From the NCBI RefSeq assembly GCF_003970795.1, contig NZ_RWKW01000055.1:1-64000 (forward strand): a stretch of DNA of 64,000 bases, written 5' to 3'. The notes under the pieces are model-generated. The model saw only the letters and a list, made by a program, of their open reading frames with translations. It had not been told where the DNA came from and did not search any database. The position numbers were made by a program, and so were the translations under genes. This stretch comes from Aquibium carbonis (GTDB lineage: Bacteria; Pseudomonadota; Alphaproteobacteria; Rhizobiales; Rhizobiaceae). Shown piece by piece: positions 1-64,000 of this stretch. How positions within the stretch are numbered: the first letter of the stretch is position 1; every line of letters starts with the position of its first letter.

Positions 1-1221
1 CGGCTGAACGTCCTCATCAGCCGGGCAAAACGCAGATGCGAGGTCTATGCGTCGATCACCGATGAAGACATCGACCTGGAACGCGGCAAGGGGAAGGGCG
101 TCTTCGCGTTCAAGCTGTTCCTGCATTACGCTCGAACGGGAAGGCTGTCCTTGGCACAGGCGACCACCCGCGAGATGGATTCCGTGTTCGAGGAACAGGT
201 TGCCAACGCGCTGATAGAGAAGGGCTATCAGGTTCACGCGCAGGTCGGCATCGCTGGGTTCTTCATCGACCTCGCCATCGCCGATCCTGAACGACCCGGA
301 AGGTACATCCTCGGCATCGAATGCGACGGTATTGCCTACCACTCCTCCCGCTCCGCTCGGGACCGCGACCGCCTTCGGCAGGCCGTTCTCGAGGACCACG
401 GATGGATCATCCACCGCATCTGGAGTCCTGACTGGTTCCAGCGCCCTCGCGAGCAGCTCGAGCGGACAATCGCGGCGATCGAGGCCGCCAGGAAGGAACT
501 GGATGCCAGGATGGAACTTGGATTCCAAAGGAACCGGGCCGTGAATGTGGAGGTCGTCACGGTTGATCGCGGCGAGGTGACGGAGATCGGCTTGGCCGAT
601 GTGCCGGAAGACGACACGACGCAGCGGGCCTATGCGGAAGCCGAGTTGAAGCGCACCGGATCGTATGAGTTGCACGAGACGCCGACCGGGGTGATGGCCG
701 GACTTGTCGAGCAGGTCGTCGCGGTGGAAGCGCCAGTCCATCTCGACGAGGTAGTGTGCCGAATCAGAGAAGCTTGGGGCCTGCAGCGCGCCGGCGGACG
801 TATCCAGGATGCTGTCGAGCGTGGGCTGACCATCGCCGAGAGCCGCGGTTCCGTTTCACGGAAGGGAGACTTCCTGTTCAAACCCGGAGCGACGGTGACA
901 CTCAGGGACCGAAGCCAAGTGGCATCGCTCGGGCTGCGCAAGCCAGAAATGATCGCGATGGAGGAGATCGCGGAAGGTGCGATCGAAGTTGTGGCGTCGA
1001 ACCTGGGAGCAACTGAAGACGAGATCGTAACCCGAGTTTCGCGAATGCTCGGCTTCAGGGCTACAAGTTCGCAGCTGAGAAATGCCGTCACCGCAGCCAT
1101 CGTTCACCTGACTACCACAGGCGTGTTCAGTTCGGCCGACGGATTGCTGATCATCATCGAGGACAGGCAGCCGTCAGAAGGTAGCTCGACGACACATTCG
1201 TTGCCACTAGCGTTGCAATAG
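1..1221 (+). CDS. DUF3320 helicase/nuclease, 3' end only
   Basis: The frame is open from base 1, so the 5' part lies outside the window; 406 residues remain. Residues 2-18 (LNVLISRAKRRCEVYAS) match the last conserved helicase motif of superfamily I enzymes. About residues 60-140 form a Vsr/MTES-like nuclease domain, with an acidic residue in FFIDLAI and the ECDG element followed by HSSRSARDRDR. About residues 235-310 resemble DUF3320 (EVVCRIREAWGLQRAGGRI). Full-length members are very large helicase-nuclease proteins often found in accessory or defence regions. The order helicase end, nuclease, DUF3320 is the normal one, so nothing looks broken at the C-terminus. The substrate is unknown. Confidence 0.85.
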   Translation, partial: RLNVLISRAKRRCEVYASITDEDIDLERGKGKGVFAFKLFLHYARTGRLSLAQATTREMDSVFEEQVANALIEKGYQVHAQVGIAGFFIDLAIADPERPGRYILGIECDGIAYHSSRSARDRDRLRQAVLEDHGWIIHRIWSPDWFQRPREQLERTIAAIEAARKELDARMELGFQRNRAVNVEVVTVDRGEVTEIGLADVPEDDTTQRAYAEAELKRTGSYELHETPTGVMAGLVEQVVAVEAPVHLDEVVCRIREAWGLQRAGGRIQDAVERGLTIAESRGSVSRKGDFLFKPGATVTLRDRSQVASLGLRKPEMIAMEEIAEGAIEVVASNLGATEDEIVTRVSRMLGFRATSSQLRNAVTAAIVHLTTTGVFSSADGLLIIIEDRQPSEGSSTTHSLPLALQ

Positions 1222-1309
1222 TCGACCTGGGCAAGATGGGGTGTGCTCTGAGTTGGAGAGATCGCGCCGTCATACAGAAGGGCGCGACCTCAAGCGCACG
1301 GGTAAAAAC

Positions 1310-1461
1310 CGAGTCTATGCGCGATCCCAGCTCGGTCATCTTCTCCCACAGCGTCGTACGGGCAACGCCGAGGAGTTCGGCAGCCTTGATGACCGGTCTG
1401 ATCCAGCGCGTTCGATCTGACGGCGCTCGGCTGCGATGCGGACGTCGGCGAAGGGAAGGAA
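1310..1461 (-). pseudogene. Relic of NtrC/Fis-type activator C-terminus
   Basis: Read on the minus strand, three frames in succession give parts of one Fis-type DNA-binding end: PFADVRIAAERRQIERA, then ALDQTG, then VIKAAELLGVARTTLWEKM. Joined with two small frame changes they rebuild the standard C-terminus of a sigma-54-dependent response regulator. No receiver or AAA+ part is recognisable nearby, and the rest of 1222-1678 holds nothing else I recognise. This is therefore a decayed remnant, not a working gene. Confidence 0.7.
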
Positions 1462-1678
1462 GCCAGAAGGAGCCGCGATGCCCGGCTGCTCCCGCGATGA
1501 AGCAACGTCTGATCCGGAGCATCCGATAGCCGCGCTTTGAAGCCATCAAGAACCGTGGAAACAGCACGCTGGCTCCAGTGAAATAGCAGCAGTCCGGCTG
1601 GAAGCCTCGGGAACCCGACCCGTCTCCAGCTCCGCCTCGTCCGCGCCGAGCGGAGGAGGGACTCCTCTTAGGCCGCGT

Positions 1679-3553
1679 CTAGGTCGGCGCGGACCCAGTT
1701 TCACCTGACCATGTGTCGGCCGGGGAGATGCTGAGCGCGCGAAGCGCGTTGAGGATCACGGCGACGTCGATCGCCTCCTGGATCAAAGCTCCCTGCACGG
1801 GCGTGAGATAGCCGAGCGCAGCCGCCACCATGCCGAGCACGGAGAGGCCGATGCCTGCCACGACGCTTTCGAGCGCAATACGGCGCGCGCCGTACGCGAT
1901 CTCGATGCCAGGCCCCAGCCTGTCGATGCGATCCACCAGCAGCACCACATCGGCGGCCTCGGCAGATGCCGCCGCGCCGCGCGCGCCCATGGCGACGCCC
2001 ACGTCGGCTGCCGCCAGCGCAGGCGCGTCGTTCACGCCGTCTCCTACCATCATCACCGGGCCACGCTTGCCCTCGGTGAGCACCAGCAGGACCTTCTGGT
2101 CCGGGGTCAGACCTGCGCGGATACCGTCGAGCCCGAGGCCCTCGGTCACGCGCTCGGCTACCTCCTGGCGGTCCCCGGTCGCAAGAAGGATACGCCCGAT
2201 CCCCTGGCGGCGGAGGCCGGAGAGCATGCCTCGCGTACCTTCGCGAAGCGGGTCGGCCATGACCAGATGGCCCGCCAGTCTTCCATCCACACCGACGGCC
2301 ACGAGGACTGATCCGGCGGCGAGTGCCGGATGCTCCGCAGCCGTCGCACCGACATGCCTGGTGACGAAGCCATGCCCGCCCACGACGACCGGGCGGCCCT
2401 CCACCTGTCCGGCCAGCCCTTCACCGGGAGTTTCCGCCACTTGCGTCGGAACGGGGAGCGATAGCCCGCGCGCCCTTGCCGCGGCGACGATGGCCTGCGC
2501 GACGGGATGTTTCGTGGCCTGGTCGAGCGCGGCGGCGAGCCGGAGGAGCTCGTCGGGTTCCATCCCGATATGGCTGTCGACGGAGACGATCTGCGGCCGC
2601 CCGTCCGTCAGCGTCCCGGTCTTGTCCAGGATCAGCGTCTGCGTGCGCGCCATCGCCTCCAGCGGACCGGCACCCTTGATCAGCACACCAAAATGCGCTG
2701 CCCGCGAAAGCCCGGCTACCAGCGCCACCGGGACAGCGAGGATCAGCGGGCATGGCGTGGCGACAACGAGCACCGCCACGGCCCGGATCGGATCCCCCGT
2801 GAACCACCAGGCTGCGAAGGCAAGGCCAACGGTGACCGCAAGGAAACCCAGCGACCAGCGGTCGGCCAGCCGCGACATGGGGGCCTTCGACCGTTGGGCT
2901 TCCTCCACGAGCCGGACGATGCCCGCGTACGTGCTGTCCTTGGCCGGACGCGTTGCGATCAGGTCGAATGCCTCGCCCGCATTGGTCGACCCGCTCATCG
3001 CGTCGCCGCCCATCTCGGCGCGGGCCGGGAGGGATTCTCCCGTCAGGGCGGACGTATCGAGGAAAGCGGAGGCAGACGCCACCGTGCCGTCGACCGGAAC
3101 GACGTCGCCCTGACGGATGAGAAGGCGGTCGCCGGGAACGATGTCCTCGAGCGGAACCTCCTCCAGGCCGCTGTCGCGAAGACGGGTCGCCGTGCGCGGC
3201 ACACGCGAAAGCAGGTCGCGCATCTCGCGCCGCGCCCGACCCTCGGCGAAGCTTTCGAGGAAGGTGCCGCCCGAGTACATGACGGCCACGACGGCCGCGG
3301 CGAGCGTCTCGCCGAAGAGCAGGGCGGCCGACATCGACAGCGCGGCGACGATGTCCAGCCCGACCTCGCCGCGCAGCAGGCTGCGCAGGATTTCAAGGAG
3401 CAGCGCGGCGAGCACCGGGACGACGCCAAGGAGCCAGACCGTCGAGGCAACATCAGGTCGTCCGCCAAAATACAGGGTAAGCCCGCCGGCGAGCCCGACA
3501 AGTGCAATGACCAGAAGCGCGGTCTTCAGGCGGTCCCCGCTCGAATGCTCCAT
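1679..3553 (-). CDS. P1B-type heavy-metal ATPase, TPCP motif
   Basis: A 624-residue P-type ATPase with the complete cytosolic set: actuator TGES, phosphorylation site DKTGTLTDG (Asp near 308), the nucleotide-domain HP pair (KHPVAQA) and hinge [10 protein letters not shown]. The membrane metal motif is TPCP (near residue 266) in place of CPC, CPH or SPC. The N-terminus goes straight into membrane helices, with no HMA, His-rich or YHS metal-binding domain. It should export a transition metal, but TPC-type pumps are poorly assigned and the metal cannot be read from sequence. It starts five bases after the stop of a small upstream gene, with GAGGGG as ribosome site, so the two are probably co-transcribed. 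Confidence 0.9.
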   Translation of the reverse strand: MEHSSGDRLKTALLVIALVGLAGGLTLYFGGRPDVASTVWLLGVVPVLAALLLEILRSLLRGEVGLDIVAALSMSAALLFGETLAAAVVAVMYSGGTFLESFAEGRARREMRDLLSRVPRTATRLRDSGLEEVPLEDIVPGDRLLIRQGDVVPVDGTVASASAFLDTSALTGESLPARAEMGGDAMSGSTNAGEAFDLIATRPAKDSTYAGIVRLVEEAQRSKAPMSRLADRWSLGFLAVTVGLAFAAWWFTGDPIRAVAVLVVATPCPLILAVPVALVAGLSRAAHFGVLIKGAGPLEAMARTQTLILDKTGTLTDGRPQIVSVDSHIGMEPDELLRLAAALDQATKHPVAQAIVAAARARGLSLPVPTQVAETPGEGLAGQVEGRPVVVGGHGFVTRHVGATAAEHPALAAGSVLVAVGVDGRLAGHLVMADPLREGTRGMLSGLRRQGIGRILLATGDRQEVAERVTEGLGLDGIRAGLTPDQKVLLVLTEGKRGPVMMVGDGVNDAPALAAADVGVAMGARGAAASAEAADVVLLVDRIDRLGPGIEIAYGARRIALESVVAGIGLSVLGMVAAALGYLTPVQGALIQEAIDVAVILNALRALSISPADTWSGETGSAPT

Positions 3554-3558
3554 GCCCC

Positions 3559-3843
3559 TCAGCCCCCTGCTACTGCTGCCAGTTCGGCATCCCCGAATAC
3601 TCGTCCCACGAGACAGAAGCGGATGCTATCGCCTTCATCCCGAAGTAGGAACAACGCATCGACCTGTGGCGCGCTGTCGCCCTCGTTGGACGCCGTCATG
3701 GCGACGCCTGCCTCTCTTACCTGTTCAAGGGGAGTTCGGGACGCTATGGAAAAACCCACTATTCGGTAGCAACCGCCAGCGGTTGCTACCGAATTCCGCA
3801 GATATCGCTGAACTCGTCCCTCTAAACTAGCCGCGCGCTCCAC
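3559..3843 (-). CDS. Small hypothetical protein before P-type ATPase
   Basis: Up to 94 residues, ending with TGA five bases before the ATPase start. No family is recognised. The C-terminal half (VDALFLLRDEGDSIRFCLVGRVF) looks protein-like, while the N-terminal half spans a perfect 15-bp inverted repeat. The GTG at 3843 has no clear ribosome site. The true start may be the ATG at 3702 or the GTG at 3759, which would leave the repeat in the leader. The position argues for an operon with the metal pump. The existence of the gene is moderately supported; its start is not. Confidence 0.4.
   Translation of the reverse strand: MERAASLEGRVQRYLRNSVATAGGCYRIVGFSIASRTPLEQVREAGVAMTASNEGDSAPQVDALFLLRDEGDSIRFCLVGRVFGDAELAAVAGG
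3761..3794. repeat. Perfect 15-bp inverted repeat, 4-nt loop
   Basis: Arms ATTCGGTAGCAACCG (3761-3775) and its exact complement (3780-3794) flank the loop CCAG. On the minus strand the stem is followed seven bases later by a run of five T, so it could act as an attenuator or terminator ahead of the P-type ATPase pair. As duplex DNA it could also be an operator. Which role applies cannot be decided from sequence. Confidence 0.75.
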
Positions 3844-4085
3844 GACCGTCTGCGACAGGTGGCCGACACTGGGTTGGCGATCAAGGCTAAAGGGGGCGAA
3901 GGCGCGATATTGCGGATTAATGATCCGGTCCTGCAGGACGGCGTTCGGCAGGACTGATCAAACTGCGCCGGGCTCGCAATGCCGAGGCCTATACCGCCGC
4001 GCTGCCATCAGGCAGCGTTGCCGCTGTTTAGCTACACAAACCGCAAGGGTGGCCCTGGTTCCTTCTCCGGAGCGGCGAGGTGCCG

Positions 4086-4601
4086 TCACCGACGACGCTG
4101 TCCAGACCGTTCCTTCTGTTTCCGCCATCCGTACCGGGTCAGCCCTTGGGGCTTGAAGATGGACAGGGCGGTTACGATCGACAGTACCGCCAACCCGCCC
4201 GTCGCGTGCAGGGCCAGCGACATCGGAAGGCTGCCAAGCGATGCCAGTCCACGGGCCGATGCGTTGCTTGCGGCGGTTTCGATACCGCCCAGTTGGAGGA
4301 TCAGAACGGCAAGGGTCACCGCGGTGAGCACCAGCTTCGCCAGCACCCAATAGTGCCTGAACAACCCCCATTGAGTGGCGAGCGCCTGTATCGTGCCAGT
4401 CACAAGTGCTGCAACGACCAGAGGAAGGATGACCCACCAGGTAACGATCCCAGCGCCCGCATAGGCGCCGTGCACCGCGAATCCTTCGGCACCGAACAGA
4501 GCTGCCGACGCCAGCGCAAGGAAGGCGGCGACGGCGCCGATCGATGCGACGGACAGTCCGACGTGAAGCGTCAGCAACAATCGGCGGAGGCGGGGACCCA
4601 T
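4086..4601 (-). CDS. Four-helix integral membrane protein
   Basis: A 171-residue protein starting at ATG 4601, two bases after the stop of the small upstream gene. Four hydrophobic segments are visible, and the central stretch LFRHYWVLAKLVLTAVTLAV is typical of a family of predicted membrane proteins related to DUF2269-like sequences. The tail is basic (KQKERSGQRRR). No catalytic residues are seen and the function is unknown. It shares an operon with the 57-residue protein upstream, and both are divergent from the TetR gene at 4863, the likely regulator. Confidence 0.7.
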   Translation of the reverse strand: MGPRLRRLLLTLHVGLSVASIGAVAAFLALASAALFGAEGFAVHGAYAGAGIVTWWVILPLVVAALVTGTIQALATQWGLFRHYWVLAKLVLTAVTLAVLILQLGGIETAASNASARGLASLGSLPMSLALHATGGLAVLSIVTALSIFKPQGLTRYGWRKQKERSGQRRR

Positions 4602-4603
4602 CG

Positions 4604-4777
4604 CTACGAATCTCCATCCTTGAACGACGCCTCGCTGCTGCCGGACTGGAAATGACGTCCCGGACCGTGCCCGCCGCCAGACGTCATCAGGGCCGCCGCA
4701 CCGACAAGCAGTGCCAGCGCAAGCCCGCCTAGGATCACCCATCGAGGAGTTGCCGGATAGCCGTGCCGGTCTTTCAT
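4604..4777 (-). CDS. Small single-pass membrane protein, 57 aa
   Basis: A single hydrophobic helix (WVILGGLALALLVGAAALM) lies between a short basic N-terminus and a Gly/His-rich tail (GGGHGPGRHF). The ATG at 4777 is preferred over the ATG at 4798 because GGAGC lies seven bases before it. The stop is almost touching the start of the next membrane gene, so the two are probably translated together. The His-rich tail could touch metal, but this is speculation. No family is recognised. Confidence 0.55.
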   Translation of the reverse strand: MKDRHGYPATPRWVILGGLALALLVGAAALMTSGGGHGPGRHFQSGSSEASFKDGDS

Positions 4778-4862
4778 TTCAGAAGCTCCATGTTCCAAGG
4801 ACCTGCGCGACAGAGGACGCTTTGCGCGATAAGATCAACGAACAGACCGGGATTGATGTCCG

Positions 4863-5531
4863 ATGCTGGACGATGGAGGCGATTTGTCTGTCAGGCCGAC
4901 CGGATCCAAGGAGCGCCGCGACCGGCGGGTCATGCGGACCAGAGCGGCGCTTCAACGCGCCCTGGTGTCACTGGTCAGGGAGCAGGACTACGATGCGATC
5001 ACCGTCGATGACGTCTGCCGGAAGGCCGACGTGGGGCGGTCGACATTCTACCTGCATTTCGCGAACAAGGACGACCTGAAGCGAAGCGGGCTGGCAGACC
5101 TGAAAGCGCGTCTGGTCGAAGGAGCAAATCTATCGGCCGATCGGTTCTCTTTCGTCTTGCCCCTGCTTGAGCATGCCTCGGAGCATCTGCTGCACTATCG
5201 CGCCCTGGCTGGCACCAGGGGACGGGGTGTCTCCCTGAACGCCCTCCGGGACATCGTCCATGCGGTGGTGGACGCCGACATAAGCGGGGAGGGCGGCGAC
5301 GCGGAGGACGTCGGCAGGATACCGCCCGAGATCGCTGCTCAGTTCCTCACAGGTGCGTTCATGGGAATGCTGGCGTGGTGGCTTGATGGCGGCGCCAGGC
5401 TGCCACCGGAGACCTTGGATGCGGCATTCCGAAGGCTTGCTGCCGAGGGGATGACGGCGCTCCAACGAGACAATGATTCCGAACGCTGGCCGCTGGCGCA
5501 GGATTCACGCGATCCAGAGTGCAATCTTTGA
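4863..5531 (+). CDS. TetR/AcrR family transcriptional regulator
   Basis: A 222-residue protein with a TetR DNA-binding head: TRAALQRALVSLVREQDYDAITVDD, then the recognition part ADVGRSTFYLHFANKDDL. The C-terminal ligand domain is all-helical and not assignable to a ligand. The start is uncertain. ATG 4863 gives the longest form, while TTG 4884 has GGAGG four bases before it, and ATG 4932 would begin just before the first helix. It is transcribed away from the membrane protein pair at 4086-4777, the usual layout for a local repressor and its target. Confidence 0.85.
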   Translation: MLDDGGDLSVRPTGSKERRDRRVMRTRAALQRALVSLVREQDYDAITVDDVCRKADVGRSTFYLHFANKDDLKRSGLADLKARLVEGANLSADRFSFVLPLLEHASEHLLHYRALAGTRGRGVSLNALRDIVHAVVDADISGEGGDAEDVGRIPPEIAAQFLTGAFMGMLAWWLDGGARLPPETLDAAFRRLAAEGMTALQRDNDSERWPLAQDSRDPECNL

Positions 5532-5541
5532 TCCGGGTTAA
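5528..5541 (+). promoter_or_regulatory. FNR/FixK-like site before 5662
   Basis: TTGATCCGGGTTAA has a perfect left half site and a right half site GTTAA in place of ATCAA. It lies about 120 bases before the membrane protein at 5662, overlapping the last codon of the TetR gene. It belongs to a set of eight similar sites in this window. Confidence 0.45.
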
Positions 5542-5661
5542 GAATGTACAGGCCGTGACATGGCAGCTTGCCATTCCATCAACCGACCTGTGCGGCAGAT
5601 GCCTGCTTTCGGCGACAAAGTGCGAATGCCCTAGGCATGCGTTGATCGAGGAGACCGGGTC

Positions 5662-6084
5662 ATGAATCGTGGGGATCGGCTGAGCGGCGCCCTGCTTGTC
5701 GCCCTCGGCGTCCTCACCCTCGGAACAGCGATATTTTTCCTGCTCCTCCGACCGCCTCTCCTGCCGGAAGACATCCGTCACACCGGAATTGACGTCAGTT
5801 CATTGCCTCCGGCGTTCCTGGATTGGCTCCGCATCGTCTTCCGGACATGGGGCGGATTCATCGCCGGTTTCGGGATCGTCCTTCTGGGGATCGGGACCTT
5901 CACGCTGACGGGGCGAGCGCGATGGCTTCATTGGTCGACAGCCGCCGCTGTTCTCGTGGCGTTCGGGCGTTTCCTGTTCAGCAACATCGTCCTTGCGTCC
6001 GACTTCCTGTGGTTCATCTCGCTTCTGTCCCTGCTGGCGTTCGGCACGGCTGCCCTGTTGGCGCTGAAACGCGGACGAGATTGA
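5662..6084 (+). CDS. Four-helix membrane protein of unknown function
   Basis: 140 residues with four clear hydrophobic segments, starting near residues 8, 64, 90 and 114, and a short basic end (LKRGRD). GAGGAG stands ten bases before the ATG. I do not recognise a family. An FNR-like 14-mer lies upstream at 5528, suggesting expression at low oxygen. The next gene on the same strand is a YqaA-like membrane protein, but a gap of about 135 bases makes a shared operon uncertain. Confidence 0.6.
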   Translation: MNRGDRLSGALLVALGVLTLGTAIFFLLLRPPLLPEDIRHTGIDVSSLPPAFLDWLRIVFRTWGGFIAGFGIVLLGIGTFTLTGRARWLHWSTAAAVLVAFGRFLFSNIVLASDFLWFISLLSLLAFGTAALLALKRGRD

Positions 6085-6220
6085 ACGCAGATGTTTGGGA
6101 GAACGTGGCCACCACCGTTGACGATATCCCTCTCGGAGGGGGGCGGACGGCGCCCTCATGCGCATGCCTTCGTCATTGACGGCCTGCACGCCAGCTGGCC
6201 GACGAGAGGCTGACCGCCGC

Positions 6221-6658
6221 GTGGAAGGAATCCTCGCGCTCAGCGGGCTGTTCGCAATCGCCTTCGTGGCGGCGACGGTCCTGCCCGCACAGTCTGAGGC
6301 GGTGCTGGTCGGCCTGCAGCTAGCCGGATATCCTGTTGTTCTGCTGGTGGCGGTGGCTAGCGTCGGCAACACGCTCGGGGCTTGCCTGAACTGGGCGCTG
6401 GGCCGGGAGGCCGAGCGCTTCCGGAACCGCCGCTGGTTCCCCGTTTCCGCCGCTTCGCTGGACCGGGCTTCCGCGTGGTACGGGAAGTGGGGCCGCTGGA
6501 GCCTGTTGCTGTCGTGGGCGCCGCTCGGCGGCGATGCGCTGACAGTCGCGGCAGGAGTCCTCCGGGAGCCGTTCTGGAGCTTCCTCCTGCTCGTGGCGAT
6601 CGCGAAGACCGGACGGTACGTCGTGCTCGCCGCGGCGACGGCAGGGCTGGCGGCATGA
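6221..6658 (+). CDS. yqaA: YqaA-family (DedA-like) membrane protein
   Basis: The segment FVAATVLPAQSEAVLVGLQ, the glycine/asparagine turn SVGNTLGACLNWALGR and the later APLGGDALTVAAGVL are the hallmarks of YqaA, a small relative of DedA/VTT membrane proteins. GTG 6221 fits the family start. ATG 6158 would add 21 unlikely residues, although GGAGGGGGG lies before it. The stop overlaps the ATG of the nickel/cobalt transporter (ATGA), so the two are translationally coupled. The role of the family is not well defined; membrane lipid or envelope homeostasis is suspected. Confidence 0.75.
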   Translation: MEGILALSGLFAIAFVAATVLPAQSEAVLVGLQLAGYPVVLLVAVASVGNTLGACLNWALGREAERFRNRRWFPVSAASLDRASAWYGKWGRWSLLLSWAPLGGDALTVAAGVLREPFWSFLLLVAIAKTGRYVVLAAATAGLAA

Positions 6659-7425
6659 TGTGGCTGTTCCGGGACCTCGTTGCGATCCAGCGCGAAATCT
6701 ACCCGGCCTTCGCCGACCGTATCAGGGAGCTCGCGGAGACGGGAGACTGGTCGCTGCTCGCGGCCTATCTCCCGATGGGCATCGTGTTCGGGGCCGTCCA
6801 TGCGCTCACGCCAGACCACAGCAAGGCGGTGCTGGCGACCTACCTGACCGGGTCGGCCGCGAGCGTTCCGCGCGGGCTGACCGTCTCCCTGGTGCTCTCC
6901 TTCGTCCATGTTGGCATGTCCGTTCTGATCGCGCTCCTGTCGCTGCCGCTTGTCTCCGTGGCGCTGGGAAGCGTCGGCCGAGCCCCGCTATTGGAGGACG
7001 TCAGCCGGGGGCTGCTCGGCGTGATCGGGCTGTGGATGCTCTGGCAGGGTATCCGCGGGACCGGACATGCCCGCGGTCAGGGAATGGCCGCAGGATTCGC
7101 AGCGGGGCTGATACCGTGCCCGCTGACCCTCTTCGTCATGACCTTTGCGATCTCGCGGGGCGTGCCGGAGGCGGGCGTGGCCTTCGCCGCCGTCATGATG
7201 GCCGGGGTAGCGCTGGTTCTTGCGGCGGTCGCCCTGGCCGCGGTTCTGTTCAGGCAGCAGCTGCTGAGGCTCCTGTCGACACGTCCCCGGGGCGGTCGAG
7301 GTAGTAACGCGGATGGTGCAGGTGGCGGCGGGCATGGTCCTTGTCGCCGTCGCCGCGAATGCATTGCTCGAATAAGCCCCTCTTCGAACGTAGCCGCTCG
7401 GGCAGTCGGCGACTGTTTGCATTGA
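6655..7425 (+). CDS. Nickel/cobalt exporter-type (NiCoT/RcnA), 3' frameshift
   Basis: The motif HALTPDH (near residue 46) is the HX4DH signature of NiCoT/RcnA transporters. It is followed by KAVLATYLTGSA and six or so hydrophobic segments, with a second family feature AGLIPCPLTLFVM. After about residue 212 the frame turns into an arginine/glycine-rich tail that looks like an out-of-frame read. Removing one G from the run at 7289-7292 restores RAVEVVTRM, then a normal last helix ending at TAA 7373-7375. The gene is therefore probably frameshifted at its end, or the run is a sequencing error. It overlaps yqaA by four bases. Confidence 0.8.
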   Translation: MMWLFRDLVAIQREIYPAFADRIRELAETGDWSLLAAYLPMGIVFGAVHALTPDHSKAVLATYLTGSAASVPRGLTVSLVLSFVHVGMSVLIALLSLPLVSVALGSVGRAPLLEDVSRGLLGVIGLWMLWQGIRGTGHARGQGMAAGFAAGLIPCPLTLFVMTFAISRGVPEAGVAFAAVMMAGVALVLAAVALAAVLFRQQLLRLLSTRPRGGRGSNADGAGGGGHGPCRRRRECIARISPSSNVAARAVGDCLH

Positions 7426-7566
7426 ATGCCATCGAAATCGGAAGTTGTGAGCTCTTCCCGGAACGGTAGGAGGAAAAAGCTGTCGAAGCGCGCAGAGGAC
7501 TCGATGCCAGGATTCGGCGATGATGATGCCCGACAACCTGCGGATGACGACCAGGAGGAGGTAGAG

Positions 7567-7743
7567 ATGCACCTCGCGGGAATCCCGGAGGGCTATAGGG
7601 TCTTCGCGCGTGCCAAGGGCGGGAAACTTGTTGGACCGTTCAGCGTGGTTGGGCCGGATGGTCCACTAGGCAGCTTTGACAGCCAGGCGGGGGCAGTAGC
7701 GGCGGCTATCGATGACTGCAGCCCTGGCCTTAGCTACCCGTGA
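7567..7743 (+). CDS. Small hypothetical protein, 58 aa
   Basis: A short soluble protein (HLAGIPEGYRVFARA, then GPFSVVGPDGPLGSFDS). ATG 7567 is chosen because a strong ribosome site (AGGAGGAGG) stands about seven bases before it. A longer reading from 7426 or 7504 is possible but adds low-complexity charged residues. No family or catalytic residue is recognised. Its last 14 bases overlap the convergent gene at 7730. Confidence 0.45.
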   Translation: MHLAGIPEGYRVFARAKGGKLVGPFSVVGPDGPLGSFDSQAGAVAAAIDDCSPGLSYP

Positions 7744-8095
7744 CATTCGTCTCAGCAATCCTGCGTCTCGCGGCAGCTACACGCTTCTCCGACATGAAGT
7801 AGCCCCCCTTTGTCCATTGCGCAATCAAGGGATGTTCGAGATCAAGCAGGTAGCCCGTTCCTGCGTCTGCCTCGATGGCTTCGCCTTCCATCACGAACTG
7901 ACGGAAAACACGGATTTCGGCGATGATTTCCGGGCGGCTCTCGCTGCCGATCTGGTCGCGATGCGTGTGCAGTGCCTTTTTGAGTCCGTCGATGTTTCTC
8001 ATTTCGCTGAAAGCACGCATCACTTCCAACGAGACATCCGTGAGGCCACCTCTCGCCATCGACGCGGCGTCGTGGTCGGTCAATTCAAGCAACAT
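7730..8095 (-). CDS. Hypothetical helical protein, 121 aa
   Basis: A soluble, mainly helical sequence (EVMRAFSEMRNIDGLKKAL, then RPEIIAEIRVFRQFVMEGE) with a conserved-looking end GGYFMSEKRVAAARRRI. No family is recognised. It runs opposite to its neighbours and its end overlaps the 58-residue gene. The 8096-8303 stretch upstream holds a -35-like TTGACA at 8193-8198 reading toward the chromate genes, without a convincing -10; nothing else is seen there. Confidence 0.5.
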   Translation of the reverse strand: MLLELTDHDAASMARGGLTDVSLEVMRAFSEMRNIDGLKKALHTHRDQIGSESRPEIIAEIRVFRQFVMEGEAIEADAGTGYLLDLEHPLIAQWTKGGYFMSEKRVAAARRRIAETNVTGS

Positions 8096-8303
8096 GTGAA
8101 CCTCGAACCGCTTCTACCTCTCTTGAAACCAAGCCTGATCGGCAGCGGTGACCGGCACAAGGCTGTTCTGGGGGAGCATGAGCGGCAGCGCTTGACACGC
8201 GGCCCCGTCGGGCGCGATGTATTGCGCATGGGGATCGCGGTCTCCCCACGAGGCTACGGCCCAAGCATCGCGTCCTGATTAATCCGGCAACGGAGGACGC
8301 GCC

Positions 8304-9128
8304 ATGCCATCTCCCACGACCATTTCGGTCGACAAGCTATCACGTCTCTATGGAACTCCCGGCTGCCCGACGCTCATCGACGTGCGGACGGACGAGGACT
8401 TCGCTGCCACTCCGCGGTTTGTTCCCGGAGCGGTTCGAAGGCCCCACGGATCGGCTTCTGACTGGGCCGGGACCCTTGCCGCCCGGCAGGCGGTCGTCAT
8501 CTGCCAGCAAGGCAGGAAACTCAGCGAGGGCGTGGCCGCATGGCTGCGTCACCAGGGCATTCCTGCGGAGGCGCTGGAAGGCGGCTTCGAGGCATGGACC
8601 GCGGCGGGTCTCCCCACAGTGCCCGAGGAGCGCATCCCGTCCCGCGACGGAAAAGGGCGCTCGGTCTGGGTGACACGGGCGCGCCCGAAGATCGACCGCA
8701 TCGCCTGCCCTTGGCTGATCCGCCGCTTCGTCGATCCGAAGGCGGTCTTCCTGTTCGTCGCCCCGCAGGAAGTGGAGGCCGTGGCCGAAAGGTTCGGTGC
8801 CGCTCCCTTCGACGTGGAGAACGTGTTCTGGAGCCACCGCGGCGAGTTGTGCACGTTCGACGTGATGGTCGAGGAATTCGGACTCGGCACCGAGCCGCTT
8901 CTACGGCTGGCGAGGGTCGTCAGGGGAGCCGACACGGGCCGCCTCGATCTTGAGCCGGAAGCGGCGGGATTGCTCGCCGCCTCGCTGGGCCTCTCTCGGA
9001 CGTTCTCGGACGATCTCGCGCAGCTCGATGCGGGGATGACCCTCTACGATGCCTTCTATCGCTGGGCGCGGGACGCGACGGGCGAGACGCACAACTGGCC
9101 CTCCGCGAAGTCGGGAGGCGCGAAATGA
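8304..9128 (+). CDS. chrB: Rhodanese-ChrB chromate resistance fusion
   Basis: 274 residues in two domains. Residues 1-110 are a rhodanese fold with IDVRTDEDF and the active-site loop VICQQGRK (Cys67). Residues 120-270 are the chromate-resistance (ChrB C-terminal) domain, with KIDRIACPWLIRRFVDP, FDVENVFWSHRGE and CTFDVMVEEF. ChrB-type proteins sense or help resist chromate together with ChrA. The N-terminal winged helix of classical ChrB regulators is replaced here by the sulfurtransferase domain, so it is more likely an enzyme or accessory factor than the repressor. It overlaps chrA by four bases (ATGA). Confidence 0.88.
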   Translation: MPSPTTISVDKLSRLYGTPGCPTLIDVRTDEDFAATPRFVPGAVRRPHGSASDWAGTLAARQAVVICQQGRKLSEGVAAWLRHQGIPAEALEGGFEAWTAAGLPTVPEERIPSRDGKGRSVWVTRARPKIDRIACPWLIRRFVDPKAVFLFVAPQEVEAVAERFGAAPFDVENVFWSHRGELCTFDVMVEEFGLGTEPLLRLARVVRGADTGRLDLEPEAAGLLAASLGLSRTFSDDLAQLDAGMTLYDAFYRWARDATGETHNWPSAKSGGAK

Positions 9129-10405
9129 ACGTCTCTCCGACCTCCGCTCAGGTTCAGACCGAAGCCGCCGGAAAGGTCGGCGCGGCCGAGACCTCCGATC
9201 TTTCGCCACCCGCGCTGTCGCCTTGGCAGATCTTCGTGCGCTTCCTCCGTTTCGGGCTGCTCGCCTGGGGCGGGCCTGTCGCCCAGATCGCAATGATCCG
9301 GCGCGAGTTGGTCGACGAGGAGCGGTGGCTGTCCAGCGGCCGCTTCAACCGCCTCCTTGCCGTCTACCAGGTGCTGCCGGGACCGGAAGCGCACGAGCTC
9401 TGCGTGCATATCGGCATGCTGGCAGGGAAGCGCCTCGGGGGCCTCATGGCTGGTCTCGGATTCATGTTGCCGGGCTTCGTGCTGATGTTCGCCTTGTCGT
9501 GGCTCTACTTCACGATTGACATAACCCAGTCGACGCTTGGACCGATCTTCCTTGGCGTCCAGGTGGCGGTCATCGCCTTGATCGTGCGAGCGGTCCACAG
9601 GATCGGGGAACACATCTTGCTCGACGGTTGGCTTTGGGGAATCGGCGTCGCGAGCGCCTTGGCGGCGCTCCTCGGCACGAGCTTCTGGATCACGCTTCCG
9701 GCTGCGGGCATCGTTTACGTACTGGCCCGGCAGCGGCAGGTCGCGCTGGCGGTTGCGGTCCTGGCCGCCGCGGGGACCGTGGCGTACCTCGTCGGCCCGG
9801 GAAACGGACTGCTTCAGCCATTGGTCCCGGCGGCCAGTCAGGCAGCGCAGGCGGCCACCCAGTCCGCCACTTGGCGGGCCCTTTTCCTGGCCGGACTGAA
9901 GGCGGGCCTCCTGACCTTCGGGGGAGCCTACACCGCCATACCATTCCTGCGCGACGACGCAGTCGGCCGGGGCTGGATGACCGATGCTCAGTTCCTGGAC
10001 GGCCTCGCGCTCTCGGGAATCCTTCCTGCTCCGCTGATCATCTTCTCCACCTTCGTCGGCTATGTCGCCGGAGGGCCGCTCGGCGCGGTCGCCATGACCG
10101 CCGGGATATTCCTGCCCGCCTTCGGCTTCTCGCTGATCCTATACGACCGGCTGGAACGGGTGGTCGAGAACAGGACGCTGCATGGCTTCCTGGAAGGCGT
10201 CGCGGCGGGGGTCGTCGGGCTGATCGCCGCCACGACGGTGGAACTGGCCGTTGCCGTCGTCCAGCGCCTCCCATCGCTGCCGTCCGGGATGCTTGTATTC
10301 GTGTTGACGCTTGCCGTCCTCTATCTCTGGAAGTCGAAGCTGAACGTCGTCTTCGCGGTACTCATCTCTGGCTTCTTGGGGTGGGTCCTGGCGATCGGCG
10401 GATGA
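9125..10405 (+). CDS. chrA: Chromate transporter ChrA
   Basis: 426 residues with the duplicated CHR architecture. The first half carries FLRFGLLAWGGPVAQIAMI and VYQVLPGPEAHELCVHIG, and the second half repeats it as LKAGLLTFGGAYTAIPFL and LALSGILPAPLIIF. About ten to twelve hydrophobic segments are spread along the protein. The family exports chromate from the cytoplasm using the membrane potential. It is coupled to the rhodanese-ChrB gene. Length and motifs are complete, so it should be functional. Confidence 0.93.
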   Translation: MNVSPTSAQVQTEAAGKVGAAETSDLSPPALSPWQIFVRFLRFGLLAWGGPVAQIAMIRRELVDEERWLSSGRFNRLLAVYQVLPGPEAHELCVHIGMLAGKRLGGLMAGLGFMLPGFVLMFALSWLYFTIDITQSTLGPIFLGVQVAVIALIVRAVHRIGEHILLDGWLWGIGVASALAALLGTSFWITLPAAGIVYVLARQRQVALAVAVLAAAGTVAYLVGPGNGLLQPLVPAASQAAQAATQSATWRALFLAGLKAGLLTFGGAYTAIPFLRDDAVGRGWMTDAQFLDGLALSGILPAPLIIFSTFVGYVAGGPLGAVAMTAGIFLPAFGFSLILYDRLERVVENRTLHGFLEGVAAGVVGLIAATTVELAVAVVQRLPSLPSGMLVFVLTLAVLYLWKSKLNVVFAVLISGFLGWVLAIGG

Positions 10406-10447
10406 CCGGGCGCCGCCCGAACGCTCTGGAAAGCTTCCTGCTCGTCG

Positions 10448-11731
10448 TCAGGAACCGGGCGGGAGCAATCCCGGCTGCAGGTCGAAATGCGGCAGGGCCG
10501 TGAAGGCGGCGAAGCCTAGCAGTCCGGCGACGACGGTGGCCCCGGCGATCGGCAGCCAGAAGCGGATCGGTCCGGTCGCAGCGGCGACCGCCAGTCTCCC
10601 GGTCGCGTTGGTGGCGAGCGCCAGCAGGACCGCGTGCCCGACCGTCTCGAGATCGGCAGGCTGTCCAAGGAGCCGCATCGCGCTGAGGACGGCGACATCG
10701 ACGTCGAAGATGCCGGATATCGCGGAAGTCGCGACCATTCCTCTCGCGTTCTCCGTCGCGACCGCGGCGCTTATAGTGGAGACGACCGCGAAGAAGACGG
10801 CAAAGACGAGCAGAGCGCGCAGATCGAATGGATTGCGTGGCAGGTGGTCGGCGTCGCCTTCCAGCCTGCCGCGTATCATGAACAAGGCGCCGCATGCGGC
10901 GAAGCCGCTGACCGCGGCAAGGATCGACAAGCCTGCCACGCCGAGCACCGAAGGGGCCACCACCAGGACGATGCCGGTCACCCGCAGCACCGACACGCCT
11001 GCAGCCAGCGTCGCCGCCCCCGCGAGAGGCAGCGCGCTTGCTCCTCCGGCAGCAGTCCGCCCCAGCGCGACCGTTACAGCGGTAGAGGAAACGACAGCCC
11101 CGGCCAAGCCTCCCACGAGTACGCCTCGCGTGGTCCCCAAGGCCCGCACGGCGATATAGCCAAGGTAGGAGATCGCGGCGGTCAGGACCGTGAAGAGCCA
11201 CACCTGCCGGGGATTGAATCCTCCCCAGGGATCTATTGCCTGCGCTGGCAGGAGCGGGAGGACGATCGCGGTCATTACCGCGAGCACGAGCGCAGACCGG
11301 AGCTCGATCCAGGATATCCGCCGCAGGAGGCCGTGCAGAACTTCCCGGCTGGCCAGGACGGCAGCGAGACCGGCGCCGCCTGCCGCCGCGACGCGCGGAT
11401 CGCCCGCGACGGACAGCGCCCCCAGGCAGAACACGCTGAGTCCTGCAACGACGGCGGTCACGCTGAAGCTGCCGTCGCCCATCGATTCACGCATCTTGAA
11501 CCAGGCGAAGACAGCAGCGAATGCGAGCAGGCCCGCGGCGAGCACGGCAGGCGAATCGAGACTGAGGGAAAGGGCGGCGACGATGCCGCCGAGCAGTCCG
11601 GTGATTCCGTAGGTCCGGATGCCGGCCGTCCTGCCTCCGTCGGGCTGGTCGCGTTCCCGCCAGCCTCGTTCGAGGCCGACAAGTAGGCCGATGGCGAGCG
11701 CCAGCCCGAGCCTCAGTATCAGGCTATCCAT
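10448..11731 (-). CDS. MgtC/DUF4010 membrane protein
   Basis: 427 residues. The N-terminus (LRLGLALAIGLLVGLERGWRER, then GIRTYGITGLLGG) is the MgtC/SapB-like head. The C-terminal two thirds is the DUF4010 membrane domain, with ISYLGYIAVRALGTTRGVLVGG and VSSTAVTVALGR. About twelve hydrophobic segments are present. The function is unknown; relatives are common in stress islands next to thymidine-phosphorylase-like and phosphoketolase genes, as here. The end is 42 bases from the convergent end of chrA. Confidence 0.85.
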   Translation of the reverse strand: MDSLILRLGLALAIGLLVGLERGWRERDQPDGGRTAGIRTYGITGLLGGIVAALSLSLDSPAVLAAGLLAFAAVFAWFKMRESMGDGSFSVTAVVAGLSVFCLGALSVAGDPRVAAAGGAGLAAVLASREVLHGLLRRISWIELRSALVLAVMTAIVLPLLPAQAIDPWGGFNPRQVWLFTVLTAAISYLGYIAVRALGTTRGVLVGGLAGAVVSSTAVTVALGRTAAGGASALPLAGAATLAAGVSVLRVTGIVLVVAPSVLGVAGLSILAAVSGFAACGALFMIRGRLEGDADHLPRNPFDLRALLVFAVFFAVVSTISAAVATENARGMVATSAISGIFDVDVAVLSAMRLLGQPADLETVGHAVLLALATNATGRLAVAAATGPIRFWLPIAGATVVAGLLGFAAFTALPHFDLQPGLLPPGS

Positions 11732-11774
11732 GGATCACGTCCGATGCAGGTCGCGGGTCTCCCGATCCCGGAGC

Positions 11775-13310
11775 TTACGGCTCGATCTCGACGATGTCCC
11801 CCGCATGGGCAGCGTAGTCGAGCGCGTAGGCGAGTTCGCCCGGGGTCTCCGCGTGGATGTGAAGGAGCGGCTGTCCTCTGTCAATTTCGTGGCCAAGCCG
11901 CACGTCCATGTACACGCCCGCGGCCTTTGCGTCCGGCGCGCCTGCGAGCTTCGCAAGCCGGGCCAGCTTCCGGTTGTTGATATGGACGACGCGTCCCGCA
12001 CGCGGCGCCGTCACGGGATGGGTACGAGGGGCCTTCGGCGGGACCCGCAGGCCGCCCTGCGCCTCGCAGATCGCCTCGAACTTCTTCCATGCCCGGCCGC
12101 TCGCCAGCGTCTCCATCGCCAGCGCCGTGCCTCTCCCTCTTTCCGCCTTGCCGCCGATCTCCAGCGCTGCCCCGGCCAGCGCGGCTGCACGGTGGTGGAG
12201 GTCCTCGGGGGCATCTGGCACGCCTTGGAGCACAGCCAGCACGTCAAGCGCCTCGAGAGCTGGCCCGATCCCCTTGCCGACGGGCTGCGAGCCGTCCGTC
12301 TGAATGCAGGTCGCCGAGAGTCCGAACCGGGAAGCGACCGCCGTCATGCGTCCCGCAAGCCGGGCTGCCGCCTCTTCGCTCCGGACCTTCGCTGTCGGAC
12401 CGACCGGGATGTCGATGACAACATGCGTCGAACCGGCGGCGATCTTCTTGGACAGCACGGACGCGATCAGCTGTCCTTCCGTGTCGACGTCGAGTTCGCG
12501 CTCCACCCGTACGAAGATGTCGTCAGCGGGGCTGAGGTGAACCGCTCCGCCCCATGCGACACAGCCTCCCTCCGCTTGGACAACCCGCCTCAGGGCTGCG
12601 ATGTCGAGGTCAACCGGGGCCAGGGTTTCCATAGCGTCCGCAGTGCCCGCCGGAGAGGTGATGGCGCGGGACGAGGTCTTGGGCATCACCAGACCATTCG
12701 CGGCGACGATGGCGACCACGATGGGCGTCGTGCGGTTGCCGGGAAGCCCGCCGACGCAGTGCTTGTCTACGACGACAGGCGTGTCCCACTGAAGCCGGTC
12801 TCCGACTTCGATCATCGCGCCCGTCAGATGCGCGGTCTCAGCCTCGTCCATCGGCAAGGCCGCGCTTGCCGTCAGGAACGCGGCGAGCTGCACTTCCGTA
12901 TAGCGCCCGGCGACCACGTCATGGACGATGTCCGAGAAAGCTCCGGCATCGAGGCGGCTGCCGTAGATGCGGCGCCGTACATTGGCGAGAGACTGGATCG
13001 CCGGCGGATGGGTGACCCGCACGTCGTCTCCTTCAGACACTTGCAGTAAGGCCCATGCGGTTTCCGACAGCCCGACCTCGTCGAGAGACAAGAAGCCATC
13101 CCCCTCGACCTGGTAAAGAGTGCCCTGGACGCTGCGGTTTCCGCTAGACACCAACACCTGCGAACGGGCCGAAAGTCCTTCGGAACGGCAGACATGGCAA
13201 TCGACGTGCATGACGATCACCGGCTGGTGCTGGGTGTGCAGACCAAGCCGTTTGACACGGAGGGCAGGCTGCTCCGGGACGGCGGCAGTGGCGGGAGGCG
13301 TTTTGGTCAT
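11775..13310 (-). CDS. AMP-phosphorylase-like (thymidine phosphorylase family)
   Basis: 511 residues from ATG 13310, the long form of the nucleoside phosphorylase II family with an extra N-terminal domain of about 80 residues. The substrate-site stretches DKHCVGGLPGNRTTP and KTSSRAITSPAGTADAMETL match archaeal-type AMP phosphorylases better than bacterial DeoA, which has DKHSTGG and GHTGG. The expected reaction is phosphorolysis of a nucleotide or nucleoside to a base and a ribose phosphate. The ATG overlaps the stop of the MBL gene (ATGA), so the two are coupled. Substrate preference is inferred, not shown. Confidence 0.82.
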   Translation of the reverse strand: MTKTPPATAAVPEQPALRVKRLGLHTQHQPVIVMHVDCHVCRSEGLSARSQVLVSSGNRSVQGTLYQVEGDGFLSLDEVGLSETAWALLQVSEGDDVRVTHPPAIQSLANVRRRIYGSRLDAGAFSDIVHDVVAGRYTEVQLAAFLTASAALPMDEAETAHLTGAMIEVGDRLQWDTPVVVDKHCVGGLPGNRTTPIVVAIVAANGLVMPKTSSRAITSPAGTADAMETLAPVDLDIAALRRVVQAEGGCVAWGGAVHLSPADDIFVRVERELDVDTEGQLIASVLSKKIAAGSTHVVIDIPVGPTAKVRSEEAAARLAGRMTAVASRFGLSATCIQTDGSQPVGKGIGPALEALDVLAVLQGVPDAPEDLHHRAAALAGAALEIGGKAERGRGTALAMETLASGRAWKKFEAICEAQGGLRVPPKAPRTHPVTAPRAGRVVHINNRKLARLAKLAGAPDAKAAGVYMDVRLGHEIDRGQPLLHIHAETPGELAYALDYAAHAGDIVEIEP

Positions 13311-14665
13311 AGCTGGAAGACCTGACCTTGACGCGGCACGGTCGCTTCCCATCCGAGCTCGCGATCGATCCGCACGCGCAGGCTCTCGGACGCTTCGTCC
13401 TCGCCATGGACGATAAACACGCGCGAAGGCTTTCGCCTGAAGCGAGAGAGCCAGCGCATAAGCTCGTCGGCGTCCGCATGCGCGGAAAGCATCGAAAGGT
13501 CCCGGACCTCGGCACGGACAGGAATCCATTGTCCGTGTATCCTGATCTCGTTGCCTCCCTGGACCATGGCGCGACCACGTGTCCCGGCCGCCTGGAAGCC
13601 TGAGAACAGAACGGTGTTTCTGGAGTCGGGAGCGAACGCCTTCAGGTGGTGCAGGACCCGCCCGCCGGTCGCCATGCCGCTCGCCGATATGACGACCTTG
13701 GGGTAGGGACTCGCGGTGATTGCCTTGGAGCCCTCGACGTCGCGGGTATAGGTCGCGATCGAACAGATGCTGGCGCAATCTTCCGGCGAAAGGCGGTGAT
13801 CTGCCCGGTGCGCGTGGAGGAGGTCCGTCGCGTTGATCGCCATGGGGCTGTCAAGATAGATGGGAACGCCAGCGATCCGTCCCGAAGTCCTCAGCTTCCA
13901 GAGATGGTAGAGCAGGGACTGGGCGCGGCCGACGGCGAATGCGGGGATCACCACCGTGCCGCCGCGCTGGACGGTCCTTTCGATCACGCTTCCGAGCGCG
14001 TCGGTGGTATCCGTCGGTTCATGCCGTCGGTTTCCGTAGGTGGACTCGACCACGACGTAGTCGGCCTCGGGGATCGCCTCCGGATCAGGCAACACCGGGT
14101 CCGAATACCGTCCCAGATCGCCGGAGAACGCCATCCGGCGCCCGTTCCACAGGATCTCCGCGCTGGCGGCGCCCAGTATGTGGCCCGCATGGCGAAAAGT
14201 GAGGGCGGCTCCGCCCGGCAGGGCGATCCGCTCGCCGAAGGCGACCGGCGTCAACTGGGAAATCGCGCGTTCGGCGTCGTGCACCCCATACAAGGGAACC
14301 GCTGGGCGGTGCTTCGAGAACCCTTTGCGGTTCGCATAATCCGCGTCCTTCTCGTTGAGGTGGGCGCTGTCCATGAGGATGAGTTCGGCAACGTCCCGCG
14401 TTGCGAGGGTGCAGTAGATGCGACCCTTGAAGCCGTCACGCACGAGCTTGGGGAGGTAGCCTGAGTGGTCCAGATGGGCGTGGGTCAGCACGACGGCGTC
14501 GATGCTAGACGGGGCAGCCTGAAGGGGCTCCCAGTTCAGTTCGCGAAGGTTCTTGAGTCCTTGGAACAGCCCGCAGTCGATCAGAATGCGCCTTCCGTCG
14601 TTGTCGAGGAGGTGTTTCGAGCCGGTGACGGTTCCGGCTGCGCCGAGGCAGGTGAGTGTCAGCAT
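13307..14665 (-). CDS. Beta-CASP metallo-beta-lactamase RNase/nuclease
   Basis: 452 residues. The MBL metal motifs are intact: THAHLDHSG (HxHxDH), a later His in RHAGHILGAAS and the Asp of FSGDLGRYSD. The beta-CASP part follows (VVIPAFAVGRAQSLL, SGMATGGRVLHHL), then the C-terminal LSAHADADEL and VFIVHGED. Such proteins are Zn-dependent ribonucleases of the YSH1/RNase J superfamily. It starts nine bases after the phosphoketolase stop and overlaps the phosphorylase downstream, so the three form one operon. Confidence 0.9.
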   Translation of the reverse strand: MLTLTCLGAAGTVTGSKHLLDNDGRRILIDCGLFQGLKNLRELNWEPLQAAPSSIDAVVLTHAHLDHSGYLPKLVRDGFKGRIYCTLATRDVAELILMDSAHLNEKDADYANRKGFSKHRPAVPLYGVHDAERAISQLTPVAFGERIALPGGAALTFRHAGHILGAASAEILWNGRRMAFSGDLGRYSDPVLPDPEAIPEADYVVVESTYGNRRHEPTDTTDALGSVIERTVQRGGTVVIPAFAVGRAQSLLYHLWKLRTSGRIAGVPIYLDSPMAINATDLLHAHRADHRLSPEDCASICSIATYTRDVEGSKAITASPYPKVVISASGMATGGRVLHHLKAFAPDSRNTVLFSGFQAAGTRGRAMVQGGNEIRIHGQWIPVRAEVRDLSMLSAHADADELMRWLSRFRRKPSRVFIVHGEDEASESLRVRIDRELGWEATVPRQGQVFQL

Positions 14666-14674
14666 GGTCTTCTT

Positions 14675-17056
14675 TCAGTTGTCCGGCGCACGCAACGCGC
14701 GCGGATCGCCGCGCCCGTCCACGGCAGCCTGCTCGGCCGAAGCAAGCAGGCCGTCGCGGTCCCACCCGGAAATCCGGGAGGCCGCTTCGATCAGATGCGC
14801 CCACGAACATCTGTTGGCGAACAGCATGCCGGGCACGTCGAGCGTCCCTCCACGGCTTATGTAGCCTCGCGCGGCCGTGCGCGTCGGGCCTTCGTCAAGC
14901 CGCCGCAGCAGGCCGATCATGGGCTCGGGCCTCGTATGAGATACGATCACCCGGCGCATGCCGGGCGGGAACAGGCTGGCGAGTTCCTCGTCGTTCGCGG
15001 TGAACGCGGCTTCCAGCGGATCGCGGGGGATACGGAAACGGCCGGGTTCGGACACGGCCGTCACGAGGGCGTGCCTGCCATGCATGCCGAGCCTGCGGGA
15101 TGCCTTCAGTGCCTCCTCGAGTTGGTAGGCTCCGACGGCGATGAACTGGACCTCTGCCTTGGCGGGGTCCCCTTCGATGTGAGCTGCCCCCTCGGCCACG
15201 AACCGGACCGCAGCGTCGCCATCGAGCCTGTGGGGCATGTCGCGCTTGGACACGATAAGGCATGCGACCTGGCCTCTCCCCTCATAGACGGAACGAAGCG
15301 CAGCCACCGCGGTGTTCGAGTCGACGGGAAACAGGACACGCGCCGTGTCGGACATCTCGCCGAGAAGCGCCTCGCCGACGGTCGGATCCTGATGGGACTG
15401 TTCGTTCTTCGAATTCTCCCAGGTATGCGAGGTTACGACCAGGGGGACCGATATCCAGCCCGGCCGCTGGCCGGCTTCGCGCTGCCTGCGCGCGAAGACG
15501 ATCTCCTGGCGCAATCCGCCGAGCATCTTCATGGCGAAGGCCTCGTAGCTCACGATCAGGTTGATGCCCCCCTTGTTCGCCAGCGCCGATGCCGCGACCG
15601 CCTCCTCGTTGAGGGCCGTGATGACCGCTCCGTCCACGGCATCGGCGACGCCGTTCTCGGTAGCGTTCACGCGATGGCGCAGCCTGTCGAGGGTGAAGCC
15701 CATGTGGTTGGAGCGAAGTTCGTCGGGATTGCCGACGCGCGGCCGCAGGTTCGGATTCGCTTCAACGAAGCGGACGAACCAGCGATCGAGCGCGTGCATG
15801 GCGCAGTCGGGAGAATCTCCGGCGCTGGACCATTCCGGGTTCGGAAACCGGGGGGCGTCGGGGTTTCTCTGCGAGAGGGCATGGTGGCTTTCCGGAGGGC
15901 GGGACTGCCGTTCGTGGACAGCTATCTCGGCAACCGCGCCTTCGATTCCTTCAGGCGGCACGAACAGCGCCCGGACGGCTTCGTTGAAGGCTTCGCGGGC
16001 CTTCGCGTCCTGCGAGGGATTCCCGGAAAGAGGCAGGTTGTGGGCGGCGTTGGTGCCCGCGCCTGGGAAGCCGTATCCCTTCACCGTTTCGGCGATCACG
16101 TAGGGGATCGGGGCCGGATACTTCGGCCGCTCGCCTTCGGCGAACCGCCGGAGCCTGTCCTCGGCCTCGATGATGGCCCAGGCGAAGGCGGCGGGATCGC
16201 GGCCGTCGATCTCGAAAGGATCGAAGCCGTTGAGACGGAGATGGGCCGCCAGCCACTCGGCGCCGCCCTGCTGCGCGATCTGCACCCGTTCTTCGATCCT
16301 TCGCCCGTTCAGGATCATGACCGGCACCGCCAGACCGGAATCCTCGGCCCTCCACCAGCGCGGGGTCCAGTCCGAACCGCGCTGCTCCTCGAACGCGCCG
16401 TCGCTCAGGAAGGCTACGAGGCTTTCTCCCGGAAGCGGGGCATGGACGTACTGGACCTCCGCGAAGCCGAGATATCCTCCTTCGGAAATTGCTCCTGCCG
16501 TGTTCGGCCCAGCATGGCTTCCGAGCGGGACGGCAGCTCTCCCGTCGGCGTCGATCGCGTAGGAATAGAAGTCTGAGACCAGCCGGGAGAGGCCTGCTTC
16601 GCTGCGGTCGTAGCGCCCCCTCTGCGCCGGGGACACGTCTCCTGTAAGAGCGTTCACGGCTTCGACAGCGGCGACGCAGTGACCCTGGCCCATCATCCAT
16701 GAGCGGGTCGTTCCGGTCATGGCATTGGCTGCCAGGTAGCCCACAATGGCGGGGACCATGTTGAGCGAACCTCCCGTATGGCCCTCCGGGACGGGCTTGA
16801 AGGCATCGGCCGGAAGCGGCGCGCCGCTGAGGTCCACGCGCCTCGCGTAGGTCATATGGACGACCGTCCACATGGCGGCGGACGCGAGGCGGTCGGCCGC
16901 CGAGAGGAGGCGGTAGAACGCCGCTTCAGGCATGCGCCTGTCCTCCGCCAGCCGCATTGCCAGCTCTCGGACGCGATCGAGCGTCTCCGGCGCGTGAGCG
17001 ATCACGCCGTAACCGCTAGCCCAAGCGAGGTAGTCCGGTGATGCTTTTTGGTTCAC
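14675..17056 (-). CDS. xfp: Phosphoketolase
   Basis: 793 residues, the usual size for xylulose-5-phosphate/fructose-6-phosphate phosphoketolase. Visible family features are GHTGGSLNMVPAIVGYLAAN, the thiamine-site region GQGHCVAAVEAVNALTGD, SHAGPNTAGAISEGGYLGF, LSDGAFEEQRGSDW and, near the end, RCSWAHLIEAA. It cleaves a sugar phosphate with inorganic phosphate to acetyl phosphate and an aldose phosphate, giving acetyl phosphate for ATP without oxygen. It heads the operon with the MBL and phosphorylase genes. Database names such as xylulose-5-phosphate epimerase for this branch are probably misnomers. Confidence 0.9.
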   Translation of the reverse strand: MNQKASPDYLAWASGYGVIAHAPETLDRVRELAMRLAEDRRMPEAAFYRLLSAADRLASAAMWTVVHMTYARRVDLSGAPLPADAFKPVPEGHTGGSLNMVPAIVGYLAANAMTGTTRSWMMGQGHCVAAVEAVNALTGDVSPAQRGRYDRSEAGLSRLVSDFYSYAIDADGRAAVPLGSHAGPNTAGAISEGGYLGFAEVQYVHAPLPGESLVAFLSDGAFEEQRGSDWTPRWWRAEDSGLAVPVMILNGRRIEERVQIAQQGGAEWLAAHLRLNGFDPFEIDGRDPAAFAWAIIEAEDRLRRFAEGERPKYPAPIPYVIAETVKGYGFPGAGTNAAHNLPLSGNPSQDAKAREAFNEAVRALFVPPEGIEGAVAEIAVHERQSRPPESHHALSQRNPDAPRFPNPEWSSAGDSPDCAMHALDRWFVRFVEANPNLRPRVGNPDELRSNHMGFTLDRLRHRVNATENGVADAVDGAVITALNEEAVAASALANKGGINLIVSYEAFAMKMLGGLRQEIVFARRQREAGQRPGWISVPLVVTSHTWENSKNEQSHQDPTVGEALLGEMSDTARVLFPVDSNTAVAALRSVYEGRGQVACLIVSKRDMPHRLDGDAAVRFVAEGAAHIEGDPAKAEVQFIAVGAYQLEEALKASRRLGMHGRHALVTAVSEPGRFRIPRDPLEAAFTANDEELASLFPPGMRRVIVSHTRPEPMIGLLRRLDEGPTRTAARGYISRGGTLDVPGMLFANRCSWAHLIEAASRISGWDRDGLLASAEQAAVDGRGDPRALRAPDN

Positions 17057-17092
17057 GGCGTCTTGCCTTTCCCGAGTTCGAAGCCCGGCGCC

Positions 17093-17398
17093 CTAGAGGA
17101 GCACGCGGACGAGCAGCAGGATTCCCAACCCCGCGAGGACGGCCCAGCACAACCAGTAGAGAACCTTCATCCAGCCCGCCTCGGGGCGGCCCGCATTCCG
17201 CTCGATGGCGTGCTTGTCGTACATGCCCCAGCCGTGCATCAGCACGCCGGCCACGAGCACGTAGAGCGCGAGGTCGGCCGCATACGGCGCGGCGAACACG
17301 CCGATGCCTCCGCCGATCAGCCCGGCGCCGAACGACGCCGCCACCTCGGCTCGTTTCAGGCGCGAAGAAGTCCTGACGGCGTCTTCATGTTGCTCCAT
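17093..17398 (-). CDS. Small three-helix membrane protein, 101 aa
   Basis: A charged head (EQHEDAVRTSSRLKRAE) is followed by three hydrophobic segments: GAGLIGGGIGVFAAPYAA with its continuation, LYVLVAGVLMHGWGMYD, and VLYWLCWAVLAGLGILLLV. Similar small proteins accompany metal-resistance gene sets. The function is unknown. It lies between the PRPP-synthetase-like gene and phosphoketolase on the same strand with short gaps, so it is probably in the same transcript. Confidence 0.65.
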   Translation of the reverse strand: MEQHEDAVRTSSRLKRAEVAASFGAGLIGGGIGVFAAPYAADLALYVLVAGVLMHGWGMYDKHAIERNAGRPEAGWMKVLYWLCWAVLAGLGILLLVRVLL

Positions 17399-17422
17399 CG
17401 CCTTGCTCCTTGGAGGACCACC

Positions 17423-18415
17423 TCATCTTCCGGCCGTCCAGGACGGCGGATCGCTTGCGGGAAAGGAATCCAGGCCCGCGCGTTCCACCTCGTCCAAGGG
17501 TTCCGGGGGACGGCGCTGCCGGACATTACCGCCGCCTTGCACCTGCGCGGGCAGCGCCCTTGCAACGAGCGCGGCCAGCCCTATCGCGTTGCTGTCGTGA
17601 CTCACCGAATCCGTCGACACGACGCGGGCGCAAAGCGGCAGGAGACGCTCGTACGAATCCTCGGCGAATATGCCGTGGACGACCGTGACGACCGGCTTGG
17701 GGAAGCCCTGCTGCGGCAGCTTTCCGGCGGCCTCGATCAAGGTGCGTCCCGAGGACGCTATGTCGTCGACCAGCACCGGCTGGCGGCCGTGCCAGCGGGC
17801 AAGGTCCGGCACCTCGACCTCGACCCTTCGGTCGCCATGCCTGATCTTGCGGAGCACCGCATGCGGCGCGTCGATCCGTTCCGCTATGGCCGCCACCCAT
17901 TGTTCGCTTTCCTCGTCCGGACCGACGAGAAGCGGGCCTTCAACCTCGGACGCGATCCAGTCGGCCAGAAGCTGCGAGGCGTGGAGGGTCGTGTCAGGGA
18001 CACCATAAAGCGCTGACAGCGCGGGATAGCGGTGAAGGTGCGGGTCGACCGTGACGAGGCGGTCGAACGCTGCAGACACGATGCGCGCGAATGTCATGGA
18101 GGTCAGCGCCTCGCCCGCCTGAAAACGGCGGTCCTGGCGCATGTAGGCGAGATAGGGGGCAACCAGATTGACCTCGCGCGCGCTCAGCGACCGCGCGGCG
18201 TCCGCAGCGAACACCATGCGGAGAAAGCCTTCGTCAGGCCTCGCAAGGGTGCACACCAAGTCGACGGGCCTGTCGGTCACGTCCGCCAGGATGCGGACGT
18301 AGCTTTCCCCGTCCGGAAACCGCCGTGTCTCCAGCTTCCCGAGTTCCCAGCCGCCTTCCTGGGCGAGACGTGCGGCGAAGCCTTCGTTGCCGGGGAGCGG
18401 GAGGATGATGCGCAT
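17423..18415 (-). CDS. Ribose-phosphate pyrophosphokinase-like protein
   Basis: 330 residues from ATG 18415. Features are FPDGESYVRI, the catalytic-flap region DRRFQAGEALTS, VDPHLHRYPAL and the PRPP loop VLVDDIASSGRTLIEA. It is a divergent PRPP synthetase, normally making PRPP from ribose 5-phosphate and ATP. A GTG at 18451 overlaps the CopB stop and is an alternative start, adding 12 residues. The C-terminus carries a detached-looking tail VERAGLDSFPASDPPSWT, a motif that recurs in small proteins of Rhizobiales. Given the neighbours, it may act in nucleotide salvage. Confidence 0.83.
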   Translation of the reverse strand: MRIILPLPGNEGFAARLAQEGGWELGKLETRRFPDGESYVRILADVTDRPVDLVCTLARPDEGFLRMVFAADAARSLSAREVNLVAPYLAYMRQDRRFQAGEALTSMTFARIVSAAFDRLVTVDPHLHRYPALSALYGVPDTTLHASQLLADWIASEVEGPLLVGPDEESEQWVAAIAERIDAPHAVLRKIRHGDRRVEVEVPDLARWHGRQPVLVDDIASSGRTLIEAAGKLPQQGFPKPVVTVVHGIFAEDSYERLLPLCARVVSTDSVSHDSNAIGLAALVARALPAQVQGGGNVRQRRPPEPLDEVERAGLDSFPASDPPSWTAGR

Positions 18416-18447
18416 GGCGGGGCGCTCTGGAGCAGGTTGGCGCGCGG

Positions 18448-20556
18448 TCACGCGTGCCGCCTGTAGAAGCGGAGGAACTGCGCGTTGATCGCCACGATGA
18501 TCGTGCTCGCCGACATGAAGACGGCGGCGACGGCAGGAGTCATGAGGAACCCCGTGCCGAAGGTGATCCCGGCCGCCATCGGGATCGCGATCGCATTGTA
18601 GCCGGTGGCCCAGATAAGGTTCTGCACCATCTTGCGGTAGGTGGCGCGTGAGAGGCCCAGGATCGCGCCCACGTCCCGCGGATCACTCCTTACGAGCACG
18701 ACGTCGGCCGATTCCACCGCCACGTCCGTTCCGGCACCGATGGCGACGCCGAGGTCAGCCTGCACGAGCGCGGGCGCGTCGTTGACTCCGTCGCCGACCA
18801 TGGCGACGGACAGGCCCCGGGCCTGCAGCTCCTTGATCTTGTCAGACTTCTGGTCGGGCAGCACTTCCGCGAAGAACTCCGCGATGCCCAGTTCGTTGGA
18901 CACGGTTTCCGCGACGCCCCGCGCGTCGCCGGTGAGCATCACGGACTTGATGCCGAGCCTGCTCAGTTCGGCGATCGCTTCCTTCGACTCGGGCCGCACG
19001 ATGTCGGCCAGCGCGAAAAGGGCGCGCGGCTCGCCGCCGCGGACCAGCACGACCACGGTCTTTCCCTGTCCCTCCAGCTCCGCAAGCCTCGCGTTACCGA
19101 CTGCCTTGCCCTGCCGGGCGAGGTGGCCCGGACTGACGATCCGGATATCCTGGCCGCCGACCTTGGCCACGATGCCTTCGCCCGTGATGTTGCTCACGTC
19201 GCTGGCCTTCGGAACGGCAAGTCCTCGGTCCTTCGCTTCCGCGACGATGCCGTGGGCGATCGGATGCTCGGACTGGCTCTCTGCGGCGGCGGCGAACGCC
19301 AGTTCCTCGTTCTCGTCGCCCGCGCCGAGCAGCACGACGTCGCTGACCCCGAAGCGGCCTTCCGTGAGGGTGCCCGTCTTGTCGAACACGGCGGCATCGA
19401 GGTTTCGCGCCCGCTCGAATGCGGCACGGTCCCGGATCAGCAGGCCGTTGCTTGCGCTGAGCGAGGTGCTGACCGCCACCACTAGGGGGACTGCGAGGCC
19501 GAGCGCATGCGGGCAGGCGACAACCATCACCGTCACCATGCGCTCGAGCGCGAACTCGAGAGGGGCGTCAAGGAGGAGCCACCAGACGAAGAGGGTGCCG
19601 AAGCCGACGACGAGCGCGATGTAAGTCAGCCACGCGGCGGCGCGGTTCGCGATGTCCTGAGTGCGCGAGCGGGTCGCCTGCGCCTTCTTCACGAGATCGA
19701 TGACCTGGGCGAGATAGGTCGAATCGCCCGTCGCGGTCACCCTGATCGTCACTGCGTTGGCGCCGTTGATCGCACCGCCGATGGCGGTGGCGCCAACGCC
19801 TTTGGAGACGGGGCGGGATTCGCCAGTCAGCATCGCTTCGTTGAAGCCGGACGAACCCTCGATGATCTCCCCGTCTACGGGCACCTTGGCGCCTGGGCGC
19901 ACCAGAACACGGTCGCCCGGCTTCAGCGCCGAGATCGGAACCTCATGCGTGGAGCCGTCCGCGTCCAGCCTCGTTGCGCTGTCTGGCAGCAGCCGTACCA
20001 GTTCCTCGAGCGCACGCGAAGCGCCCATGACCGAGCGCATCTCCACCCAGTGCCCGAGCAGCATGATGGCGACCAGAGTCACCAGCTCCCAGTAGAAGGC
20101 CTCGCCGGGGAAGCCGAACGTCGTGGCCGAGGAAAAGAAGTACGCTGCCGAGATCGCCAGCGCGATCAGCGTCATCATCCCGGGCTGCCCCTTGCGCAGT
20201 TCGGAGAAGAAGCCCGTAAGGAAGGGCCACCCTCCGTACAGGTAGGCCACCGTCGACAGCGCGAAGAGAACCAGGCCGTCACCCGGGAACGCCAGCGTCT
20301 CGGCCAGACCCAGCCAGTGCTGGATCATGGGAGAGAGGAGCAGGACCGGAGGGGTCAGGACCAGCGTCACCCAGAAGCGGCGGCGGAAGTCCGCGACCAT
20401 CGCTGCATGGTCATGGCCGCCGTGGGCATGTTCGGAATGGCTGGAGCCGGCGGCGGATACGACGTTCGGGTTCCCGTAGTAGTCTTCATCCTGACGGCGG
20501 CCAGCGGCGTGACCCTGATGGGCGTGGTGCTCGTGATGGGAATGCGGAGAGGTCAT
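18448..20556 (-). CDS. copB: CopB-type copper P1B-3 ATPase (CPH motif)
   Basis: 702 residues. The His-rich head (HSHHEHHAHQGH, then HSEHAHGGHDH) replaces an HMA domain, and the membrane motif is CPH (near residue 347, ACPHALGLAVPL). This is the P1B-3 signature, associated with export of copper or silver. [13 protein letters not shown] (Asp near 391), SEHPIAHGI and [10 protein letters not shown] are all present. It lies downstream of an FNR-like site at 20676 and directly before the PRPP-synthetase-like gene, which it overlaps if that gene starts at GTG 18451. Confidence 0.93.
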   Translation of the reverse strand: MTSPHSHHEHHAHQGHAAGRRQDEDYYGNPNVVSAAGSSHSEHAHGGHDHAAMVADFRRRFWVTLVLTPPVLLLSPMIQHWLGLAETLAFPGDGLVLFALSTVAYLYGGWPFLTGFFSELRKGQPGMMTLIALAISAAYFFSSATTFGFPGEAFYWELVTLVAIMLLGHWVEMRSVMGASRALEELVRLLPDSATRLDADGSTHEVPISALKPGDRVLVRPGAKVPVDGEIIEGSSGFNEAMLTGESRPVSKGVGATAIGGAINGANAVTIRVTATGDSTYLAQVIDLVKKAQATRSRTQDIANRAAAWLTYIALVVGFGTLFVWWLLLDAPLEFALERMVTVMVVACPHALGLAVPLVVAVSTSLSASNGLLIRDRAAFERARNLDAAVFDKTGTLTEGRFGVSDVVLLGAGDENEELAFAAAAESQSEHPIAHGIVAEAKDRGLAVPKASDVSNITGEGIVAKVGGQDIRIVSPGHLARQGKAVGNARLAELEGQGKTVVVLVRGGEPRALFALADIVRPESKEAIAELSRLGIKSVMLTGDARGVAETVSNELGIAEFFAEVLPDQKSDKIKELQARGLSVAMVGDGVNDAPALVQADLGVAIGAGTDVAVESADVVLVRSDPRDVGAILGLSRATYRKMVQNLIWATGYNAIAIPMAAGITFGTGFLMTPAVAAVFMSASTIIVAINAQFLRFYRRHA

Positions 20557-20675
20557 GTTTCTCTTCCTAGCGTGACGGCCGGGGACGGCGGCGACCGCCG
20601 TCCCCGGTCAGCCAGAAGATGTCGGGGAGGACAGATCTTTCAAGCCGAACCTCCCCGTTTCGCGAGCGGGATTCC

Positions 20676-20689
20676 TTGATCCAAGTTAA
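20676..20689 (-). promoter_or_regulatory. FNR/FixK-like site before copB
   Basis: TTGATCCAAGTTAA on the plus strand: one half site is perfect and the other is GTTAA. It sits about 120 bases before the copB start and after the universal stress gene, in an otherwise empty spacer. Confidence 0.5.
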
Positions 20690-20713
20690 GTTCCGGGCAG
20701 GCGGCGGCTGCCG

Positions 20714-21154
20714 CTAGCGCACCACCAAGACAGGGATCGAGGAACCCGCCAGCACTTCCTGCGTCTGGCTCCCCAGCAGCAGGCGGCCAAGTCCGCGACG
20801 GCCATGCGAGGCCATGACGATCAGCGAGCAGCCCTTCGTGGCCGAGACCTCGAGGATCGCTTCCGCCGGGCGACGGCCGGGAACGTGAAGCGTCTCGCAG
20901 GGGACGCCGAGCCTATCGGCGCTGGCCTTTATCGACTCGAAGATATCGAGTGCGGACTTCCGCTGATCGGCTTCATAACGATCCAGTTCGTCGGGACCGA
21001 GCGCCCAGCCATCGCCGACATATACTGGAAACGGCTCCGTTACGGTGACTACGGTGACCTTGGCGGCCAGGTTCTTGGCCAGCGAAAGCCCGTGGTCGAC
21101 ACCCTTTTGGGCGAGATCGGAGCCGTCCGTCGCGATCAGGATATGCTTGTACAT
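20714..21154 (-). CDS. Universal stress protein UspA family
   Basis: 146 residues, a single Usp domain beginning ILIATDGSD. It ends with the ATP-binding pattern GRRGLGRLLLGSQTQEVL, then the terminal IPVLVVR strand. ATP-binding Usp proteins help cells endure energy and oxygen limitation. It follows arcC by 25 bases on the same strand and is probably the last gene of the arginine deiminase operon, a frequent arrangement under Anr/FNR control. Confidence 0.9.
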   Translation of the reverse strand: MYKHILIATDGSDLAQKGVDHGLSLAKNLAAKVTVVTVTEPFPVYVGDGWALGPDELDRYEADQRKSALDIFESIKASADRLGVPCETLHVPGRRPAEAILEVSATKGCSLIVMASHGRRGLGRLLLGSQTQEVLAGSSIPVLVVR

Positions 21155-21179
21155 TGGCGTGGTTCCCGTCTCTTACGTG

Positions 21180-22091
21180 TCATCGGATCGAGATCGTCGT
21201 CCCGGCGCGGCCTTCGAGGATCGCGCGCGCGTCTTCCAGGCGGCCGATGCCGGAAAGCCGACCCTCGACGGCGGCGAAGGCGATCGCCGCCTCGACCTTA
21301 GGACCCATCGAACCCGGGGGGTAGGCAGCCGGATTCAACTTGTCCGGACTGACCCGCCGGATCGGCCTTTGCCGAGGCGTTCCCCAGTCTTCGTAGACGG
21401 CATCGACGTCCGTGAGCATCAGGAAGGCATCGGCGTCGAGCTGCTCGGCCAGCAATCCGGCGGCGCGATCCTTGTCGATGACCGCCTCGACGCCCTCGAG
21501 ATCGCCGTCCTCCTTGCGGATGACGGGAATCCCGCCGCCGCCGGCGCAGATGACGACCACGCCGAACTTGACCAGAAGCCGGATCACCTCGATCTGGGTG
21601 ATGCGCTTGGGAAGAGGAGAGGGGACCACGCGCCGCCACTTGCCCTTCGTTTCCTCGACCAGGGGCCAGCCGTGCTCGTCTCCCGCCTTCCGGGCTTCCC
21701 GGTCGTCGTAGACAGGACCGATCGGCTTCACCGGGTTCGCAAAGGCCGGATCGCCGCGGTCGACCTCTATCTGGGTGAGCAGCGTGGCGAGCTTCGCGTT
21801 CTCCGGCAGGGCGTTGGCCAGTTCCTGTTCGACCAGATAGCCGATCATGCCGACGCTCTCGGCGCTGATGATGTCGAGCGGGTAGGGCGGCACCTCCTTG
21901 TAGGCGGCGGCCTGCAGGGCGAGCAGGCCAACCTGCGGCCCGCTTCCGTGGGCGACCACTATGTCGTGGTCAAGTGCGAGGTCGGCGAGCGCGAGGGCAG
22001 CCCTGCGCACGTTCGCGCGCTGCACCTCGGCTGTCATGGGTTCGCCTCGCTTCAGGAGCGCGTTCCCGCCGAGGGCGACTACGACGCGCAT
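21180..22091 (-). CDS. arcC: Carbamate kinase
   Basis: 303 residues. Family marks are VVALGGNALL at the start, VVAHGSGPQVGLLALQ, VICAGGGGIPVI, VIDKDRAAGLLAEQL and GSMGPKVEAAIAF near the end. It transfers phosphate from carbamoyl phosphate to ADP, the ATP-yielding last step of the arginine deiminase pathway. It follows arcB with one base between stop and start. Length and motifs are complete. Confidence 0.95.
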   Translation of the reverse strand: MRVVVALGGNALLKRGEPMTAEVQRANVRRAALALADLALDHDIVVAHGSGPQVGLLALQAAAYKEVPPYPLDIISAESVGMIGYLVEQELANALPENAKLATLLTQIEVDRGDPAFANPVKPIGPVYDDREARKAGDEHGWPLVEETKGKWRRVVPSPLPKRITQIEVIRLLVKFGVVVICAGGGGIPVIRKEDGDLEGVEAVIDKDRAAGLLAEQLDADAFLMLTDVDAVYEDWGTPRQRPIRRVSPDKLNPAAYPPGSMGPKVEAAIAFAAVEGRLSGIGRLEDARAILEGRAGTTISIR

Positions 22092-22092
22092 G

Positions 22093-23094
22093 TCAGGACC
22101 CCAAGGTGGCGACTAGCACCGCCTTGATCGTGTGCATGCGGTTCTCCGCCTGGTCGAAGACGATCGAGGCATCGGACTCGAACACTTCCTCCGTCACCTC
22201 CATGCTGTCGATGCCATACCGTTGAAAAATCTTCTCGCCGATCTCCGTCTCGCGATTATGAAAGGCGGGCAGGCAGTGCATGAACTTGGCGTGGGGGTTG
22301 CCCGTCGCCGCCATGATGTCGGAGGTCACGCGGTAGGGCGTGAGCAGCCTAATGCGCTCCTCCCAGACCGAATCTGGCTCGCCCATCGAGACCCAGACAT
22401 CCGTATAGACGAAGTCGCAGCCCTTCACGGACTCGGCCGCATCCTCGGTGAGCGTGATCGTCGCGCCCGTCCGTTGCGCGATCTCGCGGCAGCGCGCCAC
22501 CAGCGTCTCCTCCGGCCAATATGCCTTCGGCGCGCCGAGGCGGACGTCCATGCCGATCAGGGCGGCGCCCTCAAGCAGCGAATTGCCCATGTTGTTGCCC
22601 GCATCGCCAAGGAAGGCAAAGGCGACCTGCGACAGGTGCTTGCGGGTGTATTCGCGCATGGTCAGGAAGTCGGCGAGGATCTGGGTCGGATGGAACTCGT
22701 CGGTGAGCCCGTTGTAGACGGGCACGCCCGAAAAGGCGGCCAGCGTCTCGGCCTGTTCCTGCCCGAAGCCGCGATACTCGATGCCGTCATAGAGCCGGCC
22801 GAGCACGCGGGCTGTGTCCTTCATCGATTCCTTCCTGCCGATCTGCGTGCCCGTCGGCCCGAGATAGGTGACGTGAGCGCCCTGGTCGTAGGCAGCGACC
22901 TCGAATCCGGTCCGGGTGCGCGTCGAATCCTTCTCGAAGATCAGCGCGATGTTCTTGCCCTTCAGCCGCTGCTCTTCGTAGCCGCCGTACTTGGCCTGCT
23001 TGAGCGACGCAGAGAGGCGCAGCAGGAAACGGATGTCGTCGGGAGCGAAGTCGAGCAGCTTGAGGAAGCTGCGGCCCTTCAGGTTGACTGGCAT
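22093..23094 (-). CDS. arcB: Ornithine carbamoyltransferase (catabolic)
   Basis: 333 residues with the carbamoyl-phosphate loop [11 protein letters not shown], the [12 protein letters not shown] element, the ornithine-site DVWVSMGEP and HCLPAFHN near the end. Its position between arcA and arcC marks it as the catabolic enzyme that splits citrulline with phosphate into ornithine and carbamoyl phosphate, not the biosynthetic ArgF. Confidence 0.95.
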
Positions 23095-23109
23095 GGGTCT
23101 TCCTCCGCC

Positions 23110-24336
23110 TCAGACCGGATCGCGGACCAGCGGGCAGGTCATGCAGTGTCCGCCGCCCCGCCCGCGCCCCAGCTCCGCGCCGGGCACGGTGATGACCTCG
23201 ACTCCGGCCTTGCGGAGCTGGGTGTTGGTGTAGGTGTTGCGGTCGTAACCGACGACCACGCCGGGCTCGAGCGCGACGACGTTGTTGCCGTCGTCCCACT
23301 GCTCGCGCTCGGCGACGTAGGCGTCGCCGCCGGTCTGCACGGTGCGCAGCTTCTTGAGGCCGAGCGCGTCGGCGACGACTTCGGTGAGATGCCCCTTTTC
23401 CTGGTGCACGTCGATTTGCCAGTCCTTCTCGCCCGGCCGCAGCGAATAGGCCGTGATGCCGTCGACGACACCGGCGAACAGCGTCACCAGATCTCGGTCG
23501 CAGAAGGTGAAGACCGTGTCGAGATGCATGGAGGCGCGTTCGACCGGCAGCTTGCAGGCGATGACCCGCTCGGCTCCGCCCTGCGCGAACAGCGCCCGGG
23601 CGAGCTGGCCGACGGCATGCGGCGTGGTGCGCTCGCCCATGCCGACCAGCACGAGGCCGTTGCCAAGCGGCATCACGTCGCCGCCCTCCAGCGTTGCCAG
23701 CCCGTAGTCGTTGTCGGGATCGCCCCACCAGACCGGGAAACCCGCGTCGCGGAAATCCGGATGGAAGCGGTAGACGGCGGCGATGTTGACCGTCTCCAGC
23801 TTGCGCGCGTTCCAGCGCATCGGGTTGAGCGTCACGCCGCCGTAGATCCAGCAGGTCGTGTCGCGGGTGAAGAGATGGTTGGGCAGCGGCGGCAGGATGA
23901 AGTCCTCCGGCCGGAGGACTTGCGTCAGTACGCCCTTCGGCTCGATCGGCAGCTCGGCCCTGCTCATGCCGCCCATCAGGACGAGCGACAGCGCGTCGGC
24001 GTCGGCCTCCATCAGCATCGCCTTGAGGTCGTCGGCGAGCCCGACGCCGACAGTGTTCTCGTTGACGCGCCGGTCGAGCAGCCAGCGCCGGGCTTCCGCG
24101 TCCTGCATCGTCTCGGCCAGCGCCTCGCGCAGGAAGACGACCTCGGCGCCGCGGTAGCGGATCGCGTCGACGAAGGTCATGTGCTCCACGCGCGCCTGCT
24201 TGACCCAGATGACGTCGTCAAACAGCAGCTCGTGGCAGTTCGAGGGCGTCAGGCGGGCAAGGGCGGCACCCGGGCGGTCGACGAGGACGCGTCTCAGCTT
24301 GCCCACCTCTGAGTGGACGCCGTAGGTGATGGTCAT
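23110..24336 (-). CDS. arcA: Arginine deiminase
   Basis: 408 residues from ATG 24336. It shows [16 protein letters not shown] at the start, [12 protein letters not shown], the catalytic His in [12 protein letters not shown], and near the C-terminus the nucleophile loop [16 protein letters not shown]. It hydrolyses arginine to citrulline and ammonia. A longer reading upstream of 24336 is only an open frame across the transporter end. It is the second gene of the arcD-arcA-arcB-arcC order. Confidence 0.95.
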
Positions 24337-24347
24337 CGACTTCTCCT

Positions 24348-25781
24348 TCAGCCGACCACGACTGCGACGCTGAGGCTCGCCATGATGATGACGGTCAAGA
24401 TGACGAGCAGCGGCCACATGAAGCGCAGCCAGCGCTCGTAGGGCACCCGGCCGATGGCGAGCGCGCCCATCACCACCGCGAAGGTCGGGTTGATGAGGTT
24501 CACGATGCCGTTTGCCGACTGGTAGGCGGTCACCACGAGTTCGCGGCCCACTCCAGCGAAGTCGGCCACCGGCGCCAGGATCGGCATCGACAGCACGGCG
24601 AGGCCGGACGAGGACGGCACGAAGAAGGACAGGAGCACCTCGATCCAGTAGATGACGTTGACGAAGGCGACTTCGCCCAGTCCTGCAACCGAAAGCTCGG
24701 CCCAATGCAGGATCGTGTCGCTGATCCTTCCCGCGTCCATGATGACGACGATGCCGCGTGCCAGTCCGATGATGAGGGCGACGCCGAGCAGGTCACGCGC
24801 GCCGTTGAGGAAGGCGTCGACGAACTTCTCCTCGCCTGGCCGCGCGATCAGGCCGACGAGGATGGCGGAAGCGAGGAAGAGACCGCTCATCTCGCCCATC
24901 CACCAGCCGCCGCGCAGCACGCCCCACACCATGACGACGAAGGTGAGCGCGAACACGCCGAGCACGATCTTGTGCAGGCCGGTGAACTCGGGCGTTCCGT
25001 CCTGCTGTCCGGCGAGGAAGTGCGCCTCGTTCTCCGCCTTGCGGTCGTAGACTAGGGACTGGCTCGGATCGAGCCGCACGCGCTCCGCATAACGCATCAC
25101 GTAGATCACGCAGGCGAGCCAGCAGAGGCCGAGGATGACGAAGCGAAGCACGATGCCCTGCGTGAAGGGAACGCCGGCCGCATCCGATGCGATCACGGTC
25201 GCGAACGCGTTCACGGTCGAGCCCAGCACGCCTACGCCCGCGCCAAGCAGGATGATGGCGACGGCCGTGACAGCGTCGTAGCGCGCCGCGATCATGACAG
25301 GGATCAGGAGCACGTAGAAGGCGAGCGTCTCCTCCGCCATGCCGTAGGTGGTGCCGCCAAAGGCGAACAGCGCCATCAGAACCGGGATCATCCACTTCTC
25401 GCGGCCCTTGAGCGCCGTCATCGCGCTGCCGATGCCAGCGTTGATCGCTCCAGTGGAGGCCACCACGCCGATGAAGCCGCCGATGACGAGCACGAACAAG
25501 GCCACGTCGATGGCGTTGGCCTCGTTTGTGGCTGGGTTGTAGAGGCCTCCGATGGGGGCCATGATGACGTCGAACACGTCCTGCGGATTGGCTTCCGCGG
25601 GCGCATAGGTGCCGGCGACCGGTACCTCGCGGTCGAGCGCGGGATTGAGGACGCGCTCGTACTGTCCGGCCGGAATGATCCAGGTCAGCGCCGCCACGAG
25701 GACGATCAGCCCGAACAGGATGGTGAATGCCGTCGGGAAGCGCAGCCTGCGCGGTGCGGCGGTGGCGGATGTGCTCGTCAT
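24348..25781 (-). CDS. arcD: YfcC/ArcD-type arginine-ornithine transporter
   Basis: 477 residues from ATG 25781, which has a GGGGGAA ribosome site; the frame stays open further upstream to 26000 but the added sequence is not protein-like. It has about twelve hydrophobic segments, [13 protein letters not shown] after the first helix, and family patches [17 protein letters not shown] and [16 protein letters not shown]. YfcC-type carriers in this position exchange arginine for ornithine. It leads the arginine deiminase operon, behind an FNR-like site. Confidence 0.85.
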
Positions 25782-25968
25782 GATGTTCCCCCGTCTCCTG
25801 GAGGGGAGCCGCGACGAACGAGCGGACGGCGAACCCCAAGGTTTCCAGCTCGACACCGGCCGGGACTCCGGCACGCGATCGAGCGCGAGAGGCGGAAAAG
25901 ACGAGATTACCCGTAACTCGCCGGTTCCGCCGATGGGCGCATCTAAGGCGCGGAGCGAGGTTCCGTCT

Positions 25969-25982
25969 TTGATCGAGGTTAA
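25969..25982 (-). promoter_or_regulatory. FNR/FixK-like site before the arc operon
   Basis: TTGATCGAGGTTAA on the plus strand, one perfect half site. It lies about 190 bases before arcD and about 130 bases before the divergent DUF305 gene at 26115, in the gene-free stretch 25782-26114, where nothing else is recognised. Arginine deiminase operons are commonly activated by Anr/FNR when oxygen is low. Confidence 0.55.
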
Positions 25983-26114
25983 ATTCGACTGACGGCGCAT
26001 CCCCTATGTTCGGGTCAAGACTGGGATCGGGACACAGGATCGGTCGGGGTCGCCGATTTCACATGAGGCCGCTGCGACCGCGGCGGCCCAGAGAGAAACA
26101 GAGAGGATGCCCGT

Positions 26115-26576
26115 ATGAAGTCCTGGTCGAGAATCGTGCTGTTGCTCGCGCTTGCCGCGTCTCCGGGCGTCGCCATGTCGCAAGATGCGCATCACCCCGG
26201 AAGCGGGAGCGACCACGCAGCGCCCGCCGCTCCTGCCGTGCCCGAGCAATGCGCACCGATGATGCAGATGATGGAAGGCATGATGGGCCAGCACATGGAC
26301 AGCTGCATGAACGCGCTGCCGGAGTCGTCCCGGGCCTACATGGGGGCGATGATGGGAATGCATGGACCCATGATGGAAGCCATGCAGATCGACCAGCCCG
26401 ATGTCGCGTTCGTGAAGGGAATGATCCCGCACCATCAGGCCGCCATCGACATGGCAAAGGCCGCCTTGCAGTTCGGGTCGGACGAGCAGGTGCGGAAGTG
26501 GGCCCAGGAGATAATCGACGCGCAGCAGGCGGAGATCGACGCCATGAACGCCTGGCTTCAGGCGAGAGGCCAGTAG
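26115..26576 (+). CDS. Exported DUF305 protein, Met/His-rich
   Basis: 153 residues with a signal peptide (VLLLALAASPGVAMSQDA), a Met/His-rich middle (MMQMMEGMMGQHMDSCM) and the DUF305 core FVKGMIPHHQAAIDMAKAAL followed by AQEIIDAQQAEIDAM. DUF305 proteins are periplasmic ferritin-like helical proteins linked to copper or silver handling. It diverges from the arc operon and is followed by another exported protein. It is one of three DUF305 genes in this window. Confidence 0.85.
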   Translation: MKSWSRIVLLLALAASPGVAMSQDAHHPGSGSDHAAPAAPAVPEQCAPMMQMMEGMMGQHMDSCMNALPESSRAYMGAMMGMHGPMMEAMQIDQPDVAFVKGMIPHHQAAIDMAKAALQFGSDEQVRKWAQEIIDAQQAEIDAMNAWLQARGQ

Positions 26577-26600
26577 GCGGAACGTTCGAGACAGAAGCTT

Positions 26601-26629
26601 GTGACCGCCCGCGCGTGCCTGGCGGTCAC
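26601..26629 (+). repeat. 9-bp stem-loop before GTG 26646
   Basis: GTGACCGCC (26601-26609) pairs perfectly with GGCGGTCAC (26621-26629) around an 11-base loop. The ribosome site AAGGAGG follows two bases later. It could be a leader structure or the end signal of the DUF305 gene. No T run follows, so it is not a classic terminator. Confidence 0.55.
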
Positions 26630-26645
26630 GGAAGGAGGCAAGTCA

Positions 26646-27137
26646 GTGAGGAAAGCCCGGACGCTCTCCCGCGCAAGTCCGCTGCCTCTTGCGATCACGG
26701 CCCTGGCTTTGGCCCTGTTCCTGATGACAGTCCCTGCGCGATCCGCCGAAGGATATGAAACTGCGGGCGGCTTCGCGGTGTACCTCGGCGTCATGCCTGC
26801 CGCTCTCGTCAAAGGGCATCCCGGGAGCGGCGGCCAGGGGGCGATGCACGGCGGCACGCGGGGCGGGGAGCATGAGCAGCACGTCGTCGTGGCCATCTTC
26901 AACGCGGCAAGCGGAGAGCGCGTCGAGGACGCAAGGGTCGTCGTGACGGTTTCCGGCCTGGGTCATGTGGGCCACAGGCGCATTGCCCTCGAGCCGATGG
27001 CCGTAGCGGGAACGGTTACGTACGGCGCATTCGTCGATCTGCCGGGCCGCGACCGCTTCCAGCTTGAGGTTGATATCGACGTGCCGGGGCGGGCCGATAC
27101 CGTGCGGGTCGTCTTTCCGAACGAGCACATCAAGTAG
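26646..27137 (+). CDS. Exported protein of unknown function, 163 aa
   Basis: GTG 26646 is preferred to the start at 26601 because AAGGAGG stands eight bases before it and a signal peptide then begins cleanly (ITALALALFLMTVPARSAEG). The mature part has a Gly/His-rich loop (HPGSGGQGAMHGGTRGGEHEQH) and a beta-rich domain (VVVAIFNAASGERVEDARVVV, later FQLEVDIDVPG), suggesting an immunoglobulin-like periplasmic fold. It follows the DUF305 gene. No family is recognised with confidence; a periplasmic metal role is a guess from context. Confidence 0.7.
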   Translation: MRKARTLSRASPLPLAITALALALFLMTVPARSAEGYETAGGFAVYLGVMPAALVKGHPGSGGQGAMHGGTRGGEHEQHVVVAIFNAASGERVEDARVVVTVSGLGHVGHRRIALEPMAVAGTVTYGAFVDLPGRDRFQLEVDIDVPGRADTVRVVFPNEHIK

Positions 27138-27233
27138 CGGCGACAGCCGTCCGCGGCGGGTGTCCTCCCGCGGCTGGTGCCCCGATCCTGCGACGTCTGC
27201 AGGCCATGGCGGACATGCTCGAGCGGCTTGCTG

Positions 27234-28523
27234 CTAGCGGCCTGCAGCTGCGAGATCGCCGGATGTGCTTCCACGAAGCATCGACGCCGTCTCGGCATGT
27301 CGGGTCTCCATCATGCGGAGACGGCCTTCTTCGTCGCCGATGTAGTCGCGCGCGAGCGGCACCGAATCCTGTCGCCTGGCGATCTGCATCTGGAACACCA
27401 TCAATCCCTGGTGCCGGAACGCCATTTCGGAAACGCCGAGATAGAATTCCCACAGGCGCACGAAGCGCTCGTCGTAAAGTTGCGCCGCGGCCGCCCGCTC
27501 CGCCAGGAATCGCTCTCTCCAGTGCCTGAGCGTCTCTGCGTAGTGGAGCCGCAGGATCTCGATGTCCGTGACGACGAGGCCGGAGCGTTCTACCGAGGAA
27601 AGCACCTCGGAGAGCGCGGGAATGTATCCCCCGGGGAATATGTACTTCGCGATCCAGGGATTGGTGAATCCCGGTGGGTCGACTCGGCCGATGGAGTGGA
27701 GCAGAAGGACCCCATCGTCGGTGAGGACATCGCGGCATTTGCGGAAGAACTCGTCGTAGTGACGGACGCCGACGTGTTCGAACATGCCGACCGAGACGAT
27801 CCGTTCGAAACGTCCCGTCACGTCCCGGTAGTCGAGAAGCCGGAAATCGACGCGTTCGGGATGCTGCGCCGCCGCCGCCCGGGTGTTGGCGTACTGGCGC
27901 TGTTCTTCGGAGAGCGTGATCCCGGTAACGTGCGCCCCGTACGTTTCCGCCAGGCTCAGGGCAAGGCCTCCCCAGCCACACCCGATGTCCAGGACGCGGG
28001 CGTTCCTGTGGATGAGCAGCTTGGCGGCGATGTGGCGTTTCTTTGCCTCTTGGTCTTCGTCGAGCGTTGCGTCGGCTGATTCGAAATAGGCGCAGCTGTA
28101 CTGCCGGTCGGCGTCGAGGAAGAGGTCGTACAGACGCCCGTCGAGATCGTAGTGATGCGCGACGTTGCGTCTGGATCGCCCGCGCAAGTTACGCTGGCTG
28201 AGACCGCGAAGCATGAAGCGCAGTCCGGCCAACATTCGCGAGAAAGCCGAACGTTGGTCCATCTGGTCCTGCGAGAGGAGAAGCTCTAGCAGGTCGGTTA
28301 TTGTTCCCTCGTCTAGCGCCATCCCTCCGTCCACGTAGGCTTCGCCCAGCCGGAGCTCCGGATCGGACAGGACGCGGCGTTGCGCGGAGGAGGAAGTGAA
28401 GCGCACTGCCACCGGTGTTCCGCTGCCGTCGCCGAACGTTCGGGTGGTGCCTTTGGCGGTTGTTACCTTGAGGGTTCCTCTTTTGACGAGGCGGTCGATG
28501 GTTTTCAGAATGAACGCGTCCAT
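27234..28523 (-). CDS. cfa: Cyclopropane-fatty-acyl-phospholipid synthase
   Basis: 429 residues. The N-terminal lipid-binding region (VRFTSSSAQRRVLSDPELRLG, then YVDGGMAL) is followed by VAHHYDLDGRLYDLFLD, SAM motif VLDIGCGWGGLALSLAE, and FERIVSVGMFEHVG. It adds a methylene group from S-adenosylmethionine across double bonds of membrane lipids, protecting membranes under stress. It is the only CFA gene here and stands on the minus strand, 98 bases after the methyltransferase gene. Confidence 0.93.
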   Translation of the reverse strand: MDAFILKTIDRLVKRGTLKVTTAKGTTRTFGDGSGTPVAVRFTSSSAQRRVLSDPELRLGEAYVDGGMALDEGTITDLLELLLSQDQMDQRSAFSRMLAGLRFMLRGLSQRNLRGRSRRNVAHHYDLDGRLYDLFLDADRQYSCAYFESADATLDEDQEAKKRHIAAKLLIHRNARVLDIGCGWGGLALSLAETYGAHVTGITLSEEQRQYANTRAAAAQHPERVDFRLLDYRDVTGRFERIVSVGMFEHVGVRHYDEFFRKCRDVLTDDGVLLLHSIGRVDPPGFTNPWIAKYIFPGGYIPALSEVLSSVERSGLVVTDIEILRLHYAETLRHWRERFLAERAAAAQLYDERFVRLWEFYLGVSEMAFRHQGLMVFQMQIARRQDSVPLARDYIGDEEGRLRMMETRHAETASMLRGSTSGDLAAAGR

Positions 28524-28621
28524 GTTTTCCAGGGAGGGGTTCGGACTTGACGGGATGGTGGAGATGAACGGATCTCGAAGAGCTTATCCAGGCCGCTCGC
28601 TGATGAGCACGGCTCCGGTAG

Positions 28622-29281
28622 TTATGTGTCGACCCTCCGGGCCGGTCGCGCGCCTAGCCGCGGAAAGTAGCCTGGCACTTCTTTCATGTACCGGGCGTAC
28701 GCCTCACCGTGTTCGGCAAGTACCTCCCGCTCTTCGCGGAGCGCCAACCGCCAGTACATGAAGACCAGAACGGGAAACATCGCGAGGGTCAGCAATGTCG
28801 GCCACTGGAGAAGGAAACCGAACATGACGAGCACGAATCCCACATATTGGGGGTGCCGCATCCGCGCGTAGACGCCCGTTGTCGCAAGTGCGCCCCGGCG
28901 CTGGGCCTCGTAGAGCACTTTCCATCCCGCTGAGATCAGGACGAAGCCACCGCCGATGAAGATGAAGCTGAGGACATGGAACGGGCCGAAATGAGGATTG
29001 GCTCGCCAGCCGAGAAGTTCTTCCAGCAGATGGCCTGCATCGTGCGAGAACCAGTCGATCTCGGGATAGCGTGTCTGCAGCCATCCGGACAGGAGGTAGA
29101 TCGTGAGCGGAAAGCCGTACATCTCCGTGAAGAGCGCCACGATGAACGCGCTGAACGCCCCAAACGAGCGCCAGTCGCGTGTGGTCGTGGGCTTGAAGAA
29201 CGTGAAGGCGAAGAAGATGAATACGGCGGAGTTCAGGACCACCAGGGACCATAGGCCGTAGGCTGGAATATTTTCTTGCAT
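28622..29281 (-). CDS. Isoprenylcysteine methyltransferase-like membrane protein
   Basis: 219 residues with five or so hydrophobic segments. The C-terminal half has the ICMT/PEMT pattern GVYARMRHPQYVGFVLVM, then REEREVLAEHGEAYARYM, which binds S-adenosylmethionine in membrane methyltransferases. The substrate is unknown; such genes next to CFA synthase suggest lipid modification. It precedes cfa on the same strand and follows a DUF2933 gene. Confidence 0.82.
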   Translation of the reverse strand: MQENIPAYGLWSLVVLNSAVFIFFAFTFFKPTTTRDWRSFGAFSAFIVALFTEMYGFPLTIYLLSGWLQTRYPEIDWFSHDAGHLLEELLGWRANPHFGPFHVLSFIFIGGGFVLISAGWKVLYEAQRRGALATTGVYARMRHPQYVGFVLVMFGFLLQWPTLLTLAMFPVLVFMYWRLALREEREVLAEHGEAYARYMKEVPGYFPRLGARPARRVDT

Positions 29282-29302
29282 GGGGCGCTCCGGACCGCCT
29301 GA

Positions 29303-29569
29303 TCAATGTCGGTGCGGCGGCTGCCGCGAGCGGGGGAAGGACCTGTCCGAATGCTCATCGTGCCCGCCGTGCCTGCCATGCATGAAGACGTGAAGCAGCG
29401 GGCAGGCGAGGATCAGCAGCCACGGCAGCCAGCCAAGAAGGTGTGCCCGATGTTCCGCGATCAAGTAGAAGGCAGCGAGGGCGAGGAAGCCGAAAAGGGC
29501 GACGTTGGAGGCCGTTGATCGACCTTTGCGCCCCTCGTCCTCGTTTGAACGGTTCGTGTCGCGTTCCAT
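29303..29569 (-). CDS. DUF2933 small membrane protein
   Basis: 88 residues from ATG 29569, which has GGAGAG just before it; an upstream frame to 29632 is unlikely to be used. A charged head precedes one or two helices (FGFLALAAFYLIAEH, LLILACPLLHVFMH) and a His-rich tail (HGRHGGHDEHSD) typical of DUF2933 proteins in metal-resistance operons. An FNR-like site lies about 72 bases upstream. It probably begins the operon with the methyltransferase. Confidence 0.75.
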   Translation of the reverse strand: MERDTNRSNEDEGRKGRSTASNVALFGFLALAAFYLIAEHRAHLLGWLPWLLILACPLLHVFMHGRHGGHDEHSDRSFPRSRQPPHRH

Positions 29570-29640
29570 GAGCTCTCCGTCTTGGAGGATGGCTGACCTG
29601 GGTGATCGGGACACGATCAGGCGAGGGAGCACTGGAAACC

Positions 29641-29654
29641 TTGATCCAGGTTAA
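29641..29654 (-). promoter_or_regulatory. FNR/FixK-like site before DUF2933 gene
   Basis: TTGATCCAGGTTAA on the plus strand, with one perfect half site. It is about 72 bases upstream of ATG 29569. The stretch 29570-29880 carries no gene but holds this site and a second one at 29758, consistent with two divergent controlled promoters. Confidence 0.5.
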
Positions 29655-29757
29655 GCTGCCTTGATGCACCCGTCGGTGCTGGGCAGCATCGGAACCCAAT
29701 ACGACGACTATGGCCGTTTCGATGTTGTGGCCAACGGTTGATCTGCCCGCTTGCTCT

Positions 29758-29771
29758 TTAATCCAGATCAA
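29758..29771 (+). promoter_or_regulatory. FNR/FixK-like site before P2-ATPase
   Basis: TTAATCCAGATCAA differs from TTGAT-N4-ATCAA by one base and has a perfect right half site. It lies about 110 bases before the ATPase-FtsH operon at 29881. Confidence 0.6.
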
Positions 29772-29880
29772 ACACTCGAAGGGGGGCCGTTGGTAGGAAA
29801 CGAGGTTTCTTCCCTTCCAAGGTATCGCAATGCTTCTTTGAGGGCAGAAGGACTGGTGCGGGAGAATCTGGTCGAAGAAA

Positions 29881-32657
29881 ATGGATGACCGGGCTGCGAT
29901 GGTTCAAGCAAGTATGCCGGACAGCGCCGCCGCATGGCACGCTCTCGACATCGAGGCGACCTATGCCACGCTGAACAGCGGCCGGCACGGCCTCACCTCG
30001 GTCGAAGGGACGGAGAGGCTTGCACGCCATGGACGCAACGAGCTTCCGCCGCCGCCACGCCGCCATCCTGTCCTGCGGTTCCTGGCGCAATTCCACAACA
30101 CGCTCATTTACTTCCTGTTTGCCGCCTCCGTTGCGGCCTGGGCGCTCGACCACATCATCGACGCCAGCGTGATCGTGGCGGTGGTCGTGGTGAACGCCGT
30201 CGTCGGCTTCATCCAGGAGGGCAAGGCCGAGCAGGCGCTGGAAGCGATCCGCGGCATGATCGCACCCAAGGCGTCAGTGCTGCGGGACGGCCGACGCGTT
30301 TCATTGGCGGCGGCGACGCTGGTGCCGGGCGATGTGGTGCTCCTGGAGGCAGGCGACCAGGTGCCAGCGGACCTGCGCCTGTTCCGCACGCGCGCGCTGT
30401 TGATCGACGAGGCAATCCTGACGGGCGAGTCGGTTGCGGCGGTGAAGCAGGACCGGCCCGTCGATACGGATGCGCCGTTGGGGGACCGCTCCTCGATGGC
30501 CTTTTCCGGGACGCTGGTCGCGGCCGGGCAGGGGGCGGGCGTGGTGGTGGCCACCGGCGGCTCCACGCAGATCGGCCGCATCAGCCGCCTCGTCGGAGGA
30601 GTCGGCACGCTGACCACCCCGCTGCTGCGGCAGATCAACCAGTTCGGCAGCCGCTTCACTTTCGTCGCGATCGCGACCGCTGTCGCCCTCTTCGCCTTCG
30701 CGACGCTGGTGCGCGCCTATGCCTGGGACGAGGCTCTGCTGGTCGTGGTGGCGCTTGCCGTTGGAGTGGTGCCGGAGGGGCTGCCCGCCGTCATCACAAT
30801 CACGCTCGCCATAGGCGTGCAGCGCATGGCGGCGCGCCACGCCATCATCCGGCGGCTACCGGCGGTCGAGACGCTGGGCTCCACCTCGGTCATCTGCTCC
30901 GACAAGACCGGCACGCTCACGCGCAACGAGATGACGGTGCGCCGCATCGTCACCGCGGACCACGAACTGGCAGTCGAAGGGGTCGGCTACGAGCCCGTCG
31001 GCGCACTCGTCCTGGCGGACGCCAGGCAGGATGCGCTTTCTCCCGTGGCGAGACAGCTCGTCCGCGGCGCGCTGCTCTGCAACGACGCGGTTCTCGTCGA
31101 GAGGGACGGCAACTGGCGCGCCGAGGGCGATCCGATGGAGGGCGCACTGGTGTCGCTCGCGATCAAGGCCAGCGTCGATCCTGACCGCTACAGGACCGGC
31201 TGGGAGCGCATCGACGAGATTCCCTTCGACGCGCAGCACCGCTTCATGGCCTCGCTGCATATCGCGCCGGGCAAGGAAAGCCGCTTCATCTTCGTGAAGG
31301 GTGCTCCGGAGCGAATCCTCGAAATGTCCGACCGTCAGGCCGGACAGGACGGAGACGGGCCTGTCGACGCGACCTACTGGGCAAACCGGATCGCCGAGAT
31401 TGCCTCGCAAGGCGAGCGCGTGTTGGGCTTCGCCTGCAAGGAGGTGGCCAACGGGGCTTCACTCACCTTCGCCGAGGTCGAGCAGGGCATGCTCTTCCTC
31501 GGCATCGCCGGCTTCATCGACCCGCCGCGAGACGAGGCGGTCAAAGCCGTCGCCGAGTGCCGGTCGGCGGGTATCAGCGTCAAGATGATCACCGGCGACC
31601 ACGCTATCACGGCGGCCGCCATCGCGCGGCAACTGGGCCTCGCCGACGAGCCTCAAGTCGTCACCGGTCCGGATCTGGATGCGGTGTCCGACGCGGACCT
31701 GCCGGAACTCGCCCGCCGCACCACTGTCTTTGCCCGCACCAGCCCCGAGCACAAGCTCAGGATCGTTCGGGCGCTGCAGTCGGACGGCGCGGTCGTCGCC
31801 ATGACGGGAGACGGCGTCAACGATGCGCCGGCGCTCAAGCAGGCGGATGTGGGCATCTCGATGGGTCGCAAGGGCACCGAGGCCGCCAAGCAGGCCGCCG
31901 AGATGGTGCTTGTGGACGACAATTTCGCAACGATCGTCGCGGCGGTCCACGAGGGCCGCACGGTCTTCGACAACATCCGCAAGGTGATCGCCTGGACGGT
32001 GCCTACGAACGGCGGCGAGGCCGTCACCATCATCGTGGCACTTCTGGCTGGCCTCACCATCCCGATGACGCCCGCTCAGATCCTCTGGATCAACATGGTG
32101 CTTACCGTCTCCCTCGGGCTGGTCCTCGCCTTCGAGCCGGCCGAGCCCGACGTGATGCGCAGGCCGCCGCGCCCGGCCGGGACGGCGCTGCTGTCGCGCT
32201 TCCTCGTCTGGCGTATCGCCTTCGTGTCGCTGCTGTTCGTCGCGGGCTCGTTCGGCATTTTCGCCTGGGCGTTCTGGCGCGGCTTCGACATCGATACGGG
32301 CCGCACCATGGTCGTCAACACGATGGTGGTGATGGAGATCTTCTATCTCTTCAACGTCCGCTACATGCATATGCGCTCGATAAGCTGGCATGGCTTGCTG
32401 GGCACGCCGATCGTGCTCGCGGCGATCGGCGCCGTGGTCGGCGCGCAGTTCGCCTTCACCTATGCGCCTTTCATGCACGCGTTGTTCACGTCGCGGCCGA
32501 TACCGCTGCTGGACGGGCTGCTGATCGTCGTCGTCGGCGTGGCCCTGATGCTGGTGCTGGAGGCGGAAAAGACCCTCATGCGCCGCTACGGCTTGCTCGA
32601 AAGGCTGGACACGCAGGCTGCGCCGAAGCCGATCGCTGTCCGAGGAGACAGGAAAAG

Positions 32658-32661
<4 letters not shown>
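29881..32661 (+). CDS. P2-type cation ATPase (Ca/Mg-like)
   Basis: 926 residues in P2-ATPase order: N-terminal cation-ATPase domain (HGLTSVEGTERLARHGRNEL), TGES at 181, PEGLP at about 298 in the fourth helix, DKTGTLTRNEMTV with Asp341, the FVKGAPERIL nucleotide site, [17 protein letters not shown] and a C-terminal set of six helices. PEGLP and the long C-terminal membrane domain separate it from the heavy-metal pumps here. The ion is probably Ca2+ or another divalent or monovalent cation. Its stop overlaps the FtsH start (ATGA). Confidence 0.92.
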
Positions 32662-34544
<1,883 letters not shown>

Positions 34545-34603
34545 CAGGTCGTTTCCTCTACATAGGACGCGCGCCGCTACCGACCTGCACACCCCGGGCG
34601 CTG

Positions 34604-34951
34604 TCACGCTGCTGGCAAGGCGTCGAACCCGCGCACGAGAGCATCCACGGTGCGCGCGCAGGAGCCGATCCGCACATCGATCCCCGCCGTGGACAACCTG
34701 TCGAGATCGGGTCTGGCAATGAAACCGCATACCAGCTTGGCGATGCCGCTCGACAAGACCAGATCGCATGTCGACAGGCCGGTGCGTTTCGCGTTTGCTC
34801 GAAAAACCCGTGTCCTCGCGCCGGGGTCGACGACCAGCAAGCCATCGCACTTGGAGAAGAAAGGACTGAGCATCATCCTCCGCTGGCTACGGGCGACAAG
34901 GATGCCGACCCGGTGAGGCCGGTCAGGCAAAAGAGAGGCTGCCGATGCCAT
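34604..34951 (-). CDS. NifX/NifB-like cofactor-binding domain protein
   Basis: 115 residues from ATG 34951. The sequence GLLVVDPGARTRVFRANAKR, then CDLVLSSGIAKLVCGFI and AGIDVRIGSCARTVDALV resembles the dinitrogenase iron-molybdenum-cofactor fold. No nif genes are near, so a nitrogenase role is unlikely; relatives occur in stress islands with unknown function. An FNR-like site lies 62 bases before the start. It converges on ftsH. Confidence 0.65.
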   Translation of the reverse strand: MASAASLLPDRPHRVGILVARSQRRMMLSPFFSKCDGLLVVDPGARTRVFRANAKRTGLSTCDLVLSSGIAKLVCGFIARPDLDRLSTAGIDVRIGSCARTVDALVRGFDALPAA

Positions 34952-35012
34952 CGTTGACCTGCGGGAGCGGTAATCTCTGGCGGTAAGGTATGGAACGTCG
35001 GTCGCCCGCACC

Positions 35013-35026
35013 TTAACCTCGATCAA
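35013..35026 (-). promoter_or_regulatory. FNR/FixK-like site before NifX-like gene
   Basis: TTAACCTCGATCAA on the plus strand has a perfect ATCAA half site. It is 62 bases before ATG 34951. With the site at 35102 it forms a divergent pair in the otherwise empty spacer 34952-35197. Confidence 0.5.
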
Positions 35027-35101
35027 GCATTCGCTCGATCCTGCGGCACGCCCGCCCTGATGATCCGGATTGAAGGCGTAGCGCATGCAGCAGGCCCGTG
35101 C

Positions 35102-35115
35102 TTGACCTGCATCAA
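35102..35115 (+). promoter_or_regulatory. FNR/FixK-like site before 35198
   Basis: TTGACCTGCATCAA differs from TTGAT-N4-ATCAA by one base. It is 83 bases before the small exported Cys-rich protein at 35198 and is one of the best matches in the window. Confidence 0.6.
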
Positions 35116-35197
35116 GGTGGCCCAGGATGTGTTATGCACTACTACGCGTCCAGACGCCCGCCCGTCAGCGCGCGTCTGAGGGCGAAGGTGCAGTCAT

Positions 35198-35536
35198 ATG
35201 CTCAGGTTTCTGGCATTGCTGATCGTCTGTGTGGCCTCCTTCCTGATGCAGGGGGAGCCTGCGGCCGCCCACGAAAAGCGGTCATCGCTGCTTCAAGCTG
35301 TCGTGTCGGCCCCGATGGGAAACGCTGCCGTCAGCGTGTCGCCGAACGAGACAGGTGACTGTCCGTCCGGCCAAGCCTGCTGCGTGGCCGCCTGCACGCC
35401 CTGCCAGGCGCCGCTGTTCGGCGATCGGACCGAACCCGTAACGCCGCCGGTCGACGTTTCGTCGGTTCCGATCTCTCCGGAAGAATTCCCGCAATCGAAC
35501 CTTCCTGATCGGGATCCGCCCGTTCCCAAGGCATAG
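35198..35536 (+). CDS. Small exported Cys-rich protein (1 of 3)
   Basis: 112 residues with a signal peptide (LALLIVCVASFLMQGEPAAAH) and a cluster CPSGQACCVAACTPCQAP in the mature part, followed by a proline-rich acidic tail. The CC-x3-C-x2-C spacing is close to that in two other small exported proteins at 38848 and 47296. A metal-binding or secreted accessory role is inferred from context. The ATG has GAAGGTG seven bases before it. Confidence 0.6.
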   Translation: MLRFLALLIVCVASFLMQGEPAAAHEKRSSLLQAVVSAPMGNAAVSVSPNETGDCPSGQACCVAACTPCQAPLFGDRTEPVTPPVDVSSVPISPEEFPQSNLPDRDPPVPKA

Positions 35537-35732
35537 CGTCGTCCAGTCGCCTGGCTCGAGCCTTGCGCCAGCCTTGCCTCGGCAGGGCGGCCAATGCGGA
35601 GCGCTTCTGTTCGCGCGGGATTCGCCCGAGTGCGGCGCCGCCGGCCGGACCGCGAGTCAGGGACCTTCATCCAACATCAAAATTGACAGGCCGAATGCGG
35701 CCCTGAACGGGCATGGCACCCGGAGGTGTAAT

Positions 35733-36635
35733 GTGAACTGGCATCGAGCGTCTTTACCCAAAGAGACTGCCCGGTCGATCCGCCGCGACGATTGGGAAAT
35801 CATCGAACGCGGATGGAATGGACCACGTCTTAGTGAATTGCCGCCGCTGGAGGCGCCACGCGCATCGGGCGTGCCGGCTTCGGATTTGAACGGGCGCGCG
35901 CGGCGCGGCAGCAGAGGAGATGACGGCGGGTCTTGGATCGCGCCGTCGTCGGCGGATCAACATCGGCTGGTGTCCCGGTATCGTGCCGGGGACCGGAAGA
36001 TCGAGGCTGGGCGGGACCTGTTCAGCATTGGTTCCAGCGGCGGGGCGATCTTCAACCTCCTCGACGGATGGGTGGCGCTCTACACCCTGCTCGAAGACGG
36101 GCGGCGACAGATCGTGCAGTTTGCCTTGCCCGGCGCGGTGCTAGGCATCCTTCCGTCGAAACGCGCGCAGGCGACATTCGGAGCCCAGGCGTTGACCGAC
36201 GTCGTGGTTTCCGTGATCCCGGCCGCCGTGCTGGCTTCCTTCTCGCGCGACGAGCCGGAGATCACCATGCGGCTGGCACGTTCCTTGGCGCGCGACTGCA
36301 GCATGGCCTACGACCGCATGACGAGCATCGGTCGGCGCTCGGCGCGGGAACGTGTGGCGCATCTCCTTCTGGAGCTGTTCACCAGATACCGGGCGCAATG
36401 GCCGGGCACGCGAATCGAGGAGATGGCCCTCCCTCTCACGCAGGAGCAGATCGGTGACGCGACGGGTCTCACTTTCGTCCACGTCAACCGGGTGCTCAGC
36501 GCCATGCGCAAGCAGGGAGTTGTCGAGTTCCATTACCGTCGCCTTCGGATACTCGACCCCGATCGTCTGATCGAGGTGGCCGGAGTCGATCCGCAGATGG
36601 CACTCTCCTGGCTTGAGGGGCGGTCGCCCGGGTAG
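35733..36635 (+). CDS. Crp/Fnr-family transcriptional regulator
   Basis: 300 residues from GTG 35733, which has GGAGG six bases before it; a longer frame to 35574 lacks a ribosome site. The cyclic-nucleotide-like beta barrel (RYRAGDRKIEAGRDLFSIG, then LYTLLEDGRRQIVQFALPG) leads to a C-terminal winged helix with LTQEQIGDATGLTFVHVNRVL. It lacks the N-terminal Cys cluster of oxygen-sensing FNR. The recognition helix VHVNR differs from the E-x2-SR of FNR/FixK, so it may not bind the FNR-like boxes here. The signal is unknown. Confidence 0.85.
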   Translation: MNWHRASLPKETARSIRRDDWEIIERGWNGPRLSELPPLEAPRASGVPASDLNGRARRGSRGDDGGSWIAPSSADQHRLVSRYRAGDRKIEAGRDLFSIGSSGGAIFNLLDGWVALYTLLEDGRRQIVQFALPGAVLGILPSKRAQATFGAQALTDVVVSVIPAAVLASFSRDEPEITMRLARSLARDCSMAYDRMTSIGRRSARERVAHLLLELFTRYRAQWPGTRIEEMALPLTQEQIGDATGLTFVHVNRVLSAMRKQGVVEFHYRRLRILDPDRLIEVAGVDPQMALSWLEGRSPG

Positions 36636-36678
36636 AGGCTCAGCGGGCGGCAACCCATTGGACTCAACCACGGGCGCC

Positions 36679-37587
36679 TTAAGGCCCAGGCGCCTGTCCC
36701 TCGGTATCGGGCGGCGCCACGACGATAGCTCCACGCTCGACAAGCACGATGCCCGCGAGCGAAAGCGCCAGGCCTGCGATCATTGGCGCGCTGGCGTGCT
36801 CGCCGAAGTACGCGATCCCGATGGCGAGGGCGATGAATGGCGTAAGAAAGGTGAACGCGTTCGCTCGGCCGAGCGGCACGCGACCAAGGAGCCAGAACCA
36901 AAGCCAATACGCCATCGCCGTCCCCGGAAGCGCGAGCCCGAGCAGGGCTAGCAGGAACATGGGAGACAACACAGTCTCGGAGGGGCGCTCGAACAAGAGC
37001 GCCATGACGGCAAGCGGAACCGCTCCCAGGAGCAGCTGAGCGGCCATCGCCACGAGCGGGTCGAGACGGTTGCTGACGGCTTTCATCAAGACGTTGCCGA
37101 ACGCGATGCCGACAGCGGCGATGATGACGTAGGCAAGTCCGGCAGGGAACCCCGGAGCACCCGCAAGGCCCAGTTGCGGAAGGCTGACGACGACGATGCC
37201 AAGGAAGCCGAGACCGAGTCCGAGATACTGCAGGCGGCCAAGTCCCTCGTGCAGCAATACGAGCGCGAGAATGGCAGCGATCAGGGGCTGGCTGTTGGTG
37301 ACTACGGTTGCCAGACCGGGCGAGACGAACTCGGCCGCATGGAACATCCCGAAATACGCCACCGTGGTCGATCCGAAGCCAATGCCGCCAAGCGCGACCC
37401 ATGCGCGGAAGTCCGGAGGCCATGGCCGGCGCAACACAGCCGCGATCAACGCCAGGGAGATTCCCGCAACGATCGCGCGGAGGGCGGCGAACGTAAGGTG
37501 CGGGACATGAGCCAGTCCCATGGTGATCAAGGGGTAGCAGAGTGCGTTGAGGACGGCGACCAGCACGAGCAGGGGAGTGAAGCGCAT
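36679..37587 (-). CDS. EamA/DMT-family transporter
   Basis: 302 residues from ATG 37587. Ten hydrophobic segments are arranged as two EamA repeats, for example FAALRAIVAGISLALIAAVL, ATVVTNSQPLIAAILALVLL and FLTPFIALAIGIAYFGEHAS. Members export metabolites such as amino acids; the substrate is unknown. It starts 26 bases after the stop of the ECF sigma factor gene, so it is probably co-transcribed with it. Confidence 0.88.
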   Translation of the reverse strand: MRFTPLLVLVAVLNALCYPLITMGLAHVPHLTFAALRAIVAGISLALIAAVLRRPWPPDFRAWVALGGIGFGSTTVAYFGMFHAAEFVSPGLATVVTNSQPLIAAILALVLLHEGLGRLQYLGLGLGFLGIVVVSLPQLGLAGAPGFPAGLAYVIIAAVGIAFGNVLMKAVSNRLDPLVAMAAQLLLGAVPLAVMALLFERPSETVLSPMFLLALLGLALPGTAMAYWLWFWLLGRVPLGRANAFTFLTPFIALAIGIAYFGEHASAPMIAGLALSLAGIVLVERGAIVVAPPDTEGQAPGP

Positions 37588-37613
37588 GATCTGCCTGTCA
37601 ACCGCGTCAGAGG

Positions 37614-38252
37614 TCAGCCCGACGCGGCCGCATGCGCAGCGCGGATTTGTTCGCCCTTTTCGCAATGGCAGTCGAGAAATCCGTGGACGGGGCAGGTCCG
37701 GCACATCTCTTCCAGGCGTTTCCGCAATGCCTGCCGTCCGCGGTGGAGCCGGACCGTGACGTTGTTGAGCGACGTGCCCAGGCTCGTCGCCAGCCGGTCG
37801 CGTGGTTCGCCGAGAATGTCGGCGCGCCAAACGATGTCGGAGTACTCGGGCTTCAGCGTCGGCAACAGCCTATAGAGGCAGTTGCAGACCGCTGCATCGA
37901 GTTCGGGATCCGGATCGACGGGGTGGTTGTCGAGGCTCTCCTGGTCGACGTCGACCTCCCGACGGCGCCTGCGCGTCGCGCGCCTCTGGTGATCGACGAT
38001 CGTCGTGGCGAGAACCCTTCCCAGCCATCCGCGCACAGTCCGTACGTCCCGGAGCTGCGCCGCGCGCTCCAGCGCGCGCACCGAGAAAGCCTGCAGGACC
38101 TCCTCGGCCTCGTCGCGATCACGGAGACGCATGCTGAGGAACTGGAGCAGTTCCTCGCGGGCCTCGACGAGCGCCCTTTGGACGGCTGCGTCGTGGGGCT
38201 TGACTGCATCGCCTTCGTCAGAGTCCTGACGCTGATCTCGGCCCTTCGCCAT
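37614..38252 (-). CDS. ECF sigma factor with Cys-rich tail (CorE-like)
   Basis: 212 residues. Region 2 (LLQFLSMRLRDRDEAEEVLQ, then VRGWLGRVLATTIVDHQRR) and region 4 (LATSLGTSLNNVTVRLHRGRQALR) are clear. After region 4 comes a Cys/His cluster C184, C187, H190, C195, C197 (CRTCPVHGFLDCHC). CorE-type ECF factors carry such a C-terminal cluster and are controlled directly by copper, cadmium or zinc without an anti-sigma factor. No anti-sigma gene is adjacent here, which fits. An FNR-like site lies about 75 bases upstream. Confidence 0.85.
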   Translation of the reverse strand: MAKGRDQRQDSDEGDAVKPHDAAVQRALVEAREELLQFLSMRLRDRDEAEEVLQAFSVRALERAAQLRDVRTVRGWLGRVLATTIVDHQRRATRRRRREVDVDQESLDNHPVDPDPELDAAVCNCLYRLLPTLKPEYSDIVWRADILGEPRDRLATSLGTSLNNVTVRLHRGRQALRKRLEEMCRTCPVHGFLDCHCEKGEQIRAAHAAASG

Positions 38253-38324
38253 CTTTCCTCGTTTGACCAGGATGTACCCATCGGCCTCACTCGATCATAA
38301 AAGGGCATGGGTCGCTCTCGATCC

Positions 38325-38338
38325 TTAATCCAGATCAA
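38325..38338 (-). promoter_or_regulatory. FNR/FixK-like site before sigma factor
   Basis: TTAATCCAGATCAA, the same 14-mer as at 29758. It lies about 73 bases before the sigma factor start and 105 bases before the MerR-type promoter of copZ on the other side. Confidence 0.55.
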
Positions 38339-38442
38339 GGTTTCGGGCTGCTGTCTGCCGCAGTTTCCCTGACGGATACGGCAGCGACGACTTCGACATC
38401 TGACGTCGATCCCGGATGCTCGCCGAAATGCGAGGGAGTCGC

Positions 38443-38465
38443 TTGACCTTCCCCCTGCTGGAAGC
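38443..38465 (+). promoter_or_regulatory. CueR/HmrR-type promoter of copZ
   Basis: TTGACC (38443-38448) is the -35 element and runs into the dyad CCTTCCC-CCTGC-TGGAAGC (38447-38465). The geometry is identical to the four other MerR-type sites in the window. It reads toward the HMA chaperone at 38498. Confidence 0.7.
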
Positions 38466-38497
38466 TGCAGGCTTGTTCAAGCAAACGAGGCCGTGAG

Positions 38498-38695
38498 ATG
38501 ATCAAGCTCAACGTTCCGGACATGACCTGTGGCCACTGCGAGGCAGCCATCCGCAAGGCTGTAAAGTCGGTCGACCCTTCGGCAGACGTGAGGGTCGACC
38601 TCCCGGCACGAACCGTAGAAGTGCGAGGCGAGGCTGGTCCAGACGACCTGCGCGCCGCCATTGCCGCAGAAGGCTATGTCACGGAAGCCGCCTAG
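38498..38695 (+). CDS. copZ: Copper chaperone, HMA domain
   Basis: 65 residues, a single heavy-metal-associated domain with MTCGHC (Cys11, Cys14) and the usual ending LRAAIAAEGYVTEAA. It should carry Cu(I) in the cytoplasm to a P1B ATPase. Its own MerR-type promoter stands just upstream. The spacer after it (38696-38847) contains an imperfect hairpin (GCGCCAAT/ATTGGGCGC) without a T run. Confidence 0.9.
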   Translation: MIKLNVPDMTCGHCEAAIRKAVKSVDPSADVRVDLPARTVEVRGEAGPDDLRAAIAAEGYVTEAA

Positions 38696-38847
38696 ATCAG
38701 CAGCGCCAATCCATTGGGCGCAGCTGCCTGCGTGTGCTGTTCGGTTCCTCCGCCGCGGCGTGTAGAGCATCGTCGCCGTTTGATCCAGCACAAGCGGCTG
38801 CGTCAGGAAATGGCCTAAGCTGACCTCAGATGGAAGGATAGGCACTC

Positions 38848-39273
38848 TTGAGCTCGCAGACCGGACCAAAAGCCACCAGAGGAAGGCGCCGCAGCGCGCC
38901 CTCGTGGGGTGCTTTGGCGATTGCGATGCTGCTGGCCTTCACGTTTTCCATCGGAACGGCGCATGCTTTCGCCGGGACGCACGCCAACGCTGCCGGTTGG
39001 CAGAGTTCCCATGCGGTGTCCGTCAAAGCTGATCAACATGTGCAGGGAGTACCCTGTGACGATCATGAAGCCGATGCGAATACGGGCGACGGCTGTTGCC
39101 TGTTGTCCGCTCCGTGCGCCTTCTGCGCGCCCTTGGCCGACCCTTCAATAGCCGTGCCGACTCCTTTGAAGGTCAGCTTCGGTCTCGAGACCGAAAGGCT
39201 GGCTTCCGGCATATCCGAACTGCAGCTTCGCCCTCCGAGACTCCTGGCACACCAGAGCGCGCGCGCCGCCTAA
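38848..39273 (+). CDS. Small exported Cys-rich protein (2 of 3)
   Basis: 141 residues from TTG 38848, with GGAAGG ten bases before it. A twin-arginine-free signal sequence (WGALAIAMLLAFTFSIGTAHA) is followed by GDGCCLLSAPCAFCAPLAD in the mature part. The CC-x4-C-x2-C spacing resembles the proteins at 35198 and 47296. It stands directly before a multicopper oxidase. A periplasmic copper role is inferred only from context. Confidence 0.6.
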   Translation: MSSQTGPKATRGRRRSAPSWGALAIAMLLAFTFSIGTAHAFAGTHANAAGWQSSHAVSVKADQHVQGVPCDDHEADANTGDGCCLLSAPCAFCAPLADPSIAVPTPLKVSFGLETERLASGISELQLRPPRLLAHQSARAA

Positions 39274-39336
39274 GGGGTTCGTGCGCAGCAATGCAACCGG
39301 CGGCCGACCGGCCGCAGCGAATCTTGGAGTCCTGAA

Positions 39337-40779
39337 ATGAACAGAATCTCACGCCGCCAATTCCTGGCGTCCGCGACCGCTTTCGGCGTCGCGGGCATGG
39401 CCGCCTCCTTCGGGCCAGGCCAACGCGATGCCTTTGGAGCGCCCGTTGCCACCATACGGGCACAGCGCCGGACAATCGAAGTGCACGGACGCGCGGCCAC
39501 CGTGCTTGGGCTGCTCCGGCCCGACGGAACCCACGGGCTTGTGCTCGATGCCGGGTCCGATTTCGCGGTCCGACTGGAAAACGCCCTCGACGCGCCGACC
39601 CTCATCCACTGGCATGGCCTGACGCCTCCCTTCGGCCAGGATGGCGTGCCGGACCTGCCGCAGCCTTTGCTTGGCCCTGGCGAGGTCTACGACTATCTAT
39701 TCCCGCTCGACACGCCTGGCACCCACTGGATGCACGCCCACACGCTGCAGGAACAGCAGCTGCTGGCGGCGCCCCTGATCGTGAGAGATCCCGCCGAGTC
39801 CTCGCTCGATGAGCAGGAGGTGGTGGTTCTTCTGCACGACTTCAGCTTCAGGAGCCCGGAAGAGCTGCTAGCCGGCCTGACAGGCGGGACCGGCATGGTG
39901 GGCCATGGCTCCGCGTCCGGGCACGGTGCCGGACATGGAGCGGAAATGGCGTCCGCGGAGGCCGTCTCGATGGATATCAACGATATCGAGTACGACGCCT
40001 ACCTCGCCAACGACCGCACGCTGGAAGACCCCGAAGTCTTCCGGATTGATCGGAACGGCACGGTCCGCTTGCGGCTGATCAACGGAGCGACGGCGACGGC
40101 CTTCTGGATCGACACCGGCGAATTGCAAGGCGAGGCGATCGCGGTCGACGGAAATCCCGTGGTCCCGGTGGAGGGGCGCCGCTTTCCGTTGGGGATGGGC
40201 CAGCGGATCGATCTCCGGCTCCGGATGCCGGCGGAGGAGGGCGCCTGGCCGATATTCGCCGACCGCGAAGGGGCCGTCCAGCGGACCGGCTTCGTGCTCG
40301 CCACTGCGGGAGGCGCCGTGAAGCGGTTCGCGTCTGCAGCGGAACGCCCTTCCGCAGCGATCGACCTGACGTTCGAGACCGGCCTTCGATCCGTCCTCCC
40401 TGCCAAGGTCACTGGCCCCAGCCGACGCAAGCAGGTCGTCCTTGGTGGTGACATGGCGAAATACACCTGGACGCTTAATGGGAAGGTCTGGGGGTCTCAC
40501 GAGCCGATCGAGGTAACCAAGGGCGAACGTGTCGAGATCGTCATGCGAAACGACAGCATGATGGGGCACCCGATGCACCTGCACGGCCATCACTTCCAGG
40601 TGGTCGAGATCGACGGGACGAGGATAGCAGGCGCGGTACGCGATACCGTCTGGCTGCCTCCGCAAGGGGCGGTGACCGTCGCTTTCGAAGCGGACAATCC
40701 CGGCGAGTGGGCATTCCATTGCCACCACCTCTACCACATGGCGACGGGCATGATGACGACCGTCCGCTACGTCGGCTGA
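39337..40779 (+). CDS. Multicopper oxidase, Tat-exported
   Basis: 480 residues with a Tat-type signal (SRRQFLASATAFGVAGMAA). The four copper-ligand stretches are present: HWHG, HWMHAH, HPMHLHGHHF and HCHHLYHMATGM. A Met/His-containing insertion (GHGSASGHGAGHGAEMAS) may bind extra copper. It most likely oxidises Cu(I) in the periplasm, as CopA/CueO-type enzymes do. It begins the run that includes the chimeric propeller gene and cytochrome b561. Confidence 0.92.
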   Translation: MNRISRRQFLASATAFGVAGMAASFGPGQRDAFGAPVATIRAQRRTIEVHGRAATVLGLLRPDGTHGLVLDAGSDFAVRLENALDAPTLIHWHGLTPPFGQDGVPDLPQPLLGPGEVYDYLFPLDTPGTHWMHAHTLQEQQLLAAPLIVRDPAESSLDEQEVVVLLHDFSFRSPEELLAGLTGGTGMVGHGSASGHGAGHGAEMASAEAVSMDINDIEYDAYLANDRTLEDPEVFRIDRNGTVRLRLINGATATAFWIDTGELQGEAIAVDGNPVVPVEGRRFPLGMGQRIDLRLRMPAEEGAWPIFADREGAVQRTGFVLATAGGAVKRFASAAERPSAAIDLTFETGLRSVLPAKVTGPSRRKQVVLGGDMAKYTWTLNGKVWGSHEPIEVTKGERVEIVMRNDSMMGHPMHLHGHHFQVVEIDGTRIAGAVRDTVWLPPQGAVTVAFEADNPGEWAFHCHHLYHMATGMMTTVRYVG

Positions 40780-40795
40780 AATTCAGGAGAAGACG

Positions 40796-41500
40796 ATGAA
40801 CAAGAACATCAAGGCACAGCCCGGATCGGCGGCGATGGCCGCCGCCCTGGATACGCACCGGTGGCGAATCCTTGCCGCTGCGATGGCGACCGCGTCCGTG
40901 CTGGCGCTCCTCATGCCGTTCGCAGAACAGGCAAGGGCGGAGACCGCGCACGCGGGCTTTGTCTACACTGCAGACGAGCACGGGAACTCCGTCAGCCGGA
41001 TAGACCTCGCGTCAGGCAAGGTCGACATCGTTCCGGTCGCCGTCACGCCGCACAACGTCGAGTTCGTGCCGAAGGCGAACAAGGTTCTCGCGGTGGGCAC
41101 GCCTGTGCAGGACGACAATGGCCACGGACACGGCGAGGCCGAGGACAGGCCTCTGAGAAAGGCGAGGCTATATCGCAAGGATGCCGTGGAGGCATTCCGC
41201 CGCGGATACGTGTCGTCGACGGAGGCTGCCACGATCCTTCGCACCCATGCGCGCATCGTGCATCATGAGCTCCGATGGGAAGGAATCCGGGCTTCGCTGC
41301 CGTTGCCTCCCGAGCGCTTGGAGGCGTACCTCCACAGGAAGAGCGCCCTGAAATGGTTCCTTCGCGCGGAGGTCGAGGCCCTGGCGTTGAGGGGAGGGAT
41401 CACGCGAAGGATAAAGAGGGTTCCGCGAACAGGAAATCCGGTTGCGGTGAGCAAAGCCAGTTCGGATCCGGGAAGCAATTCCGCAACCCTTTCAGGGTAG
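40796..41500 (+). CDS. Chimeric protein: truncated propeller plus TniQ-like tail
   Basis: 234 residues. Residues 1-115 begin like an exported YVTN/cytochrome-D1-type beta-propeller: a signal peptide, then GFVYTADEHGNSVSRIDLAS and PHNVEFVPKANKVLAVGTP. After GHGHGEAED the propeller stops, where seven or more blades would be expected. The rest (LYRKDAVEAFRRGYVSSTEA, then LRWEGIRASLPLP and LEAYLHRKSALKWFLR) looks like the C-terminal DNA-binding part of a TniQ-like protein. The junction near 41145 probably records a deletion or transposon-associated fusion. It may not be functional. Confidence 0.65.
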   Translation: MNKNIKAQPGSAAMAAALDTHRWRILAAAMATASVLALLMPFAEQARAETAHAGFVYTADEHGNSVSRIDLASGKVDIVPVAVTPHNVEFVPKANKVLAVGTPVQDDNGHGHGEAEDRPLRKARLYRKDAVEAFRRGYVSSTEAATILRTHARIVHHELRWEGIRASLPLPPERLEAYLHRKSALKWFLRAEVEALALRGGITRRIKRVPRTGNPVAVSKASSDPGSNSATLSG

Positions 41501-41524
41501 CGTGCGTCCAGGAGGAGCCGTTGC

Positions 41525-42034
41525 ATGCGGGCGCCGTATTCGAACCTTCAGATCGCCATCCATTGGGCAGTCGTCTCCATGATCCTCGTGCAGTGGCTCA
41601 CGGCGGGTGCTATTCCGCGCACGCACAATCCGCTCCTTCCGGCCGCGCCCGTGGACCTGTTTCTGCATGCGGTCCACAACTACAATGGAATTGCGATCGG
41701 CTGCCTCGTCCTCGTCCGGATTGCACTGCGGTTGTCGCGGGGCACCGACGGACCACAGCCTCGCCGCATTCCGATGGAACTGGCGGCGCTCGCGGTTCAC
41801 TGGGGCATCTACGCCTCCCTGGTCGGACAGGCCGCGACGGGGTTCATCGCCTCGTATCTTTGGGGACCGGCGGCGGGTGTCCACAAAGCGATCTGGAACG
41901 TCACCCTCGTTCTGATCGCTTTGCATGTGACGGCTGCCGCCTGGCATGGCTTTCGGCGCGACGGCGTGGTCGGCCGGATGCTGCCCCTATGGACGAGAAC
42001 GATCAGCGACGAGCGTCAGCGTCCCGTTCGTTGA
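41525..42034 (+). CDS. cybB: Cytochrome b561 family protein
   Basis: 169 residues with four hydrophobic segments and candidate heme ligands in IHWAVVSMI, LHAVHNYNG, VHWGIYASL and LIALHVTAAAWHGF. It belongs to the di-heme b561 family that passes electrons across the inner membrane. Near a multicopper oxidase and a c-type cytochrome it may supply or remove electrons during copper redox work. Its last 32 bases overlap the convergent cytochrome c gene. Confidence 0.88.
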   Translation: MRAPYSNLQIAIHWAVVSMILVQWLTAGAIPRTHNPLLPAAPVDLFLHAVHNYNGIAIGCLVLVRIALRLSRGTDGPQPRRIPMELAALAVHWGIYASLVGQAATGFIASYLWGPAAGVHKAIWNVTLVLIALHVTAAAWHGFRRDGVVGRMLPLWTRTISDERQRPVR

Positions 42035-42491
42035 GGAGGTCGTGGCGTCGACGGATGTCATCCGGCCATTGCGCCTTGATGAAGGAAAGCACGGCAATGA
42101 TCTCGTCGTCGTCAAGAACGCCTTCGAACGCAGGCATCCGCGTCTTGTAATCCGGCAGGTTCGCCGCGACCCCCACGCCAACCTTTGTGATGTCAAAGAG
42201 AAGGCGATCGGGATGATGCCAGGTGTGCCCGGTGGCGTCGTGTGGTGGTGCGAGGGCAAAGCCTTCGGCGTCGCGGCGCTGCCAGTCCTCTGCCTGCCCC
42301 TCTAGCGACGCGCCATGACATGATGCGCAATGGATGGCGTACAGCTTCGAGCCTGTGGCAACGACCGAGGCCTCGTCCGGCTTCAGGATCCCGGGGGGCG
42401 ATGATCGGGCCATCCCCCATACGCCGAGAGCGACAGCAATCGCCAAACCCGTCGCAATCAATCCGATGGCACGGAGCGTCATGCGACGCAT
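42003..42491 (-). CDS. Membrane-anchored c-type cytochrome
   Basis: 162 residues: an N-terminal anchor (LIATGLAIAVALGVWGMA), one heme site CASCH and the distal Met in the TRMPAFEGVLDDDEI stretch, ending in the usual helix IIAVLSFIKAQWP. It is a class I cytochrome c in the periplasm. It follows the methyltransferase and DUF305 genes on the minus strand and probably shares their MerR-type promoter. Confidence 0.9.
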   Translation of the reverse strand: MRRMTLRAIGLIATGLAIAVALGVWGMARSSPPGILKPDEASVVATGSKLYAIHCASCHGASLEGQAEDWQRRDAEGFALAPPHDATGHTWHHPDRLLFDITKVGVGVAANLPDYKTRMPAFEGVLDDDEIIAVLSFIKAQWPDDIRRRHDLLNERDADARR

Positions 42492-42540
42492 CCAGGATCG
42501 CTAGTGCTCAAGGTTGCAGCGCTTTTCTGGCCCAAGCAGA

Positions 42541-43167
42541 TCAACTCACCCTCGCCAGCACGCTGAACTGGAACGCCTGCGTCGATCCCCAAGGGGTCTG
42601 ATGCTCATGCCGCACACTGTTCACGAGCATAAACCGCGGACCGAGCGTCGCGGCGAGGGTTTCAGGGCTGTAGCGCTGCACTGGCAGCCCGCTGCAGCGT
42701 TCCGGACCGTCAAGGGCGAAGGTCGCGATGATGGCGTGTCCGGTAACTGAAAGCGCAGCGTTGAGCGTCTCGACATAGGCGGCCCGGTCCGCCTCGTCGG
42801 TGAGGAAGTGGAACGCTGCGCGATCATGCCAGACGTCGTATCGCCGTCCGGGTTTCCAGGACGTCACGTTGGCAACGATCCACTCGACGCGATCGGCCTC
42901 GCTCCCCGTAGCAGCCTGGGACCGGGTAATCGCCTCCCCCGACAGGTCGAGCACCGCGACGTGTCCGAACCCCAGCCGAAGAGCATGGGTGGCGAGGCGT
43001 GACGCCCCGCCACCCACGTCGATCAATGAACCCTTCGGTCCCGGCAAGGCCTTGATCAAATCCAGCGAGACCGTTGGCGTCTCCTCGAACCAGCTGACGC
43101 CAGTCTCGCCCTTGTGGACATAGGCCTCGCCCCACTGTCGGCGGTCGACGGGGTCGCTGGGATACAC
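42541..43167 (-). CDS. SAM-dependent class I methyltransferase
   Basis: 208 residues from GTG 43167; the frame continues to 43314 but that part runs over the DUF305 gene and is not protein-like. It shows WGEAYVHKGETGVSWFEE, the SAM loop LIDVGGGASRLATHAL, VAVLDLSGEAI and YDVWHDRAAFHFL. The substrate is unknown. The gene begins ten bases after the DUF305 stop, so it is in the same operon. Confidence 0.82.
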   Translation of the reverse strand: MYPSDPVDRRQWGEAYVHKGETGVSWFEETPTVSLDLIKALPGPKGSLIDVGGGASRLATHALRLGFGHVAVLDLSGEAITRSQAATGSEADRVEWIVANVTSWKPGRRYDVWHDRAAFHFLTDEADRAAYVETLNAALSVTGHAIIATFALDGPERCSGLPVQRYSPETLAATLGPRFMLVNSVRHEHQTPWGSTQAFQFSVLARVS

Positions 43168-43177
43168 AGCCAGTTCT

Positions 43178-43591
43178 CTACTTGCGGTTCTTCTCCAGCC
43201 AAGCCTGCATTTCCGCGATCTCACGTTCCTGAGCGGCGATGATCGCCTCGGCCAAGAGTTTTGTATCGGGATCGGTGCCGTGTTCAAGCGCGACCTTCGC
43301 CATGTCGATCGCACCCTGGTGATGCGGGATCATCTTGAGACGGAAGTCGACGTCCGCGTTGCCCGTATATTCGACGGCCATGCCCTGCATCATGTCCATG
43401 TCGGCCTGCTTGAAGGCTTTGGTGGATTCGGAGTCGCCGTCGGCGGGCATCATCGATTCCATCATGGACTGCATCTGGTCCATGTTCATCATCATGCCGC
43501 CACCGTGACCGCCGTGGTTCATCTGCGCCCAGGCGACAGCAGTCACCGCGGTCAGCGCGGCTGCCGCCGCGATCGTCTTCAATGTCTTCAT
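43178..43591 (-). CDS. Exported DUF305 protein
   Basis: 137 residues from ATG 43591 (GGAG before it). A signal peptide (IAAAAALTAVTAVAWAQ) precedes a Met/His-rich linker (HGGHGGGMMMNMDQM) and the DUF305 core FRLKMIPHHQGAIDMAKVAL with a final EREIAEMQAWL helix. It is the first gene behind the minus-strand MerR-type promoter at 43684, which supports a copper-induced periplasmic role. Confidence 0.87.
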   Translation of the reverse strand: MKTLKTIAAAAALTAVTAVAWAQMNHGGHGGGMMMNMDQMQSMMESMMPADGDSESTKAFKQADMDMMQGMAVEYTGNADVDFRLKMIPHHQGAIDMAKVALEHGTDPDTKLLAEAIIAAQEREIAEMQAWLEKNRK

Positions 43592-43683
43592 GATAGTCTC
43601 CTTTGGCATCCTGTCGGGACCGTCGGCAATACGCGCGGGCGGTCCTGGACTCCGTCCGGGGGACGGCATGTGACGAATGTCCG

Positions 43684-43706
43684 CCTTCCAGCAGGTGGAA
43701 GGTCAA
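43684..43706 (-). promoter_or_regulatory. CueR/HmrR-type promoter toward DUF305 gene
   Basis: A perfect dyad CCTTCCA-GCAGG-TGGAAGG (43684-43702) overlaps the minus-strand -35 TTGACC (43706-43701). A weak -10 (GACATT, 43681-43676) follows with the long 19-base spacing typical of MerR-controlled promoters. Confidence 0.75.
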
Positions 43707-43720
43707 GCCCAAGATAGTGC

Positions 43721-43743
43721 TTGACCTTCCAGTAACTGGAGGC
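43721..43743 (+). promoter_or_regulatory. CueR/HmrR-type promoter toward copper ATPase
   Basis: TTGACC (43721-43726) overlaps the dyad CCTTCCA-GTAAC-TGGAGGC (43725-43743). It is back to back with the minus-strand site 15 bases away and reads into the ATPase-CueR operon. Confidence 0.75.
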
Positions 43744-43778
43744 GCGAACGTACGCCATCTGAACAGGAGGCGACGACC

Positions 43779-46265
43779 ATGCCCTCTCACGACCACCATG
43801 CCCATCACGCAGCTGCGCCGAACGCCGAAGGAGAGATCGTGCGCGATCCGGTCTGCGGGATGACGGTCGACCCGGGGGCAGGCAAGCCGAGTGCCGAGCA
43901 CGAGGGACGCGTGTTTCACTTCTGCAGCGCTGGCTGCCGCACCAAGTTCATGGCTGAACCGGAGTCCTACCTGACTGCTACCGATCCGGTCTGCGGCATG
44001 GACGTGGATCGCGCGTCCGCCAGACACTTCCATCGCCACGACGGCGACAAGTTCTATTTCTGCTCGGCGGGCTGCAAGGGCAAGTTCGAGGCCGAGCCGG
44101 CGCGCTATCTCGGCGATCGGCGCGCCCCGGCGCCGATGCCCAAGGGCACGCAGTACACCTGCCCGATGCACCCGGAGATCGTGCGCGACAAGCCCGGCTC
44201 CTGCCCGATCTGCGGCATGGCGCTCGAGCCGATGGGCGTGCCGACAGGCGACGAGGGTCCTAACCCGGAGCTCGTCGACTTCACACGCAGGTTCTGGGTC
44301 TCCGCTGTCCTGTCGCTGCCGCTGCTCGTCGTCGCGATGGGCCCAATGCTGGGCGTTCCGGTTCGCGAGTGGATCGGCGAGCCGCTTGCGGCATGGCTGG
44401 AGTTGCTGCTCGCGACGCCCGTCGTGCTGTGGGCCGCGATCCCGTTCTTCCACCGTGGCTACGAGTCCTTCATCAACCGAAGCCCGAACATGTGGACGCT
44501 GATCTCGATCGGCGTCGGCACGGCCTATCTCTACAGTGTCGTGGCCACCTTCTTTCCTGGCCTCTTCCCGCACCAGTTCCGGGGACATGGCGGGTCGGTG
44601 CCAGTCTACTTCGAGGCGGCCGCCGTCATCGTCGCGCTCGTCTTCCTAGGCCAGGTGCTTGAACTGAGGGCACGCGAGCGAACCGGGTCGGCGATTCGCG
44701 CGCTGCTCGATCTCGCGCCGAAGACCGCGCGCCGCATCGCCGCCGACGGTTCCGAGGCCGATGTGCCCCTGGACGAGGTCAAGCAGGGCGACCGCCTGCG
44801 CGTTCGCCCTGGGGACAGCGTTCCCGTCGACGGCAAGGTCGTCGAAGGCCGCACGTCGATCGACGAATCCATGATCACGGGTGAACCCGTGCCAGTGGAG
44901 AAGACGCTGGGCGACGCGGTTACCGGAGGAACTCTCAATCGCAACGGCACGCTCGTGATCACCGCCGAGCGCGTCGGGTCCGAGACGATGCTGTCGCGGA
45001 TCGTCGAGATGGTCGCCAAGGCCCAGCGCTCGCGTGCGCCGATCCAGGGGCTCGCCGATCGCGTCTCGTACTATTTCGTGCCGACTGTGGTGCTGGTTGC
45101 CATCCTTGCCTTCGTCGTCTGGGCCCTGTTCGGTCCCGAACCCAGCATGGTGTTCGCCATCGTGTCGGCCGTGTCGGTCCTCATCATCGCCTGTCCCTGC
45201 GCGCTCGGCCTCGCCACGCCGATGTCGATCATGACGGCGACCGGGCGCGGCGCCCAGGCAGGCGTGCTGATCAAGGACGCGGAGGCACTGGAGCGCTTCG
45301 CCAGCGTCGACACGCTCATCGTCGACAAGACGGGCACACTGACCGAAGGTCGTCCGAGACTGACGGACGTAATTCCGGCCGAAGGATTCCATGCAGGCCA
45401 GCTTCTCTCGCTTGCCGCCTCGCTCGAGCGCGGCTCGGAGCATCCGCTGGCCGAGGCGATCGTCGAAGGCGCATCTGAGCGCGGCGCGACGGTGCATTCG
45501 GCCTCCGAGTTCGAGGCGGTCACGGGCAAGGGCGTCAGCGGCACCGTGGAGGGCCGGAAGGTGGCGCTCGGGAATGCCGCCATGATGGCGGACCTTGGCG
45601 TCGCCATCGACGGCATCGTCGGACAGGCCGACGCCTTGCGCGCCGAGGGAAAGACCGCAATGTTCGTTGCCGTCGATGGAGCAGTCGCCGGCTTCGTCGC
45701 GGTCGCCGATCCGGTCAAGGCAACGACCGTGGAGGCGATCCGTGCCCTGCACGACACGGGCCTCCGCATCATCATGGCCACCGGCGACAATGAGCGAACC
45801 GCAAGGGCCGTCGCATCGAAGCTCGGCATCGACGAGGTGCGCGCCGACATGCTGCCGGACGGCAAGCAGCAGCTCATGGAAGAGCTCCAGGCCAAGGGGG
45901 CGAAGGTCGCGATGGCGGGAGACGGCGTCAACGACGCGCCAGCGCTCGCGGCAGCCGATGTCGGCATCGCCATGGGGACCGGCGCGGACGTCGCGGTCGA
46001 GAGCGCGGGCATTACTCTCGTGAAGGGCGATCTCAACGGTATCGTGCGGGCGCGCACGCTGGCCCAGGCGACGATCCGCAACATCAAGCAGAACCTCTTC
46101 TTCGCCTTCGTCTACAACGCGCTCGGCGTGCCCGTCGCAGCAGGCGTCCTCTATCCCGTCTTCGGCACGCTGCTCTCACCCATGATCGCGGCGGCCGCGA
46201 TGAGCCTTTCGTCCGTATCCGTCATCGCCAACGCGCTCAGGCTGCGCACCGTGCGGCTCGGCTGA
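43779..46265 (+). CDS. copA: Copper P1B ATPase with two YHS domains
   Basis: 828 residues. A His-rich head is followed by two YHS-type metal domains ([12 protein letters not shown] ... [10 protein letters not shown], then [10 protein letters not shown] ... [10 protein letters not shown]) and a heavy-metal-binding segment [10 protein letters not shown] ... CPICGMALE. The pump has TGEP, CPC at 472-474, DKTGTLTEG with Asp516, SEHPLAEAI and [13 protein letters not shown] marks a Cu(I)/Ag(I) exporter. A tandem YHS head in place of HMA domains is less usual. It leads a long operon that includes its regulator. Confidence 0.93.
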
Positions 46266-46286
46266 ACCCATCAGGGAGAACTCGCC

Positions 46287-46685
46287 ATGAACATCGGCAC
46301 CGTCTCGGTAAAGTCCGGCCTCCCGGCCAAGACAATCCGCTACTACGAGGACATCGGCCTGATCAGGCCGGATCGTCGCGACAACGGCTATCGCGATTAT
46401 TCGATGGAGGACGTGCATCGGCTGCGCTTCCTCCAGCGCTCGCGCAGCTTGGGCTTCTCCGTTGAGGAATGCCGACAGCTTCTGTCGCTCTACAGCGACC
46501 GTGACCGTGAGAGCGCCGAGGTGAAAGCGCTCGCATCGACGAAACTCAGCGAGATCGAGCGCAAGATCGTGGAGCTCCAGGGCCTGCGCGACATGCTCAG
46601 GCACCTCGTCGCCAATTGCCATGGAGACAACAGGCCGGAGTGCCCGATCATCGACGGGCTGTCGGGCAAGGCTCCCGTTCACTAA
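46287..46685 (+). CDS. cueR: Cu(I)-responsive MerR regulator
   Basis: 132 residues. It has the MerR winged helix (VSVKSGLPAKTIRYYEDIGL) and the dimer helix, and the metal loop with Cys111 and Cys119 (C-x7-C, CHGDNRPEC), the spacing of Cu(I)/Ag(I) sensors such as CueR and HmrR. It is the obvious regulator for the five CCTTCCA-N5-TGGAAGG promoters in this window. It starts 21 bases after the ATPase, with GGGAGAA before the ATG. Confidence 0.93.
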   Translation: MNIGTVSVKSGLPAKTIRYYEDIGLIRPDRRDNGYRDYSMEDVHRLRFLQRSRSLGFSVEECRQLLSLYSDRDRESAEVKALASTKLSEIERKIVELQGLRDMLRHLVANCHGDNRPECPIIDGLSGKAPVH

Positions 46686-46711
46686 CGCGGCAAGGCCGAG
46701 GATTCTGCGCC

Positions 46712-47206
46712 ATGACGAACCCAAAGAAAGGACATGGCGCTGCGGTGAGCGATCCACGTTCGCTCATAAACGCCCCGGAGCTCCCGGTGACGATGTTCTC
46801 CTTCCTGTTGCACTTCGTCTGGGAGTTTCTGCAGGTGCCGACCTATGCGGGCATGGCAGAGATGGCGCACTGGCAGGGCATCAAGCTCTGCACGTCCGCG
46901 ACCATCGGTGACGTGGGGTTCGCCCTGACAGCATTCTGGACTGCCAGCCTCGTCGCGAGGACACGTCACTGGATCGGCGACCAGGTCGCGCTTCCGGTTC
47001 TCGTCTTCCTCGGGACGGGGATCGCGCTGACCGTCGGCTTTGAGTTCTACTACACCCAGGTCACCCAGCGCTGGACCTATTCGGACCTGATGCCGCTCGT
47101 TCCCCCATTCGGGACGGGGTTGAGCCCGCTCCTCCAGTGGATTGTGATCCCGCCGCTAGTTCTGTGGCTCAGTCGACGATACCGGGCCAGCAGTGCTGCC
47201 CGGTAG
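46712..47206 (+). CDS. Membrane protein of unknown function, 164 aa
   Basis: Starting at ATG 46712, four hydrophobic segments are visible, including MFSFLLHFVWEFLQVPTYAGM, ALPVLVFLGTGIALTVGFEF and WIVIPPLVLWLSRRY. His, Trp and Tyr residues are frequent at the membrane edges. I do not recognise a family with confidence. It follows cueR in the copper operon, so it is probably a copper-induced inner-membrane protein. Confidence 0.7.
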   Translation: MTNPKKGHGAAVSDPRSLINAPELPVTMFSFLLHFVWEFLQVPTYAGMAEMAHWQGIKLCTSATIGDVGFALTAFWTASLVARTRHWIGDQVALPVLVFLGTGIALTVGFEFYYTQVTQRWTYSDLMPLVPPFGTGLSPLLQWIVIPPLVLWLSRRYRASSAAR

Positions 47207-47295
47207 AACTGCGAGTGATCACGTTCCCTCATCTTCGCCCTCATCCGGCCGTTGATGCTTGACTTACGGATGCAACATATGGCGGAAGTGAAGGT

Positions 47296-47703
47296 ATGAA
47301 GGATTCGATCAGGCATAGCGGAGTGAGGGGGGCGGTCGTTCGCGCGCTTTTCGCCGTCGCCATGCTCGTCGTTTCCTCGCTTCAGCCCGGCATGGTCGCA
47401 ATGGCCAAGTCGGCGATGCATCCCGCGCAGACCGAAACGCTGCAGCAGATCGAAGACCACGACCACGATGCCGCTCACGGCGATCATGCCGTCGAACAGC
47501 CATCGTCTGCAAATGACGCGAGCCATCACGGCGGCACGACGACCGCGGACCTCTGCTGCGACATGCACTGCATGCCCGCAACCGGAGTGCCGCCCTGCTG
47601 GTCCGATCTCGCGCATCCGCCCTCAGGAGCATTCGGTCGTGTCGCATCCGGTGCTTTGACACCGGGCGAGACGCACGGTCTGATCCGGCCTCCCCGAACC
47701 TGA
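47296..47703 (+). CDS. Small exported Cys/His-rich protein (3 of 3)
   Basis: 135 residues with a signal sequence (VVRALFAVAMLVVSSLQPGM), a His/Asp-rich stretch (DHDHDAAHGDHAVEQ) and the cluster DLCCDMHCMPATGVPPC. It resembles the exported Cys-rich proteins at 35198 and 38848 in layout. The 89 bases before it hold no recognisable promoter. A periplasmic copper-binding role is likely from composition and position, but unproven. Confidence 0.6.
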   Translation: MKDSIRHSGVRGAVVRALFAVAMLVVSSLQPGMVAMAKSAMHPAQTETLQQIEDHDHDAAHGDHAVEQPSSANDASHHGGTTTADLCCDMHCMPATGVPPCWSDLAHPPSGAFGRVASGALTPGETHGLIRPPRT

Positions 47704-47784
47704 CCTGACCCGGAGCGCCGTGTGGCGCTGAGGCACCCGTGCGTCCGCGCGCGGTCATCCATCCCGTCAGGTTCAAGGTTTCAC

Positions 47785-48021
47785 ATGCGAATTCCAGCGA
47801 TCGCGGCGCTCTTGGCGTCGCTCTCAGCAGCAGGCTGCGTGGCATCTCCGCCGCCCAACGTGCTGCCTGTCTTCAACCCATCCGATCCTGTCATGGGACT
47901 GCGGGATGCCCGGTACACTCCCGTCCTCGGCGATTTCCATCCCCGGCGGCCGACGGGGCCTGAGAACTGGCGGCGGCTGAACGACAACCTGTCGCCCGCG
48001 AGCCGGGGAGCAGGCTCATGA
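47785..48021 (+). CDS. Small lipoprotein, 78 aa
   Basis: The start at ATG 47785 gives a clean lipoprotein signal with lipobox LSAAGC, and the mature part is proline-rich (PPPNVLPVFNPSDPVMGLRD, then RPTGPENWRRLND). It overlaps the TolC-like gene by four bases (ATGA), so the two products are probably made together. The ending NWRRLNDNLSP resembles small lipoproteins found before TolC-like genes in copper clusters. The function is unknown. Confidence 0.65.
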   Translation: MRIPAIAALLASLSAAGCVASPPPNVLPVFNPSDPVMGLRDARYTPVLGDFHPRRPTGPENWRRLNDNLSPASRGAGS

Positions 48022-49469
48022 GGCGCGCAGTACGCAGCATCGCCGCGCTCGTGGCGCCTCTCGTCGTCTCGGCCTGCGTCACTACCGCGGACGGCTTGGA
48101 CGATCCGCTCGCCGGCTTCCAGACCGTTTCGGCCAAGACCGCTTCGGTGACGGGCAAGCAAACCGTCTGGGTCCAGTCCAGCGGCGAGGCCCGCGCCCTC
48201 GCGGAGCGGGTCACCGCGCTGGTCAGGGGAAAGACGCTCGGACCGGACCTCGCCGTGCAGGTCGCGCTCCTCAACAACAAGGGACTGCAGGCCGCCTATG
48301 CCGACGTCGGCATGTCATCGGCCGAGCTGTGGCAGGAGTCTCTGCTGGTCAACCCGCGCGTTTCGGTCGGCATCATGGGGATCAACGCCGGACGCACCGT
48401 CGAGACCGCTGTCGTCTCGAACATCCTGGCTCTGGCGACACGGCCCCGCCGCATGGCTGTCGCGGACGCTCGCTTCAGGCAAGCGCAGTTGAGGGCCGCC
48501 GAGGCGACGCTAAGGCTCGCCGCGGACACACGCCGGGCCTGGATAGATGCCGTCGCTGCCTGGGAGCGGGTAGCCTACCTCAACCGGGCTCAGGCGGCCG
48601 CAGACGCCGCGTCGGCGCTGGCAGAGAAACTCGGACAGACGGGAGCGTTCACAAAGACCGGGCAGGCCCGCGAGCACGTCTTCTACGCCGAACTCGCAGG
48701 ACAGACGGCAGAAGCCAGGCTGCAGGCACGCATGGCGAAGGAGGCGTTGACGCGGCTGATGGGCCTCTGGGGCTTCGACGTCGACTACAAGGTGCCAAAC
48801 GCGCTCCCCTCGCTTCCTGCCAACCCGCTGGCCCGCAAGGATATCGAGGCGCAAGCGCTCAGGAACCGTGTCGACCTGGAGATCGCGAAGCTCGAACTCG
48901 AGGCGCTCGCGCTGTCCTACGGGCTCACCGAGGCGACCCGCTACGTGTCGGACCTCGAACTCGTGACCGGAGCCGAGATCGAGCGTGAGGAAACCGAGGA
49001 CGGCAGCACCGAGACGAAGGTCTCGCTGAACGCCGAACTCGAGTTCGTCATTCCGATCTTCGACAGCGGGCAGGCCCGCATGCGCAAGGCGGAACTGGCC
49101 TACATGCAGGCCGCCAACCTGCTGGCCGAGCGCGCGGTCAACGTCCGCTCCGAGGCCCGCAGCGCATACGATGGATACCGCTCCACCCACGACATCGCGC
49201 GGCACTACCGTGCCAACGTGGTGCCTCTTCGCACGACGATCGAGGAGGAGTCGCTCCTCACCTACAACGGCATGATCACGAACACCTTCGAGCTTCTGGC
49301 AGACACCAGGGCGAAGGTGAATTCGATCATGCTTTCCCTCAACGCCAAGCGCCAGTTCTGGCTGGCTGACGTCAATCTCGGCACCGCCGTCCATGGCGGA
49401 GGCGGCAGCGCTCCCGCGGGCGGCGGTGCCGAGACGGCGGCTGCCGAAGACGGCGGCGGCGGACACTGA
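48018..49469 (+). CDS. TolC-family outer-membrane lipoprotein
   Basis: 483 residues with a lipobox (PLVVSAC) and the long helical coiled-coil repeats of TolC/CusC-type efflux proteins: LAVQVALLNNKGLQAAYADVG in the first half, and IFDSGQARMRKAELAYMQA with AVNVRSEARSAYDGYRS in the second. The C-terminus is Gly/Ala-rich. No RND pump or membrane-fusion gene is next to it, so it may serve a different partner or deliver the oxidase-linked products. It lies between the small lipoprotein and a multicopper oxidase in the operon. Confidence 0.87.
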   Translation: MRRAVRSIAALVAPLVVSACVTTADGLDDPLAGFQTVSAKTASVTGKQTVWVQSSGEARALAERVTALVRGKTLGPDLAVQVALLNNKGLQAAYADVGMSSAELWQESLLVNPRVSVGIMGINAGRTVETAVVSNILALATRPRRMAVADARFRQAQLRAAEATLRLAADTRRAWIDAVAAWERVAYLNRAQAAADAASALAEKLGQTGAFTKTGQAREHVFYAELAGQTAEARLQARMAKEALTRLMGLWGFDVDYKVPNALPSLPANPLARKDIEAQALRNRVDLEIAKLELEALALSYGLTEATRYVSDLELVTGAEIEREETEDGSTETKVSLNAELEFVIPIFDSGQARMRKAELAYMQAANLLAERAVNVRSEARSAYDGYRSTHDIARHYRANVVPLRTTIEEESLLTYNGMITNTFELLADTRAKVNSIMLSLNAKRQFWLADVNLGTAVHGGGGSAPAGGGAETAAAEDGGGGH

Positions 49470-49485
49470 CCAGGAGAACGAGACA

Positions 49486-50844
49486 ATGATCACCAGAAGA
49501 CAGATCCTCGGAGGTGGCGCGTTCCTGGCGAGCGCCGCGGCATGGTCGAAGACGTCGGCCATGGGACTGCCCGACGCGCCCGTCATGGAATCGCCGGACA
49601 TGCAGCCGCCGATCTTTCCGTCGAGCGGTCCTGACTACCAGCCCGTCGTCACCCTGAACGGCTGGACGCTGCCGCACCGAATGACCGGTGGAGTGAAGGA
49701 ATTCCACCTCGTCGCCGAGCCCGTCGAGCGGGAACTCGGACCCGGCATGACGGCCTATCTGTGGGGCTACAACGGCCAGTCCCCCGGCCCGACAATCGAG
49801 GCCGTGGAAGGCGACCGGGTCCGCATCTTCGTGACCAACAGGCTTCCGGAACACACGACGATCCACTGGCATGGCATGATCCTGCCCTGCGGCATGGACG
49901 GAGTCACAGGCTTGACCCAGCCCGGCATCCCGCCCGGCAAGACCTTCGTCTACGAGTTCGATCTCGTGAAGAGCGGGACCTTCATGTACCACCCGCACGC
50001 CGACGAGATGGTCCAGATGGCCATGGGCATGATGGGCTTCTTCGTCATCCATCCGAAGGACCCTGCGCTGCACCGCGTCGACCGGGACTTCGTCTTCCTG
50101 CTCAACGCCTTCGACATAGAGCCGGGCTCCTACGTGCCCCGGGTCATGGAGATGACCGACTTCAATCTGTGGACCTGGAACAGCCGGGTGTTCCCCGGCA
50201 TCAGCCATCTGGTGGTCAACAAGGACGACCGGGTACGGGTGCGGGTCGGCAACCTCACCATGACCAACCACCCGATCCACATGCACGGCTACGACTTCGA
50301 GGTGACGTGCACGGACGGAGGCTGGGTGAGGCCGGAAGCCCGCTGGCCCGAAGTCTCGATCGACATCCCGGTCGGCGCGATGCGCGCCTACGAGTTCGAC
50401 GCAAAGTATCTCGGCGACTGGGCGATCCACTGCCACAAGTCGCACCACACGATGAACGCCATGGGTCATGACGTCCCGACCTTCATCGGCGCGGACAAGA
50501 CCGAGGTCTCCCGGAAGATCCGCACCGTCCAGCCTGAATACATGGCCATGGGCAACCGCGGCATGGCGGACATGGGCGAGATGGAGATGCCGCTCCCCGA
50601 CAACACCATCCCCATGATGACGGGCTGGGGGCAGTTCGGCGCGATCGAGATGGGCGGCATGTTCTCCGTCGTGAAAGTCCGCGAAGGCATTTCGGCCAAC
50701 GATTACGCCGATCCGGGTTGGTACGAGCACCCGGAAGGCACCGTCTCCTACGAATGGACGGGCGACGTCCCGGCTCCGGCGAAGGCGGCAGGGGGCGAAA
50801 CCGTCGCTCCGGCGGCCAAGCCCGGCGACCACTCAGACCACTGA
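49486..50844 (+). CDS. Multicopper oxidase, Tat-exported (second copy)
   Basis: 452 residues from ATG 49486 (GGAGAA before it). It has a Tat-like signal (TRRQILGGGAFLASAAA), HWHG, YHPHADEM, HPIHMHG and HCHKSHHTMNAMG. The late Met-rich stretch (MAMGNRGMADMGEMEMP) may gather Cu(I). It differs clearly from the first oxidase at 39337 in spacing and ligand context, so the two are not a recent duplication. It lies within the copper operon, next to the cupredoxin gene. Confidence 0.9.
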   Translation: MITRRQILGGGAFLASAAAWSKTSAMGLPDAPVMESPDMQPPIFPSSGPDYQPVVTLNGWTLPHRMTGGVKEFHLVAEPVERELGPGMTAYLWGYNGQSPGPTIEAVEGDRVRIFVTNRLPEHTTIHWHGMILPCGMDGVTGLTQPGIPPGKTFVYEFDLVKSGTFMYHPHADEMVQMAMGMMGFFVIHPKDPALHRVDRDFVFLLNAFDIEPGSYVPRVMEMTDFNLWTWNSRVFPGISHLVVNKDDRVRVRVGNLTMTNHPIHMHGYDFEVTCTDGGWVRPEARWPEVSIDIPVGAMRAYEFDAKYLGDWAIHCHKSHHTMNAMGHDVPTFIGADKTEVSRKIRTVQPEYMAMGNRGMADMGEMEMPLPDNTIPMMTGWGQFGAIEMGGMFSVVKVREGISANDYADPGWYEHPEGTVSYEWTGDVPAPAKAAGGETVAPAAKPGDHSDH

Positions 50845-50869
50845 ATCAACCAGCAACAAGGACCAAGAC

Positions 50870-51355
50870 ATGAAGACGACCACTGCAGCACTCGCAGCCC
50901 TCCTTGCCCTCACGGGCGGCGCGCTCGCGGCCGGAAGCCACGCCGGAGGGCATGGCGAGGCGGGCATGATGGCGATCGGCAAGCCGGGCATCGCCGCCGA
51001 CGCTTCGAGAACCGTCACGATCACGATGATGGAACGGGACGACGGCGGCATGGTGTTCGAACCCGCCTCGCTCGCCGTCTCCGAAGGCGAGACCCTTAGG
51101 CTGAAGTTCGTGAACAAGGGCGAACTCGACCACGAGTTCGTGATGGACGTTCACGACGGCATCATGGAGCACAAGGAACTCATGGAGCGCTTCCCCGAGA
51201 TGGAGCACGACGACCCGAACTCGATCCGGCTCGCGCCGGGCGCGACAGGCGAGATCGTCTGGACTTTCGCGTCGGCGGGCGACTTCGGGTTCGCCTGCCT
51301 GATACCCGGCCACTACGACTCCGGCATGAAGGGCGACATCAGCGTCCGCCACTGA
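50870..51355 (+). CDS. Cupredoxin (plastocyanin/azurin-like)
   Basis: 161 residues: a signal peptide (LAALLALTGGALAAGS), then a cupredoxin fold with the first copper ligand in ELDHEF and the C-H-M group in FACLIPGHYDSGMKG near the end. It should carry electrons or store copper in the periplasm. It sits 25 bases after the oxidase and is probably its electron partner or copper donor. Confidence 0.9.
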   Translation: MKTTTAALAALLALTGGALAAGSHAGGHGEAGMMAIGKPGIAADASRTVTITMMERDDGGMVFEPASLAVSEGETLRLKFVNKGELDHEFVMDVHDGIMEHKELMERFPEMEHDDPNSIRLAPGATGEIVWTFASAGDFGFACLIPGHYDSGMKGDISVRH

Positions 51356-51381
51356 ACCAGCAACACGGAAAGGAAGACGAC

Positions 51382-51666
51382 ATGACGAAGACAAGCATCC
51401 TGATCACTGCGGCCGCGGCACTCGCTCTCGGAACCGCGGCGGCAGCCGCGCAAGAATATACGTCCGGCGAGGTGACCAAGATCGACGCCGGGCAGAAGAA
51501 GCTCACCATCAAGCACGGCGAACTCACGAACCTCGACATGCCCGCGATGACGATGGTCTTCGTGGTGGCCGAGGATTCGATGATCGAGGAGGTCGAGGTG
51601 GGTCAGAAGATCGAATTCACCGCCGACCGGGTCAACGGCCGCATCACGGTCACCGACATCAAGTAG
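51382..51666 (+). CDS. cusF: CusF-type periplasmic copper-binding protein
   Basis: 94 residues with a signal peptide and the CusF core: SGEVTKIDAGQKKLTIKHGE, then LDMPAMTMVF, where Met residues and the tryptophan-equivalent position bind Cu(I). It acts as a periplasmic copper chaperone. No CusCBA pump genes are in the window, so its partner here may be the oxidase or the TolC-like protein. Confidence 0.9.
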   Translation: MTKTSILITAAAALALGTAAAAAQEYTSGEVTKIDAGQKKLTIKHGELTNLDMPAMTMVFVVAEDSMIEEVEVGQKIEFTADRVNGRITVTDIK

Positions 51667-51670
51667 GATG

Positions 51671-51702
51671 TCAGGGCGCGGGCAGACATGCCCGCGCCCT
51701 GA
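51671..51702 (+). repeat. Perfect 14-bp stem-loop between cusF and 51718
   Basis: TCAGGGCGCGGGCA (51671-51684) pairs perfectly with 51689-51702 around the loop GACA. The GC-rich stem lacks a T run and is followed by the ribosome site of the next small gene, so it is more likely an mRNA-stability or partial-termination element inside the operon than a full terminator. Confidence 0.75.
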
Positions 51703-51717
51703 CCGGAGATCGAGATA

Positions 51718-51837
51718 ATGATGGAAAACGGCATGGACGGCGGCATGATGTGGGGCATGGGACTGTGGGGCCTCGTCGGCCTCGTGGTAGCCGCCCTCGT
51801 GATCGCCGCTCTCGTGAAATACGTGTTCTTCAGATAG
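51718..51837 (+). CDS. Tiny Met-rich membrane protein, 39 aa
   Basis: The reading frame MMENGMDGGMMWGMGLWG, then a hydrophobic helix LVGLVVAALVIAALVKYV, ends FFR-stop. CGGAGA precedes the start, and the gene fits exactly between the stem-loop and the DUF411 gene. Methionines at the outer face could meet Cu(I). It is too small for a confident family call, but position, ribosome site and composition all support a real gene. Confidence 0.6.
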   Translation: MMENGMDGGMMWGMGLWGLVGLVVAALVIAALVKYVFFR

Positions 51838-51847
51838 GAGACGGACG

Positions 51848-52303
51848 ATGAAGACATTCAACAGGCTTGCCCGCGCCGCGGCCTTCACGGCCCTGGCGCT
51901 GATCAGCCAGGCGGCCTGGGCCGCGGGATCGATCAAGGTCCTGAAATCCGCCTCTTGCGGATGCTGCGTGGCGTGGGGCAATCACATGCGAGAAGCGGGC
52001 TTCACGGTCGCCGAGCGTGACCTGCCGCTGGCGGACCTCAACGCCGCCAAGGTGGAAGCCGGACTGAAGCCCGGCCAGACATCCTGCCACACGGGACATA
52101 TCAACGGCTACGTCATTGAGGGCCATGTGCCCGCGCGCGAGGTCAAGCGCCTGCTCGAAGAGCGGCCGGATGCGATCGGGCTGACGGTTCCCGACATGCC
52201 CTACGGTTCGCCGGGCATGGGCGACATGGCCGACGCCGATCCGTACGACGTGCTCCTTCTCAAGCGGGACGGCTCGACGGAAATCTACGCCAGCTATCGC
52301 TGA
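51848..52303 (+). CDS. DUF411 metal-binding protein
   Basis: 151 residues with a signal peptide ([16 protein letters not shown]) and the DUF411 sequence: [15 protein letters not shown] at the start, [19 protein letters not shown], and [14 protein letters not shown] near the end. DUF411 proteins accompany copper-resistance genes and are thought to bind Cu(I) through the Cys and Met sites. It is the last gene of the operon; its stop overlaps the convergent copper ATPase by ten bases. Confidence 0.9.
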
Positions 52304-54792
52304 GGCGGAGTCGACGCCACCCCCGCCCTGCGGCCATGCGCCCTGAGCCTCAGCGCGTTCCCGAGCACGAACACGCTGGAAAGCGCCATGGCACCCGCGG
52401 CCAGCGCGGGTGAAAGCAGGACCCCGTAGGCCGGGTAAAGCGCCCCCGCCGCAACGGGGATGAGCGCCGCGTTGTAGGCGAAGGCCCAGAACAGGTTCTG
52501 GCGGATGTTGCGGATCGTGGCCCGCGAGAGAGCGAGCGCGGCGGGCACGCCTTCCAGGCTTCCCGACATCAGCACGATATCCGCCGCCTCGATGGCGATG
52601 TCGGTGCCCGTGCCGATGGCGATCCCCACGTCGGCTTCGGCGAGCGCGGGTGCGTCGTTGATGCCATCGCCCACGAAGGCGACGGCCCCGTGTTCGACCT
52701 TCAGCTGCCTGACGGCCGCCACCTTGCCGTCAGGCATGACCTCGGCGACAACGTGGTCTATGCCGAGCTTTCGGGCGATGGCGTCGGCCGTGCGCCTGCT
52801 GTCGCCAGTCACCATCGCGACCTTCAGGCCAAGCGCATGCAGCGCCGCCACGGCCTGCGGCGTGGATTCCTTCACAGGGTCAGAAACTGCCATCACTGCG
52901 GCGATCCTGCCGCCCACGGCGACGTAGAGCGGCGACTTCCCTTCGTCGGCGAGCCGCTTGGCATCTGAGTCCAGCGCGGAAGGGTCGAGTCCGAGCCAAT
53001 CCATGAAGCGTGAGGAGCCCACTTCGACGCGTTCGCCCGCGACTGTGGCCGTGACCCCCAGTCCGGTGATGGAGTCGAAGCCGTCGGCCTCCCGGACCGC
53101 AAGACCCCGCCCTGCTGCCGCGCCGACGATGGCGCGTGCGACAGGATGCTCGGACTTCGCCTCGACGGCGGCGGCCAGAGCTAGCACGTCATCGTCCAGA
53201 AATCCTTGCGTAGCCCGCAGATCGGTCAGGACCGGCCGCCCCTCGGTCAGGGTCCCGGTCTTGTCAAGCGCGATCACCCGGGCGTCCCGCAGCGACTGCA
53301 GCGCTTCGCCCTTCCGGAACAGCACGCCCAACTCGGCGGCGCGGCCGGTCCCCACCATGATGGAGGTCGGGGTCGCGAGACCCATGGCGCAGGGACAGGC
53401 GATGATGAGGACCGCGACCGCGTTGACCAGAGCGAAGGTCAGGGCTGGTTCCGGTCCCAACAGGAGCCAGGCGACAAAGGTGAGCGCCGCGAGGCCCATG
53501 ACGGCGGGCACGAACCACATGGTCACCTTGTCGACCATGGCCTGGATCGGCAGCTTGGAGCCCTGCGCCTGCTCGACCATGCGCATGATACGGGACAGGA
53601 CCGTGTCGGCTCCTACCGCAGTGGCGCGAAACTCGAACGCACCCGTCTGGTTCACCGTGCCTCCCGTGACCGGACTCCCGTCCCGCTTGGCCACGGGCAC
53701 GGGCTCGCCCGTCACCATGGATTCGTCGACATAGCTCTCGCCGGACACGACCTCGCCGTCGACGGGCACGCGCTCGCCAGGGCGAACCTCGACCACGTCG
53801 CCGGGGACGACTTCCGCTATGTCGATTTCGACGTTGCCCTGTCCGCGCCTTACCCGCGCCGTCTTCGGCTGAAGCCCCGCCAGACGCCGGATCGCCTGCG
53901 ACGTGCGGCCCTTCGCGCGCGCCTCCAGGTAGCGGCCGAGCAGGATCAGCGTGACGATCACTGCCGCGGCCTCGAAGTAGACGTTCACGGTTCCGGCTGG
54001 CAGCAGGCCGGGCGCAAAGGTCGCGACGACCGAATATATGTAGGCCGCCGACGTGCCGACCGCGACCAGCGAGTTCATGTCGGGCGCGAGCCTGAGGAGG
54101 GCCGGAAATCCCTTCTCGTAGAAGCGCCGTCCCGGAAATGCGAGCACAAGCGTCGCGAGGATGAACTGGACCTGCCAGCTTCGCTCCATCCCGAGCGTCG
54201 CGTGGACGAGGTCATGGACGGACTGGAAGAGGTGCGAACCCATTTCCAGGACGAAAAGCGGAACCGTCAGGCCTCCTGCGACGAGGAGATCCCGGCGAAG
54301 TGCAGCGGTCTCAACATCGCGCCGCGCCTCCATCTCGTTAGTACCACTGCCGGCAGCCCCGATGACCGTGGCATCGTAGCCGACATCCTCGACCGCCTTG
54401 CGCAGGGCCGCGGCGTCCGCGATGCCCGTGACCGTCGCCCGTTCCGTCGCCAGGTTGACGCTGGCGGTGGTCACGCCCGGGACGGCGGCAAGCGCCCGTT
54501 CGACCCTGCCCACACAGGACGCGCAGGTCATGCCTTCGACGGCAAGCTCGACGGTCGCAGAGGGCACGCCATAGCCGACCTCTTCGACGGTCTGAGCCAG
54601 CTTCACCCTGCTGACCGACGGCGCTGCCTCGACCTCCGCCGTTTCGGTGGCGAGGTTCACCCGGGCTTGGACGACGCCATCGACGGCTTTCAACGCCCGC
54701 TCCACGCGGCCGACGCAAGAGGCGCAGGTCATGCCCTCGATGGCGATGGTAAGAGTTCTGACGCCCTCGGTCAGGCGAAGCGGCGCGTTCAT
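52294..54792 (-). CDS. copA: Copper P1B-1 ATPase with two HMA domains
   Basis: 832 residues from ATG 54792; a frame further upstream to 54924 would cross the MerR-type promoter and is rejected. Two HMA domains carry GMTCASC (Cys23/26 and Cys90/93). The pump has CPC (near residue 465, [13 protein letters not shown]), [13 protein letters not shown] (Asp near 509), SEHPVARAI and [10 protein letters not shown]. It exports Cu(I). It has its own divergent MerR-type promoter opposite a CopZ gene, so pump and chaperone respond together. Confidence 0.95.
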
Positions 54793-54837
54793 CGATGTTC
54801 CTTCAGGTCGGATTCCGTTGTCGCCGCGACAGATGGG

Positions 54838-54860
54838 CCTTCCAGCATCTGGAGGGTCAA
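54838..54860 (-). promoter_or_regulatory. CueR/HmrR-type promoter toward copA
   Basis: The dyad CCTTCCA-GCATC-TGGAGGG (54838-54856) overlaps the minus-strand -35 TTGACC (54860-54855). A second GGTCAA copy follows at once (54861-54866). It reads into the HMA-type ATPase at 54792. Confidence 0.75.
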
Positions 54861-54885
54861 GGTCAAAGGCGATGAAAAAAGCCGC

Positions 54886-54908
54886 TTGACCTTCCAGATG
54901 CTGGAAGC
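54886..54908 (+). promoter_or_regulatory. CueR/HmrR-type promoter toward copZ
   Basis: TTGACC (54886-54891) overlaps CCTTCCA-GATGC-TGGAAGC (54890-54908). With the site at 54838 it forms the second back-to-back pair, separated by an A-rich 25-base spacer. Confidence 0.75.
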
Positions 54909-54950
54909 CGGATGAAGGGCGCATCCGCTCAAGCCACGAAGGAGACCCGG

Positions 54951-55145
54951 ATGCGATTCCACATCGAGAACATGACCTGTGGCGGCTGCGCCCGGAGCGT
55001 CACGAAGGCCGTCGAAAGCGTCGACCCGAAGGCGAGGGTCGACGCCGATCCCGTCACGAAGACGGTGACCGTCGAATCCTCCGCATCGACCGACTCTATC
55101 TCCAGGGCGCTCGCCGACGCCGGCTATCCAGCTTCAGCCGCGTGA
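54951..55145 (+). CDS. copZ: Copper chaperone, HMA domain
   Basis: 64 residues from ATG 54951 (AGGAG before it). The HMA metal site is MTCGGC (Cys10, Cys13), followed by [20 protein letters not shown] and the terminal [11 protein letters not shown]. It differs from the copy at 38498 at many positions. It is divergent from the HMA-type copper ATPase, its likely delivery partner. Confidence 0.9.
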
Positions 55146-55211
55146 CCGCCGCCTCGTCCCGTCCGGAACAACATCCGGGGCGGGACGGTTTCAACATGAA
55201 AGGATACCTGA

Positions 55212-55973
55212 ATGTCGTCCGCTGCCGCACGCAAGGCCGAACTCTACCGGATGGTCACCCCAGAGCACACCTGCCCCTGGGGCCTCAAGGCGCTCGACCT
55301 CCTGAAGCGGGAAGGATTCGAGGTCGAGGACCATCACCTGACGTCCCGCGCCGAGACCGATGCCTTCAAGTCCGAGCACAAGGTGGACACCACCCCCCAG
55401 TCCTTCATCGGTGGCCGCCGCATAGGCGGCTACGACGATCTGCGGGCCTGGCTCGGCAAGGAGGTGAAGGACAAGGACGCCGTCACCTACACGCCCGTCA
55501 TCGCGCTCTTCGGCATGGCGTTCGCCATGGCCCTGGCAGCCAGTTGGTCGGCATACGGAAGCTTCGTGACCGTTGCTGCCGCCGAGTGGTTCGTGGCCTT
55601 CGCCATGTGTCTGCTCGCACTCCAGAAGCTGAAGGACGTCGACGGCTTCGCGACAATGTTCCTCAACTACGACCTGCTTGCGCAGCGCTGGGTTCCCTAT
55701 GGACGGGTCTACCCGTTCGCAGAGGGGCTCGCAGGCGTGCTCATGGTCTCCGGCGCGATGATGTGGGTATCCGTCCCGGTCGCGCTCTTCATCGGCGGCA
55801 TCGGCGCGGTATCGGTCTTCAAGGCCGTCTATGTCGACAAGCGCGAACTGAAGTGCGCCTGCGTCGGCGGCGACAGCAACGTTCCCCTCGGGTTCGTGTC
55901 GCTGACCGAAAACCTGATGATGGTCGGCATGGCCATCTGGATGATCCTCAAGCCCGCGGGCCTGGGGCACTGA
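55212..55973 (+). CDS. Glutaredoxin-MauE fusion membrane protein
   Basis: 253 residues. Residues 1-95 are a glutaredoxin-like domain with a single-Cys site CPWG (Cys21) and the glutathione-site TTPQSFIGGRRIGGYDDL. The rest has four hydrophobic segments of the MauE/DoxX type (FGMAFAMALAASWSAYGSF, FAEGLAGVLMVSGAMMWVSV) and ends with a conserved CACVGGDSNVPLGFVSL. MauE-type proteins help oxidise thiols during maturation of exported proteins. Here it probably handles redox or copper at the inner membrane, behind copZ. Confidence 0.85.
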   Translation: MSSAAARKAELYRMVTPEHTCPWGLKALDLLKREGFEVEDHHLTSRAETDAFKSEHKVDTTPQSFIGGRRIGGYDDLRAWLGKEVKDKDAVTYTPVIALFGMAFAMALAASWSAYGSFVTVAAAEWFVAFAMCLLALQKLKDVDGFATMFLNYDLLAQRWVPYGRVYPFAEGLAGVLMVSGAMMWVSVPVALFIGGIGAVSVFKAVYVDKRELKCACVGGDSNVPLGFVSLTENLMMVGMAIWMILKPAGLGH

Positions 55974-55974
55974 C

Positions 55975-56472
55975 ATGGAGAAGACTGAGATGGAGCACGA
56001 TCACCGGAAACACGAAGACCGCGGCCACGGCCGCCCGTACCTCATGTTCTGGGTGAACATGATCCTCGGGCTCGTCGTCATGTACGTCGTGATGTTCACG
56101 ATGATCGACGGCATGGGCGACTTCAGGAACAACCTGAACATGTTCTACATGGCGGTGACCATGTGGGCGCCAATGGGCATCTTCATGCTGGCGACCATGC
56201 CCGGCATGTTCCCCAACCGACAGGCGAACGTCGCACTCTACGTCGCCTTCGCGCTCCTGACGGCAGGCTCCTTCTGGGCGACGCGCGCGCAGGCTCTCAT
56301 CGACGACCGCCAGTTCATCGCATCCATGATCCCGCATCATTCCGGCGCGATCCTGATGTGCCGGGAGGCCAAACTTTCCGATCCTGAACTCGTGACACTC
56401 TGCGGCGAGATCACGAAGGCACAACGCGAAGAGATTAACCAGATGGAAGCGATTGCGGCGCGGCTGCGCTGA
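55975..56472 (+). CDS. Membrane-bound DUF305 protein
   Basis: 165 residues. Three hydrophobic segments (YLMFWVNMILGLVVMYVVMF, FYMAVTMWAPMGIFMLATM and the next) precede the DUF305 half: FIASMIPHHSGAILMCREA, then EITKAQREEINQMEAI. The core lacks the Asp-Met pair of the two soluble copies. It starts one base after the MauE-type gene, in the same operon. The following 56473-56757 stretch holds no gene; TTAATCAGGGTTCC at its end only weakly resembles an FNR site. Confidence 0.85.
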   Translation: MEKTEMEHDHRKHEDRGHGRPYLMFWVNMILGLVVMYVVMFTMIDGMGDFRNNLNMFYMAVTMWAPMGIFMLATMPGMFPNRQANVALYVAFALLTAGSFWATRAQALIDDRQFIASMIPHHSGAILMCREAKLSDPELVTLCGEITKAQREEINQMEAIAARLR

Positions 56473-56757
56473 GTTCTTGGGCATCGAACCATCGATAAGG
56501 TCCTGGATGCTCCTAACGTTATGGCCTTACCGATTGCTTCGGACGCCGCCTTTGGACATTGCGCAGGCAAGCCGCTTCCTGCTTTCCCTGGTTTCGCTCG
56601 TCCATCGCCGGATAGACGCAGCCCGCTTGCCCCCACGCGCATGAGCTGAGCCTGCCTCGCCGTCCCGCCTTGCGGTACAGGCGCCTGGGTGCAATCCTTA
56701 ATCAGGGTTCCCCGCAGTAGAATCGGGGGAGGGTCACGGGGAGGGGAGGTATCGGCC

Positions 56758-57771
56758 ATGCCGCTCGACGAAGCATTCCTTCGCCGACTTGCGGCCGCGT
56801 CGGACAAGACGCTGGAGATCTTTGTCCACCACCTCGTTTCGCTCGAGACCGCCACCTACAGGGACCACGAGTGCTACGGCGGCTCCGGAGACAAGGGCCG
56901 CGACGTCGCCGGTTTCCTGACCGACCGCCGCCACGAGGGCGAGTGGCACAACTTCCAGTGCAAACAGTACCGCCGTCCGCTGGGAGCGGACTACATTCTC
57001 CTCGAACTCGGGAAGATGTTCCACCATGCGTCCGAAGGCGCCTACATCCTTCCGTCCAAATACGTGTTTGTCGTGCCTGGCAACCTGTCTGCTCCCGCCA
57101 GGGCGCTCATGGACCGCAAGAGCGCCCTGAAGGCGGAACTGCTCCAAAACTGGGAGACGCATTGCGCGAGGAGGATCGTGAAGGGGGGCTCGATCCCTCT
57201 CACGGCAGCGATCCAGGAGTTGATCGAGCAGTTCGATTTCAACTGCGTCGAGGCCTGGGAGAGCTCGAGGATCATGACCCTCCCCAACGTGGTCTTCGCG
57301 GCCGCAAAAGCGTTCGGCGACGACCCGGGCGACGCGCCCTACGGGGTCGTCCCGGCGGACGTAGACCTGCGTTCCGAGCACTATGGCGAGCAGCTGCGGA
57401 TGGTGTACTCCGAACACGATGGCCGAGACTATCCGGATGCGGCTTCCGTCCTCGCTCACGAGGAACATGGCGAGGATTTCCAGATCCATCGGCGCCGCTA
57501 CTTCGACGCGGTCGAGTTCGAGCGGTACTTCACCGACAAAGTCGGACGCCAGCATATCGACGCGTTCCGCGAGGACCTCAGGTCGGCTGTTCATGAATCC
57601 TATCGTTCGTCCACTGGGCTCGGCCGGGTCAGGGCGGTGATGGACGCGGCCGGCAGGGCTAACTTGGGTGGACTGTTCGGGCGGCACGGCCGGGTGACCC
57701 ACATGGTTCGGCAGGGAACCTGTCACGTGTTCGCGAACGAACAGAAGCTGCCTTGGTGGAAGAAGAAATGA
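56758..57771 (+). CDS. ABC-three-component system, nuclease subunit
   Basis: 337 residues from ATG 56758, with a strong GGGGAGG ribosome site. The N-terminal part has restriction-endonuclease-like signatures: Glu20, then GSGDKGRD (Asp45/Asp49) and FQCKQY (Gln67, Lys69), in the order of Mrr-like folds. The C-terminal part (RRRYFDAVEFERYFTDKVG, then FREDLRSAVHESY and GRVTHMVRQGTCHVFANEQKL) matches the shared C-terminal domain of effector subunits in ABC-3C conflict systems. It overlaps the next gene by four bases. The target is unknown. Confidence 0.72.
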   Translation: MPLDEAFLRRLAAASDKTLEIFVHHLVSLETATYRDHECYGGSGDKGRDVAGFLTDRRHEGEWHNFQCKQYRRPLGADYILLELGKMFHHASEGAYILPSKYVFVVPGNLSAPARALMDRKSALKAELLQNWETHCARRIVKGGSIPLTAAIQELIEQFDFNCVEAWESSRIMTLPNVVFAAAKAFGDDPGDAPYGVVPADVDLRSEHYGEQLRMVYSEHDGRDYPDAASVLAHEEHGEDFQIHRRRYFDAVEFERYFTDKVGRQHIDAFREDLRSAVHESYRSSTGLGRVRAVMDAAGRANLGGLFGRHGRVTHMVRQGTCHVFANEQKLPWWKKK

Positions 57772-58256
57772 GCGCGGCCGGCCAGCCAGACCTGTTCAAT
57801 GGAGTCCTCGAGACGGGGATGCGTTCGGTCGTCGTGTTGAACGAGTTCAGCCCGATCGAGCTGGACCGCGAGCAGCTGAGCCTGCTCGACTACTTTGTCG
57901 TTCACACTTCCCAGGCGGGCGGTCCGGCCGACATGCACCCCACCAATGCCGGGAGCTTCAGCGAATACCACGTGCGCAGGCGACGGATCGAGGAAGGCAT
58001 CAAGATGCTGGTCCGCATCAGGCTCGTCGACATCGTCCCCGATCCCGACCGCGGCGCGTGCTTCCGTGCGGGCGACGACGCGCCGGGCTTCGTCGACCTC
58101 CTCAATTCCCCCTACAATCGAGAGCTCGTCGACCGGGCGCGGTGGCTGCGAGCCAGTCACGACGAGGATTCCGGTTTCCTGGCCGGACTGCGGCAGCGGA
58201 TCGAGCGGTGGGTGATCGAGTTCCAGCAGAGGGAAGCGCCGGGAGGGACGACTTGA
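57768..58256 (+). CDS. ABC-three-component system, middle component
   Basis: 162 residues. The winged-helix-like body has VVVLNEFSPIELDREQLSLL, then DYFVVHTSQ, YHVRRRRIEEGIKMLVRIRL and FVDLLNSPYNRELVDRARWL, the usual outline of the small middle component in three-gene ABC systems. Its ATG overlaps the nuclease stop, and its TGA overlaps the TTG start of the ATPase. The tight coupling implies that the three proteins form one complex. Confidence 0.7.
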   Translation: MSAAGQPDLFNGVLETGMRSVVVLNEFSPIELDREQLSLLDYFVVHTSQAGGPADMHPTNAGSFSEYHVRRRRIEEGIKMLVRIRLVDIVPDPDRGACFRAGDDAPGFVDLLNSPYNRELVDRARWLRASHDEDSGFLAGLRQRIERWVIEFQQREAPGGTT

Positions 58257-60151
58257 GCCGCGCGCGGTCCATACGCCTCACGAGGCTCAGCTTCACCGGG
58301 ACCGGGAAGCAGACTGCAGCCGTGGATTTCGGCGACGGCCTGTCGCTCGTGTACGGCGGATCGAACGCGGGCAAGTCGTACATCCTGAAGGCCGTCGACT
58401 ACGCACTGGGTGGAAGCAAGCTCGACGGGATCCGCCAGTCCGAGGGCTACGAAAGCGTGTTTCTGTCGTTCGTCCTCGAACCCGACGGGATCGTTGTGAC
58501 GACCCGGCGTTCGCTGAGAGGCGGGGACATCGAATGGTTCGAAGGTGCAGCCGATGAAGGCGGGGTAGCCGGTCTGCGCTCCAACGCCCTGAAGCAGAAG
58601 CACGGAAAGGCCCGGAAATCGCTTTCGGAACGGCTTCTTCTCCATCTCGGCATCGAGAGGGCCTCCATTGCCGCCACCCAGGCGGGATCGCTGGAAACCT
58701 TCAGCCTGCGCCACTTCATGCCATTCGTTCTTGTCACCGAGAGCCGCATGCTTGGCGACGACACGCCGCTGAAGCAGCATTCACGGTCCAAGCCCGGCGC
58801 CGACAAGAACGCGTTCCGCTTCATTATGACAGGGACCGACGACTCTACGATCGTGAAGGTCGCTACCCCAGTCGAGCAGACGGCCTCGAATGCCGGGAAG
58901 ATCGAGCTGCTCGAATCCATGATCGCGGATGCGGACACGAGGCTTGCCAGGTTTTCCGCAGAATCCGGAGAACAGGGACTGCTGGACGAAGAGGCGCTCT
59001 TCAATCTCGGCGAGGCGGTCGCGGAGCGGCAGCGCGGCCTGGACCAATTGAGGGCCGACCGCCGGAAGACCATCCTCGACGTCGACGATGTGAGGGACGA
59101 GGCGAGCGAGATCGCGACTTCGCTCGCCCGGTACGGAGATCTCGAGCTGACGTTCCAGTCGGATATCAGGAGGCTCAAAGCCATCGAAGAAGGAGGCCAT
59201 TTCCTCCTGCGCTTCAATGATCAGCCTTGCCCGATCTGCGGCGCTGAACCGGGCGACCAGCATCTGGTGCACGAAGCCGGAGACCTGGAACGCCAGCACC
59301 AGGCCTCAGTCGTCGAAATCGCCAAAGTGGAGCGCGACCTGAAGGACCTGCGCGAGCTGATGGTGTCCCTCCGGGCGCAGCTCGAGAGGCTGAGGGGAAG
59401 GGAACGGCGGCTCTGCGAAGACCTCGAACGCTGGAATGCCCAGATCGAGACCAATGCGCCCAACGAAGCCGCGCTCCGGCGCGACTATGTTTCCCTGCAG
59501 GCCAGGGCTGACAGGGAACGGGTCCGGGGAGAACTGGTTCTGAATCGCGATACCCTCCAGCGACAGCTAGACGACCTCCGGAAGTTCAAAGCATCCCGGA
59601 AAAAGGCCGAAGGCATCACGATGGGCATTGCCTCGAACGTCGGCCACGATCTGTCCATGGTAGTCGCAGACGTGCTGAACCGCTGGGAGTTCCCTGGGGT
59701 GGAGGCGGTCACGTGGGATCCAGTCCGAGACGATATTCAGGTAAATGGCTGGCCTCGGACACAGAACGGCAAGGGCGTTAAGGCGCTGCTGCATTCCGCG
59801 GTGAAGGTCGCGGTGCTCCTGTACTGCCGACAGAAATCACTTCCGCATCCTGGCTTTCTGTTTCTGGATTCACCACTCCTGACCTATCGCGGACCGATGC
59901 TTTACGAGCGCTATGGCGCACCCGACGAGGTCGAACAAGCGATCAGCCAGAGTTCGTTGGCCACCAGGTTCTACGAGCATCTTTCTTCTTTGAAGGACAT
60001 CGGTCAGTTCATTGTCATAGAGAACACCGACCCACCGGAGGGCATCGGCGCACTCGCGCATGTACACGTGTTCTCGGGCGAGAACGGGGTCGGTCGTCAG
60101 GGTCTGTTCCCGCCTATCGCGAGATCACAGGGCGCGCGCGACAAGGCTTGA
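58253..60151 (+). CDS. ABC-three-component system, SMC/RecN-like ATPase
   Basis: 632 residues from TTG 58253, with GGGAGGG six bases before it. Walker A GGSNAGKS is at 35-42, long coiled-coil arms follow, a hook-like CPICG is at 326-330, and Walker B LFLDSP (Asp539) is near the end with VIENTDPPEG after it. It belongs with SMC/Rad50-like ABC ATPases that power conflict systems by sensing DNA or RNA ends. It completes the operon with the nuclease and middle component. Confidence 0.8.
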   Translation: MSRARSIRLTRLSFTGTGKQTAAVDFGDGLSLVYGGSNAGKSYILKAVDYALGGSKLDGIRQSEGYESVFLSFVLEPDGIVVTTRRSLRGGDIEWFEGAADEGGVAGLRSNALKQKHGKARKSLSERLLLHLGIERASIAATQAGSLETFSLRHFMPFVLVTESRMLGDDTPLKQHSRSKPGADKNAFRFIMTGTDDSTIVKVATPVEQTASNAGKIELLESMIADADTRLARFSAESGEQGLLDEEALFNLGEAVAERQRGLDQLRADRRKTILDVDDVRDEASEIATSLARYGDLELTFQSDIRRLKAIEEGGHFLLRFNDQPCPICGAEPGDQHLVHEAGDLERQHQASVVEIAKVERDLKDLRELMVSLRAQLERLRGRERRLCEDLERWNAQIETNAPNEAALRRDYVSLQARADRERVRGELVLNRDTLQRQLDDLRKFKASRKKAEGITMGIASNVGHDLSMVVADVLNRWEFPGVEAVTWDPVRDDIQVNGWPRTQNGKGVKALLHSAVKVAVLLYCRQKSLPHPGFLFLDSPLLTYRGPMLYERYGAPDEVEQAISQSSLATRFYEHLSSLKDIGQFIVIENTDPPEGIGALAHVHVFSGENGVGRQGLFPPIARSQGARDKA

Positions 60152-60274
60152 CGCCGCAGTCCTCGTTCTCTATTCGTTCGACCCAACATGTTTACGCCCG
60201 CGCTCCTCATACGCTGAACGCTTCGCCGCCCGCCGCCGCGCGGGTCCGTCCGAACGCGCACGTAGGAGCAGGCG

Positions 60275-60892
60275 ATGGCCGCTCTTTCCCGACATCAGAA
60301 TTCCCGTCAGGCGGCTCCGAAGCCGGGAGCCGCGCCGAAGGCAAGCGCCTTCCGGCCATTCCCGACCGTGCGATGCCAAGGCGCGCCTTCATTCCGTACG
60401 CAGCTGGCTCGCGACTTCGCATGCCTTCTCGATGTCGATGACGAGGTCTCCGCATGGTCATGCCTGCCTGCCGAGTTGGCGAGGGACGACGAGAGCCACG
60501 TGCCAGACTTCCTGGTACGTCGGGGCGGACGGCATGAGCTCGTAGATACGGGCAATGGACCCGGCTTCCGTTGGCTTTCGCAGGAGGCGGAAGAGCGGGG
60601 CTGCGCCTATGTCGTTGTCCCCTCCGCTGTCATCCGTGAAGGGTTCCGTCTTGCCAACGCGCGCGACCTTCTCCGCTACGCTCGGTGGGAGTGCCCTCTG
60701 GGAGACCGCATCCGTTTGCTGGCAGGCCTTGAGGAGAACGGATCGCTCACCGTGTCCGAAAGCCTCGCGGCGTTTCGTGAGACGCGCCCCATAGCCGGGC
60801 TGGCGGCATTGGCGCTGAGCCGCTTCGTGTCGATCGACCTCGACAGCGCGCCGATCGGACCGAACACCTCCGTCAGGCCTTGGACGGCCTGA
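60275..60892 (+). CDS. TnsA-like endonuclease-fold protein, site degenerate
   Basis: 205 residues from ATG 60275 (TAGGAGC before it). The segment SFRTQLARDFACLLDVDDEV, then HVPDFLVRRGGRHELVDTG follows the TnsA pattern (SxLErdfl..ll, VPDFlv, then E-x-K). However, the first acidic residue and the final E-x-K lysine are missing, so it is probably not an active nuclease. The C-terminal part (ARDLLRYARWECPLGDRIRLL, then LTVSESLAAF) resembles the DNA-binding end of such proteins. It precedes the FtsH-like gene by 46 bases. Confidence 0.55.
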   Translation: MAALSRHQNSRQAAPKPGAAPKASAFRPFPTVRCQGAPSFRTQLARDFACLLDVDDEVSAWSCLPAELARDDESHVPDFLVRRGGRHELVDTGNGPGFRWLSQEAEERGCAYVVVPSAVIREGFRLANARDLLRYARWECPLGDRIRLLAGLEENGSLTVSESLAAFRETRPIAGLAALALSRFVSIDLDSAPIGPNTSVRPWTA

Positions 60893-60938
60893 GCGACGAA
60901 CCCAGCAGCTTACACGCTGCCCATTTCCGAGATGCCCC

Positions 60939-62861
60939 ATGCAGAAAATCCTGAGCAGGCGCGCCATCTACAGGTCCGGCGCCGATCCCGACGACATGAG
61001 GAAACTGAAGGACCTTGCGAGGGCGGTCGCGCTGGGTCAGATGAAGGCCGCCACACGTTCCGTGCCCCAGGTGGCGCGGCATGACATGCCCGTTTGCGTG
61101 GGCATCGTCGTGCCGACGGAAAGTCTCTTCGCTTTCGAACTCGCCCTTCGCAGCCTGGCATGGCCCCGCAGCGACACTTACGGGCTGCCGATGCAGGTCG
61201 GCGTCCATGTCTTCGCCTCGCACGACGAGTGCAAGCGGGCCGAGAAGGACGGCTTCTGGCTTAAGGAACGTCTCTTCGTGCTGGTACCGTCGCGCGGATT
61301 GTTGCCGCGCGGATTCGAGGCCGTGGCCGATCTTGTCGCGGAAATCGGAGCGCCGTCGCCGCGTCTGATCGCGGGCGCAGCGCGGCAGTGCCTCGGCATC
61401 CGTCTCTCGGAAGCCGAGGCCGAGGAGGCAGCTTGCTATCCGCTTGAATCTCTGTCGAAGGCGTTCCGGCCCGGACGAAAGCCCGGCCGCGCGCTGAGGG
61501 CCCTGCGCCACATGGCGTCGGACGCCCGCAAGCCCGCCGCTGCATCGGAAGGCCCGACGCTCGACGACCTGCCTGGCATGGGCGAGGCGGCTGACTGGGG
61601 CCGGCAGCTTGCGGTCGACTTGAAGGACTGGGAGGCGGGAAGGATCAGATGGGAGGACGTTGACCGAGGGGTCCTGCTTTCGGGTCCCCCTGGATGCGGA
61701 AAGACCTCGTTCGCAACCGCCCTGGCCAGGACGTGCGGGACCGCCATCGTCCTCGGCTCCCTGGCCCGATGGCAGTCGATGGGCCACATGGGCGATCTCC
61801 TGAAGGCGATGCGCAAGGCGTTCGACGAGGCGATGAAATCGGCCCCGTGCATCCTGTTCGTGGACGAGGTCGATTCCTTCGGTGACCGGGAACGGCTGGC
61901 CGTCAGCAGCAACAACGAGCAGTACTGCCGCGAGGTCATCAACGGCTTCCTCGAATGCCTGGACGGGGCGGCCGGCAGGGCAGGTGTGGTGGTGGTCGGC
62001 GCGACCAACTATCCGGACGCGCTCGACGCGGGCATCCGTCGTCCGGGACGCCTCGACCGCCACATCGCCATTCCGCTGCCGGACGCGGAGGCGCGGGCGC
62101 GCATCCTGAGGCTGCATCTGCGCGCCGACGTCGGTTCCGAAGGATTCGCAGAGGCAGCGCGCAGGACCGAAGGCTGGTCGGGCGCCCGGCTGGAACAGCT
62201 GGCAAGGGACGCGCGCCGTAGCGCGCGCGCGGCGCGCGGGCCCGTCTCGATAGAGGATATCCGGCGCGCGCTCCCTTCGCGCACGCGGCTGCCCGACGAC
62301 GTGCGCCGCGTGGCTGCCGTGCACGAGGCAGGCCACGCTATCGTCGGCGTGGCTCTCGGAAGGGTCATCGAAGAGGTCACGATTTCGGCCGAGATCGACG
62401 CCGATGCCCGGACCGGACTGGGCGGCAGGACGGTGTTCGCCGACGAGGGGTCCATGTTGAAGACGCCTGCATGGTTCCGGAACCGGATCGCCGTCCTGCT
62501 TGCGGGTATGGCCGCCGAGGAGATGGTGTTCGGCACCGCTTCGTCCGGGGCCGGTGGCGGTCCGGGATCGGACCTGTTCACCGCCACTATCGCTGCGGCG
62601 ACACTGGAGGCTTCCTACGGGCTCGGGGTCGGGCTCACCTTCCTGTCGCCGCCGGATCCTCGCCAGTTGCTTGCGGCGCTGGAGGCCAGCCAGGCGCTCC
62701 AGTTGCGTGTCGAGCGAGTGCTGCAGGAGGAGAAGCGACGGGCAAAGGACATCCTTGACCGAGCAGGTCTCGGTAGGATCGAAGCCGTTGCCGCGCGGTT
62801 GCTCGTGGGGGAAGCCTTGACCGCGTCCGGCCTCGCCGCGCCGGAATCCCCTGTCATTTAG
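60939..62861 (+). CDS. Soluble FtsH-like AAA+ zinc protease
   Basis: 640 residues without any membrane helix. Residues 1-215 are an unrecognised N-terminal domain. The AAA+ part has GPPGCGKT (249-256), ILFVDEVDSFG (Asp309-Glu310) and the arginine finger in RRPGRLDRH. The peptidase has HEAGH (462-466) and a third ligand in SSGAGGGPGSDLFTAT. All catalytic residues of FtsH are present, but the protein lacks its membrane anchor, so it should act in the cytoplasm. It pairs with the TnsA-like gene. Its substrate and role are unknown. Confidence 0.82.
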   Translation: MQKILSRRAIYRSGADPDDMRKLKDLARAVALGQMKAATRSVPQVARHDMPVCVGIVVPTESLFAFELALRSLAWPRSDTYGLPMQVGVHVFASHDECKRAEKDGFWLKERLFVLVPSRGLLPRGFEAVADLVAEIGAPSPRLIAGAARQCLGIRLSEAEAEEAACYPLESLSKAFRPGRKPGRALRALRHMASDARKPAAASEGPTLDDLPGMGEAADWGRQLAVDLKDWEAGRIRWEDVDRGVLLSGPPGCGKTSFATALARTCGTAIVLGSLARWQSMGHMGDLLKAMRKAFDEAMKSAPCILFVDEVDSFGDRERLAVSSNNEQYCREVINGFLECLDGAAGRAGVVVVGATNYPDALDAGIRRPGRLDRHIAIPLPDAEARARILRLHLRADVGSEGFAEAARRTEGWSGARLEQLARDARRSARAARGPVSIEDIRRALPSRTRLPDDVRRVAAVHEAGHAIVGVALGRVIEEVTISAEIDADARTGLGGRTVFADEGSMLKTPAWFRNRIAVLLAGMAAEEMVFGTASSGAGGGPGSDLFTATIAAATLEASYGLGVGLTFLSPPDPRQLLAALEASQALQLRVERVLQEEKRRAKDILDRAGLGRIEAVAARLLVGEALTASGLAAPESPVI

Positions 62862-63010
62862 CGTGTAGCGATCTCAGCGTGCGGCCGTGGACGTATCGAT
62901 TGAGCGGCAAGAGGCCCAAGGGCACAGGGTCACGTGGCGACCCACAGGGAGCAGTTGACCCTGTTGTCCGGGGCTGCGCCACGGCGACGCTCAGTTCCGT
63001 CCCGGTGCCG

Positions 63011-63313
63011 CTATTCGAACCTGAATCCGAACAGGCCTCCTTCAGGGGTGTCCTCCAGGACAACCGGGAGGACGTGCGAACGGATCGGCGACCCCTCGGA
63101 CAGCGGGAGGCCGTCGAACTTGTCGCTGTTCATCGTCACGATGTATTGAACACCTTCTTCTGCGGCGAGCTGTGCCCCGATCTCGATGGCCGACGCGACC
63201 TGTCTCGCATCCACGCCATCGAACAGGTGGCTGTCGTGGATGAGGAAGCCCGGGCCGCCGAATCGGCTCGAAGCTACCTTCAGGATGGCGTAGTCCATCG
63301 CGAAGATTTCCAT
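63011..63313 (-). pseudogene. C-terminal stump of DUF2326 ABC ATPase
   Basis: About 100 residues (MEIFAMDYAILKVASSRF, then GGPGFLIHDSHLFDGVD and QYIVTMNSDKFDGLP, ending GGLFGFRFE) match the last part of DUF2326 proteins, the ATPases of another branch of three-component ABC systems. The Walker B-like DSH is present, but the N-terminal ATPase half and coiled coil are absent. Upstream, 63314-63566 has no continuation. It is therefore a truncated remnant of a second ABC system. Confidence 0.75.
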
Positions 63314-63404
63314 GTTCACGCTAGTATTCAAACCACTCGTCCGGTGGCGACATTTCGATGAAGCGGAATCCAGCGATGGACGCCGGAAGAGTCTAAACAT
63401 TCCC

Positions 63405-63443
63405 GGGGCATCTGCGCTATCCGCAGATGCCCCGACCCTTTTT
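63405..63443 (+). terminator. Rho-independent-type terminator
   Basis: GGGGCATCTGCG (63405-63416) pairs perfectly with 63422-63433 around CTATC. GACCC and five T follow. On the plus strand it has terminator form, though no plus-strand gene ends close to it; the nearest is the FtsH-like gene at 62861. The rest of 63314-63566 shows no gene. Confidence 0.6.
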
Positions 63444-63566
63444 GGGATGCCGCGCGTCTTCGACTCTTCCCTCGAACATCGAGGCGGATGCATTCGGTCC
63501 ACGACCGATTCCGGGGGGAGCCATACCGGAGATTTCTCCTGCTTGTAAGGATAGCCAAGTCGACCT

Positions 63567-64000
63567 CTAGGCAGCGCCCGGCGCAGGGGTAGCCGGGCTG
63601 ACGCGTTGATGCCCGTTGCGAACGGCTTTCGCCTTCTTCTGGGCAGTCGATTTCTCGTAAGCCCAGAAAGCCGGATCGGCCGCGACGGCACGCCTGACAT
63701 CGTCGCGACAGTAGAAAAAGGTGCCGAAGGACTCTGGATCAAGAACGGCTTCGATCGCTGCGATACGCAAAAGCAACCGCACCTTCTTGTGATGAAGACC
63801 GCTCTCCTGGCAGAGTTCGCCGAGGGTGACGAAAGAAGACCTGAACGCTTCCGCGCTCGCCCTCGTAACGACCGTCGTCATCCTGCGCGCCTCCGGATTG
63901 AATTCCTCCTCGGTGCGGAGATGTCCCGAACGGATAAGCGCACAGACCGCGTCTCCATGCGCGCCTGGGATGAAGGTCTCCGCTTCCTGCTTCGTCAGTC
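63567..64000 (-). CDS. TniQ-like DNA-binding protein, C-terminal part
   Basis: The frame is open from 64000 to the stop at 63567, giving at least 144 residues with the start beyond the window. ETFIPGAHGDAVCALIRSGHL, then AFRSSFVTLGELCQESGLHHKKVRLLL and FGTFFYCRDDV resemble the C-terminal helix-turn-helix region of TniQ/TnsD-type transposition proteins. Its AFR..YV-type module is similar to the tail of the chimeric protein at 40796. It suggests that a transposition module lies just outside the window. Confidence 0.6.
   Translation of the reverse strand, partial: LTKQEAETFIPGAHGDAVCALIRSGHLRTEEEFNPEARRMTTVVTRASAEAFRSSFVTLGELCQESGLHHKKVRLLLRIAAIEAVLDPESFGTFFYCRDDVRRAVAADPAFWAYEKSTAQKKAKAVRNGHQRVSPATPAPGAA

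Follow-up and report, generated by a model that had tools for sequence, protein, structure and literature searches.

A putatively nuclease-dead TnsA homologue paired with a soluble FtsH-like protease suggests an undescribed policing of mobile DNA

Introduction

TnsA is the endonuclease subunit that cuts the 5' ends of Tn7-like transposons. FtsH is a membrane-anchored AAA+ metalloprotease of the M41 family. IetAS is an anti-phage system composed of an AAA ATPase and a subtilisin-like protease, and ClpX, an AAA+ unfoldase, acts on the MuA transpososome. To our knowledge, protein turnover has been little studied as a means by which Tn7-like elements limit themselves or exclude their rivals.

Here we describe a gene pair from Aquibium carbonis (GCF_003970795.1, contig NZ_RWKW01000055.1) that encodes a TnsA-like protein and an FtsH-like protease. 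The window, which is the whole stretch of DNA analyzed, covers 64,000 nucleotides (positions 1–64,000, forward strand). No description of the pair was found in the literature searched. Our preferred reading, with a probability of roughly 0.4, is that the two genes accompany a group of Tn7-like transposons as a module, in which a dead TnsA-like adaptor would deliver targets to the protease, and transposition complexes are the likeliest of these.

Structure of the Locus

The two genes are separated by 46 bases. The features are as follows.

60275..60892, + strand: TnsA-like protein of 205 aa, predicted to be catalytically dead (ORF, profile match and residue columns)
60407..60409, + strand: codon of A45, at the column of the LE glutamate in genuine TnsA (alignment)
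60551..60553, + strand: codon of G93, opposite the catalytic lysine of genuine TnsA (alignment)
60939..62861, + strand: soluble FtsH-like AAA+ M41 zinc protease of 640 aa (ORF and domain matches)
60939..61583, + strand: N-terminal domain of the FtsH-like protein, about 210–215 residues (no conserved membrane helix)
61671..62078, + strand: AAA ATPase core, residues 245–380 (domain match; Walker A/B and SRH arginines kept)
62298..62828, + strand: Peptidase M41 domain, residues 454–630 (domain match)
62322..62336, + strand: HEAGH zinc site, residues 462–466 (kept among relatives)
62571..62573, + strand: D545, probable third zinc ligand (conserved column)
63567..63998, − strand: TniQ of a Tn7-like transposon (C-terminal portion), oriented convergently to the pair (context only)

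The TniQ, TnsC, TnsB, and TnsA genes of this adjoining transposon extend to contig position 69535. The host genome contains three TnsA-like/FtsH-like pairs.

Loss of the Nuclease Site in the TnsA-Like Protein

The homology to TnsA was seen in profile–profile comparison. When 73 TnsA-like relatives were aligned by hhalign with 17 TnsA proteins from near the same loci, the probability was 96% over 191 columns with a pairwise E-value of 3.8e-9, and the homology is full-length, including the C-terminal domain. A smaller comparison of 15 TnsA-like with 4 TnsA sequences was weak (10%). The NCBIfam model TnsA_like_Actin (NF033179) matches 13 of 15 members of the TnsA-like family; the window protein matches it with an E-value of 8.3e-6, far under the 110-bit cut-off. 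A Pfam scan of the protein gave no match, and the Pfam model PF08722 matched nothing in 61 genomes, not even in the controls among them. Searched against PDB sequences, the TnsA-like profile gave only weak matches, the best being the endonuclease of the R2 retrotransposon (E-value 0.036). AlphaFold models based on three-sequence alignments had mean pLDDT values of 37 for the TnsA-like protein and 42 for the FtsH-like protein, which is too low for structural conclusions.

In the window protein, the catalytic glutamate and lysine are replaced by A45 and G93, while D78 and D91 are retained. The lysine is gone in 74 of the 75 relatives that have residues at these columns, L074 being the sole keeper, and an active site intact in most relatives was thus not found. 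The first-pass annotation had proposed a TnsA-fold protein without key catalytic residues, and the 191-column homology and the two substitutions bear this out. Judging from its sequence, the TnsA-like protein is a TnsA homologue that has lost its nuclease site.

The FtsH-Like Protease and Its Alternative Partners

The FtsH-like protein matches the AAA domain with an E-value of 1.3e-29 and Peptidase_M41 with 2.2e-14. Among 109 copies scoring over 300 bits, the Walker A lysine, Walker B, the SRH arginines, HEAGH at 462–466, and D545, by analogy with FtsH the probable third zinc ligand, are retained in every copy with a residue at the column. Three copies have serine in place of the Walker A threonine. 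The NCBIfam FtsH equivalog gives the window protease 184.6 bits and its 600-bit cut-off is not reached.

The customary threshold of 19-residue hydropathy for a membrane helix is 1.6. The highest value in the N-terminal part is 0.66–1.55 in 18 relatives, and 1.78 in the window protein is just past the threshold; therefore, there is no conserved membrane helix. The conserved block of the family starts at approximately residue 206, and the AAA domain itself at residue 245. The "new N-terminal domain" of 215 residues claimed at first pass is therefore a fair description at about 210 residues. This domain has no Pfam match at the curated cut-off. The accompanying claim of a soluble FtsH-like enzyme with ATPase and zinc-protease sites kept also agrees with these data.

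Only 38 of 113 FtsH-like copies have a TnsA-like gene upstream. Others are partnered by DUF6634, a PD-(D/E)XK protein, or a metallophosphoesterase. The FtsH-like protease thus acts as a hub for three or more alternative partners, and a PIN or metallophosphoesterase gene often lies alongside. One protease with varied partners is what adaptor–protease logic predicts. The possibility that the TnsA-like protein (class A) and the PD-(D/E)XK partner (class B) form one family is not supported at the profile level, where the hhalign probability is 0.2%. Among 240 genomes of the class, the Pfam model of DUF6634 matches in one; its spread is understated here, because the partners in these loci score under the cut-off of the model. 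A literature search for DUF6634 was empty, and the FtsH-like hub gives this domain its first genomic context.

Linkage, Distribution, and Selection

In 66 of 77 TnsA-like loci, the next gene downstream is the FtsH-like one (64 by rule and 2 from overlapping ORFs), mostly with a gap of −60 to +70 bases. This recurrence indicates that the arrangement is not due to chance, and the two genes are far from being rare companions. The 77 loci correspond to 76 distinct ones. They exclude 10 of 70 TnsA-like places outside the own genome, all among the lower-scoring; 5 of 17 plasmid records (H4, H6, H7, H9, and H16, the first four resembling near copies of included ones); and a partial TnsA-like match in Microvirga (H17, L031) with no protease annotated nearby.

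The pair is patchy. It was found in at least 58 of 394 genomes and is nearly confined to one bacterial family, the Rhizobiaceae-type (root-nodule-type soil) bacteria, with a mobile distribution. Copy counts per genome are lower bounds, because 8, 7 or 4 candidates per genome were scored, depending on the search. When L018 is compared with L019, the TnsA-like gene has a dN/dS of about 0.11 and the FtsH-like gene one of 0.16. A comparison of pairs 1 and 2 within the host genome gives 0.18 and 0.25, respectively, with dS saturated. To judge from these ratios, purifying selection is acting on both genes.

These facts bear on the reading that the FtsH-like protein is an ordinary protease of intracellular quality control or regulation, and that its partners are coincidental passengers of mobile islands. 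The variety of partners is consistent with it, as are 5 of 45 loci in which none of the recognized partners is present. The fixed order and tight spacing of the two genes, the selection on a dead TnsA-like protein, and the several copies per genome in a mobile setting all argue against it, and we consider it quite improbable.

Relationship with Tn7-Like Transposons

Among 247 genomes, the TnsA-like gene is present in 23 of the 27 that have the TnsB group (E-value 1e-100 or better) versus 10 of the 220 others (p = 9e-21). The association persists in TnsB-group genomes that supplied no seed (15 of 19; p = 5e-14). The cut-off of 1e-100 was picked once a gap in the scores was visible; with a looser cut-off of 1e-40, the gene is seen in 24 of 55 versus 9 of 192 genomes (p = 2e-11). 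Of the 28 genomes whose TnsB matches are all weaker and mostly partial, one has it.

At the level of loci, Tn7-family genes lie within 5 kb of 21 of the 77 TnsA-like loci, versus 0 of 20 control regions. For FtsH-like loci without a TnsA-like gene, whose flanks are shorter, the numbers are 0 of 45 within 5 kb and 1 of 45 within 10 kb. No Tn7-family gene is present within 10 kb of 50 of the 77 TnsA-like loci, and this is counted against the companion module. A separate TnsA is present in 20 of 29 loci with any Tn7-family match. In the element at the side of the window, its own TnsA precedes TnsB, and the TnsA-like gene is not part of the transposase operon.

The distances of TnsA-like proteins and TnsB are correlated (r = 0.66, n = 18, with host phylogeny ignored). 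Between L117 and L120, however, the TnsA-like proteins agree at 82% and the FtsH-like proteins at 90%, in comparison with 43% for TnsB, and L104 and L105 show the same pattern. Such similarity of the pair between divergent transposases indicates that the pair has moved between transposons, like cargo.

Two stronger versions of the Tn7 linkage were considered. That it is special to TnsA-like pairs was weakened by five places where an FtsH-like gene without a nearby TnsA-like gene lies within 15 kb of TnsB; the dead TnsA is therefore not alone in having this link. The second version, in which the pair has a fixed place from tnsA to the end of the transposon, is not supported: a scan for clustered repeats gave no convincing end beside tnsA. 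A probable Tn7-like end was seen at contig position 88410–88480, composed of two 21-base tandem repeats and weaker copies, abutting a B12-dependent ribonucleotide reductase gene at its 3' end. Homology with the stretches compared from three congeners stops at this transposon end, which indicates that pair 2 belongs to an island that was inserted at this place. For the element around pair 1, no borders were found.

Neighboring Defense Genes

A Lamassu system adjoins the pair directly on the upstream side (56689–60151). Its LmuA, LmuB, and LmuC are all encoded together and match PADLOC models with E-values of 2.9e-69, 2.5e-136, and 4.7e-34, respectively. The flanks of relatives include a CBASS set with a HORMA protein (L024), as well as CHAT, an S8 peptidase with an ATPase, and Kiwa KwaB genes (L025). 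In 8 of 75 loci and 0 of 20 controls, there is a large helicase-nuclease (DUF4011/MTES_1575), presumably of the Hhe type. Among the 25 of 86 families listed, at least 8 of 120 neighbor proteins from 20 loci match PADLOC at 1e-15 or better (four by Hhe models and four by cytosine methylase models), against about six, as counted by row, among 120 control proteins, mostly generic ATPases.

It can be speculated from these neighbors and from the patchy, mobile distribution that the pair is an anti-phage system carried as cargo by Tn7-like transposons and plasmids. The dead TnsA-like protein would then sense a nucleoprotein or protein of the phage, which the protease would destroy. The neighborhood is weak evidence for defense, however, because Tn7-like elements carry many defense genes anyway. 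Neither gene has its own PADLOC model, only generic AAA matches (IetA and TRIP13). The presence of the TnsA-like gene in 23 of 27 TnsB-group genomes is a high penetrance for ordinary cargo. A single scan of viral contigs with the TnsA-like profile detected no relatives; with the FtsH profile, at least 37 distant AAA matches were seen. Anti-phage cargo is a serious but less likely alternative to the companion module. As for the suggestion at first pass that the pair serves transposition control or conflict, with a first protein that would recognize DNA and feed the second, the Tn7-like link and the neighboring defense genes speak for it, while a protease dedicated to the dead TnsA is not what was found.

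Neighboring PIN and Metallophosphoesterase Genes

A PIN-domain gene is present in 26 of the 77 TnsA-like loci, and 12 of these genes are no more than 700 bases from the TnsA-like gene. Among the matches listed, 14 PIN proteins were inspected for their acidic residues; the first three are retained in 13 and the fourth in 12. In the 19 loci inspected for small ORFs next to the PIN gene, none recurs more than four times. A metallophosphoesterase gene directly follows FtsH in 11 of the 67 TnsA-like loci with a protease; among the 45 other FtsH loci, 11 have one at a distance of up to 500 bases. Neither gene matched in the 20 control regions. In four loci (L024, L077, L081, and L090), the PIN, TnsA-like, FtsH-like, and phosphoesterase genes are consecutive.

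The hub might thus control adjacent toxic effectors, namely a solo PIN-domain RNase or the metallophosphoesterase, with the dead TnsA-like, DUF6634, or PD-(D/E)XK protein as the sensor that switches degradation of the toxin or its inhibitor. We regard this as a serious rival, though less likely still. In most pairs, including the window pair, neither gene is adjacent, and mobile islands commonly hold PIN genes.

Discussion

The companion module of Tn7-like transposons is the reading pursued here. The TnsA-like protein would have lost DNA cutting and kept the TnsA fold, and would serve as an interchangeable recognition subunit that brings a target to a predicted soluble hexamer of the FtsH-like protease in a putative physical complex. 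The hexamer would receive the target via its N-terminal domain and pore, unfold it with ATP, and degrade it at the zinc site. The likeliest substrate might be a transposition complex, that is, TnsB/TnsC with the transposon ends. The expected phenotype would be restraint if the complex belongs to the own element, and exclusion if it belongs to a rival.

A more extended version is possible but doubtful. In a conflict between transposons and invaders that is fought by protein destruction, Tn7-like elements might carry a nuclease-dead version of their own TnsA as a decoy or adaptor that recognizes rival or own transposition complexes during assembly and passes them to a dedicated cytosolic FtsH-type protease, which would be re-aimed by swapping in DUF6634, PD-(D/E)XK, or phosphoesterase partners.

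The combination of a dead TnsA and a protease hints at a mechanism, so far undescribed, by which mobile DNA is policed. A protein of transposon DNA ends appears to have been disarmed and tied to a self-contained soluble AAA+ metalloprotease. Since both are encoded in two genes, the question is directly testable. A soluble M41 protease with exchangeable partners is also a natural series for studying substrate choice by FtsH-type machines.

Comparison with Known Systems

The TnsA-like protein shares with TnsA the full-length profile homology and the company of TnsB-bearing elements. It differs in having neither the catalytic glutamate nor the lysine and in being followed by a protease gene. It is not the cutter of the neighboring transposon, which has its own TnsA.

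The protease resembles FtsH in its AAA and M41 domains, HEAGH, third zinc ligand, and SRH arginines. Unlike FtsH, it has no conserved membrane helix and has another N-terminal domain, and a tryptophan is seen in its pore-loop region, as placed by eye.

IetAS is similar in that an ATPase and a protease are combined in one mobile module, and the AAA domain matches IetA models. In contrast to IetAS, the ATPase and a metalloprotease are in one M41 polypeptide and the second gene encodes a dead TnsA; an S8 domain is absent from the ten window proteins scanned.

The likeness to ClpX and MuA is an AAA+ unfoldase with a transposition complex as its target, which is putative here. ClpX, however, belongs to the host and recognizes tags by itself, whereas the FtsH-like protease and its putative adaptor are borne by the mobile element.

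Conservation of the Gene Pair

The TnsA-like gene and the FtsH-like protease gene lie near the 3' end of the window, with a Tn7-like core directly past it:

60275-60892, +, TnsA-like ORF, 205 aa
60939-62861, +, FtsH-like ORF, 640 aa, starting 46 bases past the TnsA-like ORF
FtsH-like protein residues 245-380, +, AAA domain (Pfam, E 1.3e-29)
FtsH-like protein residues 454-630, +, Peptidase M41 domain (Pfam, E 2.2e-14)
Contig 63567-69535, -, Tn7-like core (TniQ, TnsC, TnsB, TnsA)

Three pairs are present in the host genome: that of the window (pair 1), one about 20 kb away on the same contig (pair 2, C146:81346-83896), and one truncated by the end of contig C176. The TnsA-like gene is seen in 58 of 394 genomes of the taxonomic family and in 14 of 397 genomes of an order-wide sample, six of them outside the family and one of those six strong-scoring. 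Seventeen plasmid records also match (Rhizobium 13, Sinorhizobium 2, Aminobacter and Microvirga).

The 77 TnsA-like loci compared comprise three from the host genome, two genome contigs, 12 plasmid loci and 60 of 70 other places in the family; L067 duplicates L019, which leaves 76 distinct loci. The first-pass annotation had asked whether the two genes co-occur, and a same-strand FtsH-like gene is found immediately 3' in 66/77 loci (64 by rule, and two in which overlapping ORFs mask the protease). In L091, counted by rule, the protease is open only in its N-terminal third. L030 carries an insertion sequence after the TnsA-like gene and no directly downstream FtsH-like gene. L096 and L099 are truncated at contig edges, L096 retaining an N-terminal protease piece. 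In L089, L110, L118, and L125, a DUF6634 gene comes next and an intact protease is then absent; an intact protease is also absent 3' of the TnsA-like gene in L068, L078, L108, and L113.

The TnsA-Like Protein

The window protein has no match in a Pfam search. It shows a weak, near-full-length match to NCBIfam TnsA_like_Actin (E 8.3e-6, 25.4 bits; cut-off 110), common to 13 of 15 relatives. An hhalign comparison of 73 relatives with 17 TnsA proteins, picked up by profile close to the TnsA-like loci, gave a probability of 96% and a pairwise E of 3.8e-9 over 191 columns, which span both the nuclease and the C-terminal domains. Because a smaller, earlier comparison gave a probability of 10%, the claim of TnsA homology is carried by the larger set.

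In the alignment, A45 stands opposite the LE glutamate of genuine TnsA and G93 opposite its lysine, while the acidic D78 and D91 are still present. The earlier description of a TnsA fold without key catalytic residues is thus upheld, and most relatives have no intact active site: the lysine at column 93 is seen in one of 75 (77 loci minus two rows without residues at the catalytic columns). Since the glutamate is replaced and the lysine is this rare, the protein is predicted to be nuclease-dead across almost the whole family. The sole relative with the lysine is L074 (9749-10387; K93, in DVK), which lacks the glutamate and is perhaps an evolutionary intermediate.

Between L018 and L019, dN/dS is about 0.11 (0.107/0.939) for the TnsA-like gene and 0.16 for the FtsH-like gene. 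For the genuine TnsA of these elements, the ratio (0.239/0.626) exceeds that of the TnsA-like gene. Judged by these rates, the TnsA-like gene is not in decay despite its dead nuclease site.

The FtsH-Like Protease

The top NCBIfam match of the protease is FtsH, at 184.6 bits, well below the 600-bit cut-off of the model. Of 109 aligned copies (those above 300 bits), all with residues in the relevant column have the Walker A lysine, Walker B, both SRH arginines, HEAGH, and D545. Three copies carry serine in place of the Walker A threonine. The ATPase and Zn-protease sites have therefore been kept, as first proposed. W278 (107/107 copies with the column) and G282 (104/107) are placed by eye at the FtsH pore-loop position. 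The proposed loss of membrane helices also agrees with a hydropathy scan of 19 proteins, in which no conserved helix was found; one segment of the window protein does reach a mean of 1.78.

One Protease with Several Partners

At least 113 FtsH-like places were found in 74 of 297 genomes (E 1e-100 or better, scoring no more than four candidates in each genome), and the TnsA-like gene precedes 38 of them. The 45 other loci compared are 41 of the remaining 75 (40 mostly higher-scoring, plus C169 of the host) and four plasmid loci. On C169, the preceding protein has a PD-(D/E)XK motif and is not TnsA-like. Such an upstream protein is seen in 11/45 loci, at most 530 bases away in ten and 1.4 kb away in L224:

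L016:2765-3709, L209, L210, L212-L214, L236, L238, L245, L246: PD...DxK family, 310-370 aa, upstream of the FtsH-like gene

PD and DxK are intact in seven of ten aligned partners; the exceptions are L212, with DVM, and L236 and L238, where VD replaces PD and the glutamate is missing too. Two of three partners tried weakly match REase_AHJR-like (Pfam).

DUF6634 is adjacent or one gene off in 22/45 loci (21 upstream; downstream in L241). Three of these proteins match the Pfam model at scores short of its cut-off; the others were assigned with a custom profile. A small metallophosphoesterase is the neighbour in 7/45, and five have none of these three partners. In TnsA-like loci, DUF6634 lies between the two genes in L098, L101, L102, L106, L123, and L124; it lies downstream in L074, L075, L084, and L086 (weak in L075 and L086). 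The metallophosphoesterase is directly 3' in 11 of 67 TnsA-like loci having a protease; among the 45 others, 11 have it no more than 500 bases away. This looks like one protease with swappable specificity partners.

Link to Tn7-Like Transposons

Of the 77 TnsA-like loci, 21 have Tn7-family genes within 5 kb and 27 within 10 kb, against 0/20 control regions. Around FtsH-like loci without the TnsA-like gene, where flanks were shorter, the counts are 0/45 and 1/45. In L114, L117, L119, and L120, the pair lies 500-800 bases 5' of tnsA in the same orientation.

A TnsB profile matched 55 of 247 genomes at 1e-40. Of the matching places, 33, spread over 27 genomes, reach E 1e-100 or better and stand above a gap in the scores. 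The TnsA-like gene is present in 23 of these 27 genomes versus 10/220 others (Fisher p 9e-21); for the FtsH-like gene, the counts are 25/27 versus 35/220. With the profile-seed genomes excluded, the counts are 15/19 and 18/19. At 1e-40, the TnsA-like gene is in 24/55 versus 9/192 genomes (p 2e-11). The link is with the E 1e-100 group, because only one of 28 genomes with weaker TnsB matches alone is positive. The TnsA-like gene lies within 15 kb of 11/33 TnsB places, and either gene of the pair of 16/33. TnsA-like and TnsB distances correlate with r 0.66 (n=18), or 0.52 in a reduced set (n=14), host kinship being ignored. Individual pairs have clearly been swapped between transposons.

Homology of the host contig to the compared stretches of three congeners ends at 88500, where a B12-dependent ribonucleotide reductase gene has its 3' end. 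Repeated sites resembling the expected Tn7-like end abut this gene, and therefore pair 2 is placed inside an inserted island. The neighbourhood 3' of the reductase gene varies among the compared congeners, and this 3' end (C146:88410-88500; L013:10410-10500) appears to be an integration hotspot. Ends of the element around pair 1 were looked for and were not definable.

Window positions 1-56000 look by eye like an accessory region with many metal and copper handling genes (by eye, P-type ATPases and multicopper oxidase-like genes; by Pfam, DUF305 and MauE), perhaps part of the same island. A second FtsH-like gene (about 32658-34544, +) follows a P-type ATPase gene and has a match to phage family phrog_30773 (E 2e-267). 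Around it, by eye, are universal stress protein, carbamate kinase, PRPP synthase, and phosphoketolase-like genes, a set resembling a stress-tolerance island.

Neighbouring Genes and Possible Roles

De novo clustering compared 961 gene calls near 75 TnsA-like loci with 325 calls in 20 control regions of those genomes, both from a simple codon-position GC caller. Clusters near the pair include a PIN-domain protein (22 loci), TnsB (19), metallophosphoesterase (17), TniQ-like (12), TnsC-like (11), C5 cytosine methylase (11), and a large helicase-nuclease (8); none of them occurs in the control regions. By profile, PIN genes are found in 26/77 loci, 12 of them no more than 700 bases from the TnsA-like gene:

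L018, L019, L024, L074, L077, L081, L084, L090, L093, L097, L104 and others: PIN-family loci

A C-terminal LPG(L/V)YNP-like motif is conserved in the PIN family, whose genes are often divergent from the TnsA-like gene. Among the 14 matches listed, the first three acidic residues are kept in 13 and the fourth in 12. Control of PIN or phosphoesterase toxins by the pair is a real rival reading; no recurrent antitoxin was found for the PIN family, and any small ORF next to the PIN gene is shared by at most 4 of 19 loci.

Anti-phage defence travelling as transposon cargo is the other real rival. At 1e-15 or better, PADLOC matches 86 families among 120 neighbour proteins and 17 among 120 control proteins. 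Counted as proteins among the matches listed, this is at least eight neighbours versus about six controls. A complete Lamassu system (LmuA, LmuC, LmuB; 56689-60151) lies directly 5' of pair 1. A C-terminal remnant of a DUF2326/PDC-M68B defence ATPase (63017-63319, -) adjoins TniQ.

The first-pass annotation had proposed a conflict or transposition-control system. The best interpretation of the TnsA-like protein is a recognition subunit, because its fold is kept, selection maintains it, its gene sits immediately 5' of that for an intact protease, and partners swap before that same protease. It would recognise a target, most likely a Tn7-type transposition complex, given the Tn7 link. The effect could be self-restraint or the exclusion of rival elements. 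The transposition, anti-phage, and toxin-control readings could each be partly true together.

No prior description of the pair or of the DUF6634 link was seen in titles and abstract openings among the matches listed. The main text of a Tn7-like cargo survey (PMC8649781) has neither 'FtsH' nor 'protease', and that of PMC10293859 neither 'FtsH' nor 'TnsA-like'. Within these sources and matches, no report combines a dead TnsA-like protein with a soluble FtsH-like protease. Adaptor-assisted AAA+ proteases are already known, as are conflict modules borne by transposons.
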